In this document: one piece after another, positions 1 through 64,000 of the stretch
How the letters are laid out: each line of letters opens with the position of its first letter
Position numbering within the stretch: position 1 is the stretch's first letter
Source: Betaproteobacteria bacterium Ga0077540
Lineage (GTDB): Bacteria; Pseudomonadota; Gammaproteobacteria; Burkholderiales; Methylophilaceae
NCBI GenBank assembly: GCA_001464125.1
Contig: LNEP01000012.1
Span: forward strand, 124,001-188,000
Direction: 5' to 3'
Length of the DNA: 64,000 bases
Translations under genes and position numbers: made by a program
Notes under the pieces: generated by a model
Databases searched by the model: none
Seen by the model: only the letters and a program-made list of their open reading frames with translations
What the model was told of the DNA's origin: nothing

Positions 1-33
1 ATTGCGCACGACGTGAAACAGCTGTTTTAACAG

Positions 34-741
34 CTATAACCGGTGTAATTGTGGAGAAAGTTGCTTCAGCAATTTCTCCGCCTCAGCGTGGTCTGGAAAT
101 AATTGTGCCAGCACCGCGTAAAATTTTGCGGAATGGTTCATTTCTTTAAGGTGTGCCAACTCATGGCAAACCACATAATTGATGATTTGCGGTGGCGCCT
201 GTATCAAGCGCCAGTTCAGCCGCACTTCCCCTCGGCTGTTACAACTACCCCAACGTGATTGCGCATTGGAAAGCGCCACTGGCGGTGGTTTTACTCCTAA
301 TTTTGTCGCAAAGATCTCAACCCGTCGTACAAAATCTTCATAAGCCTGTTGTTGAAACCACTGAATGGCTTTTTTCCCCACCAGCGCATGATTGCTGATG
401 TCTTTTACACTAACTATAAGTTGGTCAGCACTCAATTGAATCGTTGACCTACCTTTGCCCTCAACCACTTGCAATGTGATGTCTTGTCCTAAAAACAGCA
501 AATGCTCACCATCTTGCCATTGCACAGGATCTATCGTATTCGCCTCGCGCAGTGCCAGCTTATTGAGTATCCACGCCGATTTTTCTTGCAGAATTTGATT
601 GAGCTGATGCACCACAATGCGTCTTGGCGCGTGTACCACCAAGCCTTGTTGCGTAATTTTTAGCCCAACTGTTCTACGTGGGCGCAGTTCTAATTGATAC
701 GGAATTTGCTGGCCATTTGCCAGCGTCAATGTTTGCTGCAT
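34..741 (-). CDS. YgjP-type zinc metallopeptidase (DUF45/M48-like)
   Basis: Predicted metal-dependent peptidase of the YgjP/DUF45 family, about 235 aa, cytosolic (no signal peptide). The C-terminal third carries the zinc motif HELAHL followed by a third His in NHSAKF, preceded by the family block RWGSCNSRGEVRLNW. The N-terminal part is beta-rich and typical of the family. An ATG overlaps the TGA of plsC by one base, and an in-frame GTG lies one codon upstream, so translation is probably coupled to plsC. It is the last gene of the leftward lnt-glyQ-glyS-gmhB-plsC run. The physiological substrate is unknown for the family. Family assignment is secure, role is not. Confidence 0.85.
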   Translation of the reverse strand: MQQTLTLANGQQIPYQLELRPRRTVGLKITQQGLVVHAPRRIVVHQLNQILQEKSAWILNKLALREANTIDPVQWQDGEHLLFLGQDITLQVVEGKGRSTIQLSADQLIVSVKDISNHALVGKKAIQWFQQQAYEDFVRRVEIFATKLGVKPPPVALSNAQSRWGSCNSRGEVRLNWRLIQAPPQIINYVVCHELAHLKEMNHSAKFYAVLAQLFPDHAEAEKLLKQLSPQLHRL

Positions 742-1445
742 CACAGCGACAACATCTCCGCTTCAATCCAATTTTCTACACGTTGATTGACTTCGTCTGG
801 CTTAAGCCCAGCCGTTTCAATAGGCGGGCCAATCACCACTTGAATGGTGCCCGGATATTTTTTAAAGGAATTTTTACGCCAGTAACGGCCTGCATTGTGC
901 GCCACAGGCACTACGGTGCTATGAGTATGCGATGCCAACCAAGCCCCGCCAATATGATATTTAGCACGTTGACCCGGTGCTGTGCGCGTACCCTCAGGAA
1001 AAATCACTACCCACAGCCCGCGTGCTAGACGGTCTTTGCCATGTGCGACCAATTTTTTAAGGGCTTCGCGTCCAGAACTGCGATCAATCGGAATAGCCGC
1101 CAACGCCATAAATGCCCAGCCTAAAAACGGAATCATTAACAACTCTCGCTTCATCACCCAAATTTGTGGGGGAAAGATGGTTTGCAAGGCAATGGTCTCC
1201 CACGCAGACTGATGCTTACTGAGAATGATAGAAGGATGCTTAGGAATATTGTCCAGCCCTTTTACCGACACCCCCAAATTACAAGTGAGCTTTAACCAAA
1301 ATATGGTGCAATACGCCCAGCCACTGGCTATGCGAGAACGGGTGACATTGTTAAGCGGAAACAACAAGATGGCGAGTATGGAAAAAATAGGCGTAATCAC
1401 CAATACGCCTAAATAGAACAACAGTGATCGAATCCAGAGCATCAT
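741..1445 (-). CDS. plsC: 1-acyl-sn-glycerol-3-phosphate acyltransferase
   Basis: Acylates lysophosphatidic acid to phosphatidic acid in phospholipid synthesis at the inner membrane. An N-terminal hydrophobic segment (about residues 5-28) is followed by the acyltransferase motif I in the form KHQSAWET, where the usual HX4D Asp is Glu. Motif III is FPEGTRTAPG, and a VVPVAHNAG block lies further on. At 234 aa it has normal size for PlsC. HQSAWE variants are common in betaproteobacterial PlsC located beside gmhB, as here. Its start overlaps the gmhB stop by 3 bases (ATGATG/TGA), which implies translational coupling. Confidence 0.92.
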   Translation of the reverse strand: MMLWIRSLLFYLGVLVITPIFSILAILLFPLNNVTRSRIASGWAYCTIFWLKLTCNLGVSVKGLDNIPKHPSIILSKHQSAWETIALQTIFPPQIWVMKRELLMIPFLGWAFMALAAIPIDRSSGREALKKLVAHGKDRLARGLWVVIFPEGTRTAPGQRAKYHIGGAWLASHTHSTVVPVAHNAGRYWRKNSFKKYPGTIQVVIGPPIETAGLKPDEVNQRVENWIEAEMLSL

Positions 1446-1996
1446 TTAGTGGGTGTGGCTTGTTCAGCAATAATATATTGCGCGGCTGCCGCCAAATCAT
1501 CCATCACCAACACATTAGGAGGTAAATTACCTTGTGCTAAGGTATCTTCGCCTTTGCCAGTGCGCACCAGAATCGGCTTACATCCTGCATTTGTAAAGGC
1601 CTGCATATCGCGCAATGCATCACCCACTGCATAGACTTGATTCAACTCTATGGAAAAGCGACGGCTGATGTCCTCAATCATGCCAGTCTTGGGCTTTCTG
1701 CAATCGCAGTGATCATCGGCCGCATGTGGGCAATAAAATAGGGCATCTACCCGGCCACCAATCTGTGAGAGCGCACGGTGCATTTTGTCATGAATGGCAT
1801 TCAGCGCGGCCATATCAAATAGCCCACGGGCAATACCGGATTGATTAGTCGCAACCGCAACGCGGTAGCCAGACTGATTCAGCATGGCGATGGCTTCCAA
1901 GCTACCAGGAATCGGAATCCACTCGGCCGGGCTCTTAATAAAGGTGGCGCTATCATGATTGATCACGCCGTCTCTATCTAATATGACTAATTTCAA
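1442..1996 (-). CDS. gmhB: D-glycero-beta-D-manno-heptose 1,7-bisphosphate 7-phosphatase
   Basis: HAD-superfamily phosphatase of ADP-heptose synthesis for the LPS inner core, cytosolic, 184 aa. The catalytic motif DRDGVINHDS sits at residues 7-16 (nucleophile Asp and acid/base Asp). The structural zinc site is visible as CPHAADDHCDCRKPKTGM (Cys-x-His...Cys-x-Cys), which separates GmhB from histidinol phosphatases lacking ADP-heptose context. The motif DALRDMQAF supplies the metal-binding Asp. It lies between glyS and plsC, the usual betaproteobacterial position. Confidence 0.93.
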   Translation of the reverse strand: MKLVILDRDGVINHDSATFIKSPAEWIPIPGSLEAIAMLNQSGYRVAVATNQSGIARGLFDMAALNAIHDKMHRALSQIGGRVDALFYCPHAADDHCDCRKPKTGMIEDISRRFSIELNQVYAVGDALRDMQAFTNAGCKPILVRTGKGEDTLAQGNLPPNVLVMDDLAAAAQYIIAEQATPTK

Positions 1997-2015
1997 ATGC
2001 TAGCTCTCTGACTAT

Positions 2016-4109
2016 TTAACTGGCTAATTTGGATAAATCAGCCACGCGATTCATGGCTTGATGCAATTGATTGAGCAACGCCAAGCGATTGTTTTTCAAC
2101 GCCATCTCTTCTGCATTGACCATCACGTTGTCAAAAAATGCATCCACAGGCGCTTTAAGCACAGCCAGCGCCTGCAGAGAGGCAGTGTAATCACCGGCTT
2201 CAAATAGTTGATCGGCTTTTGGTTTCACTTGTTTTAATGCCTCAGCCAAAGCTTGTTCGGCAGGCTCTTTAAGTAAGTTGGTGTTTACTTCTGCTGCAAT
2301 TGCACCTTCTACCTTTTTCAGAATATTGCCTACGCGTTTATTGGCTGCAGCGAGTGCGGGCGCCTCTGCCAAACCAGCAAAGCTACGTACAGCAGCCAAA
2401 CGGGCTGGCACTTCACTGAGCAACTCTGGCGACAAGGCCAATACTGCGTCTACCTCTTGCGCACTGGCGCCTTGGTCACGTAAGTTGACACTTAAACGGT
2501 CATAGCAAAATTCTTTAATGGCGGACAATGTGCTTTTATCGCCAGAAAACTGGGCTAAAGCAACATTGAACAATGCATCTAAAGACATAGGCAGTTTGGT
2601 GTCAATCAACATCCTGATAATACCCAATGCTTGTCTACGTAATGCAAAGGGGTCTTTGTCACCTGTTGGCTTTTCACCTATGCTAAATAAGCCTACCAAG
2701 GTTTCAAGCTTGTCCGCTAAGGCGACCACCATACCCACTTGATTGCGTGGCAAATCATCACCTGCAAACCTTGGTTTGTAATGGTCTTCAATTGCAAACG
2801 CCACATCACCATCAAGCTTTTCATACTGCGCATAGTAGCGCCCCATTATGCCTTGCAACTCTGGGAACTCACCCACCATATCCGTCAGCAAATCGACTTT
2901 AGATAAGCGCGCAGCCAGTTCTACTTTGGCGGTTAATGGTGGATTAATTTGTTCGGTAATCGCTTTAGCAATTGCCACCACGCGCGCATTACGCTCACCT
3001 TGGCTACCTAGCTTATTGTGGTACACCACTTTGGCCAAACCATCCAGACGGCTTGCCAGCGTTTTTTTGCGGTCTTGGTCAAAAAAGAATTTGGCATCGG
3101 CCAACCGTGGACGCACCACACGCTCGTTACCCCCAATCACTTTGGAAGGGTCGGCTGGCTTAATGTTTGACACAATTAAAAACTTATTGGTTAATTTGCC
3201 ATTCGCATCCAGTAATGGAAAATATTTCTGATTAGCCTTCATGGTCAAAATCAGGCACTCTTGTGGCACTTCTAAAAATTCTTGCTCAAATTGGCCAAGC
3301 AACACATTCGGAAACTCCACCAACGCAGTCACTTCATCCAGCAAAGCCTCATCTTCAATTGGTGTTAAATTTTCCCTTGCCGCAGCAGCTTGCAACTGAC
3401 GCACAATTTCAGCCTTACGCGCTTCAAAGCTAGCAATTACTGCACCCTCATCTGCCAGCTGCTGTGCATAGCTATCGGCAGATTGGAGTTGAATTTCAGC
3501 AGCTTTCGCCTCAAAGCGATGGCCTTGCGTAGTGTTACCAGCAGTCAAACCCAATGTGCTAACAGGCACCACATTACTGCCATGGAGTGCCACCAAACCA
3601 TGCGCAGGACGCACAAAATTAACGCTATCCCAGCCATCACGCAATTGATAAGTCATCACTTTTGGAATAGGCAATTTTGCCAGTGCCTCACCTAATGCAT
3701 GTTGTAAACCTTCTTGCAGCGTTGCACCCGCTTGGGTGGCATCCAAGAACAAAATTTCGGCTTTACCGTCATTTTCCTTGCGTAGCTTTGCCACGGCAGA
3801 TTCATCTGCGCCTAAGGCTTGTAATTTCTTTACTAATGCGGGGGTTGCAATACCGTTGGCATCTAGGCCAACACTCGCTGGCATCAATTTTTGTGCTACT
3901 TGTTTATCTGCCGCTTTGGCTGAAACTGCTGTCACATGGGCTGCCAACCTGCGTGGTGTGGCGAAGTGAGTTACCGCACTCGCATCGGCGGTTAAACCTT
4001 GTGCTTTGAGCGCTTCAAATAAGACTCCTGCAAAAGACTCACCCAATTTTTTGAGTGCTTTGGGCGGTAGCTCTTCTACAAATAATTCAACTAATAAATT
4101 GCTACTCAT
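2016..4109 (-). CDS. glyS: Glycyl-tRNA synthetase beta subunit
   Basis: Beta chain of the alpha2beta2 bacterial glycyl-tRNA synthetase, 697 aa, full family length. The N-terminus [18 protein letters not shown] is the family signature. The middle HD-like region includes [20 protein letters not shown] and [18 protein letters not shown], and the C-terminal part is a helical tRNA-binding DALR-like domain ending [20 protein letters not shown]. It overlaps the end of glyQ by 4 bases (ATGA), so the two subunits are translationally coupled. No anomalies were seen. Confidence 0.97.
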
Positions 4110-5047
4110 GCTGCGGCTTTCTTGTTCTGTTCTTGCTTATCGTTTTCTAATTTGGCTAACACTTCATCAGCCCACGCTTTTGGCGCCATCGGGAAACCTA
4201 ATCGTGCGCGGCTATCTAAGTAGCTAGCGGCTACGCTACGTGCTAAGTTGCGGATACGGCCAATGTAAGCCGCACGCTCGGTGACAGAGATTGCTCCACG
4301 CGCATCCAGCAAGTTAAACGTATGCGCTGCTTTCAACACTTGTTCGTAAGCTGGCAGTGCCAATTTCTCTTCCATCAGGTGTTTTGCTTGCTTTTCGTGC
4401 GCATTAAAAGCAGTGAGCAAAAAGTCCACATCGCTATGCTCAAAGTTGTAGGCCGATTGCTCTTTTTCATTCTGCAAGAACACATCGCCATATTTCACGC
4501 CTGGCGAGTAGGTGAGGTCGTACACGTTTTCCACCCCTTGCAGATACATGGCCAAACGCTCTAAACCATACGTAATTTCACCTGTGATCGGTTTGCAGTT
4601 AATGCCACCCACTTGTTGAAAGTACGTAAATTGCGTGACTTCCATCCCGTTCAGCCAGACTTCCCAACCCAAGCCCCAAGCACCTAAGGTTGGGTTTTCC
4701 CAGTCATCCTCTACAAAGCGCACATCGTTTTGTTTCAAGTCAAAACCCAGCGCCTCGAGTGAGCCTAAATACAACTCTAAAATATTGGCTGGCGCCGGTT
4801 TAAGCACTACCTGAAATTGATAATAATGTTGTAAGCGATTTGGATTCTCACCATAGCGCCCATCTTTTGGACGACGGCTAGGTTGCACATAAGCTGCTTT
4901 CCATGGCTCTGGGCCTAATGCACGTAAAAAAGTCGCTGTGTGTGATGTGCCTGCACCCACTTCCATATCATAAGGTTGTAGCAATGTGCAGCCTTGCTTA
5001 TCCCAATAGGCTTGCAGGTTTAAGATGATTTGCTGAAACGTGAGCAT
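4106..5047 (-). CDS. glyQ: Glycyl-tRNA synthetase alpha subunit
   Basis: Catalytic alpha chain of class II glycyl-tRNA synthetase (alpha2beta2 type), 313 aa. Family blocks include [60 protein letters not shown] and [20 protein letters not shown]. It is preceded by lnt in the same direction with a short gap and followed by the coupled glyS. Activates glycine and, with GlyS, charges tRNA-Gly in the cytosol. Confidence 0.97.
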
Positions 5048-5080
5048 CGATTAGCTTTGCAATATGACAAAAGGTTGATT

Positions 5081-6559
5081 TTACTTGGTTTTACGCCATA
5101 AAACAAAAGCAATTACGCTAAAACTCAACACAATAAATGGCCAGTTTCCCCACCAAACATAGGGGGTAGTACCTTGGTAGCCCAGCACCTTACCTGTGAG
5201 TGTCATTTGCGTATCGTGTGGGGCATGTGCCAGCACTTTGCCATGCTGATCAATAATTGCCGTTGCACCGGTATTGGTGGCACGCAACATCATGCGCCCC
5301 GTCTCGATGGCGCGTGCCTGACTAAATTGCATATGCTGTACCGCCGCAAATGATTTGCCGTACCAAGCATCATTGCTCATATTCACCAGCAATGTCGCCT
5401 CTGGCAAAGGGTGAATAATTTCCTCGCCAAAAACATCTTCGTAACAGATATTTACCGCCACTTGCTGACCCGCCAGTTGCATGGGTGCTTGCTGCTTGCC
5501 ACGGGTGAGATCGCTGAGCGGAATATTCAACCAATCACGGTAAATCCAGCCAAACACTGCTTTTAACGGTATAAACTCACCAAACGGTACCAAATGAATT
5601 TTTGAGTACGCCTGCACGGGCGCACTGCCAAAGCTGATGGCACTATTAAAATAAGACTGATCTTCAGCATCGTATTGCACCAAGCCCACCAGCACATCAC
5701 CGTTTTGCTTTTGCGCATGCTGTGTTATGCGTTGAATCACCTGCTGATCTAACTGCTGTGCAATCACAGGCAGAGCCGTCTCCGGCAGCACAATCAGCTG
5801 CGCATCACTTTGCTCTACCATCTTCAAGTATTGTGTAATCGTGCTTTGCGCAACTTCTGGTGACCATTTAATAGATTGACTGACGTTACCCTGTAGCAAC
5901 GCTACTTTGAGTGGTTGACCAGTAGGTGTCGTCCATTCAATTTGCTTGAGTAACAAACCTAGAATCGCAATGACGCTCACCGCAACCAAGGCTTTCACCT
6001 TTAATAGCGAAGTAGATTGCCTAACAAAAACAAACGCCAATATTGACGCAATCAACGCAACGATAGTGGATACCCCATACGCCCCCACAATAGGCATAAA
6101 ACCTACCAACGGGCTGTTTGGCACCTGGCTATAGCCTAGCGTGAGCCAAGGAAACCCTGTGAATATCCAACCGCGCACCCAATCCGATACTCCCCATAAC
6201 AAAGGTGCGGTCAAAAATACCCAACCAATACGTCTGCTTAAATAACCAACCAGCGCAGGAAATAGCGCCATAAAAGCACATAAACAAAAAGTACAAAAAC
6301 CTGCAAACCACCAAGGCATGCCGCCAAACTCATGCAGGCTGATATAAATCCAATAAATGCCAAACCCATATAGCCCCAAACCAAAACTTAGCCCAAGTGC
6401 AAACTGTCTGCCTGAGCTTGTTGAGCATTGCCACAAATAAAACAGTAAGGTCAGCCCAATCAAAGGTGCTACAAACACTTCAAACGGGGCGAATCCCAAT
6501 ACGCTGAGGAAGCCAGCAGCAAATGCCAATGCGAGTTGGCTGTACGGTCTATTTTTCAT
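5081..6559 (-). CDS. lnt: Apolipoprotein N-acyltransferase
   Basis: Inner-membrane enzyme that adds the third acyl chain to lipoproteins, 492 aa. Several N-terminal membrane segments (about residues 8-215) precede a periplasmic nitrilase-type domain. The catalytic Glu, Lys and Cys are visible in LPETALPV, KIHLVPFGEF and NICYEDVFG. A final membrane segment (VWWGNWPFIVLSFSVIAF) closes the protein. In this lineage corC normally sits directly upstream; here mscL and a secreted-protein gene lie between them. Probable first gene of the leftward lnt-glyQ-glyS-gmhB-plsC unit. Confidence 0.95.
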   Translation of the reverse strand: MKNRPYSQLALAFAAGFLSVLGFAPFEVFVAPLIGLTLLFYLWQCSTSSGRQFALGLSFGLGLYGFGIYWIYISLHEFGGMPWWFAGFCTFCLCAFMALFPALVGYLSRRIGWVFLTAPLLWGVSDWVRGWIFTGFPWLTLGYSQVPNSPLVGFMPIVGAYGVSTIVALIASILAFVFVRQSTSLLKVKALVAVSVIAILGLLLKQIEWTTPTGQPLKVALLQGNVSQSIKWSPEVAQSTITQYLKMVEQSDAQLIVLPETALPVIAQQLDQQVIQRITQHAQKQNGDVLVGLVQYDAEDQSYFNSAISFGSAPVQAYSKIHLVPFGEFIPLKAVFGWIYRDWLNIPLSDLTRGKQQAPMQLAGQQVAVNICYEDVFGEEIIHPLPEATLLVNMSNDAWYGKSFAAVQHMQFSQARAIETGRMMLRATNTGATAIIDQHGKVLAHAPHDTQMTLTGKVLGYQGTTPYVWWGNWPFIVLSFSVIAFVLWRKTK

Positions 6560-6654
6560 TGGTGAATGTTGAAAAGGTCACAAACTTACTGATTGTAACT
6601 GCCTACCAGTCAATCTCAACCATTTAAGTGGAGTTTATTGTGACTTGAAGTTGA

Positions 6655-6684
6655 TTGACATGTTAATTAAGTCAAGACTATATT
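6655..6684 (+). promoter_or_regulatory. Sigma-70 type promoter of mscL
   Basis: A perfect TTGACA (6655-6660) and TATATT (6679-6684) are separated by 18 bases, about 57 bases upstream of the mscL start. It lies in the divergent lnt/mscL gap and points at mscL. The hexamers match the vegetative consensus closely. No transcript data are available to confirm it. Confidence 0.6.
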
Positions 6685-6740
6685 AAACATGCAACTGAAA
6701 GCCGTTAATTAATAATCAATATTCATGGAGGAGCAACATT

Positions 6741-7154
6741 GTGAGCATGATGTCCGAGTTTAAAGAGTTTGCGTTAAAAGGGAATGTAATGGATTTGGCA
6801 GTCGGCGTGATTATTGGCGCTGCGTTCGGTAAGATTGTCGATTCTCTGGTTGGCGATATCATCATGCCAGTCGTCAGTTTGGTGGTAGGTGGTCTGGATT
6901 TCAGCAATATGTACATCCCACTCAATGGTCAGGATGCAACCTTAGCGTTGGTTGAAGCCAAAAAAGCTGGTGCTGTGCTTGCCTATGGTAACTTCATCAC
7001 GATAGCTTTGAACTTTATCATCTTGGCATTTATCATCTTTCAGATGGTACGTATGATGAATAAGCTGAAAAAAGCAGAGCCTGCACCAGCACCTGCAGCG
7101 ACACCAGAAGATGTTGTGTTGTTACGTGAGATTCGTGATGCATTGAAAAAATAA
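6741..7154 (+). CDS. mscL: Large-conductance mechanosensitive channel MscL
   Basis: Homopentameric inner-membrane tension valve that protects against hypo-osmotic shock. At 137 aa it has normal size. The amphipathic N-terminal helix [10 protein letters not shown] leads into TM1 with [17 protein letters not shown], then a periplasmic loop, TM2 ([19 protein letters not shown]) and a charged C-terminal bundle ending [11 protein letters not shown]. The start is GTG with a strong GGAGGAG ribosome site 7 bases upstream; ATGs two and three codons in are alternatives. It is a single-gene unit with its own promoter and terminator. Confidence 0.97.
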
Positions 7155-7180
7155 ACGGATGCTCAAAAGCATTCGATCAT

Positions 7181-7213
7181 AATAAAAAAGGCGCTTGAAG
7201 CGCCTTTTTTATT
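7181..7213. terminator. Bidirectional intrinsic terminator between mscL and a convergent gene
   Basis: A 16-base perfect inverted repeat with core GGCGCTT-G-AAGCGCC is flanked by A6 on the left and T6 on the right. It can therefore terminate rightward mscL and leftward transcripts. It lies 26 bases after the mscL stop and 40 bases beyond the end of the opposing gene. Confidence 0.85.
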
Positions 7214-7252
7214 GCTAGTGACTAAAAACTAACCATGATGAACTTGCCAAGA

Positions 7253-7654
7253 TTAAAGCTCTGGTTTGGCATCTGGCACTTCATACTTTTGACCAGCTGG
7301 CGCCTGATCGCTACCATCATTATTTAAAAACACCACCACATTCACTTTATCATCAATAAAGTCTAGCTCAGTCGTTTGGTAGTACTCGCCATCAGCCGCC
7401 GTGTTGATGTAATGGTAATGCCAAATTGACGCAACCACTCGTCCTGAGTCTTTCAATTTAACGTCTTCCGCTTTTGCAGGCTCACCAAGAAGCTCAACAA
7501 TTTTTGCTTTATTAAGTTTGCCAACTGCGTCTACAAAAGCTTTTTCCTCTGTCGGCAACTCGCTTACCAACGGCTCGGTTTTAATCTCACCTGCGTTAAC
7601 ACTCAATGTACTCCATGCAACACTTAACACACCCACCGTTTGCCAAATTTTCAT
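7253..7654 (-). CDS. Secreted hypothetical protein
   Basis: A 133-aa protein with a probable Sec signal peptide (MKIWQTVGVLSVAWSTLSVNA, cleavage near residue 21). The mature part contains the segment VELLGEPAKAEDVKLKDSGR followed by alternating polar/hydrophobic strands (SIWHYHYINTAADGEYYQTT, ELDFIDDKVNVVVFLNND). The LLGEPA and late strand pattern loosely recall BamE/SmpA-like periplasmic folds, but I do not recognise the family. It sits between corC and mscL in the corC direction, 85 bases downstream of corC. A ribosome site GGAGAA precedes the ATG. Confidence 0.6.
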   Translation of the reverse strand: MKIWQTVGVLSVAWSTLSVNAGEIKTEPLVSELPTEEKAFVDAVGKLNKAKIVELLGEPAKAEDVKLKDSGRVVASIWHYHYINTAADGEYYQTTELDFIDDKVNVVVFLNNDGSDQAPAGQKYEVPDAKPEL

Positions 7655-7739
7655 GATGTTCTCCTATCGTGAAATTATGAGAATCTAATTCAAAATTAGT
7701 TCAACTACATTGCCGCAACTGACGTGCCGTTTGTGATTC

Positions 7740-8600
7740 TTAAGTCGCTTCGATTGGGTATGGCTCCTCAGGCAATAACTCAACCAAAATAGAATGCAAA
7801 CGCCTACTATCGGCACGCACCACGGTCACACGTATATTGTCGATATTAATCGCATCGCCACGCTTGGGTAGATGCCCAAAGCGGTTTACGACTAGGCCGC
7901 CTATAGTAGAAAACTCTTCATCACTAAATTGCGTACCAACCGCTTCGTTAAAGTCTGTAATTTCAGTGAGGGCTTTTACCCGAAACTGTCCATCGGCATG
8001 ATGAATAATATTGTCTTCATCTTCATCGTAGTCGTACTCGTCTTCAATATCGCCAACAATTTGCTCTAACACGTCTTCAATGGTGACCATTCCTGCCACA
8101 CCACCGTACTCATCCACCACAATGGCAATATGATTACGGTTACTACGAAACTCTTTAAGCAACACGTTCAGCCGTTTAGATTCTGGAATAAACACAGCTG
8201 GTCGTAACATATCGCGCACATCAAAATCTTCGCCTGCGTAATACCTTAACAAATCTTTAGCAAGGAGTATGCCAATCACATCGTTTTTATTGTCTTCAAT
8301 CACTGGGAAACGTGAGTGTGCGGTTTCAATCACGTGGGGAATAAAAGTTTCCGGCGGATGGGTAATATCAATGACGTCCATTTGCGAACGCGGAATCATA
8401 ATGTCGCGTACTTGCATCTCACTCACTTGCAGAACGCCTTCAATCATGGCGAGCGAGTCACTATCCATCAGGTGATTTTCGTAAGCGCTATGTAGCAGCT
8501 CGACTAGCTGCTCACGGTCTTCTGGCTCACGTAGTAAAAAGTGGCTTAAACGTTCTAATAAGCTGGGTTTGTTCTGGGGTTTTTCCGACTCACTGGCCAT
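7740..8600 (-). CDS. corC: CorC/HlyC-family CBS-domain protein (Mg/Co efflux-associated)
   Basis: Soluble CorC of 286 aa lacking the DUF21 membrane domain. Two CBS domains occupy about residues 65-190: VRDIMIPRSQMDVIDI opens the first, and NHIAIVVDEYGGVAGMVTIE is the hallmark of the second. These are followed by the acidic linker DIEDEYDYDEDEDN and the CorC_HlyC transporter-associated domain to the end. Family members are linked to magnesium and cobalt efflux or to gating of membrane partners. It starts 12 bases after ybeY in the same direction and belongs to the miaB-phoH-ybeY-corC-lnt neighbourhood. Confidence 0.92.
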   Translation of the reverse strand: MASESEKPQNKPSLLERLSHFLLREPEDREQLVELLHSAYENHLMDSDSLAMIEGVLQVSEMQVRDIMIPRSQMDVIDITHPPETFIPHVIETAHSRFPVIEDNKNDVIGILLAKDLLRYYAGEDFDVRDMLRPAVFIPESKRLNVLLKEFRSNRNHIAIVVDEYGGVAGMVTIEDVLEQIVGDIEDEYDYDEDEDNIIHHADGQFRVKALTEITDFNEAVGTQFSDEEFSTIGGLVVNRFGHLPKRGDAINIDNIRVTVVRADSRRLHSILVELLPEEPYPIEAT

Positions 8601-8612
8601 GCTAAATGCGGG

Positions 8613-9059
8613 TTAGGCATCCTGTGTAAAAAGATAGGGATTAGCATACCCTAATTTCTGCAAAATTGTTATCTCAAGCGACTCCATCAGCTCTGCTTGC
8701 GGCTCAGTTTCGTGATCATATCCGTGCAAATGCAGCACACCATGCACCGTTAAGTGTGCATAATGTGCCTCTAAGGTTTTTTGTTGTGCATGCGCCTCTG
8801 ATTCGACCACCGGAGCGCAGATAATAATGTCGCCCATTAGGTGGGGTTCTTCCGTCAGCGGAAACGTCAGCACATTGGTTGCATAATCTTTACCACGATA
8901 AGCGCTGTTCAATGCGCGCCCTTCTTCTGCATCCACAAAACGAATTGTCACTTCGGTTTCCACTCGGACGGCTGCACGTACCCAGCGTGCCAACTGCTGT
9001 TTGGTCGGCACGTATGATGCCTGTGTTGCATACTGCACGGAAAGTGAAACTGCTGTCAT
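8613..9059 (-). CDS. ybeY: Endoribonuclease YbeY (16S rRNA maturation)
   Basis: Zinc-dependent endoribonuclease involved in 16S rRNA 3' end maturation and ribosome quality control, 148 aa, cytosolic. The metal-binding signature [14 protein letters not shown] near residues 112-125 gives the three His ligands. Upstream blocks [20 protein letters not shown] and [12 protein letters not shown] are also family features. Transcribed with corC. Unusually, phoH is not directly upstream: fbp and fba are inserted between. Confidence 0.96.
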
Positions 9060-9109
9060 TGTTTTAGCTCAATTATGAATCTATTGTAAAACTCACATTA
9101 TAAAGGGGA

Positions 9110-9123
9110 TTGACCTAGGTCAA
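9110..9123. promoter_or_regulatory. Perfect 14-bp palindrome, candidate CRP/FNR-family operator
   Basis: TTGACCTAGGTCAA is exactly self-complementary and lies in the 141-base divergent gap between ybeY and fbp, 77 bases upstream of the fbp ATG. It fits the general CRP/FNR-superfamily pattern TTGAn6TCAA and the looser NnrR-type TTGn8CAA. A TATACT follows directly at 9125-9130. The regulator and the gene controlled are inference. Confidence 0.45.
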
Positions 9124-9200
9124 TATACTGCACCTACACATGCCAGTTGTGGAGACTAGATATATTGATTATATTGCTGGCAAAGCTCAAAGGAACGGAC

Positions 9201-10205
9201 ATGACGGACAAAATCAAAATTTCAGATTATTTTTCAGCGCATATGAATGGTGAACATCGCACCGCGTTGATTGCAATACTCAACGACGTCATGACCGCCT
9301 GTAAAAAAATAGCAATTGCGATTGATAGTGGCGCGCTAGAAGGCACCATGCATAACTTGGCCGAAGCAAATGTGCAGGGTGAAGTACAAAAAGCGCTGGA
9401 CGTAATTACCAATGAAATTTTTATTGAATCTACACAGGGCAGCGGCTATGTGGTTGGCATGGCATCTGAGGAAATGGAAGACATCATCCAACTAGACGAA
9501 GAAGCCTTCCCTAATGGCCAATACTTACTATTGTTTGACCCACTAGATGGTTCTTCCAATGTCAACGTCAATATCTCAGTCGGCACGATTTTCTCCATTC
9601 TCAAGAGCCCCAGCGCAACGCCAGCGCTGGCAGATTTTTTACAACCAGGCGCGCAGCAAATTTGTGCTGGCTATGCCTTGTATGGAACATCCACTATGCT
9701 GGTTCTGACTACTGGTAACGGTACACATGGTTTTACCTTGGATAATGAATTAGGAGAGTTCTACCTGACGCATGCCCATATGCAAGTACCGGAAGATACG
9801 CAGGAATTTGCCATTAATATGTCCAACTACCGGTTTTGGCAAGCACCTATCCAACGCTATATTGACGAGTGCTTGCAAGGCGAAGAGGGTGACCGCGAGA
9901 AAGATTTCAATATGCGCTGGGTGGCTTCCATGGTGGCAGAAGTGCACCGCATTTTGGTGCGCGGCGGCGTGTTTATGTACCCAATGGACAGTAAAATCAA
10001 GAAACAGGGCGGGAAGCTGCGATTGCTATATGAGGCTAACCCCATGAGTTTCATTATGGAACAAGCAGGCGGCTTATCGACCACCGGACATATGCGTATT
10101 TTAGATATTGTGCCGAACGCCTTGCATCAACGTGTTCCGGTGATGATGGGCAGCAAACATGAAATTGAACGCATTGTGGCTTATCACGGCAAAACCAAGC
10201 GCTAA
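9201..10205 (+). CDS. fbp: Fructose-1,6-bisphosphatase class I
   Basis: Hydrolyses fructose 1,6-bisphosphate to fructose 6-phosphate, cytosolic, 334 aa. The metal/substrate signature [19 protein letters not shown] and the later [20 protein letters not shown] are diagnostic for class I FBPase. The ATG used has AAAGGAA 5 bases upstream and gives the family N-terminus [14 protein letters not shown]; an upstream TTG would add 18 unmatched residues. Convergent with fba, separated by 19 bases. In a ribulose-monophosphate methylotroph the pair would interconvert triose phosphates and fructose phosphates. Confidence 0.96.
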
Positions 10206-10224
10206 ATTTGCTCCAATAAACCGA

Positions 10225-11289
10225 TCACTTGATAACTGCGATGAGTTTTCCCGATTTATAACGTTCTGCCATCGCATCGCATGAGATAGGCTGAATACGT
10301 GACGCCTGCCCTGCCGAACCAAAGGCTTCATAGCGCGCCTTGCAAATATCGCGCATAGCTAGTGTACTCACCTGCAAGAATTTTCTTGGGTCAAATTCCT
10401 GTTTGTTTTCATCAAAAAAGCGACGTAATGCACCAGTGGTTGCCATGCGCAAATCGGTATCAATATTGACCTTACGCACACCGTGTTTAATACCTTCTAC
10501 AATTTCTTCCACCGGCACACCATAGGTTACACCCATATTGCCGCCATGATCATTGATGGTTTTGAGCCACTCTTGCGGTACAGAAGAAGAACCATGCATC
10601 ACCAAATGCGTATTGGGGATGCGGGCATGGATTTCTTTAATACGATGAATGGCCAGAGTCTGCCCAGTGGGTGGCTGTGTGAATTTGTATGCCCCGTGCG
10701 AGGTACCAATGGCAATCGCTAACGCATCCACGCCTGTTCTTTTTACAAAGTCCGCCGCTTCTTCCGGGTCAGTCAACAACTGCTCATGACTTAAAATACC
10801 CTCAGCACCGGAACCATCTTCTTCACCAGCTTTACCGGTTTCTAAAGAACCAAGTACGCCCAACTCACCTTCAACGGATACACCAATCGCATGCGCTACC
10901 TCTACAATCTGCTTAGTCACGCTGACATTATATTCATAGCTAGAAGGCGTTTTAGCATCCTCCATCAGAGACCCATCCATCATTACGCTGGAAAATCCTG
11001 AGCGCATGGCTTGAATACATACCGCTGGGGTATGGCCATGGTCTTGGTGCATCACAATGGGAATATGTGGGTAAGATTCAATCGCAGCTAATACCAAGTG
11101 TCGTAAAAATGCCTCACCTGCGTATTTTCTAGCACCGGCCGATGCTTGCAAAATGACCGGGCTATTGACAGCATCGGCAGCCTGCATAATCGCATGCACC
11201 TGCTCCATATTGTTCACATTAAACGCGGCCAAGCCATATTGGTGTTCAGCTGCATGATCTAACAATTGTCGCAACGATACGAGTGCCAT
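10225..11289 (-). CDS. fba: Fructose-bisphosphate aldolase class II
   Basis: Zinc-dependent aldolase condensing DHAP and glyceraldehyde 3-phosphate, 354 aa, of the Calvin-cycle (CbbA-like) subtype. Visible family blocks are [37 protein letters not shown] (zinc-binding His and catalytic Asp), [20 protein letters not shown] and [34 protein letters not shown] holds the phosphate site. It is separated from fbp by 19 bases, tail to tail. The next leftward gene upstream is phoH, whose stop is 136 bases away, so fba probably has its own promoter. Confidence 0.96.
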
Positions 11290-11425
11290 ATTCTTCTCTT
11301 TATTTAAGATTCCAGCGAAATACCATTATCTTAAAACTTACATACAGTCACCATATTGATAAAGAAGGCTATTTATCTGGCTTAGTTAAGCAGTTTACGC
11401 GATTGTCCATGGCGTATATGCAACG

Positions 11426-12379
11426 TTATTCTGCTGCATTTTTCTGCTCGTAATTTTCATAGGCGTTAATAATTTTTTGCACCAGTGGATGACGCACTAC
11501 ATCTTGTGACAAGAAGTGGGTCATGGCAATCCCTTTCACCTCTTTCAAGATTTTTTGCGCTTCCACCAAGCCGCTTTTTTGATGTCGTTGCAAGTCAATT
11601 TGCGTCACATCACCAGTGATGACAGCTTTTGTGCCAAATCCAATACGCGTTAGAAACATTTTCATTTGTTCAGGCGTAGTATTTTGCGCTTCATCCAAAA
11701 TAATAAAGCTTTGGTTGAGTGTACGACCTCGCATATACGCCAGCGGCGCCACTTCAATCGCACCTCGCTCAAACATCTTATTCACCGTGTCATAGCCTGC
11801 TAAATCATATAAAGCGTCATACAAAGGACGTAAGTAGGGGTCTACTTTTTGATTTAAATCCCCCGGCAAAAATCCCAAACGTTCACCGGCTTCCACCGCA
11901 GGGCGCACCAACACAATCCGCTTCACGCGGTCACGCGTCATGGCATCCACAGCACTCGCCACGGCCAGATAAGTTTTACCAGTACCAGCCGGTCCAATAC
12001 CAAACGTAATGTCATGGTCTTGAATTTGCTGCAAATAGGCCACTTGCCTAGGCGTACGTCCATGCAAGTCGCCGCGTCGCGTCATCAATACTGGCATCGC
12101 TTGGCTGGTAGTCACGTCTTCCGGCTTCAGCTTATCGACTTCCACCAAACCCAATTGAATTTCTTCCAACTCAATGGGCTTTTTGGCGCGCACATAAAAA
12201 TTTTCAATCATTTGCGCAGCAATACGCACATTATCTTGTTTACCAGACAGATTGAATGTGCCGCCACGGCGGTTAATATTTACTTCCAGTGCGGTCTCGA
12301 TTTGCCGGATATTTTCGTCCAGCGCACCACAGAGGTTGGCGAGGCGTGCATTGTCTTCGGGTTTTAGCGTGATTTCCAT
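11426..12379 (-). CDS. ybeZ: PhoH-like ATPase YbeZ
   Basis: A 317-aa PhoH-family NTPase functionally linked to YbeY in RNA processing. An N-terminal KH-like segment is followed by the P-loop GPAGTGKTYLA (about residues 129-139), the Walker B SFIILDEAQNTTPEQMKMFL and the sensor motif TRIGFGTKAVITGDVTQIDL. It directly abuts miaB upstream (no gap), so they are co-transcribed. The partner ybeY is 2.4 kb away because fbp and fba intervene. Confidence 0.94.
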   Translation of the reverse strand: MEITLKPEDNARLANLCGALDENIRQIETALEVNINRRGGTFNLSGKQDNVRIAAQMIENFYVRAKKPIELEEIQLGLVEVDKLKPEDVTTSQAMPVLMTRRGDLHGRTPRQVAYLQQIQDHDITFGIGPAGTGKTYLAVASAVDAMTRDRVKRIVLVRPAVEAGERLGFLPGDLNQKVDPYLRPLYDALYDLAGYDTVNKMFERGAIEVAPLAYMRGRTLNQSFIILDEAQNTTPEQMKMFLTRIGFGTKAVITGDVTQIDLQRHQKSGLVEAQKILKEVKGIAMTHFLSQDVVRHPLVQKIINAYENYEQKNAAE

Positions 12380-13708
12380 TTATACCTTTACTAATTCGCC
12401 ATACAGGCGTTTGGGATTGCTGACGTCCGTAATTCGCACATCCACAAATGTATTGATAAGTGCAGCATCCCCGGCAATATCCACCACACGATTGTTATCC
12501 GTTTTACCTGCCAATAGTGCAGCGTCTTTCCATGAAACGCCATCAATCAGCACGCGTTGCACTGTGCCCAACATGGCACGGCTAATCGCATCACCTTGGG
12601 CTTCGTTAATACTTTGTAGCTTAGCCAAACGTGTCAATTTAACTTCCTGAGTCACGTCATCTGGAATAAACGCTGCAGGCGTACCAGGGCGTGGGCTATA
12701 TAAAAAACTAAAGCTGTAATCAAAACCAACGTCCTGCATCAATTTTACTGTGGCCTGAAAATCCGCTTCTGTCTCCCCAGGGAAACCAATAATAAAATCT
12801 GAAGTGAAAGTAAGGTGAGGGCTAGCCGCCTTTAATTTACGCAACGTGCTTTTATATTGTAATACGGTGTAATTACGTTTCATTGCCATTAAAATACGGT
12901 CGCTACCAGCTTGCACCGGCAAATGTAATTGCACCGCCAGCTTAGGCACGTTAGCAAAACAGGCAATCAAACGCTCGCTCATTTCATTGGGATGGCTGGT
13001 AGTAAAACGGATACGGCCGATTTGAGGAATCTCAGCAATCGTTTCAATCAACATCGCCAAATCCGCTTCCACACCCTCGTATTCGGCACGATAGGCGTTT
13101 ACATTTTGCCCTAGCAAGGTGATTTCTTTCACCCCTTGTTCGGCCAGCTGCACTGCTTCGGTCAGAATATCGGCAAACGGACGCGACACCTCTTCGCCAC
13201 GTGTGTACGGGACCACACAAAAACTACAATACTTGCTGCAGCCCTCCATAATACTTAAGAACGCGGTGGCACCTTCTACGCGTGGTGGTGGCAAATGGTC
13301 AAACTTTTCTACTTCCGGAAAAGTAATATCCACTTGCGATTGGCCAAGATCGCGCCGCTGCTTAATCATCTCCGGCAGGCGATGTAAAGTCTGCGGACCA
13401 AACACCACATCTACATAGGGGGCACGTTTGAGGATATTGTCGCCCTCTTGCGAGGCCACACATCCACCAACACCAATGATTAGATTGGGATTTTTTTCTT
13501 TGAGTGGAATAAAGCGACCAAGATGGCTAAACACTTTGTCTTCCGCTTTTTCACGCACTGAGCAAGTATTGAGCAAAATCACATCTGCATCTTCTACCGT
13601 TTGCGTTTCCACCATACCATCGCTGGCCGCCAGCATATCGGCCATGCGTGATGAATCATACTCATTCATCTGACAACCAAAGGTTTTGATAAAGACTTTT
13701 TTACTCAC
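12380..13708 (-). CDS. miaB: tRNA-2-methylthio-N6-dimethylallyladenosine synthase
   Basis: Radical-SAM methylthiotransferase that modifies i6A37 of tRNA, 442 aa. The N-terminal UPF0004 domain has [15 protein letters not shown] and two further cluster-ligand Cys ([21 protein letters not shown]). The radical-SAM signature CSKYCSFC lies in [19 protein letters not shown]. The C-terminal TRAM domain ends the protein. It heads the leftward miaB-ybeZ pair and is divergent from cysG. Confidence 0.97.
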
Positions 13709-13825
13709 ACGTTTTGCTCAACATTAGGGAGACTTCGTCCCAAAACAGTATTTTAGCGTATTTGCATGTATCTCGCAGACAAGTTGCAAGGTAAAATGGG
13801 CGCAATCCTACTAGAAACCAATTGC

Positions 13826-15208
13826 ATGCAAGCACTTCCCATTTTCTTCAATATTCAACATCGCCCATGCGTGGTAATTGGTGGTGGTGATGTAGCCACA
13901 CGCAAAGTCACCATGCTGCTCAAAGCCAATGCGGATGTCACTGTCATTTCACCTGAACTTTGTGTCGAGCTTCAAACTTTGGCAGGCGAAGGAAAAATTC
14001 GTCATGCAGCAGAAACGTTTAGTCCGGAGCAATTAGCAAACGCTTGTCTGGTAATTGCCGCTACCGATGATGAGGCGGTGAATGAGGCTGTTTCACTTGA
14101 GGCTAAAGCACGCAATATTCCGGTGAATGTAGTGGACGCACCGGCCTTATGCACCTTTACCATGGGCTCAGTGATTGACCGCAGCCCAGTGGTGATTGCA
14201 GTGTCGTCCGAGGGCAATGCGCCAGTATTGGCGCGTTACATCCGCACCAAAATCGAGACCATGCTACCAGCCAGTTACGGTCGCATCGCTGCTATCGCAG
14301 GTGAGTTCAGAGAGCAAGTGAAAGCTAAGTTTGCCACCACACAACTACGCCGCCGTTTTTGGGAAGACGTGCTACAAGGCCCGATGGTAGAGCGCGTGTT
14401 ATCAGGGCAAGAAGAAGCTGCACGCGCCGTACTGCGAGATGTATTGAGCGACAGCCCAAGCCAAGCCTCTAAAGGTGAAGTATTTTTGGTCGGCGGTGGT
14501 CCAGGCGACCCCGATTTGCTGACGTTTAGAGCCCTTCGTTTGATGCAGCAATGCGATGTCTGCGTGTATGACAAGCTGGTGAGTCCGGAGGTGATGGAAT
14601 TGGTGCGACGCGATGCCGAGCTAATTTACGTAGGGAAAGCGCGTGACCAACACACCATGCCACAGGAGCAAATCAACGAGCTGTTGGCCAAACTTGCCTT
14701 AGAAGGCAAGCGCGTCCTACGCCTTAAAGGCGGCGACCCATTTATTTTTGGGCGAGGCGGCGAAGAAATTGAAACACTGATGCAATATGGCGTGCCATTC
14801 CAAGTTGTACCTGGCATTACTGCGGCCAACGGGGTTTCCAGCTATGCCGGCATCCCACTTACGCACCGCGATTATGCGCAGGCTTGCCTGTTTATTACTG
14901 GTCACTTAAAAGATGGCACCATTGATTTAGATTGGGACGCCATGACGCGCCCACGCCAAACTGTGGTCATTTATATGGGCTTGGTTGGTTTAAGCGAGAT
15001 TTGCAAAGAATTGATTAAACGAGGCGTCTCCGCTAATATGCCAGCAGCAGTGATACAGCAAGGCACGACTCAACGTCAGCGTGTAGTGACCGCTACATTA
15101 GCAGACTTAGCTGAGAAAGTATCACTCGCAGAAATGAAGCCGCCCTGCTTAACAATTATTGGTGAGGTCGTACTACTCCGAGAAAAATTGAATTGGTTTC
15201 AAGCATAA
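13826..15208 (+). CDS. cysG: Siroheme synthase (CysG)
   Basis: Trifunctional enzyme making siroheme from uroporphyrinogen III, 460 aa, cytosolic. The N-terminal precorrin-2 dehydrogenase/ferrochelatase domain (about 1-210) has the NAD motif VVIGGGDVATRK. The C-terminal SUMT methyltransferase domain starts at VFLVGGGPGDPDLLTFRALR and includes LRLKGGDPFIFGRGGEE and VPGITAANG. The chosen ATG gives the family start MQALPIFFNIQ. Earlier in-frame ATGs at 13766 and 13796 exist, and the latter has AAGG close upstream, so the N-terminus is uncertain by 10-20 residues. Siroheme serves assimilatory sulfite and nitrite reductases. Confidence 0.93.
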   Translation: MQALPIFFNIQHRPCVVIGGGDVATRKVTMLLKANADVTVISPELCVELQTLAGEGKIRHAAETFSPEQLANACLVIAATDDEAVNEAVSLEAKARNIPVNVVDAPALCTFTMGSVIDRSPVVIAVSSEGNAPVLARYIRTKIETMLPASYGRIAAIAGEFREQVKAKFATTQLRRRFWEDVLQGPMVERVLSGQEEAARAVLRDVLSDSPSQASKGEVFLVGGGPGDPDLLTFRALRLMQQCDVCVYDKLVSPEVMELVRRDAELIYVGKARDQHTMPQEQINELLAKLALEGKRVLRLKGGDPFIFGRGGEEIETLMQYGVPFQVVPGITAANGVSSYAGIPLTHRDYAQACLFITGHLKDGTIDLDWDAMTRPRQTVVIYMGLVGLSEICKELIKRGVSANMPAAVIQQGTTQRQRVVTATLADLAEKVSLAEMKPPCLTIIGEVVLLREKLNWFQA

Positions 15209-15247
15209 TAAATCTAAAAACAAATTTTAATTACGCTTACCCTAAGT

Positions 15248-15559
15248 ATGCCAAATAGACACATACGTAAAGCATTGCGTGATGGCTCTCCGCCCGCTCA
15301 ATTTCATATTCTAGTGCTTGAGCAAGATGAACATTTTGCACACACCTTAAAGTCAGAAATAGAAAGTCAACTACACGTTAATGTAGTTGTTGTACACACC
15401 ATTGAATCTGCAAGACTTGTGCTTTCAGAACAACCGCATACTTTCTTTTTAGGCATTACCAGCGTGCTTAACCTTGACTCTGATGCTTTTGAAAAGGTGG
15501 ATTTGCTAGGGGAATTTAACATTCCCATTATCGCGATTGTCTCTAAATATGAAGATTAG
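15248..15559 (+). pseudogene. N-terminal fragment of a PleD-like regulator (degenerate receiver domain, ends at in-frame TAG)
   Basis: 103 codons encoding beta1 to beta4 of a response-regulator receiver domain (FHILVLEQDEHFAHTLKSEI ... FNIPIIAIVSKYED). The reading frame stops at TAG and continues in the same frame with the next ORF, which supplies the missing alpha4-beta5-alpha5, including the conserved Lys in IDYVVKD. The usual phospho-acceptor Asp is not seen: the beta3 region reads FFLGITSVL. So this receiver is probably non-phosphorylatable as well as interrupted. It may be a pseudogene fragment, a separately translated half, or the start of a readthrough product. It lies 39 bases after cysG. 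Confidence 0.6.
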
Positions 15560-16555
15560 ATGCGCGATCAACTTATCAAACGACACGTCATTGATTATGT
15601 GGTTAAAGATCAATCAGACGACATTACCTACATCTGCGAACTCATCTCACGAGTGCATAAAAACGTATCTATCAAGGTACTGGTTGTGGATGATTCCAAA
15701 GTCTCGCAATTTGTGATTGGACGTGAGTTAAGGTTACAAAAATTTCAGGTTTTACAGGCTTTTAACAGCGTAGATGCGCTTGGTTTGCTGGAGCAGCATG
15801 GCGATGTGAAATTAGTCTTGGTTGATCATCAGATGTCGATGGTAGACGGCATCACATTTGTACAAAAGTTACGCACCCTATATCCCAAGGATCAGTTACT
15901 GATTATTGGCATTTCTACCTCATCAGACCCTAGGTTAGCTGTTAAATTTTTAAAAGCGGGTGCGAACGATTTCATCTCGAAACCATTTAACTACGAGATT
16001 TTGCTGTGCCGAATCAATCAAAATCTAGACATGTTAGATGCTGTTGAGTTTGCAAAACATTTATCGAATGTAGATTATCTTAGCGAAGTGTTTAATCGCC
16101 GCTACTTCTTTGAGCGTGGCAATAAGATTTTTCAATCGATGCATGAACAAAGCACACTAACGGTCATGATGATGGACATTGATTTCTTCAAAAAAGTGAA
16201 TGATGTGTATGGCCACGATGCTGGGGATGAAGTGATTAGGCATTTTGCGCAACAACTCAAAGAGCATTTTCATTCAGATATAGTAGCGCGCTTGGGAGGA
16301 GAGGAGTTTGCAGTACTGAGCCAATCTCCTGATTATCTAAACAGTTTTGATCACATTGACGCGTTCAGAGCCAAGATTGCCAATCAACGCGTGCATGTGA
16401 AACAACATGTGATTCAATACACCTGCAGCATCGGCGCCACTAGTATCATGCGCAAAAACTTGAACGACATGATGATACATGCTGACCGCTTGTTGTATAA
16501 CGCAAAAACCAATGGTCGAAACCGTCTTGAAGGCAAACCGGCCGACAAACACTAA
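15560..16555 (+). CDS. REC-GGDEF diguanylate cyclase (C-terminal part of a PleD-like protein)
   Basis: 331 aa. Residues 1-33 are the tail of the split first receiver. A complete receiver follows (about 38-160) with acidic pair D44/D45, phospho-acceptor D89 in LVLVDHQM, S119/T120 and K141 in ISKPF. The GGDEF domain (about 165-325) has D206 in MMDIDFFKKVNDVYGHDAGD and active site GGEEF at 246-250, so cyclic di-GMP synthesis is expected. The inhibitory RxxD site is absent: the position reads FHSD. The ATG directly follows the upstream TAG in the same frame, with no clear ribosome site, so re-initiation or readthrough would be needed. Its stop overlaps the convergent kinase stop by 4 bases. Confidence 0.85.
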   Translation: MRDQLIKRHVIDYVVKDQSDDITYICELISRVHKNVSIKVLVVDDSKVSQFVIGRELRLQKFQVLQAFNSVDALGLLEQHGDVKLVLVDHQMSMVDGITFVQKLRTLYPKDQLLIIGISTSSDPRLAVKFLKAGANDFISKPFNYEILLCRINQNLDMLDAVEFAKHLSNVDYLSEVFNRRYFFERGNKIFQSMHEQSTLTVMMMDIDFFKKVNDVYGHDAGDEVIRHFAQQLKEHFHSDIVARLGGEEFAVLSQSPDYLNSFDHIDAFRAKIANQRVHVKQHVIQYTCSIGATSIMRKNLNDMMIHADRLLYNAKTNGRNRLEGKPADKH

Positions 16556-17862
16556 AGTGTAATCGGCAACGAAAGTCTTGCTTCTAATCCACCTTGTGGG
16601 CGATTTATCAACTCCAAACTACCGCGATGTAACTTGGCGATACGATTACAAATCGCCAACCCTAAGCCACTACCGCCTTCATTTTTATTACGCGCACTAT
16701 CCATACGTTCAAATGGTCTTAGCAAACGCTGTGCATGCTCAGGTGGAATGCCAGGGCCGTTATCCAACACGCTAATAATGATGTTATCGGCTGTGATTTT
16801 GCTCGTCACCTCCACTTCGCCTTTTGCATAAGCATAGGCGTTGCCCACCAGATTATCCAACAAACGCTGCATCGCTAGTGGCCTGAGTGGAATAAAGTAG
16901 GTCGATGTTAAATTCAGCTTCAGGTTACGTCCTGCACGTGCCTGACGCTCAGCTAATGAGCGCAACAGCTCATTGATATCCACCATTTTTGTTGGTTCAC
17001 CTTCCACTCCGCGCACAAAATCCAGAAATTGATGAATGATATTATCCATGTCGCTAATATCTTCAATCATGCCCTGCTTCATACTATCGCCAGTGCCGCC
17101 AGATAGCATTTCTACTGCTAACCTCAAGCGTGCAAGTGGCGTGCGGATATCGTGGGATACACCAGCTAGCAACAAAGTACGTTCAGCATCTAACCTCACT
17201 AGCGACTCTGCCATTTCGTTGAAGGTACGGCTTACTTCACGCAGCTCTTCCACGCTATCTTCAGGCAACTTGGGCGCTGGCTCACCATTACGTAGCCGTT
17301 CTGCCGCATGCACTAATAAGTTAAGCGGGCGATTAATTCTTGCCGCAATAATGTAGGCCCCTAATAACGACAGCAAACCAACCACAGCCGCCCAGCCCAG
17401 CCAATGCCAAGGAAAAGGGCGATCGACCTGAATTTTTGGAATCACCACCCAAAAGTCATCTTGTCCTACATTAAAGCTAATCCACAAGCCAGGAATATCA
17501 TAATGATTCACAGTGATAATGGTTTCTACACCTAAACGCTCGCGTATTTTATGTGCAATCAAATTGATAAATGGGTCATCGGGTAGGGGCTCAATATCCT
17601 CAAGAAAATCAGCTGCATATACACGCACTCCTTCACGACCTGATAACTCAGACAACAATGCCAAGCGTCTATTTTCGTGTGAAGCAATCAGCGAAGCACG
17701 CGTGTAGTTGACAATGGTCACCGCTTGCAAAGCAGCAGTTGTGGCACGAGGTTCGCGATCGAAATAATCGAAAATTTTTAAAGATGCATAAATACTAATC
17801 GCCAGCAACAGGGCAATCAGTAACATCAATCTTGAAAGTAAAGTGCGTGGAAGTAATCTCAA
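16552..17862 (-). CDS. EnvZ-type sensor histidine kinase
   Basis: 436-aa inner-membrane kinase. A short cytoplasmic start and TM1 (about 9-27), a periplasmic domain of roughly 120 residues, TM2 (WLGWAAVVGLLSLLGAYIIA) and a HAMP domain lead to the dimerisation helix with phospho-accepting His in GVSHDIRTPLARLRLAVEML. The ATPase domain has NLVGNAYAYAKGEV, DNGPGIP and GGSGLGLAICNRIAKLHRG. It lies 25 bases downstream of the OmpR-like regulator, its evident partner. The start codon is TTG. Osmosensing is only inferred by homology to EnvZ; the input signal is unknown. Confidence 0.9.
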   Translation of the reverse strand: MRLLPRTLLSRLMLLIALLLAISIYASLKIFDYFDREPRATTAALQAVTIVNYTRASLIASHENRRLALLSELSGREGVRVYAADFLEDIEPLPDDPFINLIAHKIRERLGVETIITVNHYDIPGLWISFNVGQDDFWVVIPKIQVDRPFPWHWLGWAAVVGLLSLLGAYIIAARINRPLNLLVHAAERLRNGEPAPKLPEDSVEELREVSRTFNEMAESLVRLDAERTLLLAGVSHDIRTPLARLRLAVEMLSGGTGDSMKQGMIEDISDMDNIIHQFLDFVRGVEGEPTKMVDINELLRSLAERQARAGRNLKLNLTSTYFIPLRPLAMQRLLDNLVGNAYAYAKGEVEVTSKITADNIIISVLDNGPGIPPEHAQRLLRPFERMDSARNKNEGGSGLGLAICNRIAKLHRGSLELINRPQGGLEARLSLPITL

Positions 17863-17887
17863 AACAATTTGCTAAACACCGGTTAGG

Positions 17888-18613
17888 TTAGGCAACCTCA
17901 CCATCAGGAATGAATACATAACCAAAGCCCCACATGGTTTGTAGGTAGCGTGGATGCGCTGGATCTGTCTCTATGATACGTCTCAAGCGTGAAACTTGCA
18001 CATCGATACTCCGATCGAATACATCTAGCTCACGACCACGCGCTAGCTGCATTAAGCGATCGCGTGACAGTGGCTGACGCGGGTGCTCTGTAAACACTTT
18101 GAGCAACGTAAACTCACCGCTAGTAATCGTAATTGGCATGCCATTTTTGCTCAAACTACGTGTATTCGCATCAAATACAAACTCACCAAAGCTAAAAGCC
18201 TCCGATTTGCTAGTGTTTTCAGCACCCGGGGAGTGCTCATGGCGTCTCAGTACTGCATTAATACGTGCTAACAACTCTCGTGGGTTAAATGGTTTAGGTA
18301 GGTAATCGTCCGCGCCCATCTCTAAGCCAACAATTCTATCCACCTCATCGCCACGGGCAGTCAACATAATAATCGGGGTCATTAGACTGCCACCACGCAA
18401 ACGACGGCAAATTGCCAACCCATCTTCACCAGGTAACATTAAATCCAATATTAATAAATCAAAATGCTCTGCGGCCAGCGCAACATCCATCTCTTTTGCA
18501 TCCGATACAGCTTTGATACTAAACCCTTGTTCAGTTAAATAGCGCTGCAACAGTTCACGCATTCGCAAATCATCATCGACCATTAATATTTTTTTAGTAT
18601 TTTCCACGATCAT
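17888..18613 (-). CDS. ompR: OmpR-family response regulator
   Basis: 241-aa DNA-binding regulator. The receiver domain has MVDDDLRMRELLQRYL, the phospho-acceptor Asp in LLILDLMLPGEDGL, and the KPF motif in DDYLPKPFNPRELLARINAV. The C-terminal winged helix includes LSRDRLMQLARGRELDVFDR, SIDVQVSRLRRIIE and TMWGFGYVFIPDG, closely resembling OmpR. It precedes the EnvZ-type kinase gene in the same transcript. Tandem AGTTACAAT repeats upstream may be its binding sites. Confidence 0.93.
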   Translation of the reverse strand: MIVENTKKILMVDDDLRMRELLQRYLTEQGFSIKAVSDAKEMDVALAAEHFDLLILDLMLPGEDGLAICRRLRGGSLMTPIIMLTARGDEVDRIVGLEMGADDYLPKPFNPRELLARINAVLRRHEHSPGAENTSKSEAFSFGEFVFDANTRSLSKNGMPITITSGEFTLLKVFTEHPRQPLSRDRLMQLARGRELDVFDRSIDVQVSRLRRIIETDPAHPRYLQTMWGFGYVFIPDGEVA

Positions 18614-18750
18614 TCATGCCTTTTTGAAGAGTGTTTGTGTCATTTTAGTGACTACCAATCCGCAAGTATATGGGTTAAAAATGAATAAATCCAGAACCTG
18701 CAAAACTTTATATAACAAGCCGAATCCAAGGATTATTAGCAATATCCGAA

Positions 18751-18802
18751 AGTTACAATCAGTTACAATTGAGCGTTTGAATGAAACAAAATATTTACAA
18801 TC
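18751..18802. promoter_or_regulatory. Tandem 10-bp repeats, candidate OmpR-type operator
   Basis: AGTTACAATC is followed directly by AGTTACAATT, giving GTTACA-n4-GTTACA at one-helical-turn spacing, and a third related copy ATTTACAATC lies at 18793-18802. OmpR-family regulators typically bind such head-to-tail half sites. The cluster lies in the divergent gap between ompR (138 bases away) and the EF-hand gene (84 bases away), so it could serve either. Confidence 0.4.
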
Positions 18803-18885
18803 ATAATTCATGATAACGCACTTGAATCGCATGTATCTGAAAGCCTTTTAACAAACAGTAAAGTGATGATTTGTACGCAAAGCCC

Positions 18886-19470
18886 ATGGATTTAAATTTT
18901 TCATCTAACTTAATTTTTAAACATTTGCTGGTTGCAGCTGGCTTATTGCTAGTATTTCCAGCGGTGATGGCAGAAAATAAGATTTATTTAGCAGGTGCAG
19001 ATGAAAAATCCATCATCTCCGACAATGATGATGCCGGTCTGGAAAAAACGCTCGAGCATAACTTCAGCCCAGAAGACAGAGCGCGACTACGCAAAGCACT
19101 ATCTGATTACGCCAAAAATACTGACCCCGAGCATACACAAATTGAGAACAAACGCAAGGCAATGAAAGAGAGCGTTGCGAAGCGTTTTAACGACTGTAAC
19201 AAAGATAATGATGATTCACTAGATCGTGAAGAAACCACATTGTGTCTGCCCCAAATTGCGCGTCATTTTAGTTATGTAGATGTAGATGAAGATGGTGTGA
19301 TTACGTTAGAAGAACTAGAGCTTGCACAATCAAAATCCATTGAAAGACAAAAGGCAGCTGAAGCTCGCATGGAAGCACAACGCATCATTGAAGCTGAAGA
19401 AGAGATAAAAAACAAAAGTAAAGCCAAAGCAAATAAACAAGCAGCTAATGGTCGTAAGAGACCTATCTAA
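18886..19470 (+). CDS. Exported EF-hand protein
   Basis: About 194 aa. An N-terminal signal peptide (hydrophobic LLVAAGLLLVFPAVMA, cleavage near AENK) directs export. A canonical EF-hand loop DVDEDGVITLEE is preceded about 35 residues upstream by a degenerate one (DCNKDNDDSLDREE, one residue too long), so at least one calcium-type site is plausible. The C-terminus is a charged Lys/Glu/Ala helix ending in NGRKRPI. A TTG 15 bases upstream with a better-spaced AAGTGA could be the true start. No family beyond the EF-hand is recognised; the function is unknown. Confidence 0.75.
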   Translation: MDLNFSSNLIFKHLLVAAGLLLVFPAVMAENKIYLAGADEKSIISDNDDAGLEKTLEHNFSPEDRARLRKALSDYAKNTDPEHTQIENKRKAMKESVAKRFNDCNKDNDDSLDREETTLCLPQIARHFSYVDVDEDGVITLEELELAQSKSIERQKAAEARMEAQRIIEAEEEIKNKSKAKANKQAANGRKRPI

Positions 19471-19575
19471 CCATCACCACTCAAGATAATTTCTTTTACT
19501 TTTAACACGAACTTTTGCCAACATATCACGCTCCACTTTAAACTGTATCTATTCTGTTTAAGTAGATTGTGATTG

Positions 19576-20739
19576 ATGACCACCCCCACACTCACCACCA
19601 ATCCGGCACCTTATACGGTCAAAATAATCGTCGAGATTGAGGCTATTGATGCCGCAACATGGGATGCAATGACGGATGGCACACCGTTCATCCAACATGC
19701 GTTTTTAACGGCATTGGCACAGTCTCAATCCGTTGGGGATGGCACTGGCTGGACCAGCTATATAATTGCAGTCACCGATGCATCATCACAACTGGTAGGG
19801 GCAGTACCAGTTTATCTAAAAACGCATTCATATGGCGAATATGTGTTCGATTGGGCATGGGCTGATGCTTATAACAAGCATGGTGTACCCTATTACCCAA
19901 AGTTGATTAGCGCAATACCGTTCACACCCGTGACTTGTGCAAAACTGCTTAGCCATATCCCAGAGGTATCACGATTACTGGTCGAAGCTCTAAGCCAAGT
20001 GATGACACAGCACCAACTCTCAAGCGCACATGTGTTGTTTCCTGCAGAAGCTTGTCACCCATATTTTGAGGAGGCTGGTTGGCTAAAACGCGATGGTGTT
20101 CAGTTTCGTTGGCAAAATAAAGACTATGCAGACTGGAGTGAGTTTTTAACTACGTTGAGCCATGATAAACGCAAGAAGATTCGTCAGGAACGCAAAAAAA
20201 TAGAAGAATCTGGGATTACCTGCAAATGGTTGTTAGGTACAGATATTCAAGAAAAAGACTGGGATTTTTTTTACACTTGCTACTGCAACACCTACGCAGC
20301 ACACCACTCTACCCCCTACTTAACTCGTGCATTTTTTAGTTTAATTGGGCAATCCATGCCTCAACATATTTTGCTGATGATTGCAGAAATGGATGGAAAA
20401 CCAGTAGCAGCAGCGCTCAATATTTACAACAAAACAACTTTATACGGCAGGTATTGGGGCGCAGTGCAGTATGTGCCCAATTTGCATTTCGAATTGTGTT
20501 ACTACCAAGCACAGACTTTTTGTATTGCGCACAATATTCGCTACTTTGAAGGTGGCGCACAAGGCGAACACAAATTAGCACGTGGCTTTGAGCCTAGGCC
20601 GACTTGCTCATACCACAATATCGCACATCCTGAATTTGCCAGTGCAATTGCGGCTTTTGTAAAGAAAGAGTCCGGACACATGAGCGCTTACACTAGCGAA
20701 CTCGAAGAACGTGCGCCGTTTAAGAAGTCAACAACCTAA
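19576..20739 (+). CDS. FemAB-like GNAT-fold acetyltransferase (COG3146 type)
   Basis: 387-aa cytosolic protein of the family often called peptidoglycan biosynthesis/recognition or DUF482. Diagnostic blocks are DGTPFIQHAFLTALAQSQSV, GAVPVYLKTHSYGEYVFDWA, SHDKRKKIRQERKKI, and the C-terminal RYFEGGAQGEHKLARGFEP. The function is not established; the fold suggests aminoacyl or acyl transfer. The ATG at 19576 is preferred to a TTG one codon upstream. It is convergent with the SDR gene, 10 bases apart. Confidence 0.8.
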   Translation: MTTPTLTTNPAPYTVKIIVEIEAIDAATWDAMTDGTPFIQHAFLTALAQSQSVGDGTGWTSYIIAVTDASSQLVGAVPVYLKTHSYGEYVFDWAWADAYNKHGVPYYPKLISAIPFTPVTCAKLLSHIPEVSRLLVEALSQVMTQHQLSSAHVLFPAEACHPYFEEAGWLKRDGVQFRWQNKDYADWSEFLTTLSHDKRKKIRQERKKIEESGITCKWLLGTDIQEKDWDFFYTCYCNTYAAHHSTPYLTRAFFSLIGQSMPQHILLMIAEMDGKPVAAALNIYNKTTLYGRYWGAVQYVPNLHFELCYYQAQTFCIAHNIRYFEGGAQGEHKLARGFEPRPTCSYHNIAHPEFASAIAAFVKKESGHMSAYTSELEERAPFKKSTT

Positions 20740-20749
20740 CCCGCATACA

Positions 20750-21445
20750 TTACCAGGCAATCTCCTTGCCATCATAAGCATAAAACTTGCCTGAATTATC
20801 TAGAGATAGCATGTCTATCACTTTGCGTAATCCTTGCACGCTAGTTTCGGCGTCAATCAATCCGTTGGGCCCACCCATATCAGTTTTTACCCAGCCCGGA
20901 TGCAAAACTGCTACAGATACGCCATATTTATTTAAATCCAGCGCTAAACTTTTCATCACCATGTTTAGCGCTGTTTTACTGGAGCGATATAAATATTCAC
21001 CACCGCTTGTATTGTCATCAATGCTGCCCATTTTGCTGGTCATTGCGACTAGCTTTGCGTTGCCAGCTTTCACCAATTGTGGAATAAAGACTTCTGCTAA
21101 CTTTAAGGTGGACATTGTATTGACTTTGAATGCATCCATCCATTTTGCATAATCAATATTGCGGAAACTGCTGTCAGGATAAATACCAGCATTGTTAATC
21201 AACAACTGTATTGGCTGATCTATAAGCTTTCTACCCAATGTTTCTATCTGCTCAAAGTCAGCAATATCTAATGCACAAATTTCAATATTGCTATGCTGTT
21301 TTGCCAGTTGCTGCAGTGCGCTTGCCTGCGCTGGTGCGCGGCAACATGCAATCACATGCCAGCCCTCAACAGCATATTGACGCACATACTCTAAGCCTAT
21401 CCCTCGATTCGCGCCGGTGATGAATAACGTGTTATCGCGTTGCAT
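20750..21445 (-). CDS. Short-chain dehydrogenase/reductase
   Basis: 231-aa Rossmann-fold oxidoreductase. The cofactor motif TGANRGIGLEYVRQY is at residues 10-24, NNAGIYPD gives the NNAG motif, and the catalytic YxxxK is YRSSK with the preceding Ser in AMTSKMGS. It resembles the sniffer/C-factor-like SDR subgroup (short, cytosolic). The substrate cannot be told from sequence. It is a single-gene unit divergent from the TIGR03790 gene. Confidence 0.85.
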   Translation of the reverse strand: MQRDNTLFITGANRGIGLEYVRQYAVEGWHVIACCRAPAQASALQQLAKQHSNIEICALDIADFEQIETLGRKLIDQPIQLLINNAGIYPDSSFRNIDYAKWMDAFKVNTMSTLKLAEVFIPQLVKAGNAKLVAMTSKMGSIDDNTSGGEYLYRSSKTALNMVMKSLALDLNKYGVSVAVLHPGWVKTDMGGPNGLIDAETSVQGLRKVIDMLSLDNSGKFYAYDGKEIAW

Positions 21446-21518
21446 ACTTTTCCCTTGTCATCTGATTGACTACAAACTAAGTTATCATAACTTCATTCTA
21501 ATCTTTTTCTAGAATGGT

Positions 21519-22634
21519 ATGACGCGCTTAAGGTTCAAAACAACATCACTTATTCTTTGTTTGATTTGCATCTGCGCATGGCCTAGCCATGCAACAGAAC
21601 CAAGTCCAAAAGACCTTAGTGCAACTGTGCTATACCGACCATCACAACTTACAGCTAAGCATGTGGCGGTTGTTTTTAATCAGCAAGATGCAAAAAGCAT
21701 CGAAATCGGCCAATACTACGTTGAGGCTAGAAATATTCCCAAAGCAAATTTGATCGGCATTGAACTGCCATCGGATACCCAAAACACAATTTCACCAGAA
21801 CAATTCGAGCAACTTAAACAATCCATTGAAAGTAAGCTTAACCCGGATATCCAAGTGATTGTAATGGTTTGGTCAGCACCCTTTGCTGTGGGCTGCAACA
21901 GCATCACCTCTGCCATGACACTAGGATACGATGCAAAACAATGTGAGAATACTTGTGGTGTGGGCAAGAAAAGTGCCTACTTTAACAGCCCTTCCCTACA
22001 ACCTTACCGTGATTTAGGCATGCGCCTTTCCATGCTAATTCCCACCGATTCGGTGGCTTCAGCAAAAGCTTTGATTGACCGAGGCGTGCTGAGTAGTTTT
22101 AGCGTAAACGAGGGAACGGCTTACTTTTTAAAAACCAAAGATGATGCGCGAAGCAAACCTAGAGAGCGCTTTTTCCCTAAAGATTTAAGCACGGTGCAAT
22201 CACGCAAACTCTATTTGAGAACGCTTAATTCAGAGTTCATTATGCATAGACGTGATGTCATGTTTTACTTCACAGGGCAAACTTCTGTCGAGCATTTAAA
22301 TACGCTGAATTTCTTGCCTGGCGCAGTGGGCGATCACCTTACCTCGTTTGGTGGAGACATTAAACCAGACAACCCATCTCGCATTACCCAATGGACAGAA
22401 GCAGGCGCGACAGGCAGCTATGGCACCGTCTCTGAGCCATGCAATTACTGGCAAAAATTCTCCAATCCGCAGGTGTTGCTGTCACATTACTTAGCGGGTG
22501 AAACCTTGGTCGAGGCCTATTGGAAAAGTGTCGCGTGGCCTGCGCAAGGTCTATTTATTGGGGAGCCCTTAGCTGCGCCATATCAAAAAATCATCTTAAA
22601 CCCGGAACTTATTAGTAGCCCGAAAACTGATTAG
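21519..22634 (+). CDS. TIGR03790-family exported protein
   Basis: 371 aa with a signal peptide (LILCLICICAWPSHA, cleavage near residue 27). Features matching the TIGR03790 family as I recall it: VAVVFNQQDAKSIEIGQYYV, ARNIPKANLIGIELP, a long central region with several Cys (VGCNSITSAM, DAKQCENTCGVGKKSAYFNS) and a C-terminal GATGSYGTVSEPCNYWQKF block. Biochemical function is unknown. The cysteines in a periplasmic protein suggest disulfides. It is followed after 99 bases by phoR. Confidence 0.72.
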   Translation: MTRLRFKTTSLILCLICICAWPSHATEPSPKDLSATVLYRPSQLTAKHVAVVFNQQDAKSIEIGQYYVEARNIPKANLIGIELPSDTQNTISPEQFEQLKQSIESKLNPDIQVIVMVWSAPFAVGCNSITSAMTLGYDAKQCENTCGVGKKSAYFNSPSLQPYRDLGMRLSMLIPTDSVASAKALIDRGVLSSFSVNEGTAYFLKTKDDARSKPRERFFPKDLSTVQSRKLYLRTLNSEFIMHRRDVMFYFTGQTSVEHLNTLNFLPGAVGDHLTSFGGDIKPDNPSRITQWTEAGATGSYGTVSEPCNYWQKFSNPQVLLSHYLAGETLVEAYWKSVAWPAQGLFIGEPLAAPYQKIILNPELISSPKTD

Positions 22635-22733
22635 CGCACACGACAAAACCTCAAAAATAATTGATTTAAGCCAACGTTTTTGTCATAAAAGCTCGTTATA
22701 ATTAACCACCAATTTTTTTGAAAATCTTAAATT

Positions 22734-24050
22734 GTGCAAGATATTCGTTGGAAAGCATTCTGGCTACTCCTTTCATTAACGGCCTTTTGCCTGTTAATTT
22801 GGCTAGTCCACGATACTGAAACTGCACTTACTGTATTCAGTGTTGGTGTGCTTGTTTACCTTATTGGCCATATCTACTGGCTACACAAACTTTACAAATG
22901 GCTACTCAAACCTGTGCTGAATCATATTCCGAATGGTGCTGGCATATGGGAAGACGTCTTTGCGATGTTGTATCAAGAGCAACGCAAGCACTCACGTAGT
23001 CAAAGCCAACTAAGCACCGCGCTAGAACGCTTTAGGCATGCCACCAGTGCTCTACCCGATGCTGTAGTGGTGCTCAACACACAAAATGAAATTGAATGGT
23101 TTAATGACCCCGCGGAAAAACAACTAGGGTTAAACAAGATGCACGATGAAAATCAGCCCATCAACTACCTAGTACGTAATGGCGATTTTTTAAGCTATTT
23201 GCAGTCAGATGATTACAGTTCACCTATCAAACTGAAATCTTGGCGCAATCCAGATGTGACACTGGAAATTCAATTGATTCCATTTGGCACCAAACAAAAA
23301 TTGCTGATTTGCCGAGATGTATCTGCCCTAGAAAAAACCGAAGTGATGCGTCGCGATTTTATTGCCAATGTCTCTCATGAGTTGCGCACACCACTGACTG
23401 TCATTGGTGGATTTTTAGAAACATTATCTGATATGGCGGGTGAAGTATCTGAAACGGCAAAACCCTACTTTAATATGATGCAAGAGCAAACAGGACGCAT
23501 GCGTCGCATCATTGAAGACCTACTCACCTTATCGCAAATTGAGAGCAACTCAAAAAATACTGAAGACGCAGAAATTGATATGTCTAACATGTTAAAGCTG
23601 GTACAAAATGACGCAAAAGGCCTGAGCCAAGGCCAGCACAAAATATTTTTAGAAGCAGACCCCACCCTTAATTTGAACGGCGCGCAAAGTGAGTTACAAA
23701 GCGCATTTAGTAACCTAGTAAGCAATGCTATTCGCTATACTCCCAAGGGTGGTGAAATCTACATTACGTGGAACATGCAAGACGGCCACCCAGTATTTTC
23801 TGTGAGAGATACCGGCATTGGCATTGAGCAACACCACATTGATCGCTTGACCGAGCGCTTTTACCGCGTTGACAGTAGCCGTAGCCGCGAAACCGGTGGT
23901 ACAGGCTTGGGGTTGTCAATCGTTAAACACATTCTTAATCGACATCAAGCCGTTCTTAACATTCAAAGTGAGGTCGGTGTAGGTAGCACGTTTAGCATCG
24001 TGTTTCCCAAATCGAGGATACTACACAAGCAAGTTGCTTTATTTGCATGA
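22734..24050 (+). CDS. phoR: PhoR-type phosphate-regulon sensor kinase
   Basis: 438 aa. Two N-terminal membrane segments (about 8-27 and 31-52) without a periplasmic domain are typical of PhoR. A PAS domain follows (SALPDAVVVLNTQNEIEWFN ... RDVSALEKTEVMRRDF), then the phospho-acceptor helix NVSHELRTPLTVIGGFLETL and an ATPase domain with NLVSNAIRYTPKGGE, DTGIGIEQHHIDRLTERFYR and GGTGLGLSIVKHIL. The start is GTG. No phoB adjoins it, which is unusual. Its last 4 bases overlap the next lipoprotein gene (ATGA). Confidence 0.88.
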   Translation: MQDIRWKAFWLLLSLTAFCLLIWLVHDTETALTVFSVGVLVYLIGHIYWLHKLYKWLLKPVLNHIPNGAGIWEDVFAMLYQEQRKHSRSQSQLSTALERFRHATSALPDAVVVLNTQNEIEWFNDPAEKQLGLNKMHDENQPINYLVRNGDFLSYLQSDDYSSPIKLKSWRNPDVTLEIQLIPFGTKQKLLICRDVSALEKTEVMRRDFIANVSHELRTPLTVIGGFLETLSDMAGEVSETAKPYFNMMQEQTGRMRRIIEDLLTLSQIESNSKNTEDAEIDMSNMLKLVQNDAKGLSQGQHKIFLEADPTLNLNGAQSELQSAFSNLVSNAIRYTPKGGEIYITWNMQDGHPVFSVRDTGIGIEQHHIDRLTERFYRVDSSRSRETGGTGLGLSIVKHILNRHQAVLNIQSEVGVGSTFSIVFPKSRILHKQVALFA

Positions 24051-24766
24051 GAACACTTGCTCTCTTAATCACGCTACTTATTTCCGCCTGCGCCAGCCAA
24101 CCACCCTCTGCCAATGAGGGCAAACCGATGCCTGATCGCGCAGAAAAAAGCTCTGCGAATCAGTTCATGAAAAGTGATTTTGATCGTATGGCCGATGTGG
24201 AGCTGGCCGAAAATACCCAGAGCCTGCGCACCTTGATGCTAAAGCTTTATAAACGTAATCCACAAGAACTGGCAAAAAGTACCACTGATTCTGCAGAGAA
24301 AATGGTGACATGGATCTTTGATGGCGAGCTACAACATCGCTGGCAATTTGCCGAGATGCAAAACAAACAAAGCACTGATGCCATTTATCTGAGTTTTAAC
24401 CCAGATTATCAGGGTGACAGAGTGCTGTCTTTTATTGTGGGGCTACAGACCATGTTGCTAAAAGCGCATGGAGGTAAAAAAGAGTTTTATTTAACAGATA
24501 GTGTGCACCCACAAAGTTTATACAACGTTGCACGAAACCTAGAAATTGCTGCTTGGAAACTTGCAAGTAGCCGCAAGCCAACTGGCGAACTTTACTTATT
24601 AAGCAATGAGCTGAATGCACAAGAACGTAACCTGACATTTGAGCGTGAATTTGGCAAAATGATAGGCAGAACAGATTTATTTGCGTTTATGTTGGCGGAG
24701 AAATCGCAACGCTTGATTTCTAGAATTACGCAAAGCATTGCAACCATGGCATTTCTACCATTTTAA
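24047..24766 (+). CDS. Hypothetical lipoprotein coupled to phoR
   Basis: 239 aa with a lipoprotein signal ending in the lipobox LISAC (Cys at residue 15). The mature protein is helical and charged, with the segments LAENTQSLRTLMLKLYKRNP and LSFIVGLQTMLLKAHGGKKE. This arrangement resembles betaproteobacterial conserved lipoproteins of unknown role, but I do not recognise a named family. The start overlaps the phoR stop by 4 bases, so production is probably coupled to PhoR. A strong terminator follows 19 bases after its stop. Confidence 0.7.
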   Translation: MRTLALLITLLISACASQPPSANEGKPMPDRAEKSSANQFMKSDFDRMADVELAENTQSLRTLMLKLYKRNPQELAKSTTDSAEKMVTWIFDGELQHRWQFAEMQNKQSTDAIYLSFNPDYQGDRVLSFIVGLQTMLLKAHGGKKEFYLTDSVHPQSLYNVARNLEIAAWKLASSRKPTGELYLLSNELNAQERNLTFEREFGKMIGRTDLFAFMLAEKSQRLISRITQSIATMAFLPF

Positions 24767-24785
24767 AATTCCAAGTGTTGTACAC

Positions 24786-24816
24786 AATAAAAAAGGGCTT
24801 GTCGCCCTTTTTTATT
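24786..24816. terminator. Bidirectional intrinsic terminator
   Basis: A 13-base perfect inverted repeat (core AAAAAAGGGC-ttgtc-GCCCTTTTTT) has A6 and T6 tracts on the two sides. It ends the phoR-lipoprotein transcript and the convergent OmpA-like gene. Confidence 0.85.
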
Positions 24817-24832
24817 AGCTAACTTAATTTGA

Positions 24833-25507
24833 TTACTGAGCTGCTGGCGCCGCAGTCGCTGGTGCCGGCTCTGCTACAAAAATCTCTACGCGACGATTTT
24901 TTGCCTTGTTTGCAGCTGTATCGTTAGCCACTAAAGGCTCGCGTGAGCCACGGCCCTCAATGGCAACACGGCTGGTAGCCACACCACGGGCAGATAAATA
25001 ATCGCGCACGCTGGCTGCACGGTTAAGTGATAAAGGATTGTTCACAGCATCAGTGCCTGTGCTGTCGGTGTGTCCGATAATCGTGACATTGCTCGCTGGG
25101 TTATTCACCAAGCTAGTGGCAAAGGTATCTAAGATGGTTCTGAAGTTAGATTGAATATCCGCACGACCTACCGCAAAAGAAATATCACTTGGAATATCCA
25201 ACTTCAAGCGATTATCCTCAGTTTGCGTTACAGCCACACCAGTACCAGCAGTCGCTTCTTCCATTTGACGCTTTTGCTCTTCTTGGCGTTTGGTCCACAC
25301 ATTACCTGCTATCGCACCTGCACCGGCACCTACCACAGCACCAATCGCAGCCCCTTTACCTTTACCAGCCACTGCACCTACTACTGCGCCAACACCTGCA
25401 CCAATCGCAGCACCTTTGGCCGTACCTTTTTGCGTCTCTGTCATACTGGCGCAACCGCCCAACACAAACGCCACTAACACTGAACCTAAAATGATTTTAT
25501 TACGCAT
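24833..25507 (-). CDS. OmpA-family lipoprotein with glycine-zipper domain
   Basis: 224 aa outer-membrane lipoprotein. The signal ends in LGGC (Cys19). Residues about 30-68 form a glycine zipper (AAIGAGVGAVVGAVAGKGKG), and about 100-212 an OmpA/MotB peptidoglycan-binding domain with VTIIGHTDSTGTDAVNN, LSLNRAASVRDYL and NRRVEIFV. The layout matches YiaD-like proteins that tether the outer membrane to peptidoglycan. It ends in an Ala/Pro tail. Low-complexity antisense ORFs opposite the zipper are shadows. Confidence 0.9.
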   Translation of the reverse strand: MRNKIILGSVLVAFVLGGCASMTETQKGTAKGAAIGAGVGAVVGAVAGKGKGAAIGAVVGAGAGAIAGNVWTKRQEEQKRQMEEATAGTGVAVTQTEDNRLKLDIPSDISFAVGRADIQSNFRTILDTFATSLVNNPASNVTIIGHTDSTGTDAVNNPLSLNRAASVRDYLSARGVATSRVAIEGRGSREPLVANDTAANKAKNRRVEIFVAEPAPATAAPAAQ

Positions 25508-25614
25508 ATGATTTACCTTATATTAATAATACTTATTGGCCAGAATCCATCTAGCCTAATGGGTTAACGCTCAGTGCCATACAAATGCTGACAGCATGCA
25601 ACTAAATTAATGAA

Positions 25615-25740
25615 TTATTTAGCCGCGTCTTCAATGGCTTCACCACCCTTTTGAATATCTTTACCTGCACCTTCTACGGTGTTGCAAGCACTCAGTGTGA
25701 ATGCAAAAGCTAATACTAACAATGTGCTGATGAATTTCAT
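25615..25740 (-). CDS. Entericidin-like small lipoprotein
   Basis: A 41-aa ORF. A lipoprotein signal MKFISTLLVLAFAFTLSAC (lipobox LSAC) is followed by NTVEGAGKDIQKGGEAIEDA, which is the entericidin A/B pattern. The ATG is preceded by GAGAG in the minus orientation. In enterobacteria the ecnAB pair acts as toxin/antidote lipoproteins; here only one copy is present, so an antidote/toxin role is not implied. It lies 107 bases upstream of the OmpA-like gene in the same direction. Confidence 0.85.
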   Translation of the reverse strand: MKFISTLLVLAFAFTLSACNTVEGAGKDIQKGGEAIEDAAK

Positions 25741-25883
25741 TTTTCTCTCCTCAATATTTTTCGAATCGCAATACAGATATTAGATTTGTATGCTTTATTG
25801 GATTATCGGCGCTATTAAAAGTAATCCATATCAGTGATGGCTGATAATCCTGTCAGACGATTCCTACAATCAAAAGAGAAATA

Positions 25884-26594
25884 TCATTGCTTAGTAAAAA
25901 TAACCACATGTTGCCACGGGAGCGAACTGATGGTTCTTTGCCACTTAAGCGGGTGCACACGCATTTCCGCCTTAATTTGCGCTTCTGACATTTTGTGCGT
26001 AGCTTTAATTGGCACCTTATCGTCCTCAGCACGATACTCCACCAACACCAATTGGCCATTCGGCTTCAGCGCTTTTAACACACTTTGTATTACCTCGTAA
26101 GGGTAAGCTAACTCATGGTACACATCCACCATGATGGCTAAATCCACACTGTTGGCGGGTAAATTAACGTTGTCCTCTTTTGATAATATTGGCTTGATAT
26201 TAGTGTGTTGCCTAGCAGCAGCTTTAAGCTTACCCACCATTTCCGGCTGCACATCTACCGCATACACAGTGCCAGTGTTGGTGACGCGCGTCGCCATTTT
26301 TCTGGTTAGATAGCCCGTGCCAGCTCCAATATCGGCAACCGTCATCCCCGGTTTTAAGTTGAGTGACTGAATGAGCACATCGGTACGCTCCTCTTGTTCA
26401 CGGTTTTCGCGCTCTAACCAAGCGGCGCCTTGATACCCCATGACATGCGCGATTTCGCGCCCCATGTAGACCTTGCCAGTGCCTTCGGCAGTGGGTGGGA
26501 ATTGTTGGTAGAGCGAGGTCGTAGCGTTGTCAGCATATATTGAGCTGAATGAGAGCGTTAAAACTAACCAGAGCATTACTTTGATTAATAACAT
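25884..26594 (-). CDS. Exported class I SAM-dependent methyltransferase
   Basis: About 236 aa from the ATG that opens a signal peptide (MLLIKVMLWLVLTLSFSSIY, cleavage near YADN). The methyltransferase domain carries motif I VADIGAGTGYLTRKMA, followed by VYAVDVQPEMVGKLKAAA, and a later acidic motif SVDLAIMVDVYHEL. NGQLVLVEYRAEDDKVPIKA completes the fold. Exported methyltransferases of this kind recur in proteobacteria, but the substrate, and how SAM would reach it outside the cytosol, are unknown. Upstream in-frame ATGs run into the repeat element and are less likely starts. Confidence 0.8.
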   Translation of the reverse strand: MLLIKVMLWLVLTLSFSSIYADNATTSLYQQFPPTAEGTGKVYMGREIAHVMGYQGAAWLERENREQEERTDVLIQSLNLKPGMTVADIGAGTGYLTRKMATRVTNTGTVYAVDVQPEMVGKLKAAARQHTNIKPILSKEDNVNLPANSVDLAIMVDVYHELAYPYEVIQSVLKALKPNGQLVLVEYRAEDDKVPIKATHKMSEAQIKAEMRVHPLKWQRTISSLPWQHVVIFTKQ

Positions 26595-26667
26595 AATGAA
26601 TATGAAATGTGATTGTTGGCTGTAGGAGTTGAAATTACCTGAAAGATTCATCTTGAAAGGTCGCATG

Positions 26668-27155
26668 TCGGGGGTAGCCCGACGACTAGTCACTTTCTTT
26701 TGTATGTGCAAAAGAAAGTAACCCAAGAAAAACACACCCCACATCTCGGCCTACGGCTCCCTTGCGTTGCTCAGCAAAATAAGCGGCTGCGCAACTCAAC
26801 CTAGTAGCGCATAAAAAACATGCGCTACTGCGGGATTCAAACAGGTGCTCGCCTTCTTCTTATTTTGTTTCCGCTACTCAGCGTGATGTAAGGGGATAAA
26901 CAACGATGAGCACCTACCAAACAATACTTAATTACCTTATATGCTCGCATGGTTTGCTTTCCAACCCCTTTGCCGCGCCTGAGGCTTGAGCGGCAGATGC
27001 AAGGTGACGAGGACTGTTTGAGCGCTGAAAGCGTGAGTTCCGCAGTCACTACGCAGATGCGGCGCTAAGCCCGAAGGATGAAGCGGCAGGGGGTCGCCTT
27101 CTTTTTGGATACTTTTGCTTGGCGAAGCAAGAAAAAGTATCTCGCCTAGGGGCGA
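26668..27155. repeat. Structured intergenic repeat element bounded by hairpins (~488 bp)
   Basis: Non-coding stretch whose two ends mirror each other. The left end has a GC hairpin (TCGGG-ggtag-CCCGA, 26668-26682) then an 11-bp perfect stem ACTTTCTTTTG/CAAAAGAAAGT (26692-26719). The right end has a stem GATACTTTT/AAAAGTATC with inner GCTT/AAGC (27108-27141) then a GC hairpin TCGCC-tagg-GGCGA (27142-27155). Internal inverted repeats: AGTAGCGCAT/ATGCGCTACT (26803-26829) and AGGTGCTC/GAGCACCT (26843-26915). The A/T-rich end hairpins resemble a repeat family I recall from intergenic regions of beta- and gammaproteobacteria. The local base composition is more GC-rich and repetitive than the neighbours. 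No credible protein is encoded. Confidence 0.6.
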
Positions 27156-27165
27156 AATATATAAA

Positions 27166-27723
27166 TTAAGACCTCTTGTTTTTATTCATTCGCATACCAA
27201 TTGCAGCTATCAAACACAAGAACAACAAATTCCCTACCAAGGGATACATTAACATTCCCCATTTCACTGGGATAAAGTATCCAACGCCACCAATTAACAA
27301 GCTCAGGAATATCAGTGCCCACACTGAGTTTTTGGATTCTGTTTCACCACGTATCATACCTGGAATGTAAAATAGCATGACGATTAACCAAGGTGATGCA
27401 GCAAATAGAGCTTGCCTACTTTCTAGGGACAAACTATTAAGCAAAGATATTTGGTAACTACTATTTTTTGTAATTGAGTTGAGTCCTTCATATACATTTT
27501 TAGCAACCTCTTTTGCCCTTTCATCATTTAGATTTAACATTTCAAGTTTCTCTAAAATTGCAACTGTACGCTCATACTTTGCCAACTGATTTGTTGAAGT
27601 CTGCGACTCATACATTAGCCAAGATATTGCAACAAGGAATATTAGCGAAACCAGTATTACAACCTTCCTCCAACTGAAATCTGAAGCTAACTTCTCAATA
27701 AAATTAAAAATGGGCTCAAGCAA
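27166..27723 (-). CDS. Hypothetical membrane protein
   Basis: 185 aa, not recognised. One membrane segment near the N-terminus (VVILVSLIFLVAISWLMY, about 20-38), a roughly 65-residue charged region with a possible coiled coil (QLAKYERTVAILEKLEMLNL), then three segments (LFAASPWLIVMLFYIPGM, VWALIFLSLLIGGVGYFIPV, LMYPLVGNLLFLCLIAAIGM) and a basic tail. It is more AT-rich than its surroundings, and sits between the repeat element and the molybdopterin oxidoreductase, which suggests possible acquisition. The start is TTG preceded by a weak ribosome site. Confidence 0.6.
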   Translation of the reverse strand: MLEPIFNFIEKLASDFSWRKVVILVSLIFLVAISWLMYESQTSTNQLAKYERTVAILEKLEMLNLNDERAKEVAKNVYEGLNSITKNSSYQISLLNSLSLESRQALFAASPWLIVMLFYIPGMIRGETESKNSVWALIFLSLLIGGVGYFIPVKWGMLMYPLVGNLLFLCLIAAIGMRMNKNKRS

Positions 27724-27753
27724 AATTTGCTCCTATCAGAGAAATTAAGAAAC

Positions 27754-29883
27754 TTAGCTTATAGCCACTTCCACCAAATTATCACTAAACGTCGTCGAAT
27801 GCCCCATATCTCCAAACTCCGCCGCACTAATACAATTCACCGTGCCATTGTTCAATTGGCGCCAATACCCTAACGTCGCCACCACAATCCCCGGATTCAC
27901 ATCTTTGGTAATACGTGCATCTGCCTCAAACGTGCCACGGTCATTAAACACCTTCACCTTCACGCCCTCTTTAATGCCACGTATTTCAGCATCGGTGGGG
28001 TGAATCATCACAAATTGCTCACCTTGACCTTTGATTTTCTCAGTCACGTTGGCGTAGCAACTGTTTAAAAAGCCATGGCTCTTAGGTGAAATAATGTTCA
28101 GCGGATATTTTTTTGCCAACTCAGGGTTGCTTTCTGGGCTTTCGCGGTTGGCTACATAATCTGGTAGCGGGTCTAAATCTTCACCCGGTTGGAAAGCATC
28201 GTACATTTGACGGAACGGCCCTGCCACAAAGTTTTTGGCGCCTTCTACGTAGAACATGCACTTACCTGTGGGCGTAGGGAAATTGCCGTGTTTATGCGGT
28301 GCGCGGTCATCTTTGGTACCCACTTTTAGTTTGGCATAGCCATGCTCGCGCATGTAGGCTAAGTCATAGCCATCGCAGGCTGGTGCATCCCATGCCACGT
28401 AGTGTTCCAAACATTCGCTGTCTGTCCATTTAAAGTTATCTTCTTCAAAGCCCAAGCGTTTGGCCAAACGGCGGAAAATCTCGTTATTGGGAATCGCCTC
28501 GCCCGGTGGGTCGATGCACTTGGCGTTGTAAGTGAGGTATAAATGCCCCCAGCTTAAAATCATGTCTTCCATCTCAGCGCCCATGGCGGCTGGCAAGACT
28601 ATGTCGGCATACGCGGCGGTGTCGCTAATAAAGTGCTCGGCCACCACGGTAAACAAGTCTTCGCGCTCTAGTCCTTTGATAATCTTGTCGGTCTCGGGCG
28701 ATTGCGTGACGGGATTGGTGTTCCACACCATCAGCGACTTAATCGGCACATTGAGCTTAATTTCACCCGTGAGTACGCGACCTAATTGCAGAATATTCGC
28801 CACTTGCGTGCCTTCGGGAATTAAATCTGGGCGGCATATCACATCAAATTTATAGGGATGTTCCCATACGGGAAATTGCAGAATACCACCACCAACATGA
28901 CGCCATGCCCCAATCAGCGCAGGCAAGCAAGTGACGGCACGAATGGCTTGGCTACCGCCATAATTGCGCTCTAGCGCTACACCAATACGAATTGCCGCAG
29001 GGGCAGTAGTCGCGTACTCACGCGCAAATTTGCGGATATCCTCTGCGGGAATACCTGTGATTTTTTCTGCCCATTCTGGGGTTCGCTCTTTAGCGCGCTC
29101 AGCCAGTTCTTTAAAGCCAACGGTGTAATGATCAATATAGTCTTGATCTTGCAGACCTTCCTCGATAATCACGTGCATCATGGCCAAGGCCAGTGCGCCA
29201 TCGGTGCCTGGTTTGGGGGCAATATGCCAGTCCGCTTCTTTAGCAGTTTTGGAAGCATACGCATCGACCACCACCACTTTGGCGCCCTTTTTCTGCGCCT
29301 CATGAATGATATGCCAGTGATGCAAATTAGTAGAAACCGAATTAGACGCCCACACCACAATGTATTTGGAATGAATAAAACTCTCGGGGTCCACACCAGC
29401 AGTGGGGCCAACAGTCAGTAACCATGCGGTACATGAGCCCTCACCACAAAACGTACGTTCTGTGACGGTGGCGCCCAAACGTGCAAAAAACGCATCCCCA
29501 CCATTGAGGCCATGCACCAAGCCTTGGTTACCCAAATAGCTGGCGGGCATGATGGCTTGCGAGCCATGCTCAGCAATAATGCCTTGCCATTTACTGACGA
29601 TGGTATCTAGTGCTTCATCCCAACTGATACGGGTAAATTGTTTGCTGCCTTTGGGGCCAGTGCGCTTCATGGGGTAAAGCAAGCGGTCAGGGTGATAGTG
29701 GCGTTTTTCGTAGTCTTTGAGTTTGACGCACAAACCACCCCGCGTCATCGGATGTTCTTTGTTACCGGTGACTTTGAGTAGCTTGCCATCTTGCACATGG
29801 TATTCCATGCTACAGGTATCAGGACAATCATGCGGGCATCCCCCATGAAAAGTTTTAACGCCGGTATCGGTTGGTGCATTCAT
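27754..29883 (-). CDS. Molybdopterin-dependent oxidoreductase
   Basis: 709-aa DMSO-reductase/formate-dehydrogenase superfamily protein. The N-terminal [4Fe-4S] motif is C16-x3-C20-x3-C24-x27-C52. Cofactor-domain blocks include RISWDEALDTIVSKWQGI and VVWASNSVSTNLHHWHII. The region of the metal ligand reads RTFCGEGSC, with Cys146 (or Cys151) as the candidate ligand. The C-terminal MGD-binding domain includes NIISPKSHGFLNSCYANVTE and DRGTFEADARI. No Tat signal is present, so it is cytosolic. No electron-transfer or membrane subunit adjoins it; substrate unknown, formate being one option. Confidence 0.85.
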   Translation of the reverse strand: MNAPTDTGVKTFHGGCPHDCPDTCSMEYHVQDGKLLKVTGNKEHPMTRGGLCVKLKDYEKRHYHPDRLLYPMKRTGPKGSKQFTRISWDEALDTIVSKWQGIIAEHGSQAIMPASYLGNQGLVHGLNGGDAFFARLGATVTERTFCGEGSCTAWLLTVGPTAGVDPESFIHSKYIVVWASNSVSTNLHHWHIIHEAQKKGAKVVVVDAYASKTAKEADWHIAPKPGTDGALALAMMHVIIEEGLQDQDYIDHYTVGFKELAERAKERTPEWAEKITGIPAEDIRKFAREYATTAPAAIRIGVALERNYGGSQAIRAVTCLPALIGAWRHVGGGILQFPVWEHPYKFDVICRPDLIPEGTQVANILQLGRVLTGEIKLNVPIKSLMVWNTNPVTQSPETDKIIKGLEREDLFTVVAEHFISDTAAYADIVLPAAMGAEMEDMILSWGHLYLTYNAKCIDPPGEAIPNNEIFRRLAKRLGFEEDNFKWTDSECLEHYVAWDAPACDGYDLAYMREHGYAKLKVGTKDDRAPHKHGNFPTPTGKCMFYVEGAKNFVAGPFRQMYDAFQPGEDLDPLPDYVANRESPESNPELAKKYPLNIISPKSHGFLNSCYANVTEKIKGQGEQFVMIHPTDAEIRGIKEGVKVKVFNDRGTFEADARITKDVNPGIVVATLGYWRQLNNGTVNCISAAEFGDMGHSTTFSDNLVEVAIS

Positions 29884-30000
29884 CTCAATCCCCTAACAAT
29901 AATTTTTATGGTGTATCGATAATAAAAATCACTATATACCCACTTGTATAGTCCTTGCAATTATTTTTTACCAGATGAAAAAGATGATTAAAATGTCGTC

Positions 30001-31155
30001 ATGCAAACCATCAACTCACAACCTTTAACGTTACTCAACAAAATCACACCAGAACAATTTTTGGCCGAATATTGGCAAAAAAAGCCGTTGTTGATTCGGC
30101 AAGCCATACCGGGGTTTTCCGGACTGCTAACACCAGATGAACTGGCAGGATTGGCCTGCGAGGACGAAGTGCAATCGCGCCTGGTACAACTGACAAAAGG
30201 AAAATGGCAAGTCACCAGTGGGCCAATGATGGAAAAGACGTTTAAACGCTTACCCGAAAAAGATTGGACACTATTGGTGCAAGGTGTGAATCACTATGTG
30301 CCAGAAGCAGCTGATCTACTGGCGCACTTTAGCTTTATTCCCCACGCGCGCTTAGATGACTTAATGGTAAGTTACGCGCCGGATGGTGGTGGTGTGGGCC
30401 CGCATTTAGATAGCTACGATGTGTTTTTATTGCAAGGCAGTGGCAAACGCCACTGGAAAATTAGCCAGCAAACGGATTTCACGCTAATTGAAGACGCGCC
30501 ACTACGCATCTTAAAACATTTTGAAACCGAGCATGAATGGCTGATGGAAGCAGGGGACATGTTGTACTTACCGCCGCAAATTGCGCATTGGGGTGTGGCG
30601 GTGGGCGATGATTGCATGACTTATTCTATTGGGTTTCGCGCACCTAAAACGCAAGAACTTGCACATGAGTTTTTGCATTATTTGCAAGATCATCTGCACT
30701 TGACGGGGATGTATGCTGATGCCGATTTGACTTTGCAATCTCACCCAGCAGAGATTAGCAGCGCCATGGTAAACAAGGTATATCAATCGCTACAAGCGAT
30801 CTCTTGGCAGCCACAACATGTGGGCGATTTTTTGGGCCGTTATCTTACCGAGCCCAAGCCACACATTGTGTTCGAGCCGCCAAAAAAAATCAGTCTAAAA
30901 GTATTCAGCCAACGCTTGCATCAAGAAATACTGCACTTAAGCCTGCCTGCGCAAATGCTATTTTGGCAAGACATATTTTATTTGAATGGTGAGCAGATTA
31001 CTGCCCCTAGCATGCTAACGCCTCAGTTAAAGGCTTTGGCCGACAAACGCTTTTTGGATTGCACCACGCTAGAGACAGCGCAAATCGATCAATTGGCAAT
31101 GCTGATGCACCCGCACTATTTAGCAGGCTATGTGACATTCGGAGAATCTATCTGA
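30001..31155 (+). CDS. roxA: Ribosomal protein uL16 arginine hydroxylase (RoxA/YcfD)
   Basis: 384-aa JmjC-type Fe(II)/2-oxoglutarate oxygenase that hydroxylates an Arg of ribosomal protein L16. N-terminal features are EQFLAEYWQKKPLLIRQAIP and TSGPMMEKTFKRLPEKDWTL. The iron-binding HxD is in GVGPHLDSYDVFLLQGSGK, and the distal His in LPPQIAHWGVAVGDD. A C-terminal winged-helix-like region follows, as in YcfD. The stop overlaps the next gene by one base (TGATG). Confidence 0.93.
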   Translation: MQTINSQPLTLLNKITPEQFLAEYWQKKPLLIRQAIPGFSGLLTPDELAGLACEDEVQSRLVQLTKGKWQVTSGPMMEKTFKRLPEKDWTLLVQGVNHYVPEAADLLAHFSFIPHARLDDLMVSYAPDGGGVGPHLDSYDVFLLQGSGKRHWKISQQTDFTLIEDAPLRILKHFETEHEWLMEAGDMLYLPPQIAHWGVAVGDDCMTYSIGFRAPKTQELAHEFLHYLQDHLHLTGMYADADLTLQSHPAEISSAMVNKVYQSLQAISWQPQHVGDFLGRYLTEPKPHIVFEPPKKISLKVFSQRLHQEILHLSLPAQMLFWQDIFYLNGEQITAPSMLTPQLKALADKRFLDCTTLETAQIDQLAMLMHPHYLAGYVTFGESI

Positions 31156-31664
31156 TGACTAATCCACACTTAAATACAACAGAACTCATTCCTGACACTA
31201 TCATATTGGGCGAGCGCTTATACGCACAAGCCATTGATTTGATTTTGCAACACGCGCAAAAAACACTACTGATATTTGATCAAGACTTCTCACATGGAGA
31301 CTATACGAGCATAGCGCGGCATCAATCACTTCAACAGTTTTTAAGCCGTGATGCTCAGACTAAGCTCACTATCATTTTGCATCAAAGTGAATTTCTAACA
31401 ACACATTGCCCGCGATTGTTGGAACTACTTGCCACATATGGACACAAAATGACTGTGTACATTACCAATGACAGTGCAAAAATTGCAAAGGATTGTTTTG
31501 TGATTGCCGATGATGCGCACTATGTAAAACGTATTCATATTGACCAAGCACGCTTTAAGTATGCACTTAATGACGCAGAGGCTTGTGCCAGTCTTAACAT
31601 GAGATTTGGGGAGCTACTAGAGGAAACTTCTCACACCTTATCTCCCACCCAACTAGGTTTATAG
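31155..31664 (+). CDS. Conserved hypothetical protein (DUF7931-like, PLD-fold)
   Basis: 169 aa. The sequence follows a betaproteobacterial pattern I recall as DUF7931: ALDLIL-type helix then LLIFDQDFSHGDYTSIARHQ, LTIILHQSEFLTTHCPRLLE, and a final TQLGL. It has a phospholipase-D-like half-domain look but no HKD motif, so no catalytic role can be claimed. GGAG 10 bases upstream of the ATG, and the one-base overlap with roxA, define the start and imply coupled translation. Confidence 0.7.
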   Translation: MTNPHLNTTELIPDTIILGERLYAQAIDLILQHAQKTLLIFDQDFSHGDYTSIARHQSLQQFLSRDAQTKLTIILHQSEFLTTHCPRLLELLATYGHKMTVYITNDSAKIAKDCFVIADDAHYVKRIHIDQARFKYALNDAEACASLNMRFGELLEETSHTLSPTQLGL

Positions 31665-31681
31665 TAACGGGATACATATTG

Positions 31682-32476
31682 ATGAGATTTCTGTTTGCAT
31701 TGCTAATGATGCTCGCCCAATCTGCGTATGCGCAAACAGAGTTAAGAATTTTTACCTTACAGCATCATTTCGCTAAAGATCTATACAGTGTCATCACACC
31801 GCTAGTTGGGCAGGATGGGACAGTGACTGGCACGAACAACCAATTGATTGTGCGGGCAACGCCGGCGCAGTTAGCAGAGATAGAGGCCGTCATCGTAGCG
31901 TTTGATGTACCTCGTGTGAACCGCAAAATCACCGTAGCATCCAACCGCAACCAAAATACCACCTATAACAATACTGAACTCTCTGGCAATGTGAACATCG
32001 GTAACGTGACGATAAGGAATCGACAACGCGAGCAAGGCGCGCGCATAGATGTCACGCGTCAACAGAACCAAAGCACGCAAAATAGTCAACAGTTCATTCA
32101 AGTAGTGGATGGTCAGCGTGCTTTTATTCAAGTGGGTCAGCTTGTACCGTTTACACAGGATTGGTTATTGATGACGAAACGCTACGCTCAATTGACGCGC
32201 ACCATTGATTGGGTAGAAGTGAGCACCGGCTTTGCTGTGAGACCGCGTACCATTGGCAATCAAGTAGAAATTGAAATCACACCCCGGATTGCAAGGCTAA
32301 ATAGCCAAGAGTCTATCGACTTTGAAACACTCACCACTATTGTTCGGGTAAGTTTGGGGGAATGGGTCAATATTGGTCAAACGATGCAGCAACGGGATGA
32401 GCTAAGTCGCAAGATTTTGGGGTCACAATCCGGCAGCTTTGAGGACAAAAGTAACCTTAGCATTCGGGTAGATTAG
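31682..32476 (+). CDS. Secretin-like exported protein (secretin N-domain and C-domain homologue)
   Basis: 264 aa with a signal peptide (FLFALLMMLAQSAYA, cleavage near residue 18). An N-domain segment follows (LRIFTLQHHFAKDLYSVITP, QLIVRATPAQLAEIEAVIVA), typical of secretin NolW-like domains. Then comes an Asn/Gln/Arg-rich stretch (about 90-140) and a beta-rich part resembling the type II/III secretin domain (VSTGFAVRPRTIGNQVEIEI, TIVRVSLGEWVNIG). It is far shorter than pore-forming secretins and has no secretion-system neighbours, so it may be an accessory or degenerate secretin. Preceded by roxA and the DUF7931-like gene in the same direction. Confidence 0.7.
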   Translation: MRFLFALLMMLAQSAYAQTELRIFTLQHHFAKDLYSVITPLVGQDGTVTGTNNQLIVRATPAQLAEIEAVIVAFDVPRVNRKITVASNRNQNTTYNNTELSGNVNIGNVTIRNRQREQGARIDVTRQQNQSTQNSQQFIQVVDGQRAFIQVGQLVPFTQDWLLMTKRYAQLTRTIDWVEVSTGFAVRPRTIGNQVEIEITPRIARLNSQESIDFETLTTIVRVSLGEWVNIGQTMQQRDELSRKILGSQSGSFEDKSNLSIRVD

Positions 32477-32662
32477 TAAAGTTTGAAGTTTTGTGGCTAA
32501 ATTGTTGCAATATAACGATTTTTTTTGATTATTTTGTGATTTCTACAACTAAATCCAATTTCTTTTCAAATAATTTACTGCTACAATTTGCTCACTCGGA
32601 AAACTACGCAAATAGTGAACCGTACCCGATTAAACATTAGCTCATATACTAAGGAATTTAAA

Positions 32663-32896
32663 ATGACACGTTCTGCTCTGTTAGCCGCATTATTAGCTTT
32701 AGCTTTAACTGCTTGTGGCGAAAAACCTGCTGAAGAAGCACCTGCTGCTGAAGCGCCAGCTGCTGAGGCTATGCCAGCTGAAGCTGCACCTGCTGAAGCT
32801 GCTCCAGCCGAAGCTGCACCTGCTGAAGCTGCTCCTGCTGAAGCTGAAGCTGCTCCAGCCGAAGCTGCACCTGCAGAAGCTGCTCCAGCAAACTAA
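32663..32896 (+). CDS. Small Ala/Pro/Glu-repeat lipoprotein
   Basis: 77 aa. The lipoprotein signal ends with lipobox LTAC (Cys18) followed by GEKPAEEAP and then about 55 residues of near-perfect AAPAE/EAAPA repeats ending APAN. The DNA is a minisatellite of GCTGCTCC(A/T)GC(C/T)GAAGC-like units. An AAGGA lies 8 bases upstream of this ATG; a longer in-frame start at 32588 lacks the signal. The structure is probably an extended, negatively charged linker on the inner face of the outer membrane. Function unknown. Confidence 0.8.
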   Translation: MTRSALLAALLALALTACGEKPAEEAPAAEAPAAEAMPAEAAPAEAAPAEAAPAEAAPAEAEAAPAEAAPAEAAPAN

Positions 32897-32919
32897 TTGT
32901 TCTATTTTTAGTTTCAAGC

Positions 32920-32950
32920 AAAAAAGCCGACTCAACGTCGGCTTTTTTTT
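32920..32950. terminator. Bidirectional intrinsic terminator
   Basis: AGCCGAC-tcaac-GTCGGCT forms a 7-bp GC-rich stem with A6 before and T8 after it. It ends the small lipoprotein gene and the convergent metallo-hydrolase/bamC/dapA transcript. Confidence 0.85.
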
Positions 32951-32992
32951 GACCATCATTTATAAGCGGATGGTGCGCAATAGCTTGTTAAA

Positions 32993-33763
32993 CTAAATTG
33001 TTCGCCAGTCAAATCCTACCGCTTGTTCGGCAATGCCAATCCAGTCCTGTTTACAGCTCAACACTGCGCTCAAGGCTTCCTTAGCTAACATTGGCGTATT
33101 GTTTTTCTCACTTAAATGCGCAGCAACAATATGCTTTAATTTTGAGTTATCAAGTTTAGCCAATAATTGGGCTGCACTTTGATTATCTAGATGCCCCAAA
33201 CGTCCACCCACTCTGTCTTTCAACGGTTTGGCATAAGGGCCTTTTTCGAGCATATATCGATCATGATTGCACTCCAGCATCAAAGCATCACAACCTGAAA
33301 GCATCCGCTCAATATGGGGTGTAGAGCTACCAACATCTGTCAGAACGCCCAATTTTGATTGTCCATCAGTAAAGATAAATTGCGTGGGCTCTCTGGCATC
33401 ATGAGGTACAGGAAACGGTAATACACCAATATCACCTACGGCAAAATCGGTATGGCTATCAATGACCTCAATGTGCAGGGAATGTGCCTCTGGCAAATAG
33501 CGTTCACACATTTTAAATGTGCCGTAGCTTAGATATACTGGAAGATTAAATTTAGCTGCCAACTTGAAGGCACCACGCGCATGATCATCATGCTCGTGGG
33601 TCACGACAACACCACTCAACTGCTCAGGTGCAACACCCAGCCTTTCTAGGCGAAGCACCATCTCACGCACACTAAAGCCACAATCTAGGAGTAAGCGAGA
33701 GTGATTGATCTCCACTATGGTGGCGTTTCCTGCACTCCCGCTACCCAGCGAAGCAAAACGCAT
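32993..33763 (-). CDS. MBL-fold metallo-hydrolase (YycJ/WalJ-like)
   Basis: 256-aa cytosolic metallo-beta-lactamase-fold hydrolase. The N-terminus RFASLGSGSAGNATIVEINH is typical of the YycJ/WalJ group. Metal ligands are seen in VVVTHEHDDHARGAF and in LMLECNHDRYMLEKGPY; a late His is in IVAAHLSEKNNTPMLAKEAL. The group acts as a nuclease-like or DNA-processing hydrolase in some bacteria; the substrate here is not known. It follows bamC by 9 bases and closes the dapA-bamC unit. Confidence 0.85.
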   Translation of the reverse strand: MRFASLGSGSAGNATIVEINHSRLLLDCGFSVREMVLRLERLGVAPEQLSGVVVTHEHDDHARGAFKLAAKFNLPVYLSYGTFKMCERYLPEAHSLHIEVIDSHTDFAVGDIGVLPFPVPHDAREPTQFIFTDGQSKLGVLTDVGSSTPHIERMLSGCDALMLECNHDRYMLEKGPYAKPLKDRVGGRLGHLDNQSAAQLLAKLDNSKLKHIVAAHLSEKNNTPMLAKEALSAVLSCKQDWIGIAEQAVGFDWRTI

Positions 33764-33772
33764 GGCTTGCGA

Positions 33773-35035
33773 TTACTTCAGTTGTTCATACAGCAAAGAG
33801 ATAATACGGTTAGCTGTGGTTGACGGATTGCGCTTACCTTCTGCATCCACAACATTGACACTGGACGTGCCATCTTCTTTTTCACTGACTTTGATGCGGT
33901 ATTGTTTAGCTGGATCGGTTTTTTCATCTTTACCTTTCCAGAATTTCAGTTTTTCGGCGAATGACTTGTCATCCTTAGGTTTGGGATTATTCTTCTCTTC
34001 CTCATCATCACCCCAGAATTTCAGAGTTTCAAATAAGCCCTTTTTCTTCTTGGGAGTGTCATCAATATCCACGTCTGCATAGCGCACAAAGAATATTCCC
34101 TGCGAACGGTCTTTATCCTCTGTGACAAAACCTACTCGGTCTAGCGCCAAACCTACCCTACGCCAGCCACGGTCAAAAGAATCGTTAATATTTAAGGTCA
34201 CACTACTATCAGACTCTTTCACCACGGTTGCGCGCTGAGGGCTCACCGGATTAGCAGCAATCTGTTGTGCCTGTTTTTCAGCTACACCAAGCTTTACCAT
34301 TAAGCGACGCAATAACTCAACGTCCAAATCACTGTCAAATTGCTCAGCTGTATTCACCTTTTTATCAGATGCATCCAAACGGTAGCCAGTATCAATCTTA
34401 CCCAGCTGAGTATTGACAATATTTTTGCCGTCATCTGGGGCACCCGCCACTGTGCGATGTGTCATGTAAATTTCTGTCGTACCCTCTTTTTCGCCACGCT
34501 CTAACCGCGTACGGAACTTACGACGGTCTGCCAACCCTGAAAGCTTGTCTAACCAAGCATCAAACTTTTCGCCCACATTGCGGCTATCTTCTTTCAGCTT
34601 AATTGCATCAGCCTCAATCCACTCAGTTTCCATGACACCAGTTTCTGCATTCTCAACACGCACAGCAAAACCCTGATCAAGCCAAAATTCGCGTATCACT
34701 GGCCAAATCTTTTCGGCAGGGGCCGTGACCACCAACCACCGTTGTGCCCCAGCTTTTTCCATGCGCACGCCTTCTGTGTTTGGCAATACTTGCTCTACAC
34801 CCACTTCTTGACCTTCTTGCTCTTGGCTGTAACCAGAATAGGTTGCACTACCTGGCACAGAATAAGCATCACTGGTTCTCATGGCGGTTAAATCAGGGGG
34901 CACTTCAAGTGGTTTGGAGCGGCCAGCACCTTTGTAGTCTGATGTGTTTTCAATAAAAGGAATCGAATCACAAGCGGTGATTACACATGCGATTAGACAT
35001 GTACCAATTGCTTTCAATAAAGGTTGTTGATTCAT
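33773..35035 (-). CDS. bamC: Outer membrane protein assembly factor BamC
   Basis: 420-aa lipoprotein of the BAM complex. A signal with lipobox ITAC (Cys22) is followed by the BamD-binding segment FIENTSDYKGAGRSKPLEVP, then two helix-grip domains (QRWLVVTAPAEKIWPVIREF and RRVGLALDRVGFVTEDKD). An extra charged Lys/Asp/Pro linker (KPKDDKSFAEKLKFWKGKD) makes it longer than E. coli BamC (about 344 aa). The ATG with GGTGA upstream starts at the signal; a longer frame reaching into dapA is not real. The dapA-bamC order is conserved in proteobacteria. Confidence 0.93.
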   Translation of the reverse strand: MNQQPLLKAIGTCLIACVITACDSIPFIENTSDYKGAGRSKPLEVPPDLTAMRTSDAYSVPGSATYSGYSQEQEGQEVGVEQVLPNTEGVRMEKAGAQRWLVVTAPAEKIWPVIREFWLDQGFAVRVENAETGVMETEWIEADAIKLKEDSRNVGEKFDAWLDKLSGLADRRKFRTRLERGEKEGTTEIYMTHRTVAGAPDDGKNIVNTQLGKIDTGYRLDASDKKVNTAEQFDSDLDVELLRRLMVKLGVAEKQAQQIAANPVSPQRATVVKESDSSVTLNINDSFDRGWRRVGLALDRVGFVTEDKDRSQGIFFVRYADVDIDDTPKKKKGLFETLKFWGDDEEEKNNPKPKDDKSFAEKLKFWKGKDEKTDPAKQYRIKVSEKEDGTSSVNVVDAEGKRNPSTTANRIISLLYEQLK

Positions 35036-35079
35036 TGTTTCACCATTCTCATTTTGATTTCTAAAGTATTGCCGAGCAC

Positions 35080-35955
35080 TTAGGCGATACCGGCTTGCGC
35101 CATCGCCTGACGCAGCGTTGCGTGGTATTGCTGAGATAAATTGACCATGGGCAAACGAATGCCTGTTTGTATATGGCCCATTTGTTGTAGCACCCACTTC
35201 ACGGGAATCGGATTTGCCTCGACGAACAACTTTTGATGCAAGCCAAATAGCTTCGCATTAATGGTACGCGCAGCGACAACATCACCAGCCATGGCTTTGA
35301 CGCACATATCATGCATGAGCTTAGGCGCCACATTCGCGGTCACAGAAATCACACCGTGCCCACCCAATAGCATCAGCGATAAGCTGGTCGCGTCATCCCC
35401 GCTATACACGGCAAAATCTGCCGGCACTTTCAATAGCAAGTCCGTACCGCGCTCTACACCACCGGTTGCATCTTTGATACCCACAATATTGGAAATAGCT
35501 GCAAGTCTAACAACAGTGTCATTGTGAATGTCACAACCGGTTCGCCCAGGTACATTGTATAAAATTTGTGGGATGTCCACTGCATGCGCCACCGCCGAGA
35601 AATGCTGGAACAATCCTTCTTGCGACGGTTTGTTGTAGTAAGGTGCCACTAGCAAACAAGCATCTGCGCCCAATTCTTTTGCTTTGCGTGTCAGTGCAAT
35701 GGCTTCGCTGGTTGAATTTGCGCCAGTGCCAGCTATCACCGGAACACGTTTAGCCACATGTTCAACTGTAGTTTTAATCAGCAAGCAATGTTCTTCTACA
35801 TCTACTGTGGGTGACTCACCAGTTGTACCCACCACCACGATGCCATCCGTACCCGCTTCCACATGAAAATCAATCAGCTTTCTCAGTGAAGCCAAATCCA
35901 AGCTGCCGTCCTCATGCATAGGCGTTACGATTGCAACTAAACTACCTGTCAACAT
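35080..35955 (-). CDS. dapA: 4-hydroxy-tetrahydrodipicolinate synthase
   Basis: Condenses pyruvate and aspartate semialdehyde in lysine and diaminopimelate synthesis, 291 aa, cytosolic. Family blocks: [20 protein letters not shown] (substrate Thr-Thr), [13 protein letters not shown] with the catalytic Tyr, and [14 protein letters not shown] with the Schiff-base Lys. First gene of the dapA-bamC-metallo-hydrolase unit, divergent from rsxA across a 280-base gap in which I see no gene. Confidence 0.97.
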
Positions 35956-36194
35956 ATCTAGACCATTTATATCAAAAAATACTGATATTTTAACCGAATA
36001 TGCATAATTAAGCTAAAAGCTTTACATGCGTTAACCTAACAACCCATTGATATAGCGATTACTTATACCCTTATAAATACATATTCTTTTGAAACGATTT
36101 CGAAGGCTGATACATTGCTAACTCTGAATTTTGTAAGGGATTTCGCTACACAACCGACACCAGCGAAGCCACAGCAAAAACAGCAGCAAACGGG

Positions 36195-36200
36195 TATAAT
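36195..36200 (+). promoter_or_regulatory. Candidate -10 box of the rsx operon
   Basis: A perfect TATAAT lies 36 bases upstream of the rsxA ATG in the dapA/rsxA divergent gap. No good -35 hexamer is seen at the expected distance, so the promoter may need an activator. The rest of the 280-base gap is AT-rich without clear structure. Confidence 0.35.
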
Positions 36201-36235
36201 TTCAGTCTAAGCAGATTATTGATACGGTATACGAC

Positions 36236-36820
36236 ATGTCAGAGAGTTATATATTAATTTTAATCAGCACAGTGTTGGTCAACAACATTGTCTTGGTTAA
36301 GATTTTGGGGTTATGCCCCTTCATGGGCGTATCTAAAAAACTCGAGGCCTCTATTGGTATGGCAGCCGCCACCGCTTTTGTATTAACACTTGGCTCGATG
36401 ACCAGCTGGGCCATTAATCATTACCTGCTGGAACCCAACCATGTCGAGTATCTGCGTACTTTGTCTTTCATCGTGGTGATTGCTGGCGTGGTGCAACTGA
36501 CTGAAATGATTATGGAAAAAAGCTTTCCACTCCTGTATCAAATGCTGGGTATTTTCCTGCCGCTTATTACCACCAATTGCGCGGTACTAGGCATTCCACT
36601 TCTTAACGCCCAATCCAGCCATAACTTCATTGAGTCAGGCTTATACGGATTTGGCGGGGCGGTAGGCTTTTCCATGGTACTCATTTTATTTGCTTCGATG
36701 CGAGAGCGTATGGAGGCGGCGGATGTACCAGCGCCATTCAAAGGTTCTGCCATCGCAATGGTCACAGCGGCGCTAATGAGTCTAGCCTTTATGGGCTTTG
36801 CAGGTTTAGATAGGTACTAG
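36236..36820 (+). CDS. rsxA: Rsx/Rnf electron transport complex subunit A
   Basis: Integral inner-membrane subunit of the Rsx/Rnf ferredoxin:NAD oxidoreductase complex, 194 aa with six hydrophobic segments. Signature regions are [20 protein letters not shown] and [16 protein letters not shown], the Cys of which ligate the intramembrane iron-sulfur site shared with RsxE in Rnf structures. First gene of a complete rsxABCDGE operon with one-base to short gaps. Confidence 0.96.
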
Positions 36821-36821
36821 C

Positions 36822-37382
36822 ATGTTGATTGCCATTTACATCATGCTAGGTCTGGCGCTAGCGCTGGGTGTCTTACTCGGTTACTCGGCGCTTAAATTTA
36901 AGGTCGAAGGTGACCCGTTGATTGCACGTATTGATGCAATCTTGCCGCAAACCCAGTGTGGCCAATGTGGCTATCCTGGCTGCAAGCCTTACGCAACAGC
37001 CATCGCAAAAGGCGAAGCCGATATCAACCAATGCCCACCCGGTGGTGACGCAGGGGTGCATGCACTGGCAGATTTACTTGGGGTGGAATACAAACCACTC
37101 AATGCTGAGCATGGGGAGCCCAAACCTAAATCTGTTGCTTTTATTGATGAAAATACCTGCATTGGTTGCACTTTGTGTATTCAAGCTTGTCCAGTAGATG
37201 CGATTTTAGGGGCGGCCAAGCATATGCACACGATTATCAGCAGCGAGTGCACAGGGTGCGAACTCTGCTTGGCACCCTGTCCGGTGGACTGCATCACCAT
37301 GCACCCGATTGCAGAAACGCCTGATAATTGGAAGTGGAAATACCCCACCATCCCCATTAAACCTGTTGCCATGGAAAGCTAA
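36822..37382 (+). CDS. rsxB: Rsx/Rnf electron transport complex subunit B
   Basis: 186-aa ferredoxin-like subunit anchored by one N-terminal membrane helix ([19 protein letters not shown]). A [4Fe-4S] Cys cluster motif [19 protein letters not shown] is followed by two bacterial ferredoxin motifs ([18 protein letters not shown] and [18 protein letters not shown]). Passes electrons between the soluble donor and the membrane core. The start follows the rsxA stop by one base. Confidence 0.97.
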
Positions 37383-37393
37383 ATAGACGTCGC

Positions 37394-39313
37394 ATGAATG
37401 CATTAGTCAATTTTGGAAAGATATTTAAGTTTAACGGCGGCGTTCATCCGCCCGAAAACAAGACACAATCGACACAATTGCCGATTGCCAAACTTTCCCT
37501 GCCCGATCAGTTAGTGCTGCCACTCAGACAACATGTAGGCAATATTCCCAAAGTTAAAGTCAATGTGGGTGATCACGTATTGAAGGGGCAATTGCTGGCG
37601 GAGGCAGAAGGCATGGTATCTGCGGCTATCCATGCTCCGACTTCTGGCACCATTACTGCGATTGCAGATGCCATTATTCCTCACCCTTCTGGTTTGCCAG
37701 ACCACTGCATTACGCTTAAGCCAGATGGTTTGGATACATGGATAGCACACCAAGGCATTGACTGGCGCAACACAGACAGGAAATCGCTGGTCAATAGCTT
37801 GCGTTTGTCTGGAATTGTCGGTCTGGGAGGCGCGACATTCCCCACTCAAGTCAAGCTACGCACCGATGGTAAATCTGCTGTGCATACCCTGGTGATTAAC
37901 GCAGCCGAGTGTGAGCCCTACATTACCTGCGACGACATGTTAATGCGTGAACGCGCTGCTGAGATTGTGCAAGGCATTGCGATTGCTCAACATCTGCTTG
38001 GCGCAACTAAAGTGCTGATTGGGATTGAAGACAACAAACCCGAAGCGATTGCAGCCATGCAAGAAGCCACTGCGAATACCAGCATGCAAGTAGTGGTGGT
38101 ACCAACCCTTTACCCTAGTGGAGATGCTCGGCGCTTAGTGCATTTATTATTGGGTGAAGAGATTCCTCATAACAAACGTGCAACAGAGGTTGGCATACAA
38201 GTATTCAACGTTGCCACAGTGCTAGCACTACACCGTTATTTTGAGTATGGCGAACCAGCGCTCAGTCGCATTGTATCCATGACAGGAAACGTGGCCCAAC
38301 CACGTAATTTCGAGGTGTTATTTGGCACACCGCTCATGCATTTAGTCAACGCTGCCGGCGGTGCAAAACCGGATACTACTCACTATATTATGGGTGGGCC
38401 GATGATGGGGTTTAACTTACCGGATAACAACGTGCCCATTACCAAAGCAGCTAATTGCATCATTGCTGCTTCACCTAATTTATTCGCGCCTCCGCCGCCA
38501 GCCATGCCTTGCATACGCTGCGCCCGTTGCGCTGATGCTTGCCCAGTCAGCTTGCAACCACAAGAGCTGTATTGGTTTGCAAAATCAGATAACTTTGAAA
38601 CGGCACGTGAGTACAAACTGTTTGACTGCATTGAGTGTGGCGCTTGTTCTTACGTATGCCCAAGCAATATTCCCTTGGTGCAATATTACCGCTACGCAAA
38701 AAGCGAAATTATTGCCGCTGACAGAGCAAAAGAAGCAGCCGACTTGGCACGTGAGCGCAATGAGGCAAGATTGGCGCGCATAGAGCGTGAAAAGCTGGAG
38801 CGAGCACAAAAACATGCAGAACGTGCACAAGGGGCAAAATCAGAAGCTTCTCCTGAACAAGCTACCAACACGCCTACCGAAACACCCGATGCAGATGCTA
38901 AAAAGGCCGCCATTGCTGCAGCCATTGCGCGCGCAAAAGCGCAAAAGCAAAGCTTAGACGATCAGCCACAGACAAGCTCGGTAACGGACAAGCCTACGCC
39001 TGCCGCGGATGAGGCCAAAAAGGCGGCAATTGCGGCGGCGATTGAACGTGCTAAGGCACAAAAAGCTGCAGCACTGCAAGCAGGCGCTATGCCAAGAAAT
39101 GTAGACACGGCAAGTGGCGCAGTGCAGCAAGAAATTGCAGAGATTGACGCGCGACGTGCCGCTGTTGGCTTGACGCCACCACCTAATGAAGCAACAACAC
39201 AAGCAGCAGCCGATAAACAGGCGGCAATTGCCGCAGCCATCGCCAGAGCTAAAGCACAAAAAGCTGCAGCAGAAGCTGCAAAATTAGCGGAATCTACCGA
39301 GAAGAAAGAATAA
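37394..39313 (+). CDS. rsxC: Rsx/Rnf electron transport complex subunit C
   Basis: 639-aa NADH/FMN-binding subunit. The N-terminus FKFNGGVHPPENKTQS and the NADH-site region GLGGATFPTQVKL match RnfC. Two [4Fe-4S] motifs are CIRCARCADACPVSLQP and CIECGACSYVCPSNIPL. After about residue 445 the tail is Ala/Lys/Glu-rich, with three copies of a KKAAIAAAIARAKAQK-like repeat, as seen with variable copy number in other proteobacterial RsxC/RnfC. Cytosolic face of the inner membrane. Confidence 0.96.
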   Translation: MNALVNFGKIFKFNGGVHPPENKTQSTQLPIAKLSLPDQLVLPLRQHVGNIPKVKVNVGDHVLKGQLLAEAEGMVSAAIHAPTSGTITAIADAIIPHPSGLPDHCITLKPDGLDTWIAHQGIDWRNTDRKSLVNSLRLSGIVGLGGATFPTQVKLRTDGKSAVHTLVINAAECEPYITCDDMLMRERAAEIVQGIAIAQHLLGATKVLIGIEDNKPEAIAAMQEATANTSMQVVVVPTLYPSGDARRLVHLLLGEEIPHNKRATEVGIQVFNVATVLALHRYFEYGEPALSRIVSMTGNVAQPRNFEVLFGTPLMHLVNAAGGAKPDTTHYIMGGPMMGFNLPDNNVPITKAANCIIAASPNLFAPPPPAMPCIRCARCADACPVSLQPQELYWFAKSDNFETAREYKLFDCIECGACSYVCPSNIPLVQYYRYAKSEIIAADRAKEAADLARERNEARLARIEREKLERAQKHAERAQGAKSEASPEQATNTPTETPDADAKKAAIAAAIARAKAQKQSLDDQPQTSSVTDKPTPAADEAKKAAIAAAIERAKAQKAAALQAGAMPRNVDTASGAVQQEIAEIDARRAAVGLTPPPNEATTQAAADKQAAIAAAIARAKAQKAAAEAAKLAESTEKKE

Positions 39314-39314
39314 A

Positions 39315-40334
39315 TTGATACGCTCACCTTACATTTCAGACGCGCCCAGCGTCAGCACCATCATGCTGAAAGTGTTGGTTGCGCTCATCCCTGCGATTGG
39401 TGTCTACGTGTGGATGTATGGCGGCGGGATATTGGTCACGTTAACGCTGGCCACCCTCACTGCTTTACTCACAGAAGCGGCAATGCTAAAACTCAGAGCA
39501 CGTCCTATCAGACCATTTCTCAGTGATTACAGTGCAGTAATTACGGCTTGGCTGTTGGCACTTGCCATACCACCATTGACGCCTTGGTGGCTGATTGTGG
39601 TGGGCACAGCGTTTGCCATTGTGTTTGCCAAGCAACTGTATGGCGGTTTAGGTTACAACCCCTTTAACCCCGCCATGATTGGTTATGCCGTTTTGTTGAT
39701 TTCTTTTCCAGTATTGATGACCAAATGGCCAGCAGCCCTGCAAATTGCGCAAACACCGCTGAGTTTTGGCGAGCAATTGCACTTTATCTTTAGTGGACAA
39801 TTGCCACAAAACGTGTTGATGGATGCTGTGACTTCCGCCACACCACTAGACTATTTGAAAACGCAACTCAAGCTAGGCCAAGAAATCTCGCACATTCAAA
39901 GTGCGCCTTTATTTGGCGTGCTGGGTGGTAAAGGGAGTGAGTACATCGCCATTGCCTACTTATTGGGTGGGTTATATTTGTGGCAACAAAAAATTATTTC
40001 TTGGCATTTACCTACTGCTTTTCTGGGCGTGCTCGCTCTCATGTCTGCAACGTTTTGGTTATCTGACCCTGCACAATTTGCTTCCCCCGTATTTCATCTG
40101 TTTAGTGGTGCCAGCATGCTTTGTGCATTTTTCATTATCACCGATCCAGTCAGTGGCCCCACCACACCATGCGGCAAACTCTATTTTGCTGGTGGCGTAG
40201 CCATCATCACTTATTTAATCCGTGTGTACGGCGGTTATCCCGATGGTGTTGCATTTGCTGTGATTTTTATGAACATCTGCGTACCCTTAATTGACGCATA
40301 TACCCAGCCTCGTGTGTTTGGTCATGAGAAATAA
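39315..40334 (+). CDS. rsxD: Rsx/Rnf electron transport complex subunit D
   Basis: 339-aa integral membrane subunit with about nine hydrophobic segments. The covalent-FMN attachment Thr is in AVTSATPLDYLKTQL, and GYNPFNPAMIGYAVLLISFP is a family block. Start is TTG, one base after the rsxC stop, giving the family N-terminus IRSPYISDAPSVSTIMLKVL. Confidence 0.95.
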   Translation: MIRSPYISDAPSVSTIMLKVLVALIPAIGVYVWMYGGGILVTLTLATLTALLTEAAMLKLRARPIRPFLSDYSAVITAWLLALAIPPLTPWWLIVVGTAFAIVFAKQLYGGLGYNPFNPAMIGYAVLLISFPVLMTKWPAALQIAQTPLSFGEQLHFIFSGQLPQNVLMDAVTSATPLDYLKTQLKLGQEISHIQSAPLFGVLGGKGSEYIAIAYLLGGLYLWQQKIISWHLPTAFLGVLALMSATFWLSDPAQFASPVFHLFSGASMLCAFFIITDPVSGPTTPCGKLYFAGGVAIITYLIRVYGGYPDGVAFAVIFMNICVPLIDAYTQPRVFGHEK

Positions 40335-40336
40335 TC

Positions 40337-40999
40337 ATGCCTGAAACCATCATCCGCCATGCTAGCAAAACCGCCATGACATTAATGGCCTTCGCCATTG
40401 TCTTTACCTCATTAATGGCTTACGTGTATCAAGTCACCAAACAGCCGATTGAGCTCAGTGAGGCGGCTGCGCGGATGAGTTTATTCAGACAAATCATGCC
40501 GGCGCATATGCATGATAACGATTTGTTAAAAGATACTATTGCGCTACCACCTGACCCATTACTGGGAACAACCCAAACCACCTTGGCCAATATTGCGCGT
40601 ATCCAAAACCAACCAAGTGCCGTTATTTTAGAAGCGATTGCACATGATGGTTACAGCGGCGATATCAAATTGCTCCTCGCCATTGATGCTAAAGGTACGA
40701 TAAGTGGCGTGCGCGTTATTTCACACAAAGAAACCCCAGGCTTGGGAGACTACATTGATATTGCCAGAAATAACTGGATTAAACTTTTTGATGGTCAATC
40801 ACTCAACAACTCTACAGAGAGCGACTGGCGCGTTAAAAAAGACGGTGGCAAGTTTGATTACATGGTGGGCGCGACCATCACACCACGCGCAGTGGTAAGC
40901 GCTACTCACAAGGCATTACTTTATGTAGACCAACACAAACAGACGTTGTTTTCTGTGCAAACAAGCCAAGAAGACAATGCGCAGCAGGAGAACAAATGA
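40337..40999 (+). CDS. rsxG: Rsx/Rnf electron transport complex subunit G
   Basis: 220-aa periplasm-facing subunit with one N-terminal membrane helix (MTLMAFAIVFTSLMAYVYQV). FMN-binding-domain blocks are GYSGDIKLLLAIDAKGTISG, HKETPGLGDYID and the FMN-attachment motif YMVGATITPRAVVSA. The last 4 bases overlap rsxE (ATGA). Confidence 0.95.
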   Translation: MPETIIRHASKTAMTLMAFAIVFTSLMAYVYQVTKQPIELSEAAARMSLFRQIMPAHMHDNDLLKDTIALPPDPLLGTTQTTLANIARIQNQPSAVILEAIAHDGYSGDIKLLLAIDAKGTISGVRVISHKETPGLGDYIDIARNNWIKLFDGQSLNNSTESDWRVKKDGGKFDYMVGATITPRAVVSATHKALLYVDQHKQTLFSVQTSQEDNAQQENK

Positions 41000-41676
41000 G
41001 TCAATATTCAGAAATTGCCCACAACGCCGTATGGAAGCAAAACCCTGGCGTTGTCCAGTTGCTTGGTTTGTGCCCAACATTGGCAGTGACCACCTCTGTA
41101 GTCAATGGCGTCAGCCTTGGTCTAGCCACCGCGCTGGTGATGGCAGCAGCGAATGGCGCAGTCTCGCCTGTGCGAAAATTTGTGCCTGACGAAATTAGAG
41201 TGCCTGTGTTTATTTTGGTGATTGCCGCATTGGTCACCATGATAGACCTAACCATTCATGGCTTTGCCGAGCCTCTGCACAAAGTGTTGGGTATTTTTAT
41301 TCCCCTCATTGTAGTGAACTGCATCGTATTAGCGCGCGTAGAATCTTTTGCAGCCAAAAATGAACCTGCGCCTGCTATCTGGGATGGTTTTATGATGGGC
41401 ATCGGGCTTACTATCGTATTGGCCTTACTTGGCGGCATGCGTGAACTGGTGGGCAAGGGCACGCTGTTTTCTGGTTTAGATTTAGCGTTTGGCCCAGAAT
41501 TTAAAGCATATATTTTGACTGTGATTCCTGATTACCATGGCTTCTTGTTAGCCATATTGCCACCGGGCGCGTTTTTAGGTCTTGCTAGCTTAATTGCTTT
41601 GCGCAACTGGGCCGAAATACGCAAAACAACCCCCAACAATGCTGCTACCACTAACGCGCTAAAACCTAGCCACTAA
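40996..41676 (+). CDS. rsxE: Rsx/Rnf electron transport complex subunit E
   Basis: 226-aa integral membrane subunit paralogous to RsxA. Family blocks: WKQNPGVVQLLGLCPTLAVT near the N-terminus, and IFIPLIVVNCIVLARVESFA carrying a cluster-ligand Cys. The protein has about six hydrophobic segments. It closes the rsxABCDGE run; nth follows after 18 bases, the same order as in E. coli. Confidence 0.95.
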   Translation: MSQYSEIAHNAVWKQNPGVVQLLGLCPTLAVTTSVVNGVSLGLATALVMAAANGAVSPVRKFVPDEIRVPVFILVIAALVTMIDLTIHGFAEPLHKVLGIFIPLIVVNCIVLARVESFAAKNEPAPAIWDGFMMGIGLTIVLALLGGMRELVGKGTLFSGLDLAFGPEFKAYILTVIPDYHGFLLAILPPGAFLGLASLIALRNWAEIRKTTPNNAATTNALKPSH

Positions 41677-41694
41677 TACACAAGACCGTGGCTG

Positions 41695-42387
41695 ATGAAC
41701 GCTGAAAAAAGAGCTGCAATATTCAATCGCCTGCGTATTGCGATTCCAAATCCAACTACAGAGCTAGAGTACACCTCCACCTTTGAATTGCTGATTGCGG
41801 TGATTTTATCTGCACAAGCCACCGATAAAAGCGTGAATATTGCCACACGCAAATTGTTCGCTGTCGCAAATACACCGCGAGCCATTGCCGCACTTAAGGT
41901 AGAAGGCTTAGAGCCTTATATCAAAACCATCGGTCTTTACCATGCAAAAGCCAAAAATGTGATTGCCTGTTGCCAGCAACTAATTACACTACATGCAGGT
42001 GAAGTGCCGAATACACGCGAGGCCTTGGAAGCATTGCCTGGTGTAGGTAGAAAGACTGCCAATGTGATACTTAACACCGCTTTTGGTCAGCCAACGATTG
42101 CTGTGGATACGCATTTGTTTCGTCTGGGTAACCGCACTAAATTGGCTACTGGCAAAAATGTACAACAAGTAGAGCAGAAGTATCTCAAAACCATCCCCAA
42201 AGCATATCTGCAAGATGCGCATCATTTACTCATATTGCATGGCCGCTATACCTGTACTGCGCGCAACCCCAAGTGTGGTGAATGCTGTATTGTGGATTTG
42301 TGCGAATATCGCCATAAAGTTATCCCTACACCGCATTTAATGGCGGGTGAGGGGTCGCCCAATTCAAAGCAAGCGACTGTGGCATGA
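41695..42387 (+). CDS. nth: Endonuclease III
   Basis: DNA glycosylase/AP lyase removing oxidised pyrimidines, 230 aa. The helix-hairpin-helix LPGVGRKTANVILNTAFG includes the catalytic Lys, and VDTHLFRLGNR the catalytic Asp. The [4Fe-4S] motif C-x6-C-x2-C-x5-C is complete (CTARNPKCGECCIVDLC). It overlaps the FIST gene by 4 bases (ATGA) and continues the rsx transcript. Confidence 0.97.
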   Translation: MNAEKRAAIFNRLRIAIPNPTTELEYTSTFELLIAVILSAQATDKSVNIATRKLFAVANTPRAIAALKVEGLEPYIKTIGLYHAKAKNVIACCQQLITLHAGEVPNTREALEALPGVGRKTANVILNTAFGQPTIAVDTHLFRLGNRTKLATGKNVQQVEQKYLKTIPKAYLQDAHHLLILHGRYTCTARNPKCGECCIVDLCEYRHKVIPTPHLMAGEGSPNSKQATVA

Positions 42388-43499
42388 CCAACAACTTGCG
42401 TGTCGCAACTGGGCTAGCAAGAGGTGTCACCGCCAGCCCCACACTTGCCACTGAGGCCGTACAGCGTGCAATGGAAAAAGCAAATATAGAGTCAGCACAG
42501 TGCGTTTTACTGTATTTCACATCTGAGTTTGCGCATGCACCCCAAGCTGCCATTCGCGCCGCATCTAAGGCTGCGAATTGTACTCAAGTGATTGGCTGCT
42601 CAGCCGTAGGTATTTTTACTGAGGAAGATTGGGTACTGGATGGTGCAGCGGTAGCAGCATTGGTGTTATCTCAAGATATTTTCACTAGCCATCCTAATCA
42701 ACTAGTCAATAGTGAGTACCTACTTACGCTTGCCGCACCTAGTGCAATGAATGCTAGCTGGTTATCTAGTCAACAGTTAAGATTTGGTGCAATTTCCGGG
42801 GATGCCACTGGGCATGGCGCATTTTCTGTATGGCAAGATGGTAAAGGTGTTTCGCAAGGCTACTGTGCCTTAGGCATACAACATGCGCCTGTTGCCGTCT
42901 GTGTAAGTCACGGTCTCAAATGGTTATCAAGCCCCAGAAAAGTCACCAGTAGTCAGGAATTTGACTTACTTTCTGTGGCTAATGTGACGGCACTTCAAAG
43001 CTTGGTAGCAGCGTATCAACCTATGAGTCTAAATGACGACGCTTTGCCGCTACATTTGCTCAACATTGCGTACGCACCCTCAGCCAAGGATTTAGCTTCT
43101 GAACAATATCAGTTAGCAAGTATTGTCATCTCTAATGACAACCATCAAAGTTTGACACTCTCACAAGCGATTCCCAATGGTTATTGGATACGTTGGGCGA
43201 TTAGGGACAGCGCATGTGCGCAAATAGACTTACGCGACGCAACAAAGATACTTGCAGATAAACTGCCTACAGCGCCAGCTTTTGCATGCATATTTTCATG
43301 CATGGCTCGCGGCCCTTATTATTATGGTGGCGATGATGAGGATCTGAATTTACTGACTGCACAACTTCCTAATCTGCCGATTATTGGCTTTTATGGCAAT
43401 GGTCAAATTGCCCCGATGATGGGCAAAAATACGTTATTGCAACACTCCATCGTACTAGCACTTTTTGGCCAAACAAAGGATGTGTATGAGTCTGTTTAA
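42384..43499 (+). CDS. FIST-domain sensory protein
   Basis: 371 aa with FIST_N (about 10-200; CTQVIGCSAVGIFTEEDWVL) and FIST_C (about 215-350; CIFSCMARGPYYYGGDDEDL, LPIIGFYGNGQIAPMMGKN) domains. FIST proteins are proposed small-ligand sensors linked to signalling; there are no kinase or cyclase domains here. It overlaps nth at its start and DUF1841 at its end, so translation is coupled across nth-FIST-DUF1841. Confidence 0.85.
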   Translation: MTNNLRVATGLARGVTASPTLATEAVQRAMEKANIESAQCVLLYFTSEFAHAPQAAIRAASKAANCTQVIGCSAVGIFTEEDWVLDGAAVAALVLSQDIFTSHPNQLVNSEYLLTLAAPSAMNASWLSSQQLRFGAISGDATGHGAFSVWQDGKGVSQGYCALGIQHAPVAVCVSHGLKWLSSPRKVTSSQEFDLLSVANVTALQSLVAAYQPMSLNDDALPLHLLNIAYAPSAKDLASEQYQLASIVISNDNHQSLTLSQAIPNGYWIRWAIRDSACAQIDLRDATKILADKLPTAPAFACIFSCMARGPYYYGGDDEDLNLLTAQLPNLPIIGFYGNGQIAPMMGKNTLLQHSIVLALFGQTKDVYESV

Positions 43500-43929
43500 T
43501 CCTAGCCGTGATGAAGTGCGCGCATTCTTCTTTGATGCTTGGTCTAAATTTAACGCACAGCAAACACTCACTGATTTAGAGAAATTGGGGGTGTCGATTA
43601 TGCACATGCACCCTGAATATCACGACATACTGAACAACGCAGAACGCTACCAACATCAAGCCTATTTCCCTGAAATGGGTGAGACCAACCCTTTTCTGCA
43701 CATGAGCTTGCATCTATCAATTTTGGAGCAGCTCAGCATAAACCAGCCAACTGGCATTACACAGATTTATCAACAATTAAAAGCCAAACACCAGAATGAA
43801 CACGATGCCCAGCATGATTTGCTGGAGTGTCTGGCGGAAACCATCTGGCTGGCGCAACGCAACCAAACACCACTAGACGCAGCGCACTATTTACACTTAA
43901 TGCAGCAAAAAGTGGGGACTATTGCTTAA
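43486..43929 (+). CDS. DUF1841 family protein
   Basis: 147-aa conserved proteobacterial protein of unknown function. Family features are FNPSRDEVRAFFFDAWSKF, VSIMHMHPEYHDILNN and FPEMGETNPFLHMSLHLSIL. The chosen ATG has AAAGGA 5 bases upstream, and overlaps the FIST gene by 14 bases. Helical, cytosolic. The gap to the sigma-factor gene is 19 bases. Confidence 0.88.
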   Translation: MSLFNPSRDEVRAFFFDAWSKFNAQQTLTDLEKLGVSIMHMHPEYHDILNNAERYQHQAYFPEMGETNPFLHMSLHLSILEQLSINQPTGITQIYQQLKAKHQNEHDAQHDLLECLAETIWLAQRNQTPLDAAHYLHLMQQKVGTIA

Positions 43930-43948
43930 TCGCATTGAAAGTGATTGA

Positions 43949-44512
43949 ATGCTTGGCATGAAAACACCCAACGTACATGACTGGCTCACCGAACATAGTG
44001 ATTATCTTTATCGATTTGCATTAGCACGATTACGAGGCCCGCACATGGCGGAGGATGTCGTACAAGAAACATTCATTGCCGCCATCAAAAGCACCAGCTT
44101 TGCTGAACAGTCTTCCCCACGCACTTGGCTCACAGGGATACTCAAACATAAAATCATTGATCTCATGCGTAAGAACATCCGCGAGATTGCAGCCAGTGAT
44201 TTGATGCATGAAGAAGATGCCAATATGGATGAGTTTTTTGATGAGGCCGGCCATTGGTCGGAGAAACCACTGGCTTGGGATATCCCGCATGACGCGCTGG
44301 AGCAAAAGCAGTTTTTGGGGATATTGCAGCAGTGTATGGAGAAACTACCCAACAAACTCGCCACCTTATTTTTAATGCGTGACATTCATGAAACCGATAA
44401 TGAAGAAATTTGTAAGGAACTGGAAATTACCACGACCAATGCTTGGGTGATGTTGTACAGAGCCCGAATGGGGATCAGAAAGTGTTTAGAAATGCATTGG
44501 CTACAGGCTTAA
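43949..44512 (+). CDS. ECF-type RNA polymerase sigma factor (RiPP cluster regulator)
   Basis: 187 aa with sigma-70 region 2 (about 10-75: YRFALARLRGPHMAEDVVQE, RTWLTGILKHKIIDLMRK) and region 4 (about 122-178: KLPNKLATLFLMRDIHETDN, EEICKELEITTTNAWVMLYR). A long acidic linker joins them. It belongs to the group often found beside DUF692/DUF2063 genes (TIGR02943-like, as I recall). The following small zinc-finger gene is its evident anti-sigma partner. Likely activates the downstream precursor and maturase genes under metal or related stress, which is inference. Confidence 0.88.
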   Translation: MLGMKTPNVHDWLTEHSDYLYRFALARLRGPHMAEDVVQETFIAAIKSTSFAEQSSPRTWLTGILKHKIIDLMRKNIREIAASDLMHEEDANMDEFFDEAGHWSEKPLAWDIPHDALEQKQFLGILQQCMEKLPNKLATLFLMRDIHETDNEEICKELEITTTNAWVMLYRARMGIRKCLEMHWLQA

Positions 44513-44537
44513 CGATTGAGAAAAAGGAAAGGTGAAC

Positions 44538-44789
44538 ATGTTAAATTGCAAACAAACAAGTCAACTTGTTTCTCAGTCCCTGGACCGTCGCCTGACATGG
44601 CAGGAACGATTTGCCGTCAAAGTGCATCTATGGATATGTAAATATTGCAGGCGTTTTAGCCGGCAATTATTGGCTGTGCGGTCTGGCTTACAACGCATGA
44701 CCCAATCTGTGGAAGAGAACACTGATTTACAGATGCCTTCGGAATCAAAAGCACGCATCGCTAAAGTGTTAGAGTCAGAATTGAAATAG
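44538..44789 (+). CDS. Zinc-finger anti-sigma factor
   Basis: 83 aa with a zf-HC2-type anti-sigma signature: an early Cys (LNCKQTSQLVSQSLDRRLTW) and HLWICKYCRRF supplying His and two Cys. No membrane helix, so it is soluble. The ATG has AAAGG 5 bases upstream, and a GTG two codons earlier is an alternative. It follows the ECF gene by 25 bases; by zinc-binding anti-sigma analogy, its Cys residues could sense metal or thiol stress. Confidence 0.82.
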   Translation: MLNCKQTSQLVSQSLDRRLTWQERFAVKVHLWICKYCRRFSRQLLAVRSGLQRMTQSVEENTDLQMPSESKARIAKVLESELK

Positions 44790-44843
44790 TTTATTGTGAC
44801 AACAATACTGAGCAAACTTAACTTAACTTAAAAGGAATCCATC

Positions 44844-45149
44844 ATGAAATCAAATACATCTTTGTTAGCAGCTGGCGCAATCGCATTAAGCATGGGTGCT
44901 GTCAGCCTTCAAGCTGGTGAAAACCCATTTGCAATTCAATCACTCTCAAGCGGCTATCAAGTGGCAGACCATCATGAAAAAGGCATGGATGGTAAATGCG
45001 GTGAGGGCAAATGTGGTGCTGAGATGAAAGACAAAGAAGGTAAATGTGGTGAAAAAATGAAAGACGGCAAATGCGGTGCCGAATCTAAAATGAAAGATGG
45101 CAAATGCGGCGAAGGTAAATGCGGCGCAGAAATGAAAAAAGACAAGTAA
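44844..45149 (+). CDS. hvfA: HvfA-like RiPP precursor, Cys-repeat periplasmic peptide
   Basis: 101 aa. A Sec signal peptide (LLAAGAIALSMGAVSLQA, cleavage near AGEN) is followed by a conserved-looking NPFAIQSLSSGYQVADHHEK leader/spacer and a low-complexity core. The core has six Cys, each in a GKCG unit preceded by Glu or Asp (three DGKCG and three EGKCG), interspersed with K/M/D/E. This matches the HvfA/EGKCG class of precursors whose Cys are converted to oxazolone-thioamides by an MNIO enzyme, known to bind copper in HvfA and bufferins. Directly followed by the maturase gene, 20 bases away. Modification and copper binding here are inferred. Confidence 0.85.
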   Translation: MKSNTSLLAAGAIALSMGAVSLQAGENPFAIQSLSSGYQVADHHEKGMDGKCGEGKCGAEMKDKEGKCGEKMKDGKCGAESKMKDGKCGEGKCGAEMKKDK

Positions 45150-45169
45150 TTGATTCTTAAAGTAATCTG

Positions 45170-46090
45170 ATGCCAATCCTGGCAGACAAAAAGCTACAAG
45201 GAGCTGGTTTGGGGCTAAAGCGCGAGCTGATTCCCCAAATCCAGCAACTGCATCAAGATACCAGCCTTCATCACCTGCAATTTGTAGAAATTGCGCCAGA
45301 AAATTGGTTGGGCGCAGGTGGCAAAGCCCTGCACGATTTAGCATGGTTTGTGGAGCGATATCCAGTTGCTTGCCATGGCTTATGCTTATCCCTTGGTGGC
45401 CCTGATCCACTGAATGTTGCATTCTTAAAGCGCGTTAAAGCCTTTTTGCAGATGTATGAAATCCCCCTTTATACCGAGCATTTGAGTTATTGCAGCGATG
45501 TTCATCAAGGTAGCCCCGGTTATTTGTATGACTTGCTTCCAATTCCGTTTACTGAAGAAGCGGTGCATTACGTCGCCAAGCGTATACAACAAACACAAGA
45601 TATTTTGGGTCAGCGCATTGCGGTGGAAAACGCTTCTTTTTATGCGGCCTGCCCAATTTCCAGCATGGATGAAATTACATTTCTCAACGCGGTCTTAGAA
45701 GAAGCAGATTGCTGGCTGCATTTAGATGTCAACAATGTCTATGTCAACAGTGTGAACTTTGGTTTCGACGCCCATCACTTCTTGCGTCAAATTCCCGGAG
45801 AACGCATTGTGTATGGCCATATTGCTGGGCATCACCAACAAAGTCCGGATTTATTGATTGATACCCACGGCAAAGATGTGATTGACCCAGTTTGGCAACT
45901 ACTTGACACTGCATATAGCTTATTTGGCACTTTTCCAACCTTGCTGGAGCGCGACAGCAATATCCCGCCACTCACAACCTTGATGGCTGAGGTGAATCGT
46001 ATCGCTAAATATCAAGCATCGCATGGCTATCAAAAAGACTGTTTGGCGTCTGCGCAATCAACACTGCCTAACATAGTCTCGTTCGCCTAA
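45170..46090 (+). CDS. hvfB: MNIO (DUF692) RiPP maturase, HvfB-like
   Basis: 306-aa DUF692 enzyme of the multinuclear non-heme iron oxidase family, TIM-barrel type. Candidate metal ligands: H69 (ACHGLCLSL), H104 with E103 (YTEHLSYC), the Glu/Asn of RIAVENASF, Asp in WLHLDVNNVYVNS with the His of FDAHHFL, His of VYGHIAGHH, Asp/His of IDTHGKDVID, and Glu of LLERDSNIPP. It should oxidise Cys of the upstream peptide. It overlaps the DUF2063 partner by one base. Confidence 0.92.
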   Translation: MPILADKKLQGAGLGLKRELIPQIQQLHQDTSLHHLQFVEIAPENWLGAGGKALHDLAWFVERYPVACHGLCLSLGGPDPLNVAFLKRVKAFLQMYEIPLYTEHLSYCSDVHQGSPGYLYDLLPIPFTEEAVHYVAKRIQQTQDILGQRIAVENASFYAACPISSMDEITFLNAVLEEADCWLHLDVNNVYVNSVNFGFDAHHFLRQIPGERIVYGHIAGHHQQSPDLLIDTHGKDVIDPVWQLLDTAYSLFGTFPTLLERDSNIPPLTTLMAEVNRIAKYQASHGYQKDCLASAQSTLPNIVSFA

Positions 46091-46845
46091 TGACCGCATT
46101 GCCAGATTTCCAACAATATCAATTGGCGTTTACCGCGCACATACGCCAACCCGCCGTTTACAATAAACCTGCAAAAGTACCTAACAAAACAATGGCTGTA
46201 TACCGCAACGCCATTTTCAATAACTTTTTAAGTATTGTTTCAGCCTGCTTTCCTGTTACCCAGCAAGTACTTGGGGTGCGCGCATGGAAAAAGTTGGTAC
46301 GACGCTTCGTCGCCGAGCATGCAGCTACCACGCCAATTTTTAAGGATATTCCACTTGAGTTTGTGCAGTTCTTGGCCAAATTAGAAGATATCCCTGCCTA
46401 TCTGCAAGCACTCACGCATTACGAATGGGTGGAGTTGGCAGTTGCCTATCAGACAGCTGAGAATGAGGTGGTGAGCAGGCAAGAGACAAAGCCAGATTAT
46501 TTAGATGAGATACCGCAGTTTGCGGCACATCAGTTGCTGGCTTACGACTATCCTGTCCACCAGATATCAAAAAAGCATATTCCGGATACCCATATTCCCA
46601 CCTTCTTATTGGTGTATCGCAACCAAGCATTTGAAGTTAAATTTGTTGTGCTCAACCCAGTCACCTACCGCTTACTTAGCTTATTGAAAGCCGAACCTTG
46701 TACCGGGAGACAAGCGCTCACAAAGCTAGCACAAGAACTTCAACAACAAGACGTTAATGCGATACTCCAATTTGGCTTGGATATCTTACTTGATTTAGCA
46801 TCGCAGCAAGCATTCATAGGCACCACCAAGACTAACGAGCGCTAA
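46090..46845 (+). CDS. hvfC: HvfC-like DUF2063 RiPP maturation partner
   Basis: 251 aa. The N-terminal DUF2063 domain has LPDFQQYQLAFTAHIRQ, KTMAVYRNAIFNNFLSIVSA and ACFPVTQQVLGVRAWKKLVR. The C-terminal half (about 150-250) includes FLLVYRNQAFEVKFVVLNPV and PVTYRLLSLLKAEPCTGRQA, resembling a winged-helix or precursor-recognition element. In related systems this partner binds the leader and pairs with the MNIO enzyme. Starts within one base of the hvfB stop. No DoxX-type (HvfD) gene follows; the run ends at a hairpin before a convergent gene. Confidence 0.88.
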   Translation: MTALPDFQQYQLAFTAHIRQPAVYNKPAKVPNKTMAVYRNAIFNNFLSIVSACFPVTQQVLGVRAWKKLVRRFVAEHAATTPIFKDIPLEFVQFLAKLEDIPAYLQALTHYEWVELAVAYQTAENEVVSRQETKPDYLDEIPQFAAHQLLAYDYPVHQISKKHIPDTHIPTFLLVYRNQAFEVKFVVLNPVTYRLLSLLKAEPCTGRQALTKLAQELQQQDVNAILQFGLDILLDLASQQAFIGTTKTNER

Positions 46846-46884
46846 TACTGCAAAGCGCAGTCATGCCCAGACTATACAACAAAA

Positions 46885-46906
46885 AACCCCAGCACTGGCT
46901 GGGGTT
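46885..46906. terminator. Hairpin terminator between the RiPP cluster and DUF1289
   Basis: AACCCCAGC-actg-GCTGGGGTT is a 9-bp GC-rich stem. On the minus strand it is followed by T6 and should terminate the DUF1289 transcript well. On the plus strand only an interrupted T tract follows, so it is a weaker end for the RiPP operon. Confidence 0.75.
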
Positions 46907-46923
46907 GTTCTATTCTTAATGGT

Positions 46924-47109
46924 TTAATCACCAAATACCGATGTTTCGCGTACCGATGCCTGCTCTATCACCGCTTGCTTGCTAGCATCATCCATATCCC
47001 ACCAGTTTTGAATTTCTTCCATAGTACGGAAACACCCCATACATAAACCGCTCAAATCATCCATGCTACATACCCCAATGCATGGGGAATCAATTGTTTG
47101 TTTAGACAT
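46924..47109 (-). CDS. DUF1289 domain protein
   Basis: 61-aa small protein with four Cys (SPCIGVCSMDDLSGLCMGCF) forming the DUF1289 motif, likely binding a metal or cluster, followed by RTMEEIQNWWDMDD, also typical. Function is unknown. Single gene, leftward, separated from secA by 47 bases. Confidence 0.9.
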   Translation of the reverse strand: MSKQTIDSPCIGVCSMDDLSGLCMGCFRTMEEIQNWWDMDDASKQAVIEQASVRETSVFGD

Positions 47110-47156
47110 ACCTAACCTTTAAATCAAATCACTCGCAAAACACGCTAAGCATTTAC

Positions 47157-49883
47157 TTAGCTCAACACCCCATGACAATTTTTGTACTTTTTGCCAGAAC
47201 CACACGGGCATGGGTCATTGCGTCCTACTTTTGCACCTTCACGCACAACAGGCTGACCGCTTGCCAATTGCGCCTCTTCATCCGCGCTAGGGTTTGCTAA
47301 CGCTTCATCATAATCAGCATGTTGATACTGCACATTTTCTACTTGTGCGACGGGCTCCACCGCCTCTACATCGGCCTGAGTGCGCACTTGCACTAACATG
47401 GTGATGCGGGTTACTTCACTTTTTACTGTGTTGAGCAAGCCTTCGAATAATTGAAACGCCTCGCGCTTGTATTCCTGCTTAGGGTTTTTCTGTGCGTAAG
47501 AGCGCAAATGAATGCCCTGACGCAAATGATCTAATGCCGCTAGATGCTCACGCCAGTGATTATCCAAACTTTGCAGCATCACCGAACGTTCAAAGTTTCG
47601 TATATTGTCCGCGCCTGCTAACGCCTCTTTGGCTAAATAAGATTGATCAGCCGCCTCAAAAATACGTTCACGTAACGTTTCCTCATGCAAGTCCGGATTC
47701 TCTTCCAGCCATTTTGCAATCGGCAAATCTAATCCGGTGTCAGCAATTAGGTTCTTCTCTAGGCTACTCACATCCCACTGCTCTTCCACGCTGCCTGGTG
47801 GAATATGCGTTTCAAAAATGCTGGTCAATACATCATGACGCATGGCCTGAATGGTGGCACCCACATCCTGCGCTTCCAGTAGTTCATTACGTTGCTCATA
47901 AATCACTTTACGCTGATCGTTGGCCACGTCATCGAATTCTAGCAATTGCTTACGAATATCAAAGTTACGGCCTTCCACTTTACGCTGTGCGTTTTCAATC
48001 GCACGCGTCACCATGGAGTGCTCAATCGCTTCACCTTCAGGCATGTTCAATCTTGCCATGATGGCAGACACACGCTCACCCGAGAAAATACGCAATAATT
48101 GGTCATCCAACGATAAATAGAAGCGGCTGGAACCTGGGTCACCTTGTCGACCAGCACGACCACGCAGTTGATTATCCACACGACGTGACTCATGACGTTC
48201 TGTACCAATAATATGTAAGCCACCCGCCGCCAATACTGCATCATGTCGTTGTTGCCACTCTGCCTTTAGTTGCGTTGCTTTGGCTTGTTTTTGCTCATCG
48301 CTCAAATTGGAGTCTTGATTCACTGCGTGAATATCAGCTTCAGGATTACCCCCCAATACAATATCAGTGCCACGACCCGCCATATTGGTGGCAATGGTAA
48401 TCACGCCTGGACGACCCGCTTCGGCCACAATGTGGGCTTCCCGCTCATGTTGTTTGGCGTTCAGTACTTGGTGTTCAAGTTTCGCTTTGGTTAGCAAATT
48501 AGAAATCAGTTCTGAGTTCTCAATCGAAGTAGTACCCACCAATACCGGCTGCCCTTTGGCTTGGCATTGTTTGATGTCTTCAATCACAGCATTGTATTTT
48601 TCCATGGCGGTGCGATACACCTTGTCCATCGCATCTTTACGTTGCATTGGACGGTGTGTTGGCACGACCACTGTTTCAAGGCCATAAATCTGATTAAATT
48701 CATAGGCTTCGGTATCTGCAGTACCGGTCATGCCACTCAATTTGGTGTACATGCGGAAATAGTTTTGGAAAGTGATAGAAGCCAGCGTTTGATTCTCTTT
48801 CTGAATCGCCACACCTTCTTTGGCTTCAACCGCTTGGTGTAAACCGTCTGACCAACGACGGCCTGGCATCATACGGCCAGAAAATTCGTCCACAATAATG
48901 ACTTCATTATCGCGTACCACATAGTGCTGATCTTTATTGAATAGATTTTGTGCACGTAGTGATGCATACAAGTGATGCACCAAAGTAATATTGGCAGCTT
49001 CGTAAAGGCTTGAACCCTCCGGCAACAAACCAGAACTGGTCAGAATTTGCTCGGCATGTTCATGACCAGCCTCACTCATGGTCACTGTCTGCGCTTTTTC
49101 ATCCACCCAATAATCGCCTTCGCCTTCCTCTTCGGTCTGGCGAGTCAGTTGGAGCGCTACTGCGTTGATTTGATGATACAAATCAATACTGTGCTCGGCT
49201 TGACCAGAAATAATGAGTGGCGTACGTGCTTCATCAATCAAGATGGAGTCCACTTCATCCACCAACGCATAGCTCAAAGCACGCTGCACACGCTCTTCAC
49301 GGCTAAACACCATGTTATCGCGCAAATAGTCAAAGCCAAACTCATTGTTGGTACCGTAAGTAATGTCTGCAGCATACGCTTGCTGTTTCACATCATGCGG
49401 CATTTGCGAGAGGTTAATCCCTACACTTAGACCCAAAAAGTTATAGAGCTTACCCATCCATTCCGCGTCACGCTTAGCCAAGTAATCGTTCACCGTGACT
49501 ACATGCACCCCTTTACCGGTCAGTGCATTCAAATAAGTAGGTAATGTCGCTACTAATGTTTTACCTTCACCAGTACGCATCTCTGCAATTTTTCCAGCAT
49601 TCAACACCATGCCGCCAATCAATTGCACATCAAAGTGACGCATACCCAAAGCACGGCGACTGCCCTCGCGCACCACAGCAAAGGCTTCTGGTAACAGTTT
49701 CTCTAAGCTCTCGCCTTGTTGATAACGTTGTTTGAACTCATCGGTTTTTGCGCGCAAGGCCTCATCAGACAAAACCTCGATAGCAGGTTCTAACGCATTA
49801 ATTTCTTTGACGATTTGGCTGTATTGCTTAATCAGCCTTTCATTTCGACTACCGAAGAATTTTTTGAACAACGTGGATAACAT
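47157..49883 (-). CDS. secA: Preprotein translocase ATPase SecA
   Basis: 908-aa motor of the Sec translocon. Motifs: Walker A in [37 protein letters not shown], a preprotein-crosslinking region, the second NBD with [14 protein letters not shown] and [20 protein letters not shown], and the C-terminal zinc SEC-C motif [13 protein letters not shown]. The ATG giving [16 protein letters not shown] is the family start; the TTG eight codons upstream is unlikely. Upstream on the same strand is the M23 peptidase. Confidence 0.98.
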
Positions 49884-50019
49884 GAAGGAGCACCAACTTT
49901 CCGTCAAAACGGAAACCTAAAAATTGTATTAAATTAAAATTGTGATAATCAGATGGGGATTAAACTTATAAATTCAAATATCGACTGTATTTAATGTAGC
50001 TAGTCAGTCTCTTTGTTTA

Positions 50020-50922
50020 CTAGCCTGCGTTCTTATGTAAATATTGACGCGGGTCTAAGGGGTTACCATTTAGGCGGATTTCATAATGCAAATGTGGTCC
50101 TGTCGAACGTCCGGTATTACCTACCAACGCCACTTGCTGTCCTTTGGTCACACGCTCGCCAACTTTCACCAGAATTTTTGAGGCATGTGCATACCGAGTT
50201 TCCAACCCTGATCCATGATTAATCTTAACTATATTACCATAATCGGGTGTTTGATCTGCGGCACTCACAATACCATCCGCCGCTGCTAGAATGGGTGCTC
50301 CAGTATTGGCCGGGAAATCCAAGCCTTCGTGAAACGCTTTGTGTCCATTGAACGGATCAATTCGCCAACCGTAACTTGAGGAGTTATAACCAGCACGCAC
50401 AGGACTACTGTTAGGCAGCATATCTTTGAGCACACTTTGTTGTAAGATCTTTGCCTCAACCACACTTTGATATTCATCACGTGCATCGACTGTTTTCATG
50501 AGCTCTTCAATAGCAAGCTTTAACTCTGACTCACTCATCGGCTTATCATGCACCAACGGACCGCCACGATTTGGCATCGAATAGCTTGGTGTTTGCTCAG
50601 GTTTGGCGTTCTGTTGTGTTTTATCACCAGCCAACTTTGCCAAACGTTGGTTTTGGGCATCCAAACGCATAATGCGCGCTTGCAGTTCGCCGATCTGTTT
50701 GGCATAGGCATCCAAATGACTTTGCGATGAGATGATGGTGCCCTTGAGATGAGGGGGCAACATGGCTTTGACGCCTTGTTCTTTGATGGTTTGTTTTGGG
50801 GTAATAAACAACAACATCATCACCACTGGCAGCAACACCAACCCAGCGACCAAGCCACCTGCTTGCCAAGCATTTAAGCTCTTTGCTTTTGCCATTTTGT
50901 TTGAAACTAAGATAATATTCAT
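50020..50922 (-). CDS. M23-family peptidoglycan endopeptidase
   Basis: 300-aa inner-membrane-anchored LytM/M23 peptidase: one N-terminal membrane helix (LVAGLVLLPVVMMLLFIT), a coiled-coil (IGELQARIMRLDAQNQRLAK), then the metallopeptidase domain. Zinc motif HEGLDFPAN and the second GPHLHYEIRLNG are present, as are GWRIDPFNGHK and GNTGRSTG. It probably cleaves peptide cross-links for cell wall growth. Start could be 9 codons further in, at MAKAKS. It is divergent from the DUF721 gene with 22 bases between them. Confidence 0.92.
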   Translation of the reverse strand: MNIILVSNKMAKAKSLNAWQAGGLVAGLVLLPVVMMLLFITPKQTIKEQGVKAMLPPHLKGTIISSQSHLDAYAKQIGELQARIMRLDAQNQRLAKLAGDKTQQNAKPEQTPSYSMPNRGGPLVHDKPMSESELKLAIEELMKTVDARDEYQSVVEAKILQQSVLKDMLPNSSPVRAGYNSSSYGWRIDPFNGHKAFHEGLDFPANTGAPILAAADGIVSAADQTPDYGNIVKINHGSGLETRYAHASKILVKVGERVTKGQQVALVGNTGRSTGPHLHYEIRLNGNPLDPRQYLHKNAG

Positions 50923-50944
50923 TGCTATCTATTGCCTAATTAAT

Positions 50945-51394
50945 ATGATGCATAAATTTAATGCACTGCTTGGTCAACATGACCAGCTTCATCGACTCAC
51001 AGAGCTAGCTCACGCAAACGCATTAATCAATGCGTTTTGGCAAACTGCTGTCCCTGACTACCTAGCCAGCATGACCACCGCAAACCGAATTGAAGAGGGT
51101 GTGCTCACTGTGTTTGCATCGAATGCAAGTGTTGCAAGTAAAATCAAACTTACACAAGCTAGCTTATTGAAAGCATTGGAAAATTCCCAGAAAACTATCA
51201 ATGATTTTAAGCATTGTAAAGTTACTGCAATTAAGGTCAAAGTGCAAGTGAAATCTACCCCTAGACCACGGCCAAAACGTGCAATCCGCTTGAGTTCATC
51301 TGGCGCACAACATTTGAGCCAATATGCAGACTCTATCGCGGGTACTGCGCTGGGTGATATCTTAAAAAAACTCGCGTCTAAAGGTAAGCCCTAA
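50945..51394 (+). CDS. DUF721 (DciA-like) protein
   Basis: 149-aa protein with an N-terminal DUF721 domain (LLGQHDQLHRLTELAHANAL, FWQTAVPDYLASMTTANRIE, LTVFASNASVASKIKL), a basic middle (KSTPRPRPKRAIRLSS) and a helical end. Related to DciA, a DnaB-helicase loader, and commonly located near secA in betaproteobacteria. Assignment to the family is good, function tentative. A much longer upstream reading frame overlaps the M23 gene and is not used. Confidence 0.8.
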   Translation: MMHKFNALLGQHDQLHRLTELAHANALINAFWQTAVPDYLASMTTANRIEEGVLTVFASNASVASKIKLTQASLLKALENSQKTINDFKHCKVTAIKVKVQVKSTPRPRPKRAIRLSSSGAQHLSQYADSIAGTALGDILKKLASKGKP

Positions 51395-51597
51395 ACATCG
51401 CCCCTTAAGATACATGCGCTTTTTGCATGTGTAGCACACTCCCAATCTCGCCACAAAAACCATGGTTATCAGCCTTGTTGTCGCGCCTATCGATTAGTGC
51501 CATAATGAAATTGGTTGTTACATAATTCTTACAATTTTTACAACTGATTAGCATTTCAATTACGTTTCAAATTTACAACGATAAATTAGGAGAAGTC

Positions 51598-53631
51598 ATG
51601 TCAGTCGCTTTAATGATTGCCATTGCTGCAGCGGTATTAGCAGTACTGTATGGCGTAGTAATGAGTAAATGGATTTCGGGGTTACCAGCGGGTAATGCGC
51701 GTATGCAAGAAATTGCCAGCGCGATTCAACAGGGGGCAGCGGCCTATTTGGCCCGTCAATACAAGACGATTGCCATTGTAGGCGTAGTTCTGGCGGCATT
51801 GATTGCTATCTTTTTAAATGTGAATACCGCAATTGGTTTTGTCGTAGGGGCCATCCTTTCCGGCGCCTGTGGCTTTATTGGAATGAATGTCTCGGTGAAG
51901 GCTAATGTGCGCACGGCACAGGCAGCCACCAACGGCATTGGGCCAGCGCTTGATGTCGCCTTTAAAGGCGGCGCCATCACTGGCATGTTAGTGGTCGGTT
52001 TAGGCTTGCTGGGGGTTGCTGGTTTTTATGCCTACTTGGGTGCAGAAAACGCAACGGACCTCAACCCATTGATTGGCTTAGCTTTTGGCTCTTCTCTCAT
52101 TTCAATTTTTGCTCGTTTAGGTGGTGGCATTTTCACCAAGGGCGCTGATGTTGGAGCTGACTTAGTCGGTAAAGTGGAAGCTGGCATTCCTGAGGACGAT
52201 CCACGTAACCCTGCTGTGATTGCAGATAACGTGGGCGACAATGTGGGCGACTGTGCTGGCATGGCTGCAGACTTGTTTGAAACGTATGCTGTAACCTTGA
52301 TTGCGACCATGGTATTGGGTGGCTTAATGGTGGCTGAAGCTGGTGCTAACGGCATTCTTTACCCATTATTACTGGGTGCGGTATCTATCGTGGCCTCCAT
52401 TATCGGTTGCTTCTTTGTCAAAGCGTCTCCGGGCATGAAAAACGTCATGCCCGCACTGTACAAAGGCCTTGCAGTTGCTGGCATTCTGTCATTAATTGCT
52501 TTTTACTTTGTCACACAGCACTTGTTTCCAGAAGGTTTTACACACGGCGACAAACTAGTAACCAGTAACGCATTGTTTGGCACTTGTGCCGTGGGCTTAA
52601 TCCTAACAGCAGCATTGGTATGGATTACAGAATACTACACCGGTACTGATTACGCGCCGGTGAAGCATGTGGCCCAAGCTTCAACCACTGGTCATGCAAC
52701 CAACATTATTGCCGGCATTGGCGTTTCCATGAAATCGACCGCATGGCCTGTATTAGCAGTTTGTTTAGCGATCTATGCTTCATACAGTTTGGGTGGTTTG
52801 TATGGTATCGCAATTGCGGCCACGTCGATGTTGAGCATGGCTGGAATTGTGGTAGCGCTAGATGCCTATGGCCCGATTACCGACAATGCGGGTGGGATTG
52901 CCGAGATGGCTGAACTACCAAGCAGTGTGCGCGATGTAACAGACCCATTGGATGCCGTGGGCAACACCACCAAAGCAGTCACCAAAGGTTATGCCATTGG
53001 CTCTGCGGGTTTAGCTGCGTTGGTATTGTTTGCAGATTACACACATAAGCTAGAAGGTGCTGGCATTGCTGTGAAGTTCGATTTAAGTGACCCTATGGTG
53101 ATTATTGGTTTATTCATCGGCGGCTTGATTCCATTCTTATTTGCTGCCATGGCAATGGAAGCGGTAGGCCGTGCTGCTGGTGCTGTAGTGGAAGAAGTGC
53201 GTCGTCAGTTCCGCGATATCAAGGGTATTATGGAAGGCACCGCCAAACCAGAATATGGCAAGGCGGTAGATATGCTTACCACAGCTGCTATTAAAGAAAT
53301 GATGGTTCCTTCATTACTGCCAGTGGCAGCACCGATTGTAGTCGGCTTATTACTTGGGCCAGTAGCCTTGGGTGGCTTATTGATGGGCACAATCGTGACT
53401 GGCTTATTCGTCGCCATCTCTATGTGTACTGGGGGCGGCGCTTGGGATAACGCCAAGAAATACATTGAAGATGGTCATCATGGCGGCAAAGGCTCTGATG
53501 CACACAAAGCAGCCGTAACTGGCGATACAGTGGGTGATCCATATAAGGATACAGCGGGTCCTGCTGTGAACCCTTTAATCAAAATTATCAATATTGTGGC
53601 TTTGTTAATTGTGCCATTGCTACATGTATAA
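51598..53631 (+). CDS. hppA: Membrane pyrophosphate-energised proton pump, K+-independent type
   Basis: 677-aa multi-spanning pyrophosphatase pumping H+ (or Na+) with PPi energy. Signature block: the [20 protein letters not shown] loop and [18 protein letters not shown]. The key motif [20 protein letters not shown] has Lys and Thr at the positions that distinguish K+-independent enzymes (K+-dependent members have Ala). AGGAGA precedes the ATG. Saves energy from PPi-generating biosynthesis; the K+-independence is inferred from that motif. Confidence 0.95.
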
Positions 53632-53649
53632 GTAATCATTGCTAGAAAG

Positions 53650-53677
53650 CAAAAAGGCAGCCTTGGCTGCCTTTTTG
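53650..53677. terminator. Bidirectional intrinsic terminator
   Basis: AAAAAGGCAGCC-tt-GGCTGCCTTTTT, a nearly perfect 12-base inverted repeat flanked by C/G. It ends hppA and the convergent ppa. Confidence 0.85.
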
Positions 53678-53694
53678 TTTATTCACACTATTAA

Positions 53695-54243
53695 TTAGAA
53701 CGCAGGTTTTACTTCCGCCTGGTTGTAACGTGCCACGCCATCCATAATTTCTTTGTGCGCTTCTTCAATGCCTTCCCAGCCCTCAATTTTCACCCATTTG
53801 CCTTTATCCAAATCTTTGTAATGTTCAAAGAAATGAGAAATCATTTCTAACCGCCATGGGGATACATCTTTATAGGTTTTTTGGTAAGCGTACAAACCGC
53901 ATACTTTTTCCACTGGCACTGCAAGCAATTTCGCATCGCCGCCTGCTTCGTCTGTCATGTTCAACATGCCCAATGCACGACAACGAACTACTACACCTGG
54001 TAGCAATGGTACAGGGGTAATCACCAACACATCTACTGGGTCTCCATCATCTGCCAAAGTGTGTGGAATATAGCCATAGTTACATGGATATTGCATCGAA
54101 GTTCCCATAAAGCGGTCTACGAAAATCGCGCCACTTTCTTTATCAACTTCGTATTTAACAGGGTCACCCTGCATTGGAATTTCGATAATGACATTGAAAT
54201 CATTGGGAAGATCTTTGCCAGACGGCACTAAATTGAGCGACAT
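53695..54243 (-). CDS. ppa: Inorganic pyrophosphatase (soluble)
   Basis: 182-aa family I pyrophosphatase. Active-site region [16 protein letters not shown] (Asp-rich Mg site), [19 protein letters not shown] and KTYKDVSPW are conserved. Located tail-to-tail with hppA, sharing a terminator, so the soluble and membrane routes for removing PPi are neighbours. Confidence 0.97.
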
Positions 54244-54305
54244 GTTGAATAAAATCCGTGTTTGAAAAAATAAAAGCGAAATTATAGGCGAAATTTGTTG
54301 CTATA

Positions 54306-54953
54306 TTATTGCGAATGCAGGTCTTTATTCGATTTTGCCCATACACCCCAAGCTTTTTTGATGAACACTGCCAGAAGCACGCACAATATACCTAGCATGG
54401 TAATCAACGATAGATGATGCTGAATAATATCGATATGCCCAAAATAATAGCCAGCCAACACACAGACCAGCACCCACAAGCATGAACCCAGTGCCGTTGC
54501 ATAGGCAAACTTATTTAACTGCATAGATGTGACACCAGCCAAAAAAGGGGCCAGCGACCTTATCACTGGCAAAAACAGAGAAAAGATAAAGCCTTTTACA
54601 CCATGCCGCTCAAAAAATAGGTGTGTCTTTTGTAGAGCGTTAGCATCTGGCCATCCCAAATAACGAGTGAGCAAGGCGTATCCCAAAGTATTGCCGATAA
54701 AATAGGCAGACAAATTTCCTAGTATCGCCGCCACAATGAGCACCAATATCAGAACTGGCAAACTCAAATGTGAGGCTGCCCACACTGCGCCACACACAAA
54801 TAAAAATGGGTTACTGGGCAAGAAAAAGAAAGGCAACACGCCTATTTGCAAATAAACAATGGCAAATATCACCACATAGACCCATTGGGCATACATACCG
54901 ACCAGCTCTGGCAAATGCGCATCAAAGTTGGTGATAAGCTGCCAAAAGTCCAT
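54306..54953 (-). CDS. DedA-family inner-membrane protein
   Basis: 215 aa with DedA features: VVIFAIVYLQIGVLPFFFLP, LSAYFIGNTLGYALLTRYLG, FFERHGVKGFIFSLFLPVIR with the conserved basic residue, and SLAPFLAGVTSMQLNKFAYA (reentrant region). Several membrane helices; likely a lipid flippase-type or proton-dependent transporter by family. Follows the YkvA-like gene directly, so they may be co-transcribed with purC upstream. Confidence 0.9.
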   Translation of the reverse strand: MDFWQLITNFDAHLPELVGMYAQWVYVVIFAIVYLQIGVLPFFFLPSNPFLFVCGAVWAASHLSLPVLILVLIVAAILGNLSAYFIGNTLGYALLTRYLGWPDANALQKTHLFFERHGVKGFIFSLFLPVIRSLAPFLAGVTSMQLNKFAYATALGSCLWVLVCVLAGYYFGHIDIIQHHLSLITMLGILCVLLAVFIKKAWGVWAKSNKDLHSQ

Positions 54954-54954
54954 C

Positions 54955-55224
54955 TTAGGTATTCAATCTACACTCTGCTACCACAGCGTCTGGCGTCAGT
55001 TTTAGCGCACAATAAAGCAACAATGGAATGATGATGACTTCATCGAGTTGCCCAATGACAGGTAAGAAATCCGGAATTAAATCAAACGGCAATAAGAGAT
55101 ACCCGACTGCTAACCACAACAGCGCTTTTGCTAGCGCAGGCGTTTGCGGGTGCTGTTGTAAGCGTCGATAAAAATCAAACTCTGACTTAATCTTATGCGC
55201 GATTTCCTTCAAACGCTGCATCAT
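54955..55224 (-). CDS. YkvA/DUF1232 family membrane protein
   Basis: About 89 aa with the DUF1232 signature LLWLAVGYLLLPFDLIPDFL followed by PVIGQLDEVIIIPLLLYCAL, which forms a short membrane-associated hairpin. Role unknown. A TTG at 55266, directly abutting the purC stop, would give 103 aa; the ATG is preferred as the start, without strong evidence. One base separates it from dedA. Confidence 0.82.
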   Translation of the reverse strand: MMQRLKEIAHKIKSEFDFYRRLQQHPQTPALAKALLWLAVGYLLLPFDLIPDFLPVIGQLDEVIIIPLLLYCALKLTPDAVVAECRLNT

Positions 55225-55266
55225 AGGGATAAAACGCTTTCTTGTCGGATTATCCGTAACATTCAA

Positions 55267-56166
55267 TTAAGCGGCCAAGGGCTTACCGGTGAGCTTTTCG
55301 AATGCTTCTAGATACTTATCTGAAGTACGTTTGGCGACATCGTCAGGCAACGCAGGTGCTGGCGGTGTTTTGTTCCAGCCCGTGCTTTCCAACCAGTCGC
55401 GCACGTATTGCTTATCGTAGCTAGGTGGATTTTTGCCCACTTGGTAACTCTCTAACGGCCAGAAACGTGAGGAATCCGGTGTCAGCACTTCATCCATGAC
55501 ATGCAGGACACCATTCGCATCAAGCCCAAATTCAAATTTGGTATCTGCGATGATAATGCCTTTAGTTAAGGCATACTCTGCGGCCTCTTTATACAACTGC
55601 ACTGCCACTTTGGCCACCTCAGCTGCGCGCTCAGCTCCAATTAAATCAGCACACTGCGCTAGGGTAATATTCTCATCGTGTTCACCTACAGCAGCCTTAC
55701 TGGAAGGAGTAAACAGTGGCTCTGGCAATTGTGAAGCCTCTTGCAAGCCCTCTGGCAACGCAATACCACATACCGTCCCTTTGGCTTTGTACTCTTTCCA
55801 ACCACTACCCACCAAATAGCCACGCACAATTGCCTCGATAGGTAAGGGTTTAAGTTTTTTCACTACTACAGCACGGCTACCCAATTGCGCTTTATCTTGT
55901 GCATTTGACACCACGCTATCAGGGTCAATACCGGTAAGATGATTGGGCACAACGTGCGCCAATTGTTTAAACCAAAAATTAGCCATCTGCGTCAGCATGG
56001 CACCTTTGTTCTGAATACCCGTCGGTAAAATCACATCAAACGCAGACAGACGATCGGTACTAATCAGCAACATGGTATTGGCGTCAATATCGTAAATATC
56101 GCGCACTTTGCCTCGATGAATACGTTTAAGGCTGCTGAGGCTAGTGTTCAGTAATGGTGATGTCAT
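55267..56166 (-). CDS. purC: Phosphoribosylaminoimidazole-succinocarboxamide synthase
   Basis: SAICAR synthase of purine synthesis, 299 aa, with C-terminal length typical of the bacterial/yeast-like longer type. Blocks: HRGKVRDIYDIDANTMLLIS, STDRLSAFDVILPTGIQNKG, VRGYLVGSGWKEYKA, and IIADTKFEFGLD, MDEVLTPDSSRFWP for ATP and metal binding. It lies downstream of pyk (129-base gap) in the conserved tkt-gap-pgk-pyk-purC order. Confidence 0.97.
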   Translation of the reverse strand: MTSPLLNTSLSSLKRIHRGKVRDIYDIDANTMLLISTDRLSAFDVILPTGIQNKGAMLTQMANFWFKQLAHVVPNHLTGIDPDSVVSNAQDKAQLGSRAVVVKKLKPLPIEAIVRGYLVGSGWKEYKAKGTVCGIALPEGLQEASQLPEPLFTPSSKAAVGEHDENITLAQCADLIGAERAAEVAKVAVQLYKEAAEYALTKGIIIADTKFEFGLDANGVLHVMDEVLTPDSSRFWPLESYQVGKNPPSYDKQYVRDWLESTGWNKTPPAPALPDDVAKRTSDKYLEAFEKLTGKPLAA

Positions 56167-56294
56167 GGTAGGTGATTAAGCAAGAAAGGATACTATTATA
56201 AATTGCGTGGGATTTTCATGCTATGGCTTTTGCGACGGCACATTTGCGATGATATAAGGCTGTGCTTACACTGCCTATATCTTCACCGCTTGGT

Positions 56295-57728
56295 TTAGTT
56301 TGTTTGCCCCTGCGCAATTTGAATCACCTTAAGCGAATTGGTGCCGCCTAACGTACCAAACGGTTCGCCATAGGTCACCAACACCTCATCGCCCACTTGC
56401 ACCAGTTTCGCATTGGTGAGCACCGATTCAATATCCGAAAATATCTCATCTCGGCTTCGGTCTTGCTGGCAAATAGCAAACGGAAACACATTGCGGTGCA
56501 AAGTCAGTTTGCGGCGTGCTTGTAAATCCGGTGACATGGCATAAATCGGAACAGCGCAATCCGCACGCGACAACCATTGGGCAGAGTTACCCGATACCGT
56601 CAGCGCAACAATGGCTTTGACGCTATAGTTACGTGCAGTAAATACCGCCGCTGCCGCAATAGCTTCATCTACACGATGGTGCTGATGCGCCCTGCGCTCA
56701 ATATGATGCATGCTTTCGTATTCTTTTTCTGCCTCTAGGCACACACGGTCCATGGCTTCGACAGTTTCTACTGGGTAATTGCCACTTGCGGTTTCCGCAG
56801 ACAACATCACTGCATCGGTGCCATCCAGTACAGCATTGGCCACATCGGATACTTCTGCGCGAGTAGGAATTGGGCTTTGTATCATCGATTCCATCATTTG
56901 CGTGGCCGTGATTACCAATTTGTTGTGCGCTCGCGCCAGACGGATAATACGTTTTTGCAAACCGGGAATTGCAGCATCGCCCATTTCCACACCCAAGTCG
57001 CCTCTGGCTACCATCACCGCTTCCGAGGCATCAATAATCTCTTCCAAATGCTCAATTGCTTCTGCACGTTCAATCTTGGCCACCAAACTGGCATGACCAC
57101 CCGCTTTTTGCACCAAAGTACGCGCTCGCGCCATATCTGCGGCGCTTTTGGGGAAAGATATGGCAATATAATCTGCTTCTAACGCAACGGCCGTTTCAAT
57201 ATCAGCAATATCCTTAGCAGTCAGTGCGTCTGCAGCTAAACCACCGCCTTGCAAATTAATACCTTTGTTGTTAGAAAGCGTTCCTCCGGTCATCACCACG
57301 CAGTAAATCTGATTGCCGCGTACACGATTGACTTCTAAGGTAATGCGGCCATCATCCAACAACAATACCGTACCCTCTTTGACTTCACGCGGCAGATTTT
57401 GATAATCCAAACCCACGCGGCTCTGATCACCCAAAGCACAATCCGCGTCCAGCACAAACAAATCACCGTTTTTAAGTTGGATATTCTGGTTCTCAAACTT
57501 ACCAATGCGCACTTTGGGACCTTGTAGATCGCACAAAATCCCTACATGTAATTGCATTTTATCGGCAATGGCGCGCACCAGATTAGCCCGCTCAATATGC
57601 GAATCTGACGTGCCATGCGAAAAGTTGAGGCGCACCACATTGACACCAGCACGTAATAAGCGGGCGATTTTTTCCTCAGAAGCGCTTGCCGGCCCTAAGG
57701 TTGCCACGATTTTTGTTTTGCGTTGCAT
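56295..57728 (-). CDS. pyk: Pyruvate kinase
   Basis: 477 aa, glycolytic phosphoenolpyruvate to pyruvate step. N-terminal MQRKTKIVATLGPAS, active-site VAKIERAEAIEHLEEI (Lys, Glu), MVARGDLGVEMGDAAIPGLQ, and a C-terminal domain with VTYGEPFGTLGGTNSLKVI. The ATG with AAAGGT upstream gives the standard N-terminus; five earlier residues are unlikely. In these methylotrophs it delivers carbon to pyruvate. Confidence 0.96.
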   Translation of the reverse strand: MQRKTKIVATLGPASASEEKIARLLRAGVNVVRLNFSHGTSDSHIERANLVRAIADKMQLHVGILCDLQGPKVRIGKFENQNIQLKNGDLFVLDADCALGDQSRVGLDYQNLPREVKEGTVLLLDDGRITLEVNRVRGNQIYCVVMTGGTLSNNKGINLQGGGLAADALTAKDIADIETAVALEADYIAISFPKSAADMARARTLVQKAGGHASLVAKIERAEAIEHLEEIIDASEAVMVARGDLGVEMGDAAIPGLQKRIIRLARAHNKLVITATQMMESMIQSPIPTRAEVSDVANAVLDGTDAVMLSAETASGNYPVETVEAMDRVCLEAEKEYESMHHIERRAHQHHRVDEAIAAAAVFTARNYSVKAIVALTVSGNSAQWLSRADCAVPIYAMSPDLQARRKLTLHRNVFPFAICQQDRSRDEIFSDIESVLTNAKLVQVGDEVLVTYGEPFGTLGGTNSLKVIQIAQGQTN

Positions 57729-57823
57729 ACCTTTATCTCTCACCAGTCCAAGAGAAATCTATCAATACCACTGTTTGACTGGCAGTGATGGATTAGATTC
57801 GTTGCATCATGCAATCAGATACA

Positions 57824-58888
57824 TTAAACCGATTCTGCAAAATCCAAGTCTTCCATTTTAATCATTTTAACTGGCGCTCTGAACGTTGAAATATGTTGCA
57901 CCAAGCGAATTAAATTGGATGTATAGCCATACTCATTATCGTACCAACTCACAATTTTCACAAACGTTGGGTCTAGCATAATGCCTGCATCGGCATCAAA
58001 GATGCTGGCTGCCGGTGCACCGCGAAAATCTGTCGACACCACTTTTTCATTGGTGTACGCCAACACACCATTGAGCGCGCCATCTGCTGCTGTTTGCATA
58101 GCCGCGCAAATCGCTTCATACGTCGTCGGCTGTTCCAACTCGATGGTTAAGTCCACTACCGATACATCGGCTGTTGGTACACGCATGGCCATACCGGTGA
58201 GCTTTTTGTTGAGTGCAGGAATCACTTTACCCACCGCCTTAGCTGCACCAGTGCTGGATGGAATAATATTTTCAAACACGCCACGGCCGCCTCGCCAATC
58301 TTTGTTGGAGGTACCATCCACGGTTTTTTGTGAGGCAGTGGCTGCATGTATCGTTGTCATCAGTCCACGTTTAATACCAAACGCATCGTGCAATACTTTG
58401 GCAATTGGCGCCAGTGCATTGGTAGTGCAAGACGCTGCGGAAATAATGGCTTCGCCTTGATAATCTGAATGATTGACGCCATAGACATACATCGGCGTAT
58501 CATCTTTGCCAGGCGCTGACTGCACTACTTTTTTAGCGCCCTGATTGATGTGCGCTTGGCAAGTGGCTTGTGTTAGAAACACACCGGTGCACTCCACCAC
58601 AACATCCACTCCTGCTTCTGCCCATGGAATATTGGCAGGGTCACTTTCGGAGGAAAGCCGAATTTTCTTACCGTCTACCACTAAAAATTCGCCTTCAAAG
58701 TGCGCATCGTACTGGAAACGGCCATGTACTGAGTCGAACTTGAGCATATAGAGCATGTATTCAGGCGCTTCTATGCCGTTAATCGCGACAATATCAATAT
58801 CGCTGAACGCTTCTTCGTTCATCACAGCACGTAAAAACATACGCCCGATACGACCAAATCCATTAATTCCTACACGTATAGCAGCCAT
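57824..58888 (-). CDS. gap: Glyceraldehyde-3-phosphate dehydrogenase (paralogue 1)
   Basis: 354-aa GAPDH. The Rossmann start [12 protein letters not shown], catalytic Cys154 in [11 protein letters not shown], His in [10 protein letters not shown], and [10 protein letters not shown] are intact. The position that selects NAD (Asp after the second strand's Asn) is Gly38, VAINGIEAP. The site usually GPS in E. coli GapA is GTS here. Both changes point to NADP or dual use, which is inference. It carries an extra C-terminal ~18 residues ([18 protein letters not shown]) not present in the second copy. Lies between pgk and pyk. Confidence 0.93.
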
Positions 58889-58952
58889 TTACCATCTCCA
58901 AAACGATAACTGTGATGTATGCTTAAGCAACTTTGATGCTAGCTTGGCAAAA

Positions 58953-58976
58953 AAATAGCCTCAATCGAGGCTATTT
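58953..58976 (-). terminator. Intrinsic terminator between pgk and gap paralogue 1
   Basis: A 10-bp perfect stem AAATAGCCTC/GAGGCTATTT with loop aatc, followed on the minus strand by a T7 tract. It lies 82 bases beyond the pgk stop, before the downstream gap. It would reduce or end pgk transcripts and lets gap paralogue 1 be expressed separately. Confidence 0.75.
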
Positions 58977-59058
58977 GCATATTTAAGATAGTAAATTGCT
59001 TACATGACACTCTAATGAATGAGTGCAAAAATCGAACTAAGTTCGCGTTAGTCGCATT

Positions 59059-60255
59059 TTAGGATTGGCTGCGCTGCTCTAAAATCTCCACTGCAGGTAG
59101 TTTTTTACCCTCTAAAAACTCTAAAAATGCACCCCCTGCAGTCGAAATATAGCTCACTTTATCATACATATCATACTTCTGAATCGCGGCTATCGTATCG
59201 CCACCACCCGCAAGGGTAAAGGCTTTGGTGTTTGCAATGGCATTGGCAATGGTCTTGGTGCCCTCGCCAAATTGATCAAATTCAAACACGCCCACCGGGC
59301 CATTCCAAACTACAGTGCCAGCTTTCATAATAATGTCAGCCAATGCTTGTGCAGATTTTGGTCCAATGTCAAAAATCATGTCATCTTCTGCGACGTCTGC
59401 TGCATTTTTTAATGTGGCAGGTTCGTTAGCATCAAACTTTTTGCCGCATACCACATCCTCGGCAATCGGAATTGTTGCACCACGATTGGACATTTTTTCC
59501 ATTAATGCCTTAGCAATGGGCACCAACTCATCTTCATTCAGAGATTTTCCGATTTGTTTTCCAGAAGCTTTTAAGAAGGTATTGGCAATACCCCCTCCCA
59601 CTACCAGTTGATCAACTTTTTCCGATAAGCTTTCTAATACTGTGAGCTTGGTAGACACTTTACTGCCCCCCACAATCGCCACCATTGGACGTGCTGGACT
59701 CAATAACGCTTTGGTCAGTGCCTCTAACTCCTCTGTCAGCAGAATGCCGGCACAAGCAACTGGCGCAAATTTGGCAATACCGTGAGTCGAAGCCTCAGCA
59801 CGATGTGCCGTGCCAAACGCGTCCATCACAAATACATCACACAAAGCTGCATATTTTTTGGCGAGTTCATCGTTATTTTTCTTTTCACCTACATTAAAAC
59901 GGCAGTTCTCAAGCAGAATGAGTTGTCCATTTTCAACCGTCAAGCTATCTTCAGGGGCATTGGGCGCAAGCCAATTTTTAACCAAACGTACTGGTTTCCC
60001 AAGCTTTGCGGCCATCACATCCGCCACTGGTTGCAAAGAGTTTTCTGCAGAATATACACCCTCTTCCGGGCGGCCCAAATGCGAAGTCACCATGACTTTT
60101 GCTCCCGCTTTCAAGGCAAATTCAATCGTCGGCATCGATGCGGTAATACGCGCATCTGAAGTTACTTTGCCATCTGCCACAGGCACATTTAAATCTGCAC
60201 GAATAAAGACGCGCTTACCTTTTAAGTCTAAATCCGTCATTTTGATAAACTGCAT
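59059..60255 (-). CDS. pgk: Phosphoglycerate kinase
   Basis: 398 aa. N-terminal [20 protein letters not shown] (Asp-Asn substrate site), [34 protein letters not shown], and the C-terminal ATP site [18 protein letters not shown] with [16 protein letters not shown]. Full length. The ribosome site AGGAG precedes the ATG. It lies between the two gap genes. Confidence 0.97.
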
Positions 60256-60352
60256 GATGCACTCCTAACATGTGAAGCAACGCATTAACCGCTGCGAGAT
60301 AATCGATGAAGCAAAAATGATGCGAGATGCCGGATGACATCTCGCTGAATTA

Positions 60353-61378
<1,026 letters not shown>

Positions 61379-61421
61379 TTATTTTATTGAACCACATTAC
61401 CTCTGCTCAGTTTACCAAATA

Positions 61422-61448
61422 AAAAGGGCCTCATATAGAGGCCCTTTT
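61422..61448 (-). terminator. Intrinsic terminator downstream of tkt
   Basis: An 11-bp perfect stem AAAAGGGCCTC/GAGGCCCTTTT with loop atata. On the minus strand it is followed by TTTTTATTT. It lies between tkt and gap paralogue 2 and should separate or attenuate their transcripts. Confidence 0.8.
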
Positions 61449-61484
61449 GGGTATTACCAAGCTAAATCAAAGACCTATTAATGC

Positions 61485-63470
61485 TTAGAGCACTGTTTTA
61501 GCAACAGCCACTACGTTCTCAACTGTGAAACCGAAGTGTTTGAACAATGCGCCACCCGGTGCTGATTCACCGAATGTATCGATACCCACTACAGCACCTT
61601 CTAGACCTACATATTTACGCCAGAAGTCTGGATGCGCAGCTTCAATAGCCACACGCTTCACGCCTGGGGTCAATACACTGTCTTTGTATGCTTGATCTTG
61701 ACGATCAAACACGTTAGTTGAAGGCATAGAAACCACACGCACTTTCTTGCCAGCAGCTGTCAATTCAGCAGCAGCTTGAATGGCCAAATCTAACTCGGAA
61801 CCGTTAGCAATGAAAATCAAATCAGCTTTACCTGCTGCATCTGAGAATACATAGCCACCCTTGCGGATCAATTCAAAATCTTTAGCATCGTGTTTGATGC
61901 CTGGCACTGCTTGACGGCTTAACACCAAGCTAGTTGGGCCTTCTGAACGTTCTACTGCCGCCACCCATGCAACGGTGGTTTCTGTAGAGTCAGCTGGACG
62001 CCATACATCCATGCGAGGAATCATACGCAGACCAGAAGTGTTTTCTACTGGTTGGTGTGTAGGACCGTCTTCACCTTGACCGATAGAGTCATGGGTCAAT
62101 ACGTACACTACACGTTGATGCATCAACGCAGACATACGCATGCCGTTTTTCATGTAATCAGAGAACATGTGGAAGGTACCGCCGTATGGTAACAAACCAC
62201 CGTGCAATGCCATGCCGTTCATGATCGCAGCCATACCGAACTCACGTACACCGTAAGAGATGTAGTTGCCTGGCTCTTTACCGCTCACGTGTTTGAACTC
62301 TTTAGCTGCTGTCAGGTTAGAACCTGTTAAGTCAGCTGAACCACCTAGGAATTCTGGAAGAATTGGTGCCAAAGCAGTAATTGCTTTTTGTGAAGCTTGA
62401 CGTGTTGCCAATTTCTCAGCTTTTTCGTTAGTTTCGGCAATGATTGCGTCTGTTAATGCTTTCCAGTTAGCTGGCAATTCACCGGCCATACGGCGTTTGA
62501 ATTCTGCAGCTTCCGCTGGGTAAGCTTTCGCGTAAGCGTCAAATTTAGCATTCCAATCAGACTCACGTTTTGCGCCTTTGTCTTTTTGATTCCAGCCGTC
62601 ATACACGTCTTGTGGAATCACAAATGGCTCATGTGGCCAGCCGATTTCAGCACGTGTTGCCGCTACTTCAGCTTCGCCTAATGCAGAACCGTGGCAATCA
62701 TGTGAACCAGATTTGTTTGGTGAACCTTTACCAATAATCGTTTTACAGCAAATCAGTGATGGTTTGTCCGTTACTTTCTTCGCTTCATCAATTGCTTTTT
62801 GGATTGCAGCTGCGTCGTGTCCATCTACAGATTGTACGTGCCAGCCGTATGCTTTAAAGCGGCCTGCTGTATCGTCTGTATACCAACCTTCGATATGGCC
62901 GTCGATAGAGATGCCGTTGTCATCCCAGAATGCCACCAATTTGCCTAAGCCCCATGTACCCGCCAATGCGCAAGCTTCATGAGAAACGCCTTCCATCATA
63001 CAACCGTCGCCCAAGAACACATAGGTGTAGTGGTCAACAATGTCGTGGCCTGGTTTGTTGAATTGGCTAGCCAATAATTTTTCAGCCATTGCAAAACCAA
63101 CACCGTTGGCAATCCCTTGACCTAAAGGACCTGTGGTTGTTTCAATGCCTTCTGCGTAGCCGTATTCTGGGTGACCAGCACATTGTGAGTGCAATTGACG
63201 GAATGTTTTGATTTGGTCCATTGGCAGGTTGTAGCCTGTCAAATGCAACAATGAGTAAATCAACATAGAGCCGTGGCCGTTAGACAATACAAAGCGGTCG
63301 CGGTTAGCCCATTTTGGGTTGTTTGGGTTGTGGCTTAAATTGTGGTTCCACAACACTTCTGCAATCTCTGCCATGCCCATAGGTGCGCCTGGGTGGCCGG
63401 AATTTGCTTTTTGTACTGCATCCATTGATAACGCACGGATGGCGTTGGCTAGATCGTTACGCGTTGCCAT
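61485..63470 (-). CDS. tkt: Transketolase
   Basis: 661-aa TPP enzyme. N-terminal [22 protein letters not shown] site [20 protein letters not shown] with [12 protein letters not shown], and pyrimidine-domain motifs [19 protein letters not shown] are present. Regenerates C5 acceptors in the pentose phosphate or ribulose monophosphate cycle. First gene of the leftward tkt-gap-pgk-gap-pyk region. Codon use looks biased to abundant codons (many GGT, GCT, CGT), suggesting high expression. Confidence 0.97.
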
Positions 63471-63745
63471 TGTAGTCTCCCGAAAAATTAGTAACTTGAG
63501 GTCTTATAGAACTTGCAATAAAACCTTGCTTGAATTCTTAAAAAAGCTGGCTGTGAATAACCACTTTTTTGCAAAGGCTAAATTATTGCTTAGATACCAG
63601 TTTTGGGCAAGTGTTACCCTACAAAGTTAACGTTTATATCACATCTTTATTTGTTGCCACTTCCAGTCCATTTGCTCACAATCATGGGTTGGTAAATAGC
63701 GGGTATTGGCTTATCATTTTTTAAAACTTAATGAGAGAGTAGACG

Positions 63746-64000
63746 ATGAGCGAAAAAATAATTATGCGTGTAGGTGAGGCATTAGTTGCTGGCGGCCCTG
63801 TAGGCACAGCGGCTGAACCCGAAGTAGCGATTGGGGAGATGGATGGCCCAATGGGGGTTGCGTTTGCAAACCTGTTAGGTGACCAAGTAAAAGGCCATAC
63901 TCGCGTGCTAGCGATTATGAATACCGATATTATGGTGCGCCCTGCCACCATCATGGTCAGCAAGGTCACGGTAAAAGACACCCGCTACACCAATATCTTA
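63746..64000 (+). CDS. Formaldehyde-activating-enzyme (Fae)-like protein, 5' part
   Basis: The first 85 codons; continues past the window. It matches the Fae fold: IIMRVGEALVAGG, a central VAFANLLGDQVKGHTRVLAI and RPATIMVSKVTVKD. In authentic Fae the block reads AHIDLIIG with a catalytic His; here it is AEPEVAIG, with Glu24 in that place. It is therefore probably a Fae paralogue (Fae2/Fae3-like) rather than the formaldehyde-tetrahydromethanopterin condensing enzyme. Divergent from tkt across a 275-base gap in which I see no gene. Confidence 0.82.
   Translation, partial: MSEKIIMRVGEALVAGGPVGTAAEPEVAIGEMDGPMGVAFANLLGDQVKGHTRVLAIMNTDIMVRPATIMVSKVTVKDTRYTNIL

Follow-up and report, generated by a model that had tools for sequence, protein, structure and literature searches.

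A captophorin-type operon of Methylophilaceae with its own ECF sigma/zinc anti-sigma pair and a predicted promoter inside the sigma factor gene

The window analyzed here, one 64,000-nucleotide stretch of DNA, contains five genes that by sequence form a captophorin (HvfA-like) cluster of the EGKCG type in a Methylophilaceae genome. A captophorin cluster with MseR-like control is known in kind; what appears unusual is the promoter, which apparently lies inside the sigma factor gene. Our main reading, to which we assign a probability of about 0.78, is that this metallophore operon is under the control of its own ECF sigma/zinc anti-sigma pair, with a predicted promoter inside the sigma gene. The gene identities, the conserved order, the ligands of the anti-sigma factor, the motif and the constraint at DNA level can be read directly from the sequence. 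All five ORFs, termed SIG, ASF, precursor, MNIO and partner below, are present in single orientation at 43949..46845 (Table 1).

Table 1. Positions of the genes and predicted elements in the window
Feature	Position	Strand	Evidence
SIG, ECF sigma factor, TIGR02943 family	43949..44512	+	Pfam/NCBIfam matches; relatives
Predicted SIG-dependent promoter in the region-4 codons of SIG, facing ASF and the RiPP genes	44412..44438	+	Matrix, pattern, codon constraint
ASF, soluble zinc-finger (ZAS) anti-sigma factor, 83 aa	44538..44789	+	zf-HC2; NF052368
Exported precursor peptide, 101 aa	44844..45149	+	NF050137; relatives compared by eye
MNIO (DUF692) RiPP-modifying enzyme, HvfB type	45170..46090	+	PF05114; NF003818; PDB 3bww
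Partner, DUF2063 + RRE-type protein, HvfC/PME1 type	46090..46845	+	PF09836; PF22106 NGO1945_C; NF050145
Terminator-like stem-loop between the partner gene and the convergent DUF1289 gene	46885..46906	.	Consensus scan

SIG contains Sigma70_r2 (4.5e-15) and Sigma70_r4_2 (2.5e-11) domains and scored 197 bits with TIGR02943 (cut-off 162.2); it is 90% identical to SIG of Methylophilaceae bacterium 11. Judged from relatives compared by eye, translation probably begins at the internal ATG at 43958. ASF matched zf-HC2 (1.7e-6) and NF052368 (76.3, cut-off 50). With one Hx3Cx2C motif, an upstream Cys and an adjoining ECF gene, it fits the ZAS proteins of the MseR/RsrA kind; the ligands Cys4, His30, Cys34 and Cys37 are invariant in all 17 family members aligned. 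Outside these 17, inspection by eye revealed Ser at the position of Cys37 at locus L063 and a truncated ASF at L068. No hydrophobic or transmembrane segment was found in ASF by eye.

In the precursor, a Sec-like signal (by eye) and a conserved NPF...L..GYQVA stretch come ahead of six Cys, which lie in [DE]GKCG motifs. Its score of 47.4 bits with NF050137 (cut-off 19.5) places it among the Cys-rich exported precursors of captophorin clusters, whereas it reached 38.6 bits with the HvfA equivalog NF050188 (cut-off 95) and is therefore not HvfA proper. In several Methylophilaceae precursors, many repeats have turned into EGSCS or EGACS (by eye, uncounted). MNIO is of the HvfB/BufB kind (PF05114, 2.8e-100; NF003818, 394 with a cut-off of 360; PDB 3bww, 1.2e-71). 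The partner matched PF09836, PF22106 and NF050145 (237, cut-off 142), as a DUF2063 + RRE protein (PME1) does. The gaps within the unit are 25, 54 and 20 bases, followed by a 1-base overlap, and the DUF1841 gene in front ends at 43929, 19 bases before SIG. The stem-loop behind the unit is only suggestive, because the scan returned 5 such sites versus 4.4 in shuffles. No DoxX gene is present in the operon. The assembly has two DoxX matches elsewhere, and DoxX was rejected as a missing operon member: no MNIO was seen in the 3.2 kb surrounding either match. Behind the partner gene of L034 and of L049 there is a DoxX gene that has a motif of its own.

The original prediction had described this unit as an HvfA-kind MNIO RiPP cluster of a methylotroph, with its own ECF sigma factor, a soluble zinc anti-sigma factor, a Cys-repeat precursor, DUF692 and DUF2063 proteins and no DoxX, and had put the gaps at 20-55 bases before a final 1-base overlap. 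The profile matches, the measured distances and the absence of a hydrophobic segment in ASF bear this out. The co-occurrence that it proposed to look for in the family was found as well: 47 of the 52 loci with an MNIO close to that of the window (window included) have all five genes matched nearby on one strand, so the unit is not a chance assembly. SIG is in pieces in three of the 47 (L057, L063 and L068), and these three do not enter the counts of SIG codons and motifs; of the remaining five loci, L074 is cut by the contig end, and L044, L064, L065 and L081 have no SIG/ASF pair there. Among 10 named Methylophilaceae loci, L213, L215 and L217-L220 duplicate counted loci, and L214, L216, L221 and L222 are additional. 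The five-gene order was also found in other families in our surveys, and ASF-like matches lay at most 5 kb from an MNIO gene in 32/73 (150 genomes of the order). The surveys beyond the family rule out the anti-sigma link as a methylotroph-specific trait.

That link had been regarded as one that could not be placed. However, as described in PMC2893595, the meningococcal rpoE operon NMB2140-2145 comprises a DoxX-like gene, three then-unknown genes, rpoE and mseR, and the ZAS anti-sigma factor MseR was shown to act on sigmaE. The gonococcal counterpart NGO1948-1943 makes the thiooxazole peptide gonophorin (PMC13097082). Like the Neisseria operon, the window encodes an EGKCG precursor, MNIO, DUF2063 partner, ECF sigma factor and ZAS anti-sigma factor (PMC2893595, PMC13097082), and Cys4, His30, Cys34 and Cys37 of ASF stand at the same positions as in MseR (PMC2893595). 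With the same genes present there in another order, the linkage of sigma and anti-sigma factor is of a kind already known. In Neisseria, DoxX comes first, the sigma/anti-sigma genes come last, the promoter lies in front and the sigma factor is autoregulated (PMC2893595). Different from this, SIG comes first in the window, DoxX is absent, the promoter apparently lies inside SIG and none of the SIG type was found upstream. Of the traits that mark the Neisseria sigmaE operon, DoxX and the terminal position of the sigma/anti-sigma pair are lacking, and for msrAB in the regulon no SelR match was found in the 88.6% complete assembly. Loci L198 and L207 show the Neisseria gene order.

Haemophilus influenzae RpoE2-HrsE also pairs an ECF sigma factor with a small ZAS anti-sigma factor controlling an MNIO operon; there, the DoxX/DUF692-type/DUF2063 operon (HvfA, oxazolin) is away from the sigma gene and includes DoxX, and msrAB is the linked target (PMC7907618). 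Fontiphorin of Fontimonas and other captophorins share the EGKCG repeats with MNIO and PME1 (PMC13097082), but the window precursor mixes DGKCG and EGKCG. The Gig systems of Cupriavidus and Legionella and the bufferins of Caulobacter (PMC12452194 for the bufferins) are similar in being MNIO operons linked to copper or gold. Buf1 clusters have sigma factors with the anti-sigma factor NrsF (PMC12452194), whereas the window has a ZAS anti-sigma factor and an EGKCG precursor; no Pfam family, including the DUF2282 of Buf1 precursors, matched the precursor at E 0.1, and MNIO stayed below the cut-off of the BufB model (268 vs 310). Titles and abstract starts of the papers found mention neither the Methylophilaceae arrangement nor an internal promoter in this ECF group; subscription papers were mostly beyond reach and absence is unproven.

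The promoter was located with a matrix built from 15 training sites, none of them SIG-internal. Eleven precede, in the same orientation, genes for SIG, thioredoxin, precursor, MNIO-cluster, DoxX or EF-hand proteins; the target of the other four is not named. The matrix motif agrees with the meningococcal sigmaE consensus GTMAGBWTT-N12/13-CGTCTAAH (PMC2893595). Among ~128,000 positions of the window, the site inside SIG scored best (19.6; next, 14.6). It consists of the -35 box GTAAGGAAC, a 12-nt spacer and the -10 box CGACCA, and it is the single exact match to GTMAGGAW-N13-CGWCYA in the 2.33-Mb assembly. At sequence level, SIG is thus a sigma gene that carries a predicted promoter of its own group, facing the anti-sigma gene. 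This promoter was absent from the original prediction. Upstream of SIG (43201-43980), no SIG-type promoter was found, the best + strand matrix score being -0.7. A SIG promoter in front of SIG or between ASF and the precursor gene was rejected: an earlier pattern, GTAAGNAWT-N10-14-CGNCNA, gave 4 genome matches versus 2 in the reversed control, which were taken as chance. With C as its ninth base, the internal site had escaped this pattern. The conserved sequence [AG]TG[AG]TTGAAT just before SIG, considered as a SIG promoter or mini-ORF, was also set aside; it occurs in 14 of the 44 family loci (stretch examined).

The internal site scored at least 14 in 43 of the 44 intact family SIG genes, with limits (14, and 13.9 below) that were set after the scores were seen, and ranked first in 40/44. 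The exception, L041, has external promoters instead; among the 44 loci, it alone has a site of at least 14 in the 500 nt before SIG or between ASF and the precursor gene. Of the SIG genes in pieces, that of L063 scored 20.7 and that of L068 11.9, and L057 has nothing reaching 11.

A rival account is an ordinary captophorin operon, with one five-gene transcript from an upstream promoter, the motif being a by-product of the conserved peptide C-K-E...T-N. The small intergenic gaps fit it, and read-through from upstream alone could express the operon. Random synonymous recoding of SIG equaled or beat the window site in 265 of 20,000 draws (p 0.013; median p 0.028 across the 44 family loci), which is modest, as the encoded amino acids on their own already make the motif likely. 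The -10 box, which is mostly CGACCA although a synonymous ACT codon would yield CGACTA, also counts against a promoter. However, the third positions are fixed at exactly both boxes: synonymous identity at TGT + AAG is 1.00 versus 0.52 expected, and at codon 162 it is 0.97 versus 0.25. Ahead of Thr-Asn the residue may be T, P, A or S, yet its codon is always NCG; the two other loci are L089 (Lys) and L041. Together with the external promoters of L041, this makes the ordinary operon an improbable explanation.

Nowhere else in the four genes tested is synonymous conservation nearly as strong as in the promoter codons. Mean excess synonymous identity over SIG codons 152-164 is 0.36, compared to 0.11 in the next separate 13-codon window of SIG and to maxima of 0.14 in ASF, 0.15 in MNIO and 0.08 in partner; L041 was left out of this test owing to its divergent SIG and was included in the per-codon identity test. 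The same demand on these codons might come from an RNA structure, a pause in translation or a site for some other regulator: codons 152-154, directly before the -35 box, are constrained too, and the transcription start is a predicted one. Since the constrained codons fall into two parts, whose letters and spacing are those of the motif that precedes other genes, and the two halves are not mutually complementary (by eye), we consider this very unlikely.

SIG genes without an MNIO nearby have NCG at position 162 in 24 of 26 cases (expected 7.2). This persistence also suits an ordinary operon; under the internal-promoter reading, it suggests that ASF is the primary target of the promoter and that the RiPP genes are served only where they lie behind it. 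We lean towards a self-addressed sigma gene, in which the codons of the region-4 helix-turn-helix would also be the promoter that this helix reads. As parts of that reading, and with the same leaning, the promoter need would shape SIG codons in at least 14 Methylophilaceae genera and beyond, and active sigma factor would raise the anti-sigma gene, and the metallophore genes where they follow, but no more sigma factor, as an automatic brake. Perhaps the residues are shaped as well, since K or Q is encoded by [AC]AG, matching the M of GTMAG.

Outside the family, the internal site goes with gene order. Among SIG-first loci it reached 13.9 in 14/19 and 14 in 13/19, versus 0/5 of the SIG-last loci (Fisher p 0.006 at 13.9 and 0.011 at 14, with kinship uncorrected and layout classes assigned by hand, L192 and L196 rechecked). 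Of the SIG-first loci without an internal site, three carry one behind ASF instead (L135, 23.9; L205, 15.5; L202, 13.2), and on that strand no site of L192 or L137 exceeds 9.4. External promoters thus accompany a missing internal site at L041 and L135 and, more weakly, at L205 and L202. L129, with its MNIO at least 3 kb away, was outside the layout comparison. At L196, SIG is divergent and a site of 19.5 stands in front of ASF.

A parallel to the arrangement is sigH-rshA of Corynebacterium glutamicum, where a sigma-dependent promoter in the sigma gene drives the anti-sigma gene; in addition, four housekeeping promoters transcribe sigH and rshA together (PMC3489674). This system belongs to another phylum, has the motif TGGAAGA / TGTTAAA, and its internal promoter gives an anti-sigma transcript only (PMC3489674); the accessible text of that paper contains no statement on codon-level conservation of the internal promoter. 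We take sigH to belong to a different ECF group from SIG.

The same genome contains a second MNIO cluster, outside the window and thus outside the reach of the original prediction. Exact GTAAGG-N15-CGACTA occurs upstream of the second-cluster MNIO in 17 of 30 family loci (L001 and L003-L031), where it precedes the precursor of the cluster, compared to 1/30 on the opposite strand and 0/30 in the first 900 nt of MNIO; at other spacers from 10 to 20, no such pair was found upstream of MNIO in the 30 loci. When a 1000-nt instead of a 900-nt stretch was used, L003 and L014 gained a strong opposite-strand site. Nine more MNIO loci outside the 30 were scanned (L035, L072, L073 and L075-L080), and only L035 (19.5) and L072 (23.7, a training site) reached 14. 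The second cluster of the genome itself has only a weak site before its precursor (11.8).

The circuit can be pictured as follows, with promoter activity, signal, modification, metal and export being what we infer. Expression of SIG would rely on a promoter further upstream that another sigma factor recognizes, probably with transcripts running on from the DUF1841 gene, and ASF would bind SIG until thiol or metal stress opens the zinc site of ASF (C4, H30, C34 and C37). Once released, SIG would initiate at the promoter inside its own gene and raise ASF, precursor, MNIO and partner; since ASF and not SIG is raised, the circuit would switch itself off. MNIO and partner would modify the precursor at the GKCG cysteines (thiooxazole), and the exported product would bind a soft metal, most likely Cu(I), as judged from relatives. 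The second MNIO cluster is probably a further target of SIG, in trans; a likely regulon that includes both of these different MNIO peptide clusters suggests that they act jointly against one stress.

The same circuit may mainly serve periplasmic thiol/oxidative-stress defence rather than copper buffering, a tentative option that is compatible with the internal promoter. The meningococcal and Haemophilus counterparts control msrAB (PMC2893595, PMC7907618), and the latter responds to HOCl and H2O2 (PMC7907618). At L041, a thioredoxin-like gene, behind which lies a CcdA/DsbD-like gene (both by eye), has the same promoter, and a thioredoxin gene adjoins the second cluster of the genome studied here. 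However, meningococcal expression was unaltered by oxidative stimuli (PMC2893595), Cu binding is the general finding for captophorins tested to date (PMC13097082), and no MsrB (SelR) match was found in the assembly, which is 88.6% complete; MsrAB was accordingly rejected as a regulon member of the Neisseria kind.

Taken as a captophorin cluster with MseR-like control, the finding can be placed precisely, and it bears on what controls these metallophores. One precedent can be cited in which the promoter of an anti-sigma factor lies within the gene of its sigma factor, the rshA promoter in C. glutamicum sigH (PMC3489674). If the internal promoter works, coding and promoter bases would be shared, with deep conservation, at the sigma factor's own DNA-recognition site, and a recoded SIG gene would silently lose the circuit.

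As claimed in the original prediction, the unit consists of five ORFs in the same direction, with gaps of 25, 54 and 20 bases followed by a 1-base overlap, and the gene identities were upheld by curated models. The ECF sigma factor gene (SIG, TIGR02943) and the zinc-finger anti-sigma gene (ASF) are followed by genes for an HvfA-like precursor, an HvfB-type MNIO enzyme and an HvfC-type partner; the MNIO matched PDB 3bww in two stretches, together residues 10–284. For SIG, 43958 is a more probable start than 43949, because by eye its relatives align from there. Genes for a FIST protein and DUF1841 lie 5′ of SIG, the latter ending 19 bases away; a terminator-like stem-loop and a convergent DUF1289 gene lie 3′ of the unit. 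Just 5′ of SIG (43940–43960 in the window, and kin), 14/44 family loci carry [AG]TG[AG]TTGAAT, which could be a -10 element, a mini-ORF or an initiation signal.

Judged from sequence, the unit is a captophorin cluster of EGKCG type and ASF is an MseR-like zinc anti-sigma linked to SIG. According to the available text of PMC13097082, EGKCG-type clusters yield 5-thiooxazole peptides that generally bind copper, and excess copper, gold or oxidative stress often induces these clusters. In precursors such as those of loci L045, L083–L087 and L091, many repeats are EGSCS, EGACS or EGSCH instead of EGKCG, with Ser or Ala substituting for Lys before Cys, usually after a GKC pair. ASF residues C4, H30, C34 and C37 are invariant in 17/17 aligned family members; they occupy the same positions as those studied in meningococcal MseR, whose three Cys proved important (PMC2893595, available text). 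By eye, the L063 ASF has Ser in place of Cys37. The same source places the same families in meningococcal NMB2140-2145, in the order DoxX, precursor, MNIO, partner, rpoE, mseR, which we also found in L198 and L207. The Haemophilus MNIO operon is governed by a sigma of this kind that is encoded at another place in the genome (PMC7907618, available text).

The source assembly is 2.33 Mb in 15 contigs and 88.6% complete. SIG shares 90% identity with its counterpart in Methylophilaceae bacterium 11 and is close to those of Methylophilus and Methylotenera. PF05114 is present in 93/150 family genomes, and 60 regions for comparison were picked from the positive ones. Co-occurrence of the gene families in Methylophilaceae, proposed as a check, was borne out: all five genes were matched in 47 of the 52 loci with a window-like MNIO (at least 350 bits against the window MNIO). 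Of the other five, L074 runs into the end of its contig, and no SIG/ASF pair adjoins the precursor in L044, L064, L065 and L081; these four possess a window-type precursor and MNIO, and the matrix scan found no strong SIG-type site nearby. ASF-like genes occur in four of nine MNIO genomes without a window-like MNIO (G130, G083, G021 and G026; none in five) and in one (G001) of seven MNIO-free genomes.

A meningococcal-like motif scan of the fetched loci gave a group motif with a GTAAGG(A/T)-type -35, a 12-base spacer and a CG(A/T)C(T/C)A -10. Our matrix was trained on 15 sites, eleven from L041, L133–L135, L034, L049, L037, L038 and L072 and one each from L150, L161, L163 and L166; 0/15 lie inside a SIG gene.

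Features of the unit, the second MNIO cluster and SIG-type sites (predicted)
Feature	Locus	Position (strand)	Remark
SIG	window	43949..44512 (+)	
ASF	window	44538..44789 (+)	
Precursor	window	44844..45149 (+)	
MNIO	window	45170..46090 (+)	
Partner	window	46090..46845 (+)	
Internal site	window	44412–44438	GTAAGGAACTGGAAATTACCACGACCA
Second-best SIG-type site	window	55842–55868 (+)	score 14.6
Second-cluster precursor	L001 (G000 C1:193244–197023)	2391–2774 (-)	
Second-cluster MNIO	L001	1477–2328 (-)	
Second-cluster partner	L001	683–1480 (-)	
SIG-type sites	L041		before SIG; before thioredoxin-like gene; before precursor
SIG-type sites	L133, L134, L135	MNIO strand	447, 761, 627 bases upstream of MNIO
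DoxX gene immediately 3′ of partner	L034	878–1399 (-)	own SIG-type site before it
DoxX gene immediately 3′ of partner	L049	6022–6552 (+)	own SIG-type site before it
SIG-type sites	L037, L038		before divergent exported EF-hand protein gene
SIG-type site	L072		before DUF2282 precursor

The internal site, located within the 3′ part of SIG and directed toward ASF, scores 19.6, the top of ~128,000 window positions. Downstream of the runner-up, no ORF of at least 40 aa starts within 555 bases on the same strand. In the whole assembly, GTMAGGAW-N13-CGWCYA has one exact match, which is the internal site, and four more at one mismatch; the reversed control gave three matches altogether at the same tolerance. 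The internal site ranks first in 40/44 family loci and scores at least 14 in 43/44, spanning 14 genus labels. In ten named Methylophilaceae loci, six of them already in the family counts, it is the best site in all (10.7 to 20.1). L041 (G146), whose divergent SIG is without the internal site, is the only one of the 44 loci with a site of at least 14 within 500 nt 5′ of SIG or between ASF and the precursor, a gap that in this locus also holds inserted genes named by eye as thioredoxin-like and CcdA/DsbD-like. SIG is in pieces in L057, L068 and L063, where the site is not found, decayed (11.9) and intact (20.7), respectively. As DoxX with a SIG-type promoter follows the partner in L034 and L049, a DoxX link is present in parts of the family; behind the L074 partner we saw the site alone.

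When the end of the window SIG was recoded synonymously at random, 265 of 20,000 versions scored as well, and the median p of such recoding over 44 family loci is 0.028; for a single gene the site does not convincingly exceed the protein-sequence effect. At the family level it clearly does. The top seven of 172 SIG codons for excess synonymous identity all fall in codons 152–164. The mean excess there is 0.36, compared to 0.11 in the next separate 13-codon window of SIG and maxima of 0.14, 0.15 and 0.08 in ASF, MNIO and partner (precursor outside the comparison, L041 excluded). The residue before Thr-Asn is T, P, A or S in the family, always encoded by NCG, the other two loci being L089 (Lys) and L041. 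Outside the family, NCG encodes such residues in 14/17 SIG-first genes (5.4 expected), 6/6 opposite-strand genes (2.2 expected), 1/2 SIG-last genes and 24/26 SIG genes without MNIO nearby (7.2 expected). Since NCG is also kept without MNIO, the constraint is tied to the sigma/anti-sigma pair, with the RiPP genes predicted to gain from the site where they are located downstream.

The layout outside the family was compared using classes and score limits fixed once the scores were known. The internal site reaches 13.9 in 14/19 SIG-first collinear loci (13/19 at 14) and occurs in 0/5 SIG-last loci (Fisher p 0.006 or 0.011, respectively, kinship not corrected) and in 4/14 opposite-strand loci. Three of the five SIG-first misses carry a site directly 3′ of ASF (L135, 23.9; L205, 15.5; L202, 13.2); in the other two, L192 and L137, the matrix scan gave no score above 9.4 on that strand. 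A 19.5 site precedes ASF in L196, whose SIG and ASF genes diverge. In Rodentibacter (L225–L228), divergent GTAAGAAA[TC]-N12-CGTCTA boxes ~70 bases 5′ of the sigma gene fit the group motif.

An ASF alignment search gave matches in 49/274 class and 70/150 order genomes. Within the order, ASF and MNIO occur together in 57 of the sampled genomes; ASF stands alone in 13, MNIO alone in 19, and both are absent from 61 (Fisher p 7e-13, without correction for kinship). An MNIO gene lies <5 kb from 32/73 ASF matches, of which 19 are upstream of it and 5 downstream on the same strand, the remaining 8 being on the opposite strand. It is therefore common for a sigma/zinc anti-sigma pair to adjoin an MNIO cluster. 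Buf2 clusters are reported without sigma genes in the available text of PMC12452194; in contrast, opposite-strand pairs adjoin clusters with CKG-repeat (Buf2-like) precursors in L130 and L136.

The second MNIO cluster of the source genome (L001) has a CKG-repeat precursor and a divergent thioredoxin gene. A weak SIG-type site (11.8) precedes the precursor, and a 20.2 site precedes a gene behind the partner that encodes a small exported protein of 93 aa. Exact GTAAGG-N15-CGACTA was found 5′ of MNIO in 17/30 second-cluster-type family loci, all outside the training set, and a matrix score of at least 14 in 20/30. Controls gave 1/30 (opposite strand) and 0/30 (first 900 nt of MNIO), and no other spacer from 10 to 20 was found in these loci. 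Control of both clusters by SIG is thus probable.

The cluster as such is a fresh example of an already known type, and the predicted internal promoter distinguishes it within that type. Our literature search, mostly outside subscription papers, found no internal promoter for this ECF group. The only precedent known to us is the SigH-dependent rshA promoter within sigH of C. glutamicum, another phylum (PMC3489674, available text).

Given the observed genes, conservation, ASF ligands, motif and its DNA-level constraint, we propose one circuit. SIG would be produced from upstream transcription and released from ASF upon thiol or metal stress. Transcription would then start inside SIG near 44446, placed by the -10 to +1 distance in the available text of PMC2893595, and would cover ASF and the RiPP genes, not SIG; in Neisseria, by contrast, the sigma sits within its own induced operon (same source). 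The resulting peptide would be modified, exported and Cu(I)-binding.
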